A DNA stretch of 34,794 bases from an uncultured Thiocystis sp. (GTDB taxonomy: Bacteria > Pseudomonadota > Gammaproteobacteria > Chromatiales > Chromatiaceae), in contig NZ_CAIPNF010000147.1 in the NCBI RefSeq assembly GCF_903866365.1, positions 1-34,794 of the forward strand, written 5' to 3'. The notes beneath the pieces were generated by a model. The model was not told where the DNA came from, searched no databases, and was given only the letters and a program-made list of their open reading frames with translations. Below are positions 1-34,794 of the stretch, piece after piece. Made by a program: the position numbers and the translations under genes. Positions within the stretch are counted from its first letter, which is position 1. The number at the start of each line of letters is the position of its first letter.

Positions 1-140
1 CAACTCCACGCTCTGTATAAAAGCGGTGAACTACCGGCTCTCTAAAAGGAGCTTACACAAGGCTTGAGCCGTGTGCGGCGAAAGTCGCAAGCACGGTTCT
101 TAGGGGGGGATGGTGCAGCAATGCACGGTCCCTACCCGAC
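1..140 (+). mobile_element. 3' end of a bacterial group II intron (domains V and VI)
   Basis: Positions 66-99 form a 34-nt domain V: a GAGCC start, a GAAA tetraloop and a closing GGTTC, with the catalytic AGC triad at its second to fourth bases. Domain VI follows (about 102-140), ending CCTACCCGAC, a usual kind of group II 3' splice end; the A at 134 is a possible branch point. The sulfatase frame stops being recognisable exactly at 140/141, which fixes the 3' boundary. The rest of the intron, including any reverse transcriptase, lies left of the window. Positions 1-65 are probably the end of domain IV and hold no recognisable coding sequence. The intron is antisense to the sulfatase gene, so it cannot be spliced from that mRNA. 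Confidence 0.88.
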
Positions 141-1081
141 TCGCCCCGGAAGGGCGAGGTGCCACCTTCGGGCCACATGTACTGATAGGCGCCGTTGTCC
201 GTGGTCCAGACCACGATGGTGTTTTTGTCGAGACCGGTCTCCTGGAGCTTCGCAAGAAGCTGGCCGACCTGGGCGTCGTGCTCCTTCAGGGCATTGCCGT
301 AGATGTCCTCGTGTCCGCCGCGTGACTGGTCCCTGGACTCGGGCTTAAGATGAAGGAAGACGTGGTTGCGGGTCGTGTTGTGCCAGAGGAAGAAGGGCTT
401 CCTGTCCACCGCGCGGCGGGCGAGATAGTCGAGCGATTTGGCGAGAATTTCTTCGTCGAAGGTCTCCATACGCTGCACGGTCAAGGGACCATCGTCCTTC
501 ACGGGGCCATTGGCGGTGCACTCGATCACGCCGCGCGGATCGAACTGCTTGCGAAACTCGGAATTGGTCGGGCGGTCCGGGTCTTCCAGATCCTCGTTCG
601 CATTGAGGTGGTAGAGATTGCCGAAAAACTCGTCGAACCCGTGGTTGCAGGGCAGATGCTCATCGAGATCGCCCAGGTGGTTCTTACCGTACTGCGCCGT
701 CGCGTAACCCCTGGTCTTGAGGACCTCGGCGATGGTGATGTCTTCTTTCTGCAATCCCGCCGGCGAGCCCGGCGTGCCGACGGTGGTCAGTCCGGTGCGC
801 ACCGGAAGCTGGCCGGTGATGAAGGCGGCCCGCCCGGCGGTGCAGCTCGGCTGGGCGTAGAAGGAGGTCAGGCGCAGCCCCTCGGCGCCGATGCGGTCGA
901 TATTCGGCGTCTGCACGCCCATGATGTCGCCGCCATAGGAAGACACGTTCATCCAGCCGATGTCATCGGCCATGATGACCAGAATGTTGGGTTGGTCGGC
1001 CGTCGCCCCCGTCGCGGCAAGGCTGGGAAGTGAGATGATCATCGCCGCGGTGGCGAGTAATCCAAGCAGGGGTCGCTTCAT
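141..1081 (-). pseudogene. sulfatase (formylglycine-dependent, secreted), interrupted by a group II intron
   Basis: This is the N-terminal 314 residues of an alkaline-phosphatase-superfamily sulfatase, a family that hydrolyses sulfate esters outside the cytoplasm. Residues 1-23 are a signal peptide. Metal-binding Asp39-Asp40 lie in MADDIGW. The maturation motif is Cys80-Thr-Ala-Gly-Arg, the Cys type that needs a formylglycine-generating enzyme. A late TTDNGAY motif is typical of the family. The start is supported by AAGGAG about 8 nt upstream. The sulfatase sequence ends at PFRGE, where the antisense group II intron begins; the frame then runs 28 unrelated codons into the intron. Relatives are about 500-560 residues, so roughly 40% is missing and should lie left of the intron. 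The copy is almost certainly inactive. The divergent AraC-type gene may have been its regulator. Confidence 0.85.
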
Positions 1082-1202
1082 CGGGTCAGCTCCTTGAGGG
1101 CTCGTCAGAGAGGAAAAACTGATTTAGTCGGCTTTTGTCGCCTAGACTAGCCGCGCAGCGATTGCCTGGATATGCAGTTTTCGCAAAGTCGGTTGATCAA
1201 CG

Positions 1203-2219
1203 ATGCCCCTGGATGATCCGATGATATCACCCAAAATCCAGCCGACCGCCCCGCCGCTGATCGGCTCGCTGGAAGTGAACGATCCGGTCCTCTACGAGGA
1301 GATCGCCCGGCCGTGGGACTTTTGCGTCACGCCGCTGACGGCGGGGCCATTCGTCCATCGCAAGGCGTTCCTGCTCACGCCCGCATTCGCCCTGTTCCAG
1401 GACTCGTTCGAGTGCCCCTGCCGTGTTTTTGGGATGACGCCGCCAGGGCTGCTCGGATTCGCGGTCCCGATTTGCCTCGGTCGACGCAGCACCTTCTGGG
1501 GCGACAGCCTGCACGAGCAGGGCCTTCCCGCCTCGCCTCCCGGTGCGCTGGAAGCCAATATCGACGCCGGGCAGGTCCATCTGATCGTTCTCATCAGCCT
1601 GGAGTTCATCCATCGGACGCTCGCCCCCGAGGTGGCGTCGGCGCTCCTGTCCGCCGCCGCGACCCGAGTGCTGCCGGCCTCGGGCGCCAAGATCGACGGA
1701 CTGAAACGCAGGCTCCTGTGCATGCTTCGCCAGGCCCATCGCCGGCCGATGATGCTGGAGCATCCCGCCGTCCTGCGCGCCCTGGAGGCCGATCTGCTCG
1801 CGCGTCTGCTGGAGACGGTCGAGCTGCCCGGTTTGTCCGCCGAGCGTCGCCCGTCGCCCATCAAGCGGCAACGGGGTCTCGATCGCGCACTGGAGTTTCT
1901 GCGCGACGCCGACCTGAGCGCCCTGACGGTTCCACGGCTCTGCGGCGAATCCGGCGTCAGTCAGCGCACCCTGGAGTACGCCTTTCTCGACACCTACGGC
2001 ATGGCGCCATTGGCCTTCCTGCGGCGCTGGCGGTTCCATGCCGTGCGCCGCCAGCTCAGGCTCGCGCCAGCCGGCAGCCTGACCGTCACGCAGGCCGCTT
2101 ACGCGCAGGGCTTCTATCAACTGGGGCGTTTTACCGCTGAATATCGGCAGCTTTTCGGCGAGGGACCGTTGGAGACGCTGCGCTGGACGCCGCGGTTGCG
2201 CCCGGACCGAGCCGGTTAG
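1203..2219 (+). CDS. AraC/XylS-family transcriptional regulator
   Basis: The protein has 338 residues. The C-terminal 110 carry the two helix-turn-helix motifs of AraC/XylS regulators: a first helix region with LTVPRLCGESGVSQRTLEYAF, then FLRRWRFHAVRRQL, then a second motif around VTQAAYAQGFYQLGRFTAEYRQLFGEGP, the usual family signature. The N-terminal about 220 residues form an effector or oligomerisation region with no recognisable cupin motif, so the ligand cannot be named. It is divergent from the broken sulfatase gene with a 121-bp shared intergenic region, so control of that gene is a reasonable guess but unproven. An ATG at 1224 is an alternative start. Confidence 0.88.
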   Translation: MPLDDPMISPKIQPTAPPLIGSLEVNDPVLYEEIARPWDFCVTPLTAGPFVHRKAFLLTPAFALFQDSFECPCRVFGMTPPGLLGFAVPICLGRRSTFWGDSLHEQGLPASPPGALEANIDAGQVHLIVLISLEFIHRTLAPEVASALLSAAATRVLPASGAKIDGLKRRLLCMLRQAHRRPMMLEHPAVLRALEADLLARLLETVELPGLSAERRPSPIKRQRGLDRALEFLRDADLSALTVPRLCGESGVSQRTLEYAFLDTYGMAPLAFLRRWRFHAVRRQLRLAPAGSLTVTQAAYAQGFYQLGRFTAEYRQLFGEGPLETLRWTPRLRPDRAG

Positions 2220-2432
2220 GGGTGTTCGACAGTGTCATGATGGTCGCTCCCGGCGCCACGATGAGTCGGACGCCCATGGCGAAAGCACGAGTAAGACGTT
2301 ACAGTTTAACGCCGCGTCCGATCAGGCGCGGTTGGCGAATGCTGGCGCTGCGTTCACGCAACGCACAGCATGCTCGCGGCTTCACCGACCTCAACGCACT
2401 CGGCAAGCCGTCAACCGGAGCGGGACTACGCG

Positions 2433-2735
2433 ATGAAAGCGAAGATTTACGAGGGGATCCACCGTCAGGAACAGGGCGCGATGACGCCGACCGCCAATAT
2501 CATCCGGGATGCCTGGGTGTTCGGGATCATCCCGGAAGACGAAACCTGCGAAGGCTGGACCATTCAGGGCATCGAGTCGCTCTACGACAAGGTGAGCGAT
2601 GCCTGGATGCCCTATGGTCACCTGGCCTCCAACCTGCCGCCCGAGCTGCGCGAGCGGCATGCGCGAATCTATGCGGCAGCGGTGGAACGGGCGCGCGCGG
2701 CCGGCTGGGATCCCGAGCTTGGCGATGACGATTGA
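2433..2735 (+). CDS. hypothetical protein, 100 residues
   Basis: I do not recognise this family. The product is a soluble, mixed-charge protein beginning MKAKIYEGIHRQEQG and ending in an acidic DPELGDDD tail. The middle is rich in Trp and Gly (DETCEGWTIQGIESLYDKVSDAW) and there are no membrane segments or cysteine clusters. The frame is open further upstream to 2370, but that part is low-complexity and unlike a protein start. ATG 2433 has a weak GGAG 12 nt upstream; ATG 2481 (MTPTANII) is an alternative. It is followed at 130 bp by another unknown gene on the same strand. It could be a real conserved small protein; similarity searching would decide. Confidence 0.6.
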   Translation: MKAKIYEGIHRQEQGAMTPTANIIRDAWVFGIIPEDETCEGWTIQGIESLYDKVSDAWMPYGHLASNLPPELRERHARIYAAAVERARAAGWDPELGDDD

Positions 2736-2865
2736 ACCGCGTCAACGGCGCGGATCGATCGAGAGGCGATGTGGCGCCGATCCCAACAAGACCGTGCGTT
2801 TTCCGGGATCGCCGCGTTGAGGTTGAGCGCCCGCTTGGGACAGGCGCTGCGTTGGAGCCGATGCC

Positions 2866-3321
2866 ATGTCACGTTACTTCGTCCGCGAGACCTTCTTTCG
2901 GCCCGACACCGCATTCGCGCGCGAGACGAGCGCGCTCCCGGCCAGTCTCCATAACCGTCTGCGCCTGCTTCTAAGTCGCGCTGGCGGCGGGAGTCTGTTC
3001 GTGCCCATCCGCTCCATGCAATATCTGGCGGTGGTCGAGCAGGAGGAGACCATTTTCGTCGATGCCTTGGGTGGCTATGCGCATCAGGATGGCGAGGGCG
3101 GACGCCTGATTCGGCTGGCCTGGCGACCGGCGCTTGGGCGGGAATCGCTCACCGCGCCGGTTCCCTGCGAAATGATCTATTACTTCAGCGGGTCAAAAGA
3201 GGTCCAGAAGCGACTGATGACCGACATTGGGCCAGCGCTCCAGCGGATGTTGGATCAGCCGTCCGATGCGGGCAGCGCGGCCCGGGAGGGCCGCATTCTG
3301 CCGTTTCGGTCCACGCGATGA
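2866..3321 (+). CDS. hypothetical protein, 151 residues
   Basis: The family is not recognised. The start ATG has GGAG with an 8-nt gap, a good ribosome site. The sequence begins MSRYFVRETFF and has a compact central part (SLFVPIRSMQYLAVVEQEETIFVDALGGYAH) with alternating hydrophobic residues that suggest beta structure. A helical stretch follows (SKEVQKRLMTDIGPALQRMLDQP). No signal peptide, membrane segment or metal-binding cysteine cluster is visible. It is convergent with sdhB, ending 15 bp before it. Together with the 2433-2735 gene it may form a small two-gene unit. Confidence 0.68.
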   Translation: MSRYFVRETFFRPDTAFARETSALPASLHNRLRLLLSRAGGGSLFVPIRSMQYLAVVEQEETIFVDALGGYAHQDGEGGRLIRLAWRPALGRESLTAPVPCEMIYYFSGSKEVQKRLMTDIGPALQRMLDQPSDAGSAAREGRILPFRSTR

Positions 3322-3336
3322 TGGACAATCCGCAGG

Positions 3337-4095
3337 TTAACCGCCAAACAGATCCTTGACCGCCTGCACCGTGGTCTGGCGTCCCAACTCGCCGATGGCG
3401 GTGGTCAGGGGGATGGACTTCGGGCAGACCCGCACGCAGTTCTGCGCGTTCCCGCAGTCGCTGACGCCGCCATCGCCCATGATGGCATGCAACCGGTCGG
3501 CCTGGTCGTAGCGCCCGGTGGGGTGGGCGTTCATCAGGCGCACCTGTGCCAGCGCGGCGGGTCCGATGAAGTCCGAATGGGGGCCGAACTGAGGGCAGGC
3601 CGACAGGCAGCAGCCGCAGCTCATGCAGCGGCTGTAGAGATAATTGGCGGACCATTCGGACGGCGAGATGCGCGGCGCGCCCTCATGCGTATCCCAGGCG
3701 CCGTCGATCTCGATCCAGGCCCGGACCTTGCGCAATCCCTCGTCGATCCGCGAGCGGTCCACGAGCAGATCCCGCACCACCGGAAACTTGGGCAACGGTT
3801 CCAGCACGATGGGTTGGGTCAGGCTGTCGATCAGCGCCGAACAGGACGGACGCGGCACGCCGTTGATGAGCATGGCGCAGGAGCCGCAGACCTCTTCCAT
3901 GCAGTTACGATCCCAAACAACCGGGGCGACCCGCTGGCCGTCCGTGGTGACCGGGTTGTTTTGTACCACCATCAGGGCCGAGATGACATTGTGATCCGGC
4001 GCATAGGGGATCGCGAATTCCTGCCAGTAAGGCGGGCTGCCGGGGGCGTCCTGACGGCGGATTTTGAATCGAATCGACGTTCTGTTCGCAGGCAT
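3337..4095 (-). CDS. sdhB: succinate dehydrogenase/fumarate reductase iron-sulfur subunit
   Basis: This subunit passes electrons from the flavoprotein to the membrane cytochrome. An N-terminal [2Fe-2S] domain has the pattern CMEEVCGSC followed by a fourth Cys in RPSC. A C-terminal ferredoxin domain carries CMSCGCCLSACP and CGNAQNCVRVCP for the [4Fe-4S] and [3Fe-4S] centres. The length, 252 residues, fits the family. The frame is open to 4212, but the extra residues (hydrophobic, encoded by the palindromic repeat) are not SdhB sequence. I chose ATG 4095 (MPANRT) because AGGA lies 8 nt upstream; ATG 4104 is a close alternative. It is the last gene of a sdhC-sdhA-sdhB unit, separated from sdhA by 178 bp mostly occupied by the repeat. 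Confidence 0.93.
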   Translation of the reverse strand: MPANRTSIRFKIRRQDAPGSPPYWQEFAIPYAPDHNVISALMVVQNNPVTTDGQRVAPVVWDRNCMEEVCGSCAMLINGVPRPSCSALIDSLTQPIVLEPLPKFPVVRDLLVDRSRIDEGLRKVRAWIEIDGAWDTHEGAPRISPSEWSANYLYSRCMSCGCCLSACPQFGPHSDFIGPAALAQVRLMNAHPTGRYDQADRLHAIMGDGGVSDCGNAQNCVRVCPKSIPLTTAIGELGRQTTVQAVKDLFGG

Positions 4096-4122
4096 TCCGC
4101 TCATCCTAAATCCGGCATTTGG

Positions 4123-4252
4123 AACCGCAAAGGCGCAAAGGACGCCAAGAAAAACAAGGATTGCAATGCGCGCGACAGTCACCGCCTTCGGTGGCTGTTC
4201 TGATTGCGGCAAAATACTGAAATACTTCGTGTTTTTCGTGTTCTTTGCGGTT
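4123..4252. repeat. 130-bp palindromic repeat element between sdhA and sdhB
   Basis: The outer ten bases AACCGCAAAG (4123-4132) are exactly repeated in inverse at 4243-4252. Both arms continue as related A-rich, purine-biased runs (about 4133-4159 and 4220-4242). The centre contains a short hairpin, CACCGCCTTCGGTGG, at about 4180-4194. A single inverse arm of the same motif occurs at 11968-11977, before the rhodanese gene. This looks like a small non-coding mobile palindrome (MITE or REP-like). I recall similar AACCGCAAAG-type repeats in other Gammaproteobacteria but cannot verify the family. Confidence 0.8.
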
Positions 4253-4273
4253 TAATTACGACTCTTTTTAGGT

Positions 4274-6160
4274 TCATCGGTAATCTCGCGGCTCGGTGGG
4301 CGGATAGAAGCTCAGGTCGATCTCCCCGTAGTGGATCCGCGGACCCTCGGCGTTGAATTCGGCGATGGTGGTCTTGAGCCACTGGTCGTTGTTGGCCCGC
4401 CAGCGGGTGCGGTAGTCCTCGAACTCGGGATCGCCGGGGAATTTGCCCTCGGGCAGCGGGATCTTGAACGCGGGCTTGTGGTGCGCGCCACGGCATTCGT
4501 CGCGTTCCAGCGCGCTCTTGGCGACGACCATCGCGAGCTGGATCATATCCTGGAGCTGACGGGTGAAGATCAGGGTCTGATTCGCCCAGGCGCTGGAATC
4601 GCCGAGGGTGACCGAAGCGGCTCGCCGCTCCAGCTCGCGTAACTCGTCCAGCGCCGTCGCAAGCTCGGGATTCGCGCGCACCACGCCGACCTTGGCGGTC
4701 ATGAGCGCGCCCAGCTCCTGGTGGAGCTGGTGGGGGTTTTCGGGACCATCCGAGCGCATCAGTGCGTGATTGATCCTCTGCTGACGGGCGATCTCGGACG
4801 CGACCCCGGTCGGATCCAGGGGCGCCCGATGATGGTCGAGTCCCTTGAGATAACTCACCACGGATTCGCCGGCAATCCGCCCCGCGAAACTGGCGGACAG
4901 GAGCGAATTGGCGCCGAGCCGGTTGGCACCGTGATAACCGTAATCGCACTCGCCGCAGGCGTAGAGTCCGGGGAGGTTGGTGGCCTGATTGCGCGGACTG
5001 TCCGGGCGCATCCCGCCGGAGTCGTCGCGCTCGAAATCGACCCAGAGTCCGCCCATCGGATAGTGCGCGGCCGGAAAGATCTCCATCGGCGCGGCGAGCG
5101 GATCGGTTCCGGCGAACTTGCGGTAGATGTCCAGGATGGCGCCGAGCCGGCCCGAGACGAAGGCGCGGTCCAGATGGGTCAGGTCCAGATAGACCCGATC
5201 GGTCCCCTGGATACCCAGCCCCATCTGCCGGGTGACGTGCCAGATCGCGCGCGAGGCCTCGTCGCGCGACACCGTGTTCCCATAGGCCGGGAAGAATTCT
5301 TCCAGGAAATAGAAACGCTCGGCCTCGGGGATCGCGTTCGGTGCGCGTGCGTCGCTGGGGTCGCGCGGCGCCCAGATGCGCCCGCCCTCGCCACGGGCGG
5401 CCTCGCTCATCAGACGGTTCTTATCGCGCCCGATCATGGCCGTCGGGTGAAACTGGAAGAATTCGGCGTTGGCGAACCAGGCACCCTGTTGATAACAGCG
5501 GCTGGCGGCGGCCCCGGTGCAATGGCTTGAGGTGGTCGTTTTGGGGGCGTAGAGCTGACCGAATCCGCCGGTGGCGATCACCACCACGTCCGCCGGGAAG
5601 GCGCGGATCTCCAGGCTTTTGAGATCCATCGCGAGGATGCCGCGACAGACACCGTCGGCGTCCTTGAGTAGCGACAGAAATTCCCACCATTCGAACTTGA
5701 CGACCTGGCCCAGCGACTCCAGCCGGCGTACCTGCTGATCGACGCCATAGAGCAACTGCTGGCCGCTGCTGGCGCCGGCGAAACAGGTACGTTTGTTTTT
5801 CACACCACCGAAAAGGCGTTGATCGAGCAGCCCCTCGGGGGTGCGCGAGAAGGTCACGCCCATGCGCTCGAAGGTGTGGATCAACCCCGGCGCGGCCTCG
5901 CACATGCTCTTGACAGGCGGCTGGTTGGCCAGATATTCGCCGCCCTTGAGGGTGTCGACGATGTGCTGGTGGATGGAATCGCGCTGACCCTTGGTATCCA
6001 GTACCGCGTTGATGCCGCCCTGGGCGCAGACCGAATGGCTGCGCTTGACCTCGAACAGCGAGAACAACTGGACCGGAAAGCCGGCGTCGGCGATGCGCAG
6101 GGTCGCCCAGAGTCCGCCGAGTCCGCCGCCGATGACGATCGCCTTGGGTGTGGTGTTCAT
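4274..6160 (-). CDS. sdhA: succinate dehydrogenase/fumarate reductase flavoprotein subunit
   Basis: The 628-residue catalytic subunit interconverts succinate and fumarate using covalently bound FAD. The dinucleotide-binding site is IVIGGGLGGLWATLRIADAG near the N-terminus. The FAD-linking His lies in RSHSVCAQGG. Substrate and active-site parts include HPTAMIGRDKNRLMSEAARGEGG, HYPMGGLWVD and NRLGANSLLSASFAGRIAGE. The start ATG overlaps the sdhC stop as ATGA (6157-6160), so translation is probably coupled. The frame runs back through sdhC only by chance. The subunit belongs with the dihaem cytochrome upstream and the Fe-S subunit downstream in a menaquinone-type (type B) complex. Direction of action in vivo is not visible from sequence. 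Confidence 0.95.
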   Translation of the reverse strand: MNTTPKAIVIGGGLGGLWATLRIADAGFPVQLFSLFEVKRSHSVCAQGGINAVLDTKGQRDSIHQHIVDTLKGGEYLANQPPVKSMCEAAPGLIHTFERMGVTFSRTPEGLLDQRLFGGVKNKRTCFAGASSGQQLLYGVDQQVRRLESLGQVVKFEWWEFLSLLKDADGVCRGILAMDLKSLEIRAFPADVVVIATGGFGQLYAPKTTTSSHCTGAAASRCYQQGAWFANAEFFQFHPTAMIGRDKNRLMSEAARGEGGRIWAPRDPSDARAPNAIPEAERFYFLEEFFPAYGNTVSRDEASRAIWHVTRQMGLGIQGTDRVYLDLTHLDRAFVSGRLGAILDIYRKFAGTDPLAAPMEIFPAAHYPMGGLWVDFERDDSGGMRPDSPRNQATNLPGLYACGECDYGYHGANRLGANSLLSASFAGRIAGESVVSYLKGLDHHRAPLDPTGVASEIARQQRINHALMRSDGPENPHQLHQELGALMTAKVGVVRANPELATALDELRELERRAASVTLGDSSAWANQTLIFTRQLQDMIQLAMVVAKSALERDECRGAHHKPAFKIPLPEGKFPGDPEFEDYRTRWRANNDQWLKTTIAEFNAEGPRIHYGEIDLSFYPPTEPRDYR

Positions 6161-6789
6161 GGCAGAAACCCGATCATTCCATGGAGTCCGATGGCGGCGA
6201 GCAGCAGGCCGAAACCGGCGCAGACAAAGCCGAACCGCCGCTGGGCGTCGGCCGAGGTGGTCAGGCCCCAGACGATCCCCATGGTCGAGAGTCCGTTGGC
6301 CAGATGAAAGACCGAGAGCAGCAGCCCGGTCAGATAGAGCCCGAACATCCAGGGTTGCGACAGCAGATGCTGCATGTGTCCGAACAGATCCTCCCGGACC
6401 GAGACGCGCCAGATGCCCTCGATGCGCGTCATCCCGACATGGAGCAGCAGAAACACCAGGATGCCGATGCCGGAGGCCCGTTGTAGCCAGTAGAGCCAAT
6501 TTCTGACGTAGCGATAACGGGTCAGCTCGGCACGCATCTGGGTGGTAATGACTAGGCCATAGCCCGCATGGAACAGCAGCGGCAGGGCGATAATGACGAT
6601 CTCCAGAATCGGCAGATAATTCATCCCTTGCAGGAAAGCGACGACCTCGCCGTTGTAGTGCGCCGCGCCGAAGCGGGATTGGGAGTTCTCCCACAGATGA
6701 AAGATCAGAAAGGCGCCGACCGGCAGCAGGCCCAGCAGCGAATGCAGTCGTCGCAGCAGAAAGTGCGGATCGGCGGTGGAATGGCGCAT
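6157..6789 (-). CDS. sdhC: succinate dehydrogenase cytochrome b558-type membrane subunit
   Basis: This 210-residue integral membrane protein anchors the dehydrogenase and binds haem b and quinone. About five hydrophobic segments can be seen: LLGLLPVGAFLIFHLWE, ILEIVIIALPLLFHAGYGL, ASGIGILVFLLLHVGM, PWMFGLYLTGLLLSVFHLANGL and FVCAGFGLLLAAIGLHGM. Histidines in four of them fit bis-His coordination of two haems, as in Bacillus-type (type B) SdhC. It is the first gene of the operon and overlaps sdhA by 4 nt. No separate SdhD anchor is present, as expected for type B. Confidence 0.93.
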   Translation of the reverse strand: MRHSTADPHFLLRRLHSLLGLLPVGAFLIFHLWENSQSRFGAAHYNGEVVAFLQGMNYLPILEIVIIALPLLFHAGYGLVITTQMRAELTRYRYVRNWLYWLQRASGIGILVFLLLHVGMTRIEGIWRVSVREDLFGHMQHLLSQPWMFGLYLTGLLLSVFHLANGLSTMGIVWGLTTSADAQRRFGFVCAGFGLLLAAIGLHGMIGFLP

Positions 6790-6867
6790 GGCGGGATCGT
6801 CCGTGGCGGCGGGAGCCCAGCATAGACTGGTGGACCGGGCGGTTCAGTGACCGTGCGCAATCGCTTG

Positions 6868-7120
6868 GTGAAATTCCGTGCTGGCGAACGCTGATCGCGG
6901 TGCCAGCTCGGTGAGGAAATCCAGCGGCTGTGGCGCCTCGTCAAGGATGCGGACATCTACCTCAAAGGCGACGCAGTCTTGCCCGAGTTGCTCCTTGGGG
7001 CTGACCGAATCCTTCGCTTTCGACAACCACGAGCGTCCGCACCCATCCCTGGAGTACCTGACGCCGGAGGCGGACAACCGCTCGGGGGAAGGCGGGGGTG
7101 CGAAGATCGTGGATCGCATC
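6868..7120 (+). pseudogene. IS3-type transposase C-terminal relic
   Basis: One plus-strand frame reads GEEIQRLWRLVKDADIYLKG, close to the ERLWRSVKYEDVYLKGY stretch of IS3-group integrase-type transposases. After a single-base shift near 6990 the next frame reads FAFDNHERPHPSLEYLTPEA then GGGAKIVDRI, matching the usual C-terminus (FYNxERPHQSLxYxTP...GGGAxIVDKF). Both pieces are too short to work and no intact element surrounds them. The rest of the 6790-7270 gap holds only a short GC hairpin at about 7171-7191. Confidence 0.72.
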
Positions 7121-7270
7121 AGCCCAGGTCCTGTTAGGCCGGGATTCACGGGTTACGTTCGGCGTTTTCTCCGGCCCGCGGCCAGAGGGCCGAGTGCAAC
7201 TCGGCGATCCCAGAGATCTGTATCTCCAAGCCCGTCTCTTCCGAGTCGACGCGCGAATCGACCGAGCGGT

Positions 7271-9083
7271 TTACTCGTGGTCGAGATACAGCATCCGAAT
7301 CGCCTCGGCAGAGCGCCGCTCCACGTCCTCCCGCTTGACCTTCAGCGTGGGCGTCAGCAAGCCGTTGTCGAGGGTCCAGGCGGTCAGCAGCAGATGCACG
7401 CCGCGGATCTGTTCATGCGCCGGACACTCGCGCAACAGCCCGGCGAGTCGTGCGATGACCGCCGCCTTGACGCGCTCGTCCCCTAACGATCCTTCATCGT
7501 CCGCCTCCAGCGACACGCTTGCCGCCAGCGCGCTCCAGGCCTGGCGCTCCAGAACCAGCAGCGCGGTGATAAAGGGCCTGCCTTCGCCCACCACCAGCGC
7601 CTGCTCGAACCAGGGATCTTCCAGGATGGTCCGTTCCAGATCGCCCGCCGGGACTTTCTCGCCGGTGGACAGCACCAGAATGTCCTTGAGACGCCCGCGG
7701 ATGAAGAGATGACCGTCGCGCATCTCGGCGAGGTCGCCGGTATGCAGCCAGCCGTCCGGTTCGATGGCCGTCCGGGTCTCGTCCGGGCGCTTCCAGTAGC
7801 CCAGCATCACGCTCGGGCTGCGTGCCAGGAGTTCCCCGTTGTCGGCGATCCGGATCTCCATTCCAGGGATCGGCACGCCGGCCGAGCCGGGGACGTTATC
7901 CTCGACGAGATTGCCGGCGATCGTGGGCGCGGATTCGGTCAGTCCGTACCCTTCGAGCAGATTGAGCCCCAGCCCGACGAAGCAGCGCGCGACCTCCGCC
8001 CGCAGGGGCGCCGCGCCGCTGATGGCGATGCGCAGACGCCCGCCCAGCCGCGCCAGCACCTTGTCCGCCACCAGCGGCCGCAACAACCGCCAGCGCAGCC
8101 GGTCAAGACGTCCGGGCGGATCGCCGCGTCCCTGTTCGGCGAGGAAACGCGCCCAACCGAGATCCACCGCCTGACGGAACAGCCATTGCGCCAGCCGGCC
8201 TTCCTCGGCCAGCTTCGCCTGAATCCGCGCATAGGCCCGCTCGTAGATGCGCGGCACCGAGATCAGCACCGTCGGGCGGATGGTCAGCAGATCTTCGCGG
8301 AGATCCTGCAGCGAGCGGGCATAGGCCACGCAACTGCCGGCCATCATCGGAAAATAGTAGCCAACCGTGCGCTCGAAGGTATGCGACAGGGGCAGGAAGG
8401 AGAGAAAGGTATCTGCGCGATCGGTGAGCACCATCTTGAGCTGCGCCTCGGCATTCCACAGGATGCTGTCGTGCGACAGCATCACGCCCTTGGGCCTGCC
8501 GGTGGTGCCGGAGGTGTAGACGATGGTGGCCAGATCCTCGGGGGCGGCGCGGTGTTCGGGCGATTCTCCGGTCTCGCGGCGCAGAAAGTCCGCCACGCTG
8601 CCGAACGCCAGATCCTCGGCCGGCGGCGGCGCGTCGGAAGGTTCCAGACACAGCACCTGCGTCAGCGCGGGAAACCGCGCGCGCAGCGGCGCCAGTGCCT
8701 GCCACTGCGCCAGGGTCTCCACCAGCAGCACCCGGCTGTCCGAATCCTGGAGAATATAGGCCAGGTTCCCCGGATTGTCGTCCGGGTACAGCGGCACCAC
8801 CACCAGACCCAGGGCGAGGGATGCCTGCTCATAACCGACCCAGTCCAGTCCATTGCGGAGCTGGACCGCCACCCGCTCGCCCGGTGCCAATCTCAGGGTG
8901 GCGAGCGACCGCCGCCACTGTCCGACCCGCTCGGACATCTCCTTCCAGGTGACATCGATCCATTGCGCTTGGGCGGCGTCGAACTGCCGATAGGCGACCA
9001 GCTCCGGGGTCCGCCGCACGCGGAGGCGGAAGAGTTCGGGCAGGGTTCCCGCTTCGGCGGCGGGGATGACATCCGAGCGACGA

Positions 9084-9100
<17 letters not shown>
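7271..9100 (-). CDS. long-chain acyl-CoA synthetase (AMP-forming)
   Basis: This adenylate-forming enzyme of 609 residues would activate a fatty acid with ATP and CoA. The phosphate-binding loop is IVYTSGTTGRPKGVMLSH. Further motifs are the long-chain signature EGYGLTESAP, the core GWLHTGDLAEM and the hinge FIRGRLKDILVLSTGEKVPAGDLE. Overall it resembles the FadD15/FAA1 type of bacterial long-chain ligases. The frame is open to 9184, but the upstream residues are antisense to the Clp coding end and not ligase-like, so ATG 9100 (MKTRTDRRS) is the likely start. It overlaps the end of the upstream Clp ATPase gene by 17 nt, suggesting translational coupling, which the Clp truncation may affect. The chain-length preference cannot be read from sequence. 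Confidence 0.92.
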
Positions 9101-11206
<2,106 letters not shown>

Positions 11207-11257
11207 GGCCGATGGTCGTCAGAGCGTTTGAGTCCGGTGATTGCGCGGCGCGCGTCC

Positions 11258-11515
11258 GAGTACCCTGTCTGCTATGACTATAGCCGTTCGCTGCGCGATT
11301 GGCGGCGGGATGGAATTGAGATCCTTGGGTCGTGCCCGGTGACCGCGGCAATATTCAGCCCCAGATTGATGGGCCGGATGGGGTTGGACCTGCCGATCCA
11401 TGCGATGGCGGACGCCGCCGGACGGAAGGCGTTTGGCGAGGGGGAATGGACGGTGCGCCAACCCGGCATCGGGAAGCGGCGCACCTGGCTCAAGTTCCCT
11501 CTGGCCGTCGCTGAT
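11258..11515 (+). pseudogene. IS5/IS4-type DDE transposase relic
   Basis: A plus-strand reading contains GRKAFGEGEWTVRQPGIGKRRTWLKFPLAV. This matches the conserved stretch of IS5-like transposases that normally reads like TGLKVFGEGEWKVRQHG.SKRRTWRKLHLAVD around the first catalytic Asp. A possible N-terminal scrap (CYDYSRSLRDW) lies at about 11271-11303. Start, later catalytic residues and terminal repeats are not visible. The relic's 3' end overlaps the last few codons of the rhodanese gene, which may have acquired its C-terminus from it. Nothing else is seen between 11207 and 11489. Confidence 0.62.
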
Positions 11516-11960
11516 CCGGCCGCAGCCGTGGCGTGAAATAGACATCGGCATCGTCCAGATCGACCGCCTTCCCGGCCAGGTCGACCAGCGGCTGTTCGTA
11601 GTCCTTCCAGCCCCGCAGACCCGTCTGCAGCGAGGCGACCCGTTCGTAGCCCAGCACGGTCAGCGAGTGGGCGGCGAGGATGCTGCGGTAGCCGGAACGG
11701 CACACCACGACGACCTCGCGCGCGCGCGCCCGGACCAGTTCGGGGATCGTCTCCTCATAGTCCCACTCGCAGGCGGATTCCAGGATGCCGCGCGGGATGT
11801 TCAGCGAACCGGGGAGATGCATGGCGGCAAACTCGTCCGGCTCGCGGACATCGAGGATGAGCAGGTCGGGGTTTTCTTGAATCCGCTCCTCCAGATCCCA
11901 GGGCATGATCTCCTTGATGTCGGTCAGGCAATTCTTGATCAGTTCGAGAAAATTTTTCAT
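11490..11960 (-). CDS. rhodanese-like sulfurtransferase domain protein
   Basis: The protein has 156 residues with one rhodanese domain (about 20-125). The active-site loop is CRSGYRS with the persulfide-forming Cys at its start, preceded by the typical LLILDVREPDEFAAMHLPGSLNIP. It probably handles sulfane sulfur in the cytoplasm; there is no signal peptide. It lies 29 bp downstream of hypF on the same strand, so co-transcription is likely, although the spacer carries one arm of the AACCGCAAAG repeat. The C-terminal tail TPRLRPDQRRPEGT overlaps the neighbouring transposase relic and may not be the ancestral end. The exact substrate is unknown. Confidence 0.88.
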   Translation of the reverse strand: MKNFLELIKNCLTDIKEIMPWDLEERIQENPDLLILDVREPDEFAAMHLPGSLNIPRGILESACEWDYEETIPELVRARAREVVVVCRSGYRSILAAHSLTVLGYERVASLQTGLRGWKDYEQPLVDLAGKAVDLDDADVYFTPRLRPDQRRPEGT

Positions 11961-11965
11961 TTCTG

Positions 11966-11983
11966 CTCTTTGCGGTTCAATTG
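11966..11983 (-). repeat. single arm of the AACCGCAAAG repeat in the hypF-rhodanese gap
   Basis: The inverse of AACCGCAAAG occurs at 11968-11977 with flanks resembling the right arm of the 4123-4252 palindrome. No second arm is visible nearby, since hypF coding begins at 11990. It sits directly upstream of the rhodanese start and could be a remnant of an inserted repeat. Confidence 0.5.
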
Positions 11984-11989
11984 GGTGTG

Positions 11990-14389
11990 TTAGGGCTGGC
12001 GAGATGAGGCGGGCAGCGAGCGCGCCGCCGCGACACAGGCCTGGCCGAGCGAGAGTCCGCCATCGTTTGCGGGCACCTGTTGTTGGATCAGGACGCGCAG
12101 TCCAGCCGCGCCGAAGCCGTCCGCGACGGCTTCCAGGAGGCGGCGGTTTTGAAACACGCCGCCCGACAGGGCGACCGTGTCCAGCCCGTTGCGCGCGGCC
12201 AGTTCAAGTCCTAAATCGACGATGGCGGCGCTGAATCCGAGATGAAAACGGGCGGCGATCCGCTCGCTCGCAACGCCTTGCGCCAGGTCGTCGAACAGCG
12301 CATCCCAGAGCGGCGCGGCATCCAGCACGGTCGCCGATGGCGTGGCGAGGGTCGCGAAGGGATAGCCTGGACCCGCCGTCTCCAGCGCGCGCGAGGCCGC
12401 CGCTTCCAGTTCGATGGCCGCCTGTCCCTCGTAGGTCACACGCTCGCCGCCCATCCCGAGCGCCGCCGCCACCGCGTCGAACAACCGTCCGGCGGAACTG
12501 GACAGGGGCGCGTTGAGTCCGCGTTCCATCAGGGTCCGAAGCACGCCGAGCGGTTTTTCGGCCAGCCGCCGGACGAGGCTCAGATGGGGGTAACGGGTCT
12601 GCATTTCATCCCAGCCGCGGGCGCGCTCAAGCTGCGCGTACAGGCTGCGCCAGGGTTCCAGGATCGCCTGGGTTCCGCCCGGCAGCGGGACCGGCTTCAG
12701 ATGTCCAAGCCGTCGGTAGTCGCGGTAATCGGCGGCCAGAAACTCGCCGCCCCAGAGCGTGCCGTCAGCGCCATAGCCGAGCCCGTCGAGCAGGATACCA
12801 AGCACCGGGCCGGCTTCCAGCGGCCAGCCGTTGTCGGCCAGCGCCGAGGCCAGATGGGCATGATGATGCTGTACGCCAACCAGGGGCAGGTCGGCACGGG
12901 CGGCCCAGTCGCGCCCGAGGAGGCTGGAGCGGTAGTCGGGATGCAGGTCCACGGCCAGCAGCCGGGGCTGGTGCTGGAAGAGTTCGAGATAGAGCGCGAG
13001 CGTGGCTTCATATTCGCGCGCGGTACGGGCGTCTTCCAGATCGCCCAGGTGCTGGGAGAGGATCGCCTGACCGTCGCGCGCCAGACAAATCGTATTTTTG
13101 AGTTCGCCGCCGAAGGCAAGGATCGGCGGCGCGTCCGCGAAGCCCGGCGGCAGCCGGATGGGGGCCGGGGCATAGCCGCGCGCGCGGCGCAGGAGGCGCG
13201 GCGCGCCGGCCATCACCCTTGCCACCGAATCGTCGACCCGATTCACGATCGCGCGATCGTGCAGCAGCGAGACGTCCGCCAGAGTGCTCAGGCGCTTGGC
13301 CGCGTCCAGGTTGTCGATGCACTGGGGCTCCTCGCTCAGGTTGCCGCTGGTCATGACCAGCGGACGCGCCCAGTCGGCCAGCAGCAGACGATGCAGCGGA
13401 CTGTAGGGCAGCATGAAGCCGAGCGTGGTTTGACCCGGCGCGATCTCCGGAGCCAGAGCCGTTGCGGAGGATGGACAACGCGAAGCCTGCCCATCCTGAC
13501 CGCTCCGAGGCGCTCGAATGTCCAGCAACAGAATCGGCGCCGCCGGGCTTTCCAGCAGCGCGGCCTCCGTGTCCGTGACCCGGCAGACGGCGCGGATCGT
13601 CTCCAGATCCCGCGCCATCAGCGCGAAGGGCTTGCCGAAGCGGCGCTTGCGCCGGCGCAGTTCGGCGACCGCCGTCGCGTTGGCGGCATCGCAGGCGAGA
13701 TGAAAGCCGCCGATCCCCTTGATGGCGAGGATGCGCCCCTCGGCCAGCAGACGGCTGGCCGCGGCGATGGCATCATTCGCGCCGAATCCGGCCGGATCCA
13801 GCTCGCGTCCCTCGGCATCGGTCAGCCAGACCCGGGGGCCGCAATCGGGACAGGCATTGGGCTGCGCGTGAAAGCGGCGATCGGCCGGATTAGCGTATTC
13901 CCCGGCGCAGACCGGGCACATCGGAAAGACCGCCATGCTGGTCCAGGCCCGATCGTAGGGGATGCCCCGGACGATGCTGAGTCGCGGCCCGCAGTGGGTG
14001 CAGTTGGTGAAGGGATAGCGGTAGCGGCGATCCGTCGGGTCCAGGATCTCGGCGGCGCAGTCGGGACAGGTGGCGGCGTCGGCGACGATTCCGGTCTGTA
14101 CCGCGGTGGCGGCGCTCGCCAGGATCGCAAACGCATCCGTCTCCAGCGCGGCGGCGAGCGGGGTGCGTTCGATGCTCTCGATCCGCGCCAGTGGCGGACA
14201 CTCCGCCCTTAACCGCTCGCAGAACCGATCGATGATTTGACGGTCGTCCGCCTGGACACGGATCAGGACGCCCGCGCCATCGTTGAGGACATCCCCGACC
14301 AGACCGCAAGCGCGGGCGAGGCGCCAAACCGTGGGCCGGAAACCGACGCCCTGGACCAGACCACGCACACGAATTCGCTCTGCATTCAT
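11990..14389 (-). CDS. hypF: [NiFe]-hydrogenase maturation carbamoyltransferase HypF
   Basis: HypF uses carbamoyl phosphate and ATP to make the thiocarbamate on HypE that becomes the cyanide ligands of [NiFe]-hydrogenase. The 799-residue protein shows the whole architecture. There is an N-terminal acylphosphatase domain (VRGLVQGVGFRPTVWRLA), two zinc-finger-like motifs (CPDC..CTHCG and CPVC..CPDCG) and a YrdC-like domain with KGIGGFHLACDA and RRRKRRFGKPFALM. The C-terminal Kae1-like domain has VQHHHAHLASALADNG and VALSGGVFQNRRL. Residues upstream of ATG 14389 are non-conserved, so that start was chosen (MNAERIRVRG). No other hyp or hydrogenase gene is in the window, so partners must be elsewhere. 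The neighbour downstream is a rhodanese. Confidence 0.95.
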   Translation of the reverse strand: MNAERIRVRGLVQGVGFRPTVWRLARACGLVGDVLNDGAGVLIRVQADDRQIIDRFCERLRAECPPLARIESIERTPLAAALETDAFAILASAATAVQTGIVADAATCPDCAAEILDPTDRRYRYPFTNCTHCGPRLSIVRGIPYDRAWTSMAVFPMCPVCAGEYANPADRRFHAQPNACPDCGPRVWLTDAEGRELDPAGFGANDAIAAASRLLAEGRILAIKGIGGFHLACDAANATAVAELRRRKRRFGKPFALMARDLETIRAVCRVTDTEAALLESPAAPILLLDIRAPRSGQDGQASRCPSSATALAPEIAPGQTTLGFMLPYSPLHRLLLADWARPLVMTSGNLSEEPQCIDNLDAAKRLSTLADVSLLHDRAIVNRVDDSVARVMAGAPRLLRRARGYAPAPIRLPPGFADAPPILAFGGELKNTICLARDGQAILSQHLGDLEDARTAREYEATLALYLELFQHQPRLLAVDLHPDYRSSLLGRDWAARADLPLVGVQHHHAHLASALADNGWPLEAGPVLGILLDGLGYGADGTLWGGEFLAADYRDYRRLGHLKPVPLPGGTQAILEPWRSLYAQLERARGWDEMQTRYPHLSLVRRLAEKPLGVLRTLMERGLNAPLSSSAGRLFDAVAAALGMGGERVTYEGQAAIELEAAASRALETAGPGYPFATLATPSATVLDAAPLWDALFDDLAQGVASERIAARFHLGFSAAIVDLGLELAARNGLDTVALSGGVFQNRRLLEAVADGFGAAGLRVLIQQQVPANDGGLSLGQACVAAARSLPASSRQP

Positions 14390-14688
14390 TGTCAACCGCA
14401 CCCCACCGATCGCCGCGGGTCGCCAGCGAAGCAAGTCACTTGGCACATTGTTCGTCAGAATCGAGAATGATCCAGCCCCACATGCTTGTCGATGACGAAT
14501 TCGTATCCGTGAACATGCCGAAGCAAGACTCAATGGCAAGCCGGCGCTACGTTATGTGCAGCGCGTTTCCGGCCAGTGCCGGGCCGGACCCGGCTTCGGT
14601 TGGCGTTGGTCGTGAATGACCGCATATTGGGCAGGCGGCAAGCGCGCCGCGCGAATCGGTATACGACCATCCTGAAGGGGAATGACGC
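14390..14688. other. intergenic region between hypF and msrA
   Basis: This 299-bp gap separates divergent hypF and msrA and should contain both promoters. I see no convincing gene. Short open readings on both strands resemble no family I know, and no clear repeat or sigma-70 boxes can be called with confidence. An AAGGGGA-like ribosome site for msrA lies at about 14676-14682. Confidence 0.5.
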
Positions 14689-15225
14689 ATGGCCATTGAA
14701 ACGACGACACTTGGCGGTGGATGCTTCTGGTGCCTGGAAGCGGCCTTTCAGAGACTCAAGGGGGTCGAATCCGTCGTCTCGGGATACGCGGGAGGTCTCA
14801 CCGAGAATCCCACCTATCAAGAAGTATGCGGCGGTGCCACGGGGCATGCCGAGGTGGTTCGAGTCACCTTCGACAATCGCGAGATGGACTTCGGCACGCT
14901 CCTGGAGGTCTTTTTCGCCATCCATGATCCAACGACCCTCAACCGTCAGGGCGCGGATGCCGGAACCCAGTATCGCTCCGCGATTTTTTATCACTCCGAT
15001 ACCCAGCGAGCGGCCGCGGAGCGGATGATCGCCGACATGACGGCCGCTCAGGTGTGGCCGGACCCGATCGTCACCCAACTCCAGCCGGCGCCGGCGTTTT
15101 ACCCTGCCGAGGCTTATCATCATGACTACTACCGTCGCAATCCCTCGCAGGGCTACTGCCAGGCCGTGATTTCGCCCAAGCTCGCGAAACTGCGGAAGCG
15201 GCATATGGATTTGTTGCGAGTCTAA
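14689..15225 (+). CDS. msrA: peptide-methionine (S)-S-oxide reductase
   Basis: MsrA repairs oxidised methionine, reducing the S-sulfoxide with thioredoxin-derived electrons. The catalytic motif GGCFWC is at residues 10-15, with Cys12 as nucleophile. It is followed by the family stretches VVSGYAGG, PTYQEVCGGATGHAEVV and HDPTTLNRQGADAGTQYRSAIF. The 178-residue length fits the stand-alone MsrA form without a fused MsrB. A resolving Cys may be the one in GYCQAVISPK near the C-terminus. No signal peptide is present, so it is cytoplasmic. It is flanked by genes on the other strand and is probably a single-gene unit. Confidence 0.96.
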   Translation: MAIETTTLGGGCFWCLEAAFQRLKGVESVVSGYAGGLTENPTYQEVCGGATGHAEVVRVTFDNREMDFGTLLEVFFAIHDPTTLNRQGADAGTQYRSAIFYHSDTQRAAAERMIADMTAAQVWPDPIVTQLQPAPAFYPAEAYHHDYYRRNPSQGYCQAVISPKLAKLRKRHMDLLRV

Positions 15226-15255
15226 TGCACGCCTTTCCGGTCGCTGCGACCCGCG

Positions 15256-16041
15256 TCAGGTCTTGATCCCCACGCCCCGGCGCAGCAGGCTCAGACTCAT
15301 GGCGATCAGGACGATGATGAGAACCAGGATCATGCCGAAGGCTAAACCGATCGGGATATCGCTGACCCCGAGCAGTCCGTAACGGAAGGCGTTGACCATG
15401 TAGAGCAGGGGATTGATCAGGGACAGGGTTTGCCAGACATCGGGCAGGAGTTCGATGGAATAGAAGACGCCGCCCAGATAGGTCAAGGGTGTCAGCACGA
15501 AGGTCGGCACGATCGAGATGTCATCGAAGCTGTTGGCGTAGATGGCATTGATGAAACCGCCGAGCGAGAAGAGGGTTGCCGTCATCAGGCAGATGAGCAG
15601 CATGATCCAGAGGCTGTGGATCTGAATGTCGGTAAAAATCATCGCGACCAGCATGACCGCGCCACCGACGACCAGCCCGCGCGCGACGCCACCCGCCACA
15701 TAGCCGGACAGGATCACCCAGTTAGGCGCCGGCGAGATCAACAGTTCCTCGATGTAGCGGGAGAATTTGCTGCTATAGAAGGAGGAGACGACATTGGAAT
15801 AGGAGTTGGTGATCACCCCCATCAACACCAGCCCAGGGACGATGAAATCCAGGTAGGCGAAACCTTCCATGGGTCCAATGCGCCCGCCAATCAGGCGCCC
15901 GAAGATGACGAAGTAGAGTGTGGTGGTGATCACCGACGGCAGGATGGTCTGCACCCAGATGCGCGTGAAACGCAGGATCTCCTTGGTGAAAATAGTCACG
16001 AAGGTGACCCAGTAGCGATGCCAGTGGTTGAAAAGATTCAC
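15256..16041 (-). CDS. yadH: ABC-2 type transporter permease (YadH-like)
   Basis: A 261-residue membrane subunit with about six hydrophobic segments, for example VITTTLYFVIFGRLIG, FIVPGLVLMGVITNSYSNVV and LAFGMILVLIIVLIAMSLSLL. It shows the ABC-2 family pattern, including PLTYLGGVFYSIELLP. The start is GTG at 16039-16041, overlapping the ATPase stop as GTGA; residues read upstream of it are out-of-gene. It pairs with the ATPase encoded upstream to form a two-gene exporter like YadGH of E. coli. The substrate is unknown. Confidence 0.92.
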   Translation of the reverse strand: MNLFNHWHRYWVTFVTIFTKEILRFTRIWVQTILPSVITTTLYFVIFGRLIGGRIGPMEGFAYLDFIVPGLVLMGVITNSYSNVVSSFYSSKFSRYIEELLISPAPNWVILSGYVAGGVARGLVVGGAVMLVAMIFTDIQIHSLWIMLLICLMTATLFSLGGFINAIYANSFDDISIVPTFVLTPLTYLGGVFYSIELLPDVWQTLSLINPLLYMVNAFRYGLLGVSDIPIGLAFGMILVLIIVLIAMSLSLLRRGVGIKT

Positions 16042-16973
16042 GCCCCATCTCCCGTGTCGGCAACGCGCCGGTCGACCATCTCCAAAAATAGCCGTTCCAG
16101 GCGGTTCTGCTTGTTGCGCAGACTGATAACCTCGATACCATTCCGCGAGAGCGCGTCGAACAGACCATTGATGGTGTGGTCGCGATTCATTTCCACTTCC
16201 AGCGTGCAGTCGTCGAGATGCTGGAGCACGAAGCCACCGAGTTCGGGGAGTTCGGACACCCGCCCTTTGAGATTCAGGACAAAGGTCTCGGTATGCAGGG
16301 TGTTGAGCAGTGCCGCCACGCTGGTGCGTTCGGCAATCTCTCCCCGGTTGATGATGGCGATGTTGCGGCAGAGGCTTTCGGCTTCTTCCAGATAGTGCGT
16401 GGTGAGGATGATGGTGGTTCCCTCCGCATTCAGCTTGCGCAGGAAGGACCACATGGAGCGGCGGATTTCGATATCGACCCCGGCGGTCGGTTCATCCAGA
16501 ATCAGCAGCCGGGGCTGGTGAACCAGGGCGCGCGCGATCATGAGCCGCCGCTTGAGTCCGCCGGAGAGTTTGCGCATCTCGGTGTCACGCCGATCCCAGA
16601 GGTCGAGCTGGCGGAGCGAACGCTCGGCGCGTACCTTGGCCTCGCGGCGCGGGATGCCGTAATAACCGGCCTGATTCAGCACGACCTCGAACACTGGCAG
16701 GAAGAGGTTGAAGTTGAACTCCTGGGGGACCAGGCCGATGCAGGATTTGACGCCCTCGGGATCGCGGTCGAGATCGTGACCGAAGACGTTCACGCTTCCC
16801 GCCGTCTTATTGACCAGCGAGGCGACGATCCCGATGAAGGTGGATTTACCGGCGCCGTTGGGGCCTAGCAGCGCGAAGAAGTCGCCTTGTTCCACGCTGA
16901 GGTCAATCCCCTTGAGTGCCTGAAAGCCGCCTTTGTAGGTTTTGGTGAGTTGCTGGACTGCGAGTGCGGGCAT
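16038..16973 (-). CDS. yadG: ABC transporter ATP-binding protein (YadG-like)
   Basis: This 311-residue ATPase subunit has Walker A GPNGAGKST, Q-loop LVPQEFNFN, signature LSGGLKRRL, Walker B LLILDEPTAGVD and switch His in LTTHYLEEAE. A C-terminal extension of about 90 residues follows, as is typical of ATPases paired with ABC-2 permeases. It is translationally coupled to the permease by a GTGA overlap. The order and sequences resemble E. coli yadG-yadH. A palindromic repeat (17002-17088) lies just upstream of this gene, separating it from the LEA14-like gene. Confidence 0.93.
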   Translation of the reverse strand: MPALAVQQLTKTYKGGFQALKGIDLSVEQGDFFALLGPNGAGKSTFIGIVASLVNKTAGSVNVFGHDLDRDPEGVKSCIGLVPQEFNFNLFLPVFEVVLNQAGYYGIPRREAKVRAERSLRQLDLWDRRDTEMRKLSGGLKRRLMIARALVHQPRLLILDEPTAGVDIEIRRSMWSFLRKLNAEGTTIILTTHYLEEAESLCRNIAIINRGEIAERTSVAALLNTLHTETFVLNLKGRVSELPELGGFVLQHLDDCTLEVEMNRDHTINGLFDALSRNGIEVISLRNKQNRLERLFLEMVDRRVADTGDGA

Positions 16974-17001
16974 GGGTTTCCGGGTTTGCTATTTCAAAGG
17001 C

Positions 17002-17088
17002 TTAAACCGCGTCAGCTCCGACGCGTGTTGACTCGGGCGAGGTTCTGCCGTCGCACCGACGACGCAGGCCATGCCGGACGCGGTTTAA
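17002..17088. repeat. palindromic repeat between the LEA14-like gene and yadG
   Basis: TTAAACCGCGTC at 17002-17013 is exactly inverted at 17077-17088, with 63 nt between. The interior has smaller imperfect inverted segments, such as GTCG/CGAC around 17050-17062. The right arm overlaps the stop codon of the LEA14-like gene: the TAA at 17085-17087 (read on minus) is inside the repeat. It could act as a terminator or processing site and looks like a REP-type insertion. Confidence 0.8.
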
Positions 17089-17549
17089 CGCCGAACTCCA
17101 GCCATCAGTGTCCGCGCGTCGATCTGGCCCGAATAGCGATAAGGCAGCGTGATCAAGCCGCCGGCAAGCGTCGCCGTCCCGGCAATGGTCCAGTTCAGCG
17201 GACGATCCTGGAGTGCCAGCGCGGGTAACTGCTGGAGCAGACCGAGCAGGCTGCCGATGACCTCGACATCCACGGTCGTCTCGCCGAAGGCCGGGATCTG
17301 TCGCTCCAGGGCGCCGCCGCCCTCGGCCACTTCCTGGCCCTCCAGCGCGAGCCGATAGGTCATGGCCTTGATCGGCAGGGTACGGTCGTTCGGATTCTTG
17401 ACCGCCAGGGTCGCGATGAACACCTGCCGCGTCAGCCCCAACTCCTTCGGTTGAAGGCCGATCAGTGCCACCTCGGGCGCCTTCCAGGACTCGGTAAGAC
17501 TGGCGCAGCCGGGCAGCAGGCTGACGATCAGGACGAGGAGGGCGATCAT
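17085..17549 (-). CDS. LEA14-like (LEA type 2 / WHy domain) lipoprotein
   Basis: The 154-residue product begins with a hydrophobic stretch ending in a lipobox, LLPGC, so it is probably a lipid-anchored envelope protein. The remainder is beta-rich with LEA type 2 features: EVALIGLQPKELGLTRQVFIATLAVKNPND and later GETTVDVEVIGSLL. The family's role is poorly defined; desiccation or envelope-stress functions are usually proposed. ATG 17549 has a G-rich run (GGGGTGGG) upstream. GTG 17576 would add VRRSVGGVG and supply the positively charged signal N-terminus that the ATG form lacks, so it is a serious alternative. The stop codon lies in a palindromic repeat. It is divergent from the TauE/SafE gene. 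Confidence 0.8.
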   Translation of the reverse strand: MIALLVLIVSLLPGCASLTESWKAPEVALIGLQPKELGLTRQVFIATLAVKNPNDRTLPIKAMTYRLALEGQEVAEGGGALERQIPAFGETTVDVEVIGSLLGLLQQLPALALQDRPLNWTIAGTATLAGGLITLPYRYSGQIDARTLMAGVRR

Positions 17550-17646
17550 GCCCACCCCGCCAACGCTTCGACGCACCGATGACTTGAACCAAGCCTCAGG
17601 TCGCGGACAGAAACACACGGGACGTGATGAGAGACGAATCATCGAC

Positions 17647-18408
17647 ATGGAATCACTCGATTTTGCCATTGTATTGTTCCCGGTCGCCTTGCTGGCTGGA
17701 TTCGTCGATGCCATCGCCGGCGGGGGCGGACTGATCACGATTCCGACCTTGCTCTGGGTCGGACTGACGCCGCTCGAAACCCTGGCGACCAATAAGGCTC
17801 AAGCGGTCTTCGGTAGCGGGATGGCGACGGCCCAGTTCGTCCGCGGGGGATTCGTGGATCCGCGCGGGATCGCCTTGGCGGTCGTCTGCACCTTCATTGG
17901 CGCGGCGGCTGGGGCGGTGCTGGTGCAGCGGATCGACAGCGATATTCTGCAAGGTCTGATCCCGGTACTGCTGATCGCCTTCGCGCTCTATTTCTGGTGG
18001 TCGCCGCGCGTGTCCGACCTGGATTCGCACCAGCGGATCGGCGCGCCGGCCTTTGCGCTGACCATCGGCCTGGGGGTCGGCTTTTACGACGGCTTCTTCG
18101 GTCCGGGGACCGGCACCTTCTTCGCCATGAGTTATGTCGCGCTGCTCGGTTTCAACCTGCGTCGCGCCACCGCCCATACCAAGGCGCTCAACTTTACCAG
18201 CAATCTGGCGGCCCTGCTGTTCTTCCTGGCCGGCGGACACATCGTCTGGAGCATCGCCGCCCTGATGGCGGGCGGTCAGCTGATCGGCGCCTGGCTTGGC
18301 TCGCATCTGGTGCTCCGGCATGGGGCCGCACTGGTGCGGCCGGTGCTGGTGGCGGCGACCGTCGCGATCTCGGGCAAGCTTTTGTGGGATCGGTTGAGTG
18401 GCGGTTGA
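17647..18408 (+). CDS. TauE/SafE-family membrane permease (sulfite/anion exporter type)
   Basis: An integral membrane protein of 253 residues with seven to eight hydrophobic segments. It has the two related halves of the TauE/SafE family: an N-terminal LLAGFVDAIAGGGGLITIP...TNKAQAVFG and a C-terminal GFYDGFFGPGTGTFF...HTKALNFTSNLAAL. It resembles the YfcA subgroup. Transport of sulfite or organosulfur anions is known for some members, but the substrate here cannot be fixed. Upstream codons to 17548 overlap the divergent lipoprotein gene and lack the family pattern, so ATG 17647 (MESLDFAIV) is preferred. Confidence 0.92.
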   Translation: MESLDFAIVLFPVALLAGFVDAIAGGGGLITIPTLLWVGLTPLETLATNKAQAVFGSGMATAQFVRGGFVDPRGIALAVVCTFIGAAAGAVLVQRIDSDILQGLIPVLLIAFALYFWWSPRVSDLDSHQRIGAPAFALTIGLGVGFYDGFFGPGTGTFFAMSYVALLGFNLRRATAHTKALNFTSNLAALLFFLAGGHIVWSIAALMAGGQLIGAWLGSHLVLRHGAALVRPVLVAATVAISGKLLWDRLSGG

Positions 18409-18558
18409 GCCGAACCGCGCTTTACCTCTCGGACTGGATTGACCGGAACAATGCGCCGAGAAGCATCGCCGCAATTCTTGCACGGATCAGATAACACGTC
18501 GGTATCGAAAAGGAATCACATTCTGAATCCTTCCAGCCAAGGTCGCGCGGGCAGGCAA

Positions 18559-18580
18559 AATCGGTGTCGTCACCGACATC
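18559..18580. terminator. small hairpin in the TauE-HicA-like convergent gap
   Basis: ATCGGTG and its inverse CACCGAC flank a TCGT loop in the 221-bp gap between the convergent TauE/SafE and HicA-like genes. It is short and without a clear T-run in the plus direction. It could help terminate either transcript; nothing else is recognised in the gap. Confidence 0.35.
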
Positions 18581-18629
18581 CGGCGGCATGGCAATGTCCT
18601 AATGAGAGAGATTGAGCGTGCGGTTTGGG

Positions 18630-18908
18630 CTACCGCTTCAGTTCCAGCTTGCTTTCGTACTGCTCCCGGCTGAGCGGACAATCCACCAGATCGAAAAAAT
18701 CGCTCTTGCTCAACCGACATTGTTTGGCCATCAAACTCAACAAACGATCAGGAAGCTCGCGCAGCTTCGGGGTATGGCTGGTCTTGGTGAACACCGCCGT
18801 CTTGTTCCCGCTCAGATTGCGGTAGATGAAATAGTGATGGTCGCCATCTCTCTTCTCGAAACCCTTGCGCAACAAGCCGCGCTCGACCTCATCCCTTCGC
18901 TTCGGCAT
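18630..18908 (-). CDS. HicA-like small protein (possible mRNA interferase toxin)
   Basis: The 92-residue basic protein has an N-terminal GLLRKGFEKRDGDHHYFIY followed by a basic turn and VFTKTSH. This recalls the HicA fold, where a helix precedes GxHHxF and a catalytic His. The C-terminal half (LLSLMAKQCRLSKSDFFDLVDCPLSREQYE) is an addition not found in classical 60-residue HicA toxins. Start ATG 18908 has GGAGG six nt upstream, inside the end of the preceding gene; the upstream ATG 18929 has no such site. It overlaps the 363-residue gene by 20 nt, so the two are translationally coupled. Toxin function is inferred from the HicA-like pattern only. No HicB antitoxin gene is present. Confidence 0.72.
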   Translation of the reverse strand: MPKRRDEVERGLLRKGFEKRDGDHHYFIYRNLSGNKTAVFTKTSHTPKLRELPDRLLSLMAKQCRLSKSDFFDLVDCPLSREQYESKLELKR

Positions 18909-19980
18909 TCGATTCCTCCAGTGCGGCATGCAAGCAGACTTTCAACGCCCGCGCTTCGGTGTCGAGATCGTCATCGGGCGCACAGCCATATTCGCGCCAC
19001 AGCATGATGAGCTGCTCCTGGATCTCAGCAAGCAGGTGCTCGCGGTTCAAGGCAAAGACATTCAGGCCCAGCGTCGGATCTTCGATGCACAGATACTGCT
19101 GGCTGTCCTCGTCGAGCGTCGGTATATATTCCAGCGGTGTACGCAGGGCGAGCCCGCTGGTCTCCAGGTCAGCGATCGTGAGCGGCGAGAGATCGAGCGG
19201 CTCGATCCGGCTCACGTCCATGAGTCGGCTGGGGTTTCCCTCCTCATCCAGGACGAAGCGGCCCGTCACCTGAATCGGTTCCTTGCGTGCATCAAGAAGA
19301 TCGTCCTCGATCTCGGGCAAATAGGTGCAGACGATCTCGCGTCGAGTCGGGGGATAGAGAATCGTCACCTGCCGGGTGGCAAAATCGATGCGTTGCAGCT
19401 CGCCGGTGACGGTCATGACCGCATCTTCGGTGCTGTCAGCGACCAGCAAGGTGTCGATGAACCGGGCGCTGCGCCATGTCAAGGGTCGGGCTTCCGGCGC
19501 GGCGCGGGTGTGGAGATACAGTCGCGTGCTGCCTTGGTCCTTGGGCAGAAAGCGTTGAAACTCCCGCAGTGCGCGCGCCTTGAAAGGCTCCGGAAGCTGC
19601 CGCGCCAAGGTACTGTGGTCCTGTGCCGCCAGCGCGGCCCAGATCGCCTGCAACTGGTCCAGAATCGGCAGTTTCCCAACAGGCAATTCGTCGACATCGC
19701 CCATCGCCAACGGCAGGGCATAACTGCCGGCCAGGGGCACGCCACAGCGCAAGGCAAACTGCTTGCGCATCGCGCGGCCGGGTTTGAACCGCTCGCCCAG
19801 CGGTTCCCCGGTCTCGATCCTCGCCAGCAGAAAGGCAAGCTGTTGCAAGCCGCTCAACATCGCCACCAGACTTTCGCTCCGGATGGTGTGCACGTCTGCC
19901 TCGCCACCCGCGATCCGGAGCAAGGCGTCGTATTCCGGCGGGATATCCGGCATGGATTCAGCGATGTCGGCGGCATTCAT
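18889..19980 (-). CDS. hypothetical protein, 363 residues, coupled to HicA-like gene
   Basis: I do not recognise a named family. The protein is soluble and acidic. An N-terminal part (about 1-100) contains LVAMLSGLQQLAFLLARIETGE and a conserved-looking stretch with FKPGRAMRKQFALRCGVPLAGSYALPL. A central part (about 150-270) is beta-rich (TRLYLHTRAAPEARPL, AVMTVTGELQRIDFATRQVTILYPP). A C-terminal acidic part has CIEDPTLGLNVFALNREHLLAEIQEQLIMLWREYG. No transmembrane segment or classic DNA-binding motif is seen. ATG 19980 is preferred, 7 nt after the aspartate aminotransferase stop. The ribosome site of the HicA-like gene is embedded in its last codons, so the two are made together. It could be an antitoxin or a regulator of the small partner. 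Confidence 0.7.
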   Translation of the reverse strand: MNAADIAESMPDIPPEYDALLRIAGGEADVHTIRSESLVAMLSGLQQLAFLLARIETGEPLGERFKPGRAMRKQFALRCGVPLAGSYALPLAMGDVDELPVGKLPILDQLQAIWAALAAQDHSTLARQLPEPFKARALREFQRFLPKDQGSTRLYLHTRAAPEARPLTWRSARFIDTLLVADSTEDAVMTVTGELQRIDFATRQVTILYPPTRREIVCTYLPEIEDDLLDARKEPIQVTGRFVLDEEGNPSRLMDVSRIEPLDLSPLTIADLETSGLALRTPLEYIPTLDEDSQQYLCIEDPTLGLNVFALNREHLLAEIQEQLIMLWREYGCAPDDDLDTEARALKVCLHAALEESNAEAKG

Positions 19981-19987
19981 CGGTGTT

Positions 19988-21169
19988 TCATCCCAACCGA
20001 CCAATCCGCTCCAGCGCCTGTTCCAAATTGGCACGACTGGTGGCGATGGAGATGCGCAGATAGCCGTTGAGTCCGAACGCGGACCCTGGGACGATCGCGA
20101 CGCCGGCCTGCTCGATCAGATATTCGGCCAGTTCCAGATCGTTGTTGACGCCGGGCAGCCGCTCGATCAGACCCTGCACCCTGGGAAAGACGTAAAAGGT
20201 GCCGTCGGTTGGCAGACACTCGATGCCGGGGATCTGGTTGAGACGTTCGACCACGAAGTCGTGGCGCTCATGGAACGCCGTGCGCATGATACCGATGCAG
20301 TCCTGCGGCCCTTCCAGCGCCGCCTGGGCCGCGACCTGCGAGATCGAGGTTGGGTTGGAGGTGCTTTGCGACTGGACCTTCTTCATCGCCTTGATGATGT
20401 CGGTCGGGCCGCCCGCGTAGCCGATGCGCCAGCCGGTCATGGAATACGCCTTGGACACGCCATTGAGCACCAGGGTGCGCGGGGCCAGGTCGGGGCAGAC
20501 GTTCAGGATGTTGACGAAGGGGGCCGAACTCCAGCGGATGTGTTCGTACATATCGTCGGTCGCGATCACGACCTTGGGATACTCGCGCAGCACCTCGCCG
20601 AGCGCCGCCAGCTCATCGCGGCGGTAGGCCATGCCGGTCGGGTTGGAGGGGCTATTGATGACGAACAGCCGGCTCTTGTCGTTGAGCGCGCCATTCAATT
20701 GGGCTGGAGTGATCTTGAAGGCTTGCTCGGCACCGGCATGGATCAGCACCGGCGCGCCGCTGGCGAGCAGCACCATGTCCGGGTAGGACACCCAATACGG
20801 CGCCGGGATTACGACCTCGTCGCCTGGATCGAGCAGCGCCTGGGCGAGATTGAAGAAGCTCTGCTTGCCGCCGCAGGAGACCAGAATCTGATCCTGGGCA
20901 TACTCCAGACCGTTTTCGCGCTTGAATTTGTCGATCACGGCCTGCTTGAGTTCGGTCGTCCCGTCGACGGCGGTGTATTTGGTGAATCCCGCCTGGATGG
21001 CCGCGATGGCGGCGGCTTTGATGTGGTCGGGCGTGTCGAAATCGGGTTCGCCCGCGCCGAGTCCGATCACGTCCTTGCCCGCCGCGCGCAGCGCCTTGGC
21101 GCGGGCGGTGATGGCAAGCGTGGCGGACGGCTTGACGGCCTGGACGCGGGCAGCAAGTTTCATGGTCAT
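19988..21169 (-). CDS. aspC: aspartate aminotransferase (class I, PLP-dependent)
   Basis: The 393-residue enzyme transfers the amino group between aspartate and 2-oxoglutarate, in the aspartate-glutamate part of metabolism. The PLP-binding Lys lies in NGVSKAYSMTGWRIGY. Other marks are GAGEPDFDTP near the N-terminus, NSPSNPTG and the C-terminal RISIATSRANLEQALERI with the substrate-binding Arg. It is of the I-gamma (AspAT-like, thermophile/bacillus) type. Residues from the frame opening (21253) to about 21170 do not resemble the family; ATG 21169 (MTMKLAARVQ) or 21163 are possible starts. It lies 7 nt upstream of the unknown 363-residue gene, so the two probably share a transcript. Confidence 0.92.
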   Translation of the reverse strand: MTMKLAARVQAVKPSATLAITARAKALRAAGKDVIGLGAGEPDFDTPDHIKAAAIAAIQAGFTKYTAVDGTTELKQAVIDKFKRENGLEYAQDQILVSCGGKQSFFNLAQALLDPGDEVVIPAPYWVSYPDMVLLASGAPVLIHAGAEQAFKITPAQLNGALNDKSRLFVINSPSNPTGMAYRRDELAALGEVLREYPKVVIATDDMYEHIRWSSAPFVNILNVCPDLAPRTLVLNGVSKAYSMTGWRIGYAGGPTDIIKAMKKVQSQSTSNPTSISQVAAQAALEGPQDCIGIMRTAFHERHDFVVERLNQIPGIECLPTDGTFYVFPRVQGLIERLPGVNNDLELAEYLIEQAGVAIVPGSAFGLNGYLRISIATSRANLEQALERIGRLG

Positions 21170-21308
21170 CGGCGGTAATCTCTGAGGTTCGGTGGTGGCT
21201 GGATGCGCGGAGCGCGGCTTGCAATCATAGCGAAACAACCCAGCGTGAGGCACATGGGTTTAGAGTTCTGTATGCTGACACGGTTATCGATCATCAAGGA
21301 TACGAATC

Positions 21309-22028
21309 ATGGCAAGCACCACGCTGGAAGAAGTGCGGTCGTTATTTCGGGAAGTCGCGGAGCAATTTAAGGAAAGCGACCGCAAATTTCGGGAATCCAC
21401 CCAGGAAAGCGACCGCAAATTTCGAGAATCCACCCAGGAAACCGACCGCAAATTCCAGGAAACTGACCGTAAATTCCAGGAATCCAATCAGGAGACTAAC
21501 CGTAAATTCCAGGAGGTCAGCCGCGAATTTGAGGTATCGGCCAAGCGCTTCAAACAAACCGAACGCATGATCAAGGAGATCGGCTGCCAGATTGGCGGGA
21601 TCGGCGACAAATTTGGGTATTTCACCGAAGGCATGGCACTGCCGTCCATGGAGCGCATTCTGGCCAAACGGTTTGGCATGACGGTCGTCATGCCGCGGGT
21701 CCGGATCCGCAAGGGCGGAGAAACCATCGAAATCGATGTCCTCTCCTACGCAAACGGCGACGTCAACCTGGCGGTTGTCGTGGAAGTGAAGAGTCGGGTC
21801 AAGAAGGACTCGATTCTCCAGTTTCGCAACATCATGGAGCGATTTCGGGAATTTTTCCCCGAGCACGGGAACAAAACCGTGCTGGGGATTCTGGCGGGTG
21901 TCGACTGGGATCGGGGCACCGAGGAAGAAGCGCGCGACGCCGGCTTCCTGACCGCGTCCATTCATGACGAGATTTTCAAACTGACCACGGCGTCCGATTT
22001 CGTCCCCAAACGCTGGGGGGAAGGATGA
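21309..22028 (+). CDS. coiled-coil protein with PD-(D/E)XK-like domain (DUF3782-like)
   Basis: The 239-residue protein begins with a long charged coiled coil (about 10-85) made of 11- and 7-residue repeats of the type [11 protein letters not shown]. The C-terminal half has the order [25 protein letters not shown], which fits the D...ExK core of the PD-(D/E)XK nuclease superfamily. DUF3782-type proteins have this architecture; function is not established. Start ATG 21309 is the first in frame. It ends 13 bp before uvrB on the same strand and may be co-transcribed, which invites but does not prove a DNA-repair link. The 5' coding sequence is internally repetitive at DNA level. Confidence 0.8.
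21372..21524 (+). repeat. in-frame 33-bp/21-bp tandem repeats in the coiled-coil gene
   Basis: Units 21372-21404 and 21405-21437 are 33 bp with one visible difference. They are followed by a related 21-bp unit (21438-21458), another 33-bp unit (21459-21491) and a diverged copy. Each encodes an 11- or 7-residue coiled-coil period. The unit number is likely variable between strains. Confidence 0.85.
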
Positions 22029-22041
22029 GAGAAATTCCCGC

Positions 22042-24051
<2,010 letters not shown>

Positions 24052-24093
24052 ACGCCGGCAGGATGTCGGCGATCGGCGCGCGATGCGCCGCTT

Positions 24094-24116
24094 GTCACAC
24101 CGCTTTGCGGTGTGAC
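24094..24116. terminator. strong hairpin after uvrB
   Basis: GTCACACCGC and GCGGTGTGAC are a perfect 10-bp inverted repeat around a TTT loop. A second small inverted pair (GCCT/AGGC, 24117-24129) follows. It lies between the convergent uvrB and pRiA4b-like genes and would serve as a two-way terminator, although it lacks a long T-run. Confidence 0.6.
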
Positions 24117-24155
24117 GCCTGTATCAGGCGCTCCGCGCCCCGGCTCCCAACCCAT

Positions 24156-24719
24156 TCATCGAAAATACTCAAGCAGCGGTGCATTGATTTCGTCGAGATC
24201 GAAGGCGTCGGGATCGAAGTCGCCGCCGATCCAGTCCTTGTAATCCTCGTGTTCCGGGTGTTGCGGATCGCGCAATGCCTCAAGAAAGCCGTAATAACCC
24301 CAGATCCCGCCAACGTCCTCCGGCGGGCAGGCGCCCTTGCCTTTGATACATCGCGGCAGGACGGCTTCAGGGTCGAAGGGCAGAATTTTCTCCAGCGTGA
24401 CTTTGTGCTCCCAGCTATCCCCGAAATCGTATTCGTAGATGAGCGAATCCTTCTCTTTCTTCAGGAGTTGACTGAGCTTGTAGCGACTCTCGTTCAGAGT
24501 TTCCGAGAAAGGATCGTCCGGGTCTGGGGTGCCGTAGTAATTGCCGCCCGCGACGAACTGATGCAGGTGCGAATCCTCCCAGCCCATGACGATTTGCAGC
24601 ACGGCATGAAACACCGGCAGCGGCACGGTATCGACGATCAGCAGACGCCGCCAGATCGGCGGTTTCGCGCCGCTCAGAGCGATCTTAAGTTGATCGATTT
24701 TTCGGGGATCTTTGGTCAT
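24156..24719 (-). CDS. plasmid pRiA4b ORF-3-like family protein
   Basis: A 187-residue soluble protein with the recognised pattern of this family: LKIALSGAKPPIWRRLLIVDTVPL, FHAVLQIVMGWEDSHLHQF, YEYDFGDSWEHKVTLEKIL and ACPPEDVGGIWGYYGFLEAL. The family is common on mobile plasmids and chromosomes; its biochemical role is unknown. ATG 24719 has AGAGG 8-9 nt upstream, and residues from further upstream are not conserved. It is divergent from the cyclotransferase-like gene and convergent with uvrB. Confidence 0.9.
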   Translation of the reverse strand: MTKDPRKIDQLKIALSGAKPPIWRRLLIVDTVPLPVFHAVLQIVMGWEDSHLHQFVAGGNYYGTPDPDDPFSETLNESRYKLSQLLKKEKDSLIYEYDFGDSWEHKVTLEKILPFDPEAVLPRCIKGKGACPPEDVGGIWGYYGFLEALRDPQHPEHEDYKDWIGGDFDPDAFDLDEINAPLLEYFR

Positions 24720-24830
24720 GGTTCGAGACCTCTCAGGTGCATTTCGCATCGCCGACGTTTGGCTCGTCGAGATTGTATGAGAAGACCGCCCGAAATGGTT
24801 CATCGAAATTCCCGCAAGGGCCGTATCTGG

Positions 24831-25688
24831 ATGGCATCCACGTCCGAATCCCTGCGGCTTCGCGCGACACAAGTTTCGATGCTGCTAGCCTTGTTCAGCG
24901 CCTTCCCGGATCGCGGCGACGCCAGCGGCCTACCCTCCACCACGGTTCCGGTCTTCGGCTACCGCGTCGTGGCGAGCTTCCCGCATGACCCCGCCGCCTT
25001 CACCCAGGGGCTGGTCGTGATCGACGGTCAACTCTTCGAGGGGACCGGAAACTATGGGGCATCGACGCTGCGCCGGGTGGAGCTTGCCACCGGCCGCGTC
25101 GAACGGGAAACCCGGCTGGCGCCCGAGCTGTTTGGAGAGGGAATCGCCCATTGGCACGGGCGGCTCGTGCAACTGACCTGGCGCGAAGGACTTGGCCTCA
25201 TCCGCGACCGCGACAGCCTGGAGATCCGCGAAACCTTCCGGTACCGCGGCGAGGGCTGGGGCCTCGCGCAGGATGGACGCCACTGGATCATGAGCGATGG
25301 CACGGCCGAGCTGCGCTTTCTGGACCCCGAGTCACGGCGTGTCGTGCGCCGCCTGACCGTGCGCGATGGCACGCGCCCCATCCGCTTTCTGAACGAGCTG
25401 GAATATATCGCCGGCGAGGTCTGGGCCAATGTCTGGCACCAGGACTATCTGGTGCGGATCGACCCGGACAGCGGCGCGGTGACGGGCTATCTCGATCTGA
25501 CTGGACTCTACCCGGAGCCCGAGCGACCGAGCCGCGAGGCGGTGCTCAACGGCATCGCCCATGACGCGACGACCGATCGCCTGTACGTCACGGGCAAATA
25601 CTGGCCGCGTCTGTATCAGATCGAGGTCGTGCCAACGGCGAGAGAGTTTTCTACCGATAAAGGAGTCAACTCACGCGAGCGTCTTTGA
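24831..25688 (+). CDS. glutaminyl-peptide cyclotransferase-like protein
   Basis: The protein resembles bacterial and plant-type glutamine cyclotransferases, which turn N-terminal Gln into pyroglutamate. These have a five-bladed beta-propeller fold, visible here as repeats. Motifs are FTQGLVVIDGQLFEGTGNYG, GWGLAQDGRHWIMSDG, FLNELEYIAGEVWANVWHQDYLVRIDP and VLNGIAHDATTDRLYVTGKYWP. An N-terminal stretch up to GDA looks like a signal peptide, so export is likely. Start ATG 24831 follows an AAGGGC; ATG 24777 is possible. After LYQIEVVP the frame continues about 15 residues (TAREFSTDKGVNSRERL) with no family resemblance, suggesting the natural stop was lost. Confidence 0.85.
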   Translation: MASTSESLRLRATQVSMLLALFSAFPDRGDASGLPSTTVPVFGYRVVASFPHDPAAFTQGLVVIDGQLFEGTGNYGASTLRRVELATGRVERETRLAPELFGEGIAHWHGRLVQLTWREGLGLIRDRDSLEIRETFRYRGEGWGLAQDGRHWIMSDGTAELRFLDPESRRVVRRLTVRDGTRPIRFLNELEYIAGEVWANVWHQDYLVRIDPDSGAVTGYLDLTGLYPEPERPSREAVLNGIAHDATTDRLYVTGKYWPRLYQIEVVPTAREFSTDKGVNSRERL

Positions 25689-25908
25689 GAACATGAAGAC
25701 CGCCGCGCCCACGGCCATGCGGGGCGCTTCCGAGCATCCGCCGATGTCGCCCAGGGTACGCTCGCGCTTGAACTGAGACGCACGAACTTCAAGCCGGCCA
25801 TACCCTGGTTCGGAGTGAACGCCGGCGTTGTCATCGGAGGTGCCCCCTTGATGCAGCAATAGAGTCTTGACCTGGACGCGACCCAATCCCTTTCGTTGAT
25901 CGGCGGGG
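25689..25908. other. unassigned gap between cyclotransferase and dedA
   Basis: This 220-bp stretch lies between convergent genes. A minus-strand reading (about 25671-25886, ending GAAVFMFSKTLA) is open for 71 residues from a TTG, but I recognise no family and see no ribosome site. It may be a decayed gene remnant. Confidence 0.4.
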
Positions 25909-26517
25909 TCAGGACGAGACCGCCTGCCGTCGCTGCCAGACCGTATAACCGACGAGCGTCAGACCGACGAAGACCATGAGCGCGATGGTCACCAGAGGCA
26001 GATTATCCTGGAGCAGAGATTCATTCCCGCCGATGAAATATCCCAGGGCGATCAAGATTGCGGACCAGAGTCCTGCCCCGAAGGCGGTGTAAAACGCAAA
26101 GGTCATGACCTTCATGCGGCACAACCCGGCGGGGAGCGAGATAAGATGCCGGATCCCAGGAATCAGACGACCGGTGAAGGTGGAAATAGCCCCATGCCGG
26201 GCGAAGAAGGCATCTGTCTTGTGTAGGAGCGCAGGCCGCACGAAAAAATATTTTCCATAGCGTTCCAGGAACGGGCGTCCGACCCAGAGCGCGAACCCAT
26301 AGTTGACGAATGCGCCCATCAGACTGCCGATGGTCGAGGCAAGAAAAATCAGGATCAGATTCATCTCGCCCTGATAGGCAAGATAGCCGGCCGGGATCAG
26401 CACCAGTTCGCTCGGAACCGGTAGGACGGTGGATTCCAGCGCCATCAGGACGAAGATGCCGGCGTATCCCCAGCCGTTTACCGTCACCAGGATCCAGTCG
26501 ATGAATTCATGCAGCAT
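25909..26517 (-). CDS. DedA-family inner membrane protein
   Basis: A 202-residue polytopic protein with the DedA/SNARE-associated family pattern. These are ESTVLPVPSELVLIPAGYLA near the N-terminus (acidic residue and LPxPSE) and FFARHGAISTFTGRLIPGIRHLISLPAGLCRM in the middle. The latter contains the conserved GR.IPGIR. Four or more hydrophobic segments can be seen. DedA proteins are thought to scramble or flip undecaprenyl phosphate or phospholipids and support envelope homeostasis. It is divergent from the nif operon, sharing the 300-bp region that holds the sigma-54 promoter. Confidence 0.93.
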   Translation of the reverse strand: MLHEFIDWILVTVNGWGYAGIFVLMALESTVLPVPSELVLIPAGYLAYQGEMNLILIFLASTIGSLMGAFVNYGFALWVGRPFLERYGKYFFVRPALLHKTDAFFARHGAISTFTGRLIPGIRHLISLPAGLCRMKVMTFAFYTAFGAGLWSAILIALGYFIGGNESLLQDNLPLVTIALMVFVGLTLVGYTVWQRRQAVSS

Positions 26518-26704
26518 CCGCGAATGACCTCATTAGTAAGTTTGAATTGCGGTCCGCAGGATGCTGGCCGCTGGCCGCGTTCGTCGAAATCCGGCCAAGG
26601 CCGCGCGGGCAACATTGACTCAGAGGGGCGCGGATCAGGGCTCATTCTGCCATCGGAGCCGATTTGACGCGACCGCTTGTCGAGGTTCCCGCAAGGAGGC
26701 GAAT

Positions 26705-26720
26705 TGTCGGAAATCTTACA
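26705..26720 (+). promoter_or_regulatory. NifA upstream activator sequence
   Basis: TGT at 26705-26707 and ACA at 26718-26720 are separated by exactly 10 nt, the NifA consensus TGT-N10-ACA. The centre lies about 79 nt upstream of the predicted transcription start, in the usual range for NifA enhancer sites. Confidence 0.82.
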
Positions 26721-26765
26721 GGACTGACGGCAGCCTTTGCCGAATAAAATCAAGTATTAGAGAAA

Positions 26766-26782
26766 TGGCATGAAGCCTGCTT
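26766..26782 (+). promoter_or_regulatory. sigma-54 (RpoN) -24/-12 promoter of the nifEN operon
   Basis: TGGCATGAAGCCTGCTT matches TGGCACG-N4-TTGCT, with GG (26767-26768) and GC (26779-26780) exactly 10 nt apart as sigma-54 requires. Transcription should start near 26791. That excludes the TTG at 26781 as a translation start and supports the ATG at 26817. Confidence 0.87.
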
Positions 26783-26816
26783 GAACACGCTCATCGCGAA
26801 CGCCTTGGACATCTCC

Positions 26817-29687
26817 ATGAAGCAGAAAGACATTGCCGCCCTGCTCGACGAGCCGGCCTGCGCGCACAATCGAAAGGAAAAATCCGGCTGCGCCAAGCCC
26901 AAGCCGGGTGCCACGGCCGGCGGTTGCACCTTCGACGGGGCGCAGATCGCCATGCTGCCGATCGGCGATGTCGCCCACATCGTCCATGGCTCCATCGCCT
27001 GTGCCGGCAATTCCTGGGACAACCGGGGCACCCGCTCCAGCGGCCCGACCCTCTACAAGATCGGCATGACCACCGACCTGACCGAGCAGGACATCATCAT
27101 GGGTCGCGGCGAAAAGCGGCTCTTCCACTCGATCAAACAGGCCATCGACAGCTACCAGCCGGCGGCGGTCTTCGTCTACAACACCTGCGTCCCCGCCCTG
27201 ACCGGCGATGACATGGTCGCCGTCTGCAAGGACGCGCAGGCGCGCTGGGGCACGCCGGTGGTCCCGATCGACGCCGCCGGTTTCTATGGGGCCAAAAACC
27301 TCGGGAGCCGGATCGCGGGCGAGGCGATGGTCAAGTATGTCTGCGGCACCCGCGAGCCGGATCCGCTCCCCGAGGGCATCGAGCGCGAAGGCTTCAAGAT
27401 CCACGACATCTGTCTGATCGGCGAGTACAACATCGCCGGCGAACTCTGGCGCGTGCTGCCGCTGTTCGACGAACTCGGGTTGCGGGTGCTCTGCACGCTC
27501 TCGGGCGACGGCCGCTTCCGCGAGGTGCAGACCATGCACCGCGCGGAGGTCAACATGATGGTCTGCTCGCGGGCGCTGGTGAATGTCGCCCGCAAGCTCC
27601 AGGACGCCTACGGCACGCCCTGGTTCGAGGGCAGTTTCTATGGGGTACGGGATGTCTCGCAGGCGCTGCGCGATTTCGCCCGGATTCTCGACGATCCCGA
27701 TCTCACCGCCCGCGTCGAGGCCGTGATCGCCCGCGAAGAGGCCCGCGCCAATGCCGCGCTCGCACCCTGGCGCCAGCGTCTGCAAGGCAAGAAGGTGCTG
27801 CTCTATACCGGCGGCGTCAAATCCTGGTCGGTGATCTCCGCGCTTCAGGATCTGGGCATGACCGTGGTCGCCAGCGGCACCCGCAAGTCCACCGAGGACG
27901 ACAAGGCGCGCATCCGCGAACTCATGGGCGAGGACGCGGTGATGCTCGAAGAGGGCAATCCGCGCACCCTGATCGACATGGTGAACGCGCAGGGTATCGA
28001 CATCCTGATCGCCGGCGGACGCAACATGTACACCGCGCTCAAGGCGCGCATCCCCTTTCTGGACATCAATCAGGAACGCGAATTCGGCTATTCCGGCTAT
28101 GCCGGCATGGAGGAACTGGCGAAACAACTCTGCCTGACCATCGAGAGCCCGGTCTGGGAGGCGGTCCGCCGTCCCGCGCCCTGGGGCAGACCGGTCAGCA
28201 ACCAGCCACCAGCCTCCAGCGTTGAGCTTGACATGGCAAAACGGTACAACGCAATCGCTGGAGGCTGGAGGCTGACGGCTGGGGGCTGTCTGCCTGAGAT
28301 CGTCAAACGCAAGAAAGCACTCTCGGTCAGCCCGCTCAAGGCCAGCTCGACGGTCGGCGCGGCGCTCGCCTTTCTGGGGTTCAATCGCGCCATCCCGATG
28401 CTGCATGGCGCTCAGGGTTGCACCGCCTTCGGCAAGATCCTGTTCGTGCGTCATTTCCGCGAACCCATCCCGTTGCAGTCGACCGCCATCGATCAGATCA
28501 GCGCCGTCATGGGCAGCGAAGCGATGGTGATCGAGGGACTCAAAACACTCTGCGAGAAGCACGCCCCCGACCTGATCGGCGTGCCGACCACCGGACTGGT
28601 GGAAACGCAGGGCGCGGACATCCAGATGGCGGTGCACGTCTTCCGCCAGACCTATCCGCAGTTCGACGCCATCCCGGTGGTCGCGGTCTCGACCCCGGAT
28701 TTCACCGGATCGATGGAGACGGGTTACGCCGAGGCGACCCGTGCCATCATCGAGACCCTGGTCCCGACCGCCGCCGAGGCGAACACCCAGCCGGGGCGGC
28801 GCCGGCGTCAGGTCAATGTGCTGGCCGGCTCGCATCTGACGCCCGGCGATCTGGAGCACCTCAAGGACCTGATCGAGCTGTTCGGGCTGCGCCCGGTGGT
28901 GCTGCCCGACCTCTCCGATTCGCTGGACGGACACCTGCCCGAGTCTGATTACAGCCCGCTCTCCATCGGCGGCGCACTGGTCAGCGAACTCGCGACCCTG
29001 GGCGATGCCCTGGCGACGCTCGTCATCGGCAACTCGATGCAGGCACCGGCGGACGTGCTCAAGGCCCGCACCGGCGTACCCGATCATCGTTTCCCGCACC
29101 TCATGGGGCTGGATGCCGTCGACGCGCTGATCCTGACCCTGTCCGAGCTTGCCGCCGTGCCGGTCCCGGCCAAAATCGAGCGCCAGCGCGCGCAGCTTCA
29201 GGACGCCATGCTGGACTGTCATTTCATGCTCGGCATGTCGCGCTTCGCCATCGCCGCCGACCCGGATCTGCTGGTCAGTCTGACCCAGATGCTCGCCGGC
29301 GTCGGGGCGGAAACCGTGGTCGCCGTCAGCCCGATCAACGCCCCCTCTCTGACGAATGCCGTCTGCGATCAGGTCAAGATCGGCGATCTGGAGGATCTAG
29401 AACTTGGCGCGCGCGCACGCAAGGCCGAAGTCCTGATCACCAACTCGCACGGCGTCCACACGGGGAAGCGTCTCGGCATCCCGCTGCTACGGGCCGGTTT
29501 CCCCCAATACGACCTGCTGGGCGGTTTCCAGCGCACCTGGATCGGCTATCAGGGCACGCGCGCGACCCTCTTCGATCTGGCCAACATCCTGCTGACGCAG
29601 GAAAAAGGCGAAATCCATCCCTATCGCTCGCCGCTCAAACAATGGCCCGACAACGAGCGACACACCGAAATCAAACACGCCGCGTAG
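26817..29687 (+). CDS. nifEN: NifE-NifN fusion, nitrogenase FeMo-cofactor scaffold
   Basis: One 956-codon frame joins two proteins normally encoded separately. NifE is residues 1 to about 461 ([13 protein letters not shown]..., [72 protein letters not shown]). NifN is about 492-956 ([25 protein letters not shown]-equivalent [53 protein letters not shown]). Together they build the alpha2beta2 scaffold that matures the FeMo-cofactor before insertion into NifDK. About 30 linker residues (462-491) come from an imperfect palindrome (28196-28288) with no stop. The usual nifE stop and nifN ATG are gone; the residue before PEIVKR is CTG. ATG 26817 is chosen over TTG 26781 because of the promoter. It leads an operon with nifX and others. 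A weak CTG restart at 28290 (GGGGG nearby) cannot be excluded. Confidence 0.93.
28196..28288. repeat. 93-bp imperfect palindrome at the nifE-nifN junction
   Basis: The left arm (28196-28221) is built of CAGCC/CCAG steps ending CCTCCAGCG. The right arm (28256-28288) reads its inverse, with one extra 7-bp GCTGGAG step. The arms enclose a 34-nt spacer. It is exactly 31 codons and keeps the frame open from nifE into nifN. The composition suggests a dispersed palindromic repeat inserted here; copies elsewhere in the genome are expected. Confidence 0.85.
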
Positions 29688-29714
29688 GATGGGTAGAGCG
29701 AAGCGAAACCCATC
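29688..29714. repeat. small palindromic repeat directly after the nifN stop
   Basis: GATGGGT at 29688-29694 and ACCCATC at 29708-29714 form a hairpin, with GAGCGAAGCG in the loop. It begins immediately after the TAG stop, so the stop probably belongs to the repeat flank. The GATGGGT...AACCCATC type recurs in many bacterial genomes in my memory. It lies between nifEN and nifX and may act on mRNA stability. Confidence 0.75.
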
Positions 29715-29739
29715 ATTCCCGTCAGGAGCGGAGATCCCC

Positions 29740-30225
29740 ATGACCGTGGAACGCAGATTCAGAATCCTAAGCTGTTGCAACGAGGCGAAACGAATGAGCA
29801 CAGCGGTCAAGGTCGCCTTTGCCACCTCCAATCTGAAACAGGTCGACCAGCATTTCGGCGCGGCCGAATCCTTCGCCATTTATGCGATCGACCAAGAGCA
29901 GGCAAGCCTGATCGAGGTCGTCCAGTTCGGCCAACTCGACAGGGACGGCAACGAGGACAAACTCGCCGCCAAGATCGACGCACTCAAGGGTTGTATCGCC
30001 ATCTACTGTCAGGCGATCGGCGCCTCGGCGGTCAATCAGCTTCGGCCCAAGGGCATCCAGCCCGTCAAGGTGTCGGCAGGCACGCCCCTGACTCAGGCGA
30101 TTTGCGGACTCCAGACCGAGATGCGCGAGGGACCGAGCGCCTGGCTCGCCCGCGCCATCGAGAGTCAGCATCCCACCCACGGACAACGCTTCGACGCCAT
30201 GGAGGCCGAGGGATGGAGCGAGTGA
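29740..30225 (+). CDS. nifX: NifX, FeMo-cofactor/NifB-cofactor carrier
   Basis: NifX binds NifB-co and cofactor precursors and passes them through the NifEN pathway. The product (161 residues) has the family core VKVAFATSNLKQVDQHFGAAESFAIYAI, DGNEDKLAAKIDALKGCIAIYCQAIGASAVNQL and the C-terminal GPSAWLARAI..RFDAMEAEGWSE. This fits Azotobacter NifX. ATG 29740 follows GGAG about 7 nt upstream; codons before it (from 29689) are read from the GATGGGT repeat and are not NifX. It is separated from nifEN by 52 bp of repeat and ends by overlapping the RseC-like gene at GTGA (30222-30225). Confidence 0.92.
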   Translation: MTVERRFRILSCCNEAKRMSTAVKVAFATSNLKQVDQHFGAAESFAIYAIDQEQASLIEVVQFGQLDRDGNEDKLAAKIDALKGCIAIYCQAIGASAVNQLRPKGIQPVKVSAGTPLTQAICGLQTEMREGPSAWLARAIESQHPTHGQRFDAMEAEGWSE

Positions 30226-30713
30226 CCGAAGCCATGATCGAGGAAGTCGCCTCCGTGGTCGCCGTCGACGAGGGCGGCGCCTGGGTCGAGACCCGTCGCC
30301 GGAGCGCCTGCGGTCACTGCGAGAGCGCCGCCACCTGCGGAACCTCCGCGCTCGCCAAGCTGTTCGGCGAAGGCCGCAATCGCCTGCGGATCGACGATCC
30401 CATGGGACTGCGTCCCGGCGACCGGGTGGTGATCGGCATCCCGGACGGCACCCTGGTGCGCGCCTCGCTGATCGCCTATCTGCTCCCCTTGATCGCGCTC
30501 GCCGCCGCCGCCGGGATCGGCACCGCCCTGCACCTCCCCGAAGGCGCGGTCGCCCTGCTCGGCCTGGCTGGACTGGGCTCGGGACTCTGGCTCGGCGGCC
30601 GCATCACGGGCGGTGCCGCCGGGCGCGAACGCTATCGTCCGCGTCTGATCCGTCTGGCTGGCGACCGTGGCGGCATCCGCCTCGCGGACATTCATTCACC
30701 CATCGAGACCTGA
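30213..30713 (+). CDS. RseC/MucC-like membrane protein, inside nif operon
   Basis: The 166-residue protein begins with a cytoplasmic part containing RRRSACGHCESAATCG, a C-x2-C-x5-C cluster seen in RseC-type proteins. GDRVVIGIPDGTLVRASLIAYLLPLIALAAAAGIG and a second hydrophobic segment (VALLGLAGLGSGLWLGGRI) follow, giving two membrane spans. RseC relatives are linked to Rnf-like electron transport and redox control of SoxR or sigma-E. The start could be ATG 30213, GTG 30222 (overlapping the nifX stop) or ATG 30234. Here it sits between nifX and the DUF269 gene, which suggests a role in electron delivery or redox control during nitrogen fixation. That is inference. Confidence 0.82.
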   Translation: MERVTEAMIEEVASVVAVDEGGAWVETRRRSACGHCESAATCGTSALAKLFGEGRNRLRIDDPMGLRPGDRVVIGIPDGTLVRASLIAYLLPLIALAAAAGIGTALHLPEGAVALLGLAGLGSGLWLGGRITGGAAGRERYRPRLIRLAGDRGGIRLADIHSPIET

Positions 30714-30716
30714 ACC

Positions 30717-31190
30717 ATGACCGAAACGACCACCACGAGCGTCGAGAACGAAGGACTCCTGACCTCCAGCTTCGTCGTCGAAATGGTGCGCCAGATGCGC
30801 GCCATCGACCCTTACGGTACCTACGACTCGCTGTCGACGACCGAAATCCTGGAGCCATTCATCCTCACGAAGGAGAAAAAGCGCGAGATCCCGATCATCG
30901 GCGACCCCGACGAGATCGTGATTGCCCGGATCAAGGTCTTCTACAACGCCATCTCGGCCATGATCGAATCCGAATGCGGCCTGATGGCCGTTCCCCTGGT
31001 CAACCTGAGCCACGAAGGTTTCGGGCGCGCGCTCATCACCGTCGGCAAACTGGTCGTCATGGACCGCACCCTGCGCGATGTCCACCGTTTCGGCTTTCCC
31101 AGCCTGTCCAAGATGAAGGACGAAGGCGACAAAATCCTGTCCGTCGCCCTGGAACTGATCGGCACCCACCCGAAGGTCGCGGGACTTTGA
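30717..31190 (+). CDS. NifX-associated nitrogen fixation protein (DUF269)
   Basis: The protein has 157 residues with the DUF269 pattern: FVVEMVRQMRAIDPYGTYDSLS, RIKVFYNAISAMIESECGLMAVPLVNLSHEGFGRALITVGKLVVMDRTLRDVHRFGFPSL and KMKDEGDKILSVALELI. Members occur beside nifX in most nif clusters; the precise function is undefined, but roles in cofactor synthesis or dinitrogenase maturation are proposed. It begins 3 nt after the RseC-like stop. Gene order nifEN-nifX-(rseC)-DUF269-DUF683-ferredoxin is typical apart from the RseC insertion. Confidence 0.93.
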   Translation: MTETTTTSVENEGLLTSSFVVEMVRQMRAIDPYGTYDSLSTTEILEPFILTKEKKREIPIIGDPDEIVIARIKVFYNAISAMIESECGLMAVPLVNLSHEGFGRALITVGKLVVMDRTLRDVHRFGFPSLSKMKDEGDKILSVALELIGTHPKVAGL

Positions 31191-31209
31191 CGACGCGAGG
31201 ATCGAGAGA

Positions 31210-31422
31210 ATGACTCCTGAAGAACTCAAGGCGCTCGAAAAAGCTGTCAGCAAAGCCAAGCGGATCGCCAGCGAAAAGGCCAGCGAGATGCACGATCTGG
31301 TCGAGGATCGTCTGCCCGCCGCCTATGAGGAAATCCCCGGTATCGCCCAATCAACCTATGACGCCTGCCGGACCTGGGCCGAGGCCGTGGCCCGACTCAA
31401 GGCAGCCGAGGCGGAGGATTAA
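31210..31422 (+). CDS. DUF683 / CCE_0567-type small metalloprotein
   Basis: The product is a 70-residue, mostly helical protein (TPEELKALEKAVSKAKRIASEKASEMHDLVEDRLPAAYEEIPGIAQ split by a Pro near the middle). It belongs to DUF683, small nif-linked proteins of helical-hairpin structure reported to bind metal in cyanobacteria. A GAGGA-like ribosome site lies upstream. It follows DUF269 by 19 bp. Function in nitrogen fixation is presumed from gene context. Confidence 0.9.
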   Translation: MTPEELKALEKAVSKAKRIASEKASEMHDLVEDRLPAAYEEIPGIAQSTYDACRTWAEAVARLKAAEAED

Positions 31423-31545
31423 AGCGATCCCGACTTTCCGGGCGATGCCTGCCGCGTATCGGCTCATGTCGATCCTGGCCTTCCCGACCGGGACAGAGTC
31501 CATGCTGCCAACTGACCACTCGTTATACAACTCTGGAGAACCATC

Positions 31546-31857
31546 ATGCCCATCATCACAGGTGTCACGCGGGGCGGGGTCGAATGGACGCCCGCGTTCG
31601 TCGTCGACATCAACCAGAACAACTGCATCGGCTGTGGCCGCTGCTACAAAGTCTGTCCGCGCGATGTCTTCGAGCTGATCGATCGCGACGATCTCGACCT
31701 CGAAGAGATCGAAAGCGATGATGACGATTTCGACGAAGAAGTCCCCGGCATGGTGATGAACCTCAAGGACCAGCTCGACTGCATCGGTTGTCAGGCGTGC
31801 TCCAAGGTCTGTCCGAAAGACTGTCTATCGCACGAGCCGCAGGCAATCGCGGCTTAA
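31546..31857 (+). CDS. fdxB: nif-specific ferredoxin III (2[4Fe-4S])
   Basis: This 103-residue ferredoxin carries two clusters: CIGCGRCYKVCP in the first half and CIGCQACSKVCP in the second. They are separated by a long acidic insert (DDLDLEEIESDDDDFDEE). That architecture is typical of FdxB/ferredoxin III of nif operons, which may supply electrons for cofactor assembly or nitrogenase. GGAG lies 7 nt before the ATG. It is the last gene of the operon, 123 bp after DUF683, and is followed by a strong hairpin. Confidence 0.93.
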   Translation: MPIITGVTRGGVEWTPAFVVDINQNNCIGCGRCYKVCPRDVFELIDRDDLDLEEIESDDDDFDEEVPGMVMNLKDQLDCIGCQACSKVCPKDCLSHEPQAIAA

Positions 31858-31923
31858 TTGCGCAACGCATTAACCGTCGCCGAAGCGCTTCGCCGCCACA
31901 GTTCGATAGACGCCTGATGGGTT

Positions 31924-31950
31924 GTTGGGTTGCCAGAAGCGCAACCCAAC
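31924..31950. terminator. hairpin between fdxB and the cysteine protease gene
   Basis: GTTGGGTTGC (31924-31933) and GCAACCCAAC (31941-31950) are a perfect 10-bp inverted repeat around a 7-nt loop. It sits between convergent genes and would terminate both. It also resembles a dispersed GGGTTGC...GCAACCC repeat common in bacterial intergenic DNA. Confidence 0.75.
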
Positions 31951-31959
31951 GGAGCCAAG

Positions 31960-34626
31960 CTATCGTTTGATCGCGAATGTCGCCTTCACGCTTTTGGCTG
32001 CGCTCATCGCCAGATTGCAGCTTCCGATACCGGTACAGCCCCCGCTCCAGCCACTAAACACGTATCCACTAGCCGGGCTGGCGGTCAAGCCGATCGCAGT
32101 ACTTTTGAGATAGACTTCGCTGCAATCGCTGCCGCAGTTAATCCCGCTCGGGGCGCTCGTCACCGTGCCGGTGCCAGATTTGGTGACCTTCAGGGTGTAT
32201 TTGGGGATCGCATTGAAGGTCGCCTTTACGCTTTTGGCCGCACTCATGGTGACAGTGCAGGTGGCTCCGCTCACCGTGGCGCAACCGCTCCATCCACTAA
32301 ACACATATCCGCTGGCCGGGCTGGCGGTCAGGCTGATCGCAGCACCTTGGAGATAGGCTTCGCTGCAATCGCTGCCGCAGTTAATCCCGCTCGGGGCGCT
32401 CGTCACCGTGCCGGTGCCAGACTTGCTCACCTTCAGGGTGTATTTGGGGATCGCCTTGAAAGTCGCCTTCACACTTTTGGCCGCGCTCATGGCGACAGTG
32501 CAGGCGGCCCCGTTCACCGTGGTGCAACCGCTCCAGCTACTGAAGATGGAGTCATTGGCTGGCGCCGCGGTCAGGGTAACGCTAGTGCCGCCGGCATAGC
32601 TTTCAGTGCAGTCGCTGCCGCAGTTGATGCCGGTGCCCGTCACCGTGCCTGTACCAGTCTTGGTCACGCTCAGAGCGTAGGTCGTCGTGACGGGGCACGC
32701 CGAGGTCATAAAAACGAGGTCACTCCCATTGGTTGTGCCAACGCTATTCACCCCCTTGACGCGGTAATGATAGGCGGTGTTGCAAGCAAGCCCTGGAAGG
32801 GTAGTGGTGACCGCCGTGCTGCCCCTTCCGGCGCTGAGACTGCTCGGGTTGGCCGCCACCGTCGTTCCGTAGTTGGTGGTGAGACCATACTCGAAGCTGA
32901 CCGAGGTGGTAGCCCCTTTGTCATCGACCGCGCCATTGATCGTAGCCGTATTCGCCGTGATGACACTCGCCGCGGCGGTGCTGGCCGTGGGAGCAGTGGG
33001 GGCAGTGGAACCGTCGGGCGATGTGGTAAACGCCCGAATCGTGACATTCGTGTTGGCATAGGCGGCGGCAAGATCCGTCCAAGCTGTCCCGTTCGAACTG
33101 ATATAGCTCTGGCCGGCACTGGCGGTTGCCGCGCTATTGTAGTTACCGAAGGGGTACTCCATAGGAATCGGGTAGTTGTACCCAGGTGTGATGACCTTGA
33201 TGACGACCGCGAACTTTTCCCCGGCTAACAGCGAAACCGGCCGTGATAAATCGACCGTGTGATAACCGGCATAGGCAAAGGATCCCAGGGTATTGACCGA
33301 CCCGCCTTCGAGCACGCCTGTCGATGGGGCGCCCGATACCCCAGTGTAGATGGAGATCTCATAACTCGTATTTGCAGCCCCGGTAAAAAAGGCAACCGAC
33401 TGCAAGGTTTCGCTCGCCACCGCGTTGAAAACGTTTGCTCCCCATGCCGTGTTGGAGCCAAAACCAATAGAGGATGTCTGTCCGAACGGATCATAGAGAT
33501 AGGATCTTACAAAGTTATCGGCGTTTTCCGCTGCGCGAAAGACATGCGCGTCGCCAAGCGATGCATCGTAATAGGAAATGTAGAAATAGCCGCTGCTACC
33601 CCACCCGGTTCCCCAACTGTTTTTAATAATGAACGCGCCATTTCCTGGAGGGATAGTTCTGAAGTTGCTTGCCGCGTAATTGTCATCCCACCCAACCAGG
33701 GTGACGGCATGATTGCTAGGCGAAGATCCATTGTAATGGTAGGACTTTGTGGATTGGTTCCAGTAGCTGGAATTGACGCTACTACCCATGCCATTGTCGG
33801 CATAGAAGGAGACATAGATCGCGCCATAATTTTGCAGTGCATTCTTGTAGTTATCGTTATCGGTACCATTCGAGCGATCGGGTAAAACCAGAAACTCCTG
33901 TACATGCATGCGCGGCGAGAGGCCCGAGACGGAAGTGGCATTTGTGGACGTATAGGGATCGTCATCCTCATAAACCAGCCCGGCAGCAAGCGAGTTGCTG
34001 TTGCCCCACCGGGTCATGTAGGCACCAGCGATATCTCCGTTACCGCCTTGGCAGGCTTTCCAGTTGAACCCATGGCGAACATTCTGGTGATTTTCAGAAA
34101 AATCGTAGACACCGCGGCCATCGATGATGGTATTGGATTCCATCGAAGCGATGCTCGCAAAAGACCAACAGTCTCCGCACGAACCCTGATCCTTAACGCT
34201 CGTGACATCATCTGAAGAGCGCAAATCGAACGACGATGGGTAAGCCGCCGCGGCTCCTGTCGTCAACATCCACGCAACCGAGGTGACGATCGGCGTTGCT
34301 CCGATCATATGCGAACGGTCGATGGGGGAAAGAAGATACCCTTTGCCATGTCCTCCTGACGCCACTGGCGTTTCCTGCATCGATCGCGGTTTGGAAAGCG
34401 CCTGTGTATCGATGAAATCAGGATTCAAGGGTGCCGCGGCTAACTCAGGCTCGGGCTCGGCGTTGGTTTCGGTGCAGGCGAACCTGGTGGTGCCGTCGTC
34501 GCACAGGGCTTGGACGTTACCGTCGGAAGCCGTCGCCGCACTTGCTAGTTGGGCAAACACGGTCAAGCCCAAGCCCAGCGCCGCAAACACCACTCGCCCT
34601 CGATAATCAGTGAAGGTCTTTGACAT
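31960..34626 (-). CDS. secreted papain-like (C1A) cysteine protease with lectin-like domain and repeats
   Basis: The 888-residue protein starts with a signal peptide (to about ASA, residue 30). A C1A peptidase domain follows: the oxyanion Gln and catalytic Cys in KDQGSCGDCWSFAS, catalytic His in SNHAVTLVGWDDNY and Asn in FIIKNSWGTGWGSSGYFYISYYD, so the triad is complete. After it comes a beta-rich lectin-like domain (about 365-530), then a fibronectin-III-like module (TANTATINGAVDDKGATTSVSFEYGLTTNYG). Three C-terminal repeats of about 81 residues follow, each with INCGSDC and SAAKSVKATF, of the InlB B-repeat-like kind. It is presumably exported and attached or secreted. The start ATG has AAGGA only 1 nt upstream, which is tight. 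An IS5-family element lies 19 nt upstream and may have displaced the promoter. No protease substrate is known. Confidence 0.9.
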   Translation of the reverse strand: MSKTFTDYRGRVVFAALGLGLTVFAQLASAATASDGNVQALCDDGTTRFACTETNAEPEPELAAAPLNPDFIDTQALSKPRSMQETPVASGGHGKGYLLSPIDRSHMIGATPIVTSVAWMLTTGAAAAYPSSFDLRSSDDVTSVKDQGSCGDCWSFASIASMESNTIIDGRGVYDFSENHQNVRHGFNWKACQGGNGDIAGAYMTRWGNSNSLAAGLVYEDDDPYTSTNATSVSGLSPRMHVQEFLVLPDRSNGTDNDNYKNALQNYGAIYVSFYADNGMGSSVNSSYWNQSTKSYHYNGSSPSNHAVTLVGWDDNYAASNFRTIPPGNGAFIIKNSWGTGWGSSGYFYISYYDASLGDAHVFRAAENADNFVRSYLYDPFGQTSSIGFGSNTAWGANVFNAVASETLQSVAFFTGAANTSYEISIYTGVSGAPSTGVLEGGSVNTLGSFAYAGYHTVDLSRPVSLLAGEKFAVVIKVITPGYNYPIPMEYPFGNYNSAATASAGQSYISSNGTAWTDLAAAYANTNVTIRAFTTSPDGSTAPTAPTASTAAASVITANTATINGAVDDKGATTSVSFEYGLTTNYGTTVAANPSSLSAGRGSTAVTTTLPGLACNTAYHYRVKGVNSVGTTNGSDLVFMTSACPVTTTYALSVTKTGTGTVTGTGINCGSDCTESYAGGTSVTLTAAPANDSIFSSWSGCTTVNGAACTVAMSAAKSVKATFKAIPKYTLKVSKSGTGTVTSAPSGINCGSDCSEAYLQGAAISLTASPASGYVFSGWSGCATVSGATCTVTMSAAKSVKATFNAIPKYTLKVTKSGTGTVTSAPSGINCGSDCSEVYLKSTAIGLTASPASGYVFSGWSGGCTGIGSCNLAMSAAKSVKATFAIKR
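31967..32690. repeat. three about 243-bp tandem coding repeats at the protease C-terminus
   Basis: The GCTGCCGCAG block recurs at 32128, 32371 and 32614, a 243-bp period (81 codons). Repeats nearest the gene's 3' end are nearly identical over long stretches, while the first unit has diverged and lacks a few codons. Recent duplication and strain-to-strain change in number are likely. Confidence 0.85.
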
Positions 34627-34644
34627 ATCCTTGTACCCCAGCTA

Positions 34645-34794
34645 GGGCGTGTCATCTATTCATGTTGTGTGGGATTAGCACTGAGATCCAGAGCCTTTCC
34701 ATCATGTGAGCAGGATGCTGACCGCAGCCAAATGGACTCCCGCCAGGAAATTGCGGGCCAGCTTGTCATAGCGGGTGGCAATCGCTCTGAATTG
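34645..34794 (-). mobile_element. end of an IS5-family insertion sequence
   Basis: The region runs off the window's right edge. It starts at about 34645 with GGGCGTGTCATCTATTCAT, which resembles terminal repeats of IS5-family elements, preceded by a CTAG (34642-34645) that could be a target duplication. It carries the 3' end of a transposase gene on the minus strand. Confidence 0.7.
34702..34794 (-). CDS. IS5-family transposase, C-terminal end (partial)
   Basis: The 30 visible residues read QFRAIATRYDKLARNF then LAGVHLAAVSILLT and a stop. This is the conserved C-terminus of IS5-group DDE transposases (FRRIATRYDKLARNFLAxVHLAA). The rest, including all catalytic residues, is to the right of the window. 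Confidence 0.88.
   Translation of the reverse strand, partial: QFRAIATRYDKLARNFLAGVHLAAVSILLT

Follow-up and report, generated by a model that had tools for sequence, protein, structure and literature searches.

Natural fusions of NifE and NifN are already known, as are palindromic repeats carried in frame inside genes. According to excerpts of the respective papers, 29 fused assemblies were counted from Cyanobacteria and Nitrospira (PMC8399215), and a NifEN fusion occurs in Thermodesulfovibrio, where it is called uncommon (PMC12501866). The natural fusions of Geobacter metallireducens and Anabaena variabilis, again according to an excerpt (PMC10865832), worked in Azotobacter vinelandii, though their activity was relatively low. 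In-frame palindromes inside genes are exemplified in the same manner by the Rickettsia palindromic elements and other bacterial MITEs (PMC10969869, PMC2229807). Here a contig of 34,794 bases (the window) from an uncultured Thiocystis sp. was analyzed, the genome being a 5.5 Mb draft of 503 contigs. An earlier note, made from the DNA letters alone, had treated the nifE–nifN fusion in this contig as a new kind of thing, which does not hold in view of the natural fusions already known. Among the papers listed first by our literature searches, which covered few subscription journals, none described nifE and nifN joined by a palindromic repeat, or a NifEN fusion in Thiocystis or Chromatium.

The fused frame and its two halves

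The single frame running from nifE into nifN was borne out (Table 1). It is closed by a TAG at 29685-29687, and there is no stop codon inside, whether it is read from the TTG or from the ATG. In profile searches the fused protein scored 718 bits against TIGR01283 (nifE, cut-off 505) and 599 bits against TIGR01285 (nifN, cut-off 327). With NCBIfam NF011047 (bifunctional NifEN) it scored 1142.2 bits, below the curated cut-off of 1229. The NifE chains of 3pdi and 9iao align with the window protein without gaps over residues 1-465, past RRPAPW; 3PDI is the A. vinelandii structure, as stated in an excerpt of PMC13031127. A predicted model (14 sequences) had both domains present, with a mean pLDDT of 72 and a pTM of 0.67, and the pLDDT fell below 50 in the linker region, 460-490. 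The best match of this model among solved structures was single-chain GmNifEN (9i0g, TM 0.79/0.85), where we took Gm to mean G. metallireducens.

Table 1. Features of the window and their positions
Feature	Position	Strand	Remarks
NifE-linker-NifN single frame	26817-29687	+	956 aa; ATG start, stop-free; TTG at 26781 is an alternative upstream start
NifE part	26817-28187	+	Complete through the conserved ...RRPAPW; replacement limited to the weakly conserved tail
Dispersed palindromic repeat copy	28188-28293		Profile length 186, terminal inverted repeats; most of the core missing here
Inverted repeat described in the earlier note	28196-28288		Heptad arms (GCTGNNG) flanking a loop
In-frame ATG in the loop	28233-28235	+	Possible, weakly placed internal NifN start; no GGAGG-like site immediately upstream
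CTG at the position of the nifN ATG of the kin	28290-28292	+	From sequence comparison with T. minor and G005
NifN part	28290-29687	+	Complete; family match and structural alignment
Remnant TGA of the ancestral nifE stop	28295-28297	+	Letters kept, now out of frame
nifX-like gene	29689-30225	+	Downstream; TIGR02663 106.4 bits, slightly below cut-off 112
NifX-associated protein	30717-31190	+	TIGR02935
nif-specific ferredoxin III	31546-31857	+	TIGR02936

All of the 14 fused proteins compared share cysteines 25, 37, 62, 124, 250 and 535. We take residues 37, 62, 124 and NifN 44 (here 535) to be the iron-sulphur cluster holders. Cysteine 250 is a named cluster ligand in the excerpted text of PMC13031127.

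For comparison, the same-genus genomes of Thiocystis minor DSM 178 (G001), Chromatium weissei DSM 5161 (G006), C. okenii DSM 169 (G002), an uncultured Chromatium (G004) and a complete congener of 5,017,071 bases (G005) were used. Between the window and T. minor, dN/dS was 0.065 for NifE and 0.081 for NifN, values that carry little information on the fusion if it is recent. Values were similar between T. minor and G005 (0.094 and 0.087), which are both unfused. In the fused pair C. weissei and C. okenii, dN/dS was 0.050 (NifE) and 0.104 (NifN) at dS above 1. Thus a fused NifEN can last. Private codon changes in NifN, given as nonsynonymous to synonymous, were 10:34 in the window, 8:36 in G005 and 4:27 in T. 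minor. By these values, both halves are under purifying selection with no sign of decay, which agrees with the view of the earlier note that both are intact and selected.

A search of the same genome with the C-terminal fifth of NifE plus the NifN start found no second nifEN locus. The one other match had 34% identity and is probably a related NifK. A stricter NifN search likewise found no second nifN in this genome. Farther along the window, an 888-aa frame on the minus strand (31960-34626) resembles, by reading of the sequence, a papain-type protease with repeated C-terminal stretches. The part at 32206-32526 has a second alignment to a T. minor contig.

The joint and the repeat family

In the nearest kin, T. 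minor and G005, nifE and nifN are separate genes with a stop/start overlap, ATGCCTGA, and a junction free of the repeat. There, the TGA of nifE falls within the ATGCCTGAG of nifN, giving an overlap of 8 bases. The nifE–nifN overlap is ancestral, because outgroups such as L036, L037 and L040 show it too. By this comparison, a repeat copy in the window takes the place of the nifN start and of about 25-30 codons at the non-conserved C-terminal end of nifE, and the letters at the joint read GCTGTC-TGCCTGAG; the joint sequence of the draft assembly is CTGTCTGCCTGAG. The earlier note had placed a CTG at the nifN start position, correctly, and had stated that the C-terminal end and the stop of nifE were removed. 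The tail is indeed gone; the letters of the stop persist out of frame. The three-species Thiocystis clade that holds the window had a support of 0.996, the pairing of the window with T. minor 0.076, and a placement next to two Chromatium lines 0.386. T. minor and the window strain form a close before-and-after pair for coupled subunit genes merging into one.

In another genome, G003 (88% complete, 14% contaminated), nifE and nifN at about 225400-228900 of contig C35 (L008, L071) are interrupted by stops and frame changes, possibly as a result of assembly errors.

The palindrome of 93 bp or 31 codons described in the earlier note corresponds to two arms (28196-28227 and 28257-28288; 78% complementarity) and a spacing of 29 nt between them, and the repeat itself is longer. 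When the whole window was scanned in 433 tiles, each 161 nt long and 80 nt on from the last, the joint proved to hold the strongest inverted repeat, with a score of 16.5 and a runner-up of 12. The RNA fold of the joint reached -64.3 kcal/mol (z -6.3) and the DNA fold had a z of -6.1; in both cases, none of 200 shuffles was equal. A search of the joint for structured RNAs known to Rfam gave just two matches, both sub-threshold. A hairpin in the mRNA could slow or break translation.

The earlier note had proposed searching the genome for further palindrome copies. With the nif copy as query, only one other match was found in the same genome, and it was short. The repeat family, which belongs to the Thiocystis lineage, was reached through heptad patterns and a copy at contig C285. 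With the C285 copy as query (E up to 1e-3), 5 matches were found in the window genome, query included, along with 28 in T. minor, 5 in G005, 1 in G004 and none in G002, G003 or G006. Against this single query, the nif copy itself reached an E of only 0.0056, and its family membership depends on a profile. This profile was built, with the nif and atp copies excluded, from 79 stretches of these loci, 63 of them unique, which came from both strands and in part from loci that overlap. Its matches in the window at E < 0.01 were four stretches, all at the joint, the best being 28293-28235 (E 1.2e-7) and the other three ranging from 4e-6 to 1.7e-5. The extent of the nif copy was set by likeness to other copies. 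Full copies have the terminal inverted repeats AAAGAGCnGTCAGC ... GCTGACTGCTCTTT, as read by eye, and the window copy retains the inner part alone of both.

Traits of the MITE type were found: related copies at unrelated sites, terminal inverted repeats, and a filled and an empty site. A stop-free frame runs within the repeat in 19 of 25 distinct copies longer than 120 bp. Since a frame that stays open for 150 bases in each direction surrounds just two of the 25 (and none of the other 23), the family seems to be mostly intergenic. The nif site is the sole filled/empty pair, filled in the window and empty in T. minor and G005, and here the nifE tail is also replaced. Three other comparable copies, the atpA–atpG one and both copies on contig C101, share their position with T. 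minor, which speaks against recent movement of these copies. The C101 stretch aligns across both copies to one T. minor contig. Of the mobile palindrome put forward in the earlier note, the copy of a dispersed repeat stands, and the mobility rests on the one filled/empty site.

The family member between the putative atpA and atpG genes (G000:C174:17541-17672, L062; names from the flanking frames) aligns over its full length in T. minor and G005 (95% identity) and over almost all of it in G004 (82%) and G003 (73%). This copy looks conserved. A tandem run of the heptad GCTGCTG lies elsewhere in the genome (G000:C66:9224-9304). At other nif junctions the repeat was absent from all 176 loci; L124 and L208 have matches elsewhere in the locus. 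A search for the Y1 transposase family gave 10 matches, one of them below the cut-off, and none of the eight Y1 loci examined for a REP-type transposase beside the repeat holds the repeat.

NifEN fusions in the family

NifN was detected at E up to 1e-40 in 92 of 210 family genomes, at 94 places. Frames of fusion length (938 to 1065 aa) were present at 11 of these places, Chromatium among them. We checked 177 loci directly, with many genomes occurring twice, and found 23 to be fused, 15 of those distinct; 23 of 177 is not a frequency, because 80 of the 177 loci were obtained with fused proteins as query. In a tree built from 102 sequences of NifE plus NifN, the 15 fused loci are spread over 10 separate groups, of which 7 belong to the family, and under parsimony 10 changes were required with a separate root. 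Of the 80 named loci, 12 entered this tree, four of them chosen because they are fused. Two short sequences and one lacking NifE were dropped, and the broken genes of G003 were not entered. Within this one bacterial family, NifE and NifN have probably become fused on several occasions. A single ancestral fusion for the whole genus is less likely, as T. minor and G005 retain the ATGCCTGA overlap of the outgroup type. In a sample of genomes spread over the class, NifN was found in 31 of 369, and a frame above 900 aa was found in the window alone. Recurrent fusions in the family supply natural linkers to test, and engineers want the pathway simplified by fused subunits.

Palindromes were rejected as a general explanation of NifEN fusion, since a long inverted repeat is missing from the joint in 14 of the 15 distinct fused loci, all but the window. 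Among 111 junctions, some genomes being counted twice, inverted repeats scoring above 14 were found in the window, in unfused Sedimenticola (2 strains, each twice), in Thiobaca and at L055 and L109. None of the top 16 scores in this set belongs to a fused junction other than the window. The unusual feature here is a repeat that provides the linker and at the same time takes away the start of nifN.

Palindromes of different sequence lie in the nifE–nifN spacer of Thiobaca (L035/L072), Sedimenticola (L180/L183), L055 and L109, where the genes are unfused. The junction seems to tolerate repeats. At L104 and L105 the spacers are about 300 and 250 nt long, and a further small frame may lie inside. 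A second, diverged NifEN-like protein is fused in all three cases found (L212 in G145:C75, L213 in G020:C21 and L214 in G106:C1), with identities of 62-63% in NifE and 53% in NifN. Genomes G145 and G106, taken as Thiobaca because the junction values of L035 and L072 are identical, also carry an unfused pair. The diverged protein is perhaps the partner of an alternative nitrogenase.

Competing readings, proposed origin and known systems

We consider it likely, on the evidence of the sequence and its comparison with kin, that the window encodes a real, translated single-chain NifEN with a repeat copy as linker, which would assemble the FeMo-cofactor as usual. An error of sequencing or assembly is an unlikely alternative explanation of the same letters. 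One base would have been lost at the hairpin, and in the real genome nifE and nifN would be separate, overlapping genes, the repeat lying in the tail of nifE. In the alignments with T. minor and with G005, a gap of one base indeed falls at 28290, exactly at the A of the nifN ATG. The spacer is 130 in the window and 113 in T. minor, so that once the missing base is counted (130+1) the difference is 18 nt, a multiple of three. A strong hairpin sits at this spot, and the draft is fragmented. However, the remaining coding gaps against T. minor and G005 are compensated or multiples of three, with the exception of a single base within the final codons of the gene that stops at 31190. The end of the repeat family itself also accounts for the missing base, and the recurrence of fusions in separate tree groups makes a real one not improbable.

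We also think it quite improbable that the frame is fused and NifN is made in addition by restart at ATG 28233 or CTG 28290, yielding fused protein plus free NifN. The loop does offer an in-frame ATG, and a run of five G ends 4 nt ahead of the CTG, but the GTGGAG that precedes the nifN ATG of the kin (GGAGG in T. minor, GGAGT in G005) is absent from the window. Both candidate starts lie inside the -64 kcal/mol fold, and free NifE could not be produced. That the join is a damaging lesion in a strain losing nitrogen fixation, as might be read from the repeat in a former two-gene junction and from a nifN without its start codon and probable ribosome site, is highly improbable in view of 956 codons otherwise free of stop or frameshift, the private changes in NifN and the retained cysteine columns.

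For the single-chain NifEN with a repeat linker, we propose the following origin. Because nifE and nifN overlap at ATGCCTGA in the kin, a net one-base shift in three would suffice to bring nifE into the frame of nifN. A repeat copy that is stop-free in the fused frame would have come to sit in place of the nifE tail and the nifN start. The end of the repeat family, GCTGACTGC, merges with the TGC in the ATGCC of nifN, and the ATG and the likely ribosome site are lost; this much is visible in the sequence, and we infer the order of events. In one route, a single event would have joined GCTGACTGC to the TGC, overwriting the A. In a second route, the repeat would first have entered the tail of nifE without breaking the frame, 18 nt more than in T. 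minor when the missing base is counted, and a one-base deletion would then have fused the genes. Both routes fit, and an assembly error would look like the second. The absence of the A makes the outer stem GGCAGAC/GTCTGCC perfect. Quasipalindrome repair would yield such a perfected stem.

Translation would then give one chain in which a flexible linker connects NifE to NifN. Two of these chains may pair into a scaffold like that of the single-chain G. metallireducens protein, and the FeMo-cofactor would still be assembled, with the subunits fixed at 1:1. A broader idea, to which we give little credence, is that dispersed palindromes serve as ready-made linkers once they have settled where translationally coupled genes overlap, perhaps driving the fusing base change through quasipalindrome repair, and that a pause at the mRNA hairpin lets NifE fold before NifN.

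By analogy, the window protein most likely works like the NifEN of G. metallireducens and A. variabilis. The natural single-chain proteins, including Thermodesulfovibrio TK110 and those represented by NF011047 and PDB 9i0g, have the same NifE-then-NifN frame and the same fold. The window protein scores below the NF011047 cut-off and would differ from them in having a copy of a palindromic repeat as its linker. Among purple sulphur bacteria and their kin, Chromatium okenii, C. weissei, the uncultured Chromatium and Ca. Thiosymbion likewise have NifE and NifN in frame. In contrast to the window, their linkers are shorter and have no long inverted repeat, and the tree points to separate events, with weak support next to Chromatium. 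The Rickettsia palindromic elements and MITEs are likewise small dispersed palindromes translated within a protein, a likeness by analogy only. Unlike the Rickettsia elements, the repeat in the window links two formerly separate genes.
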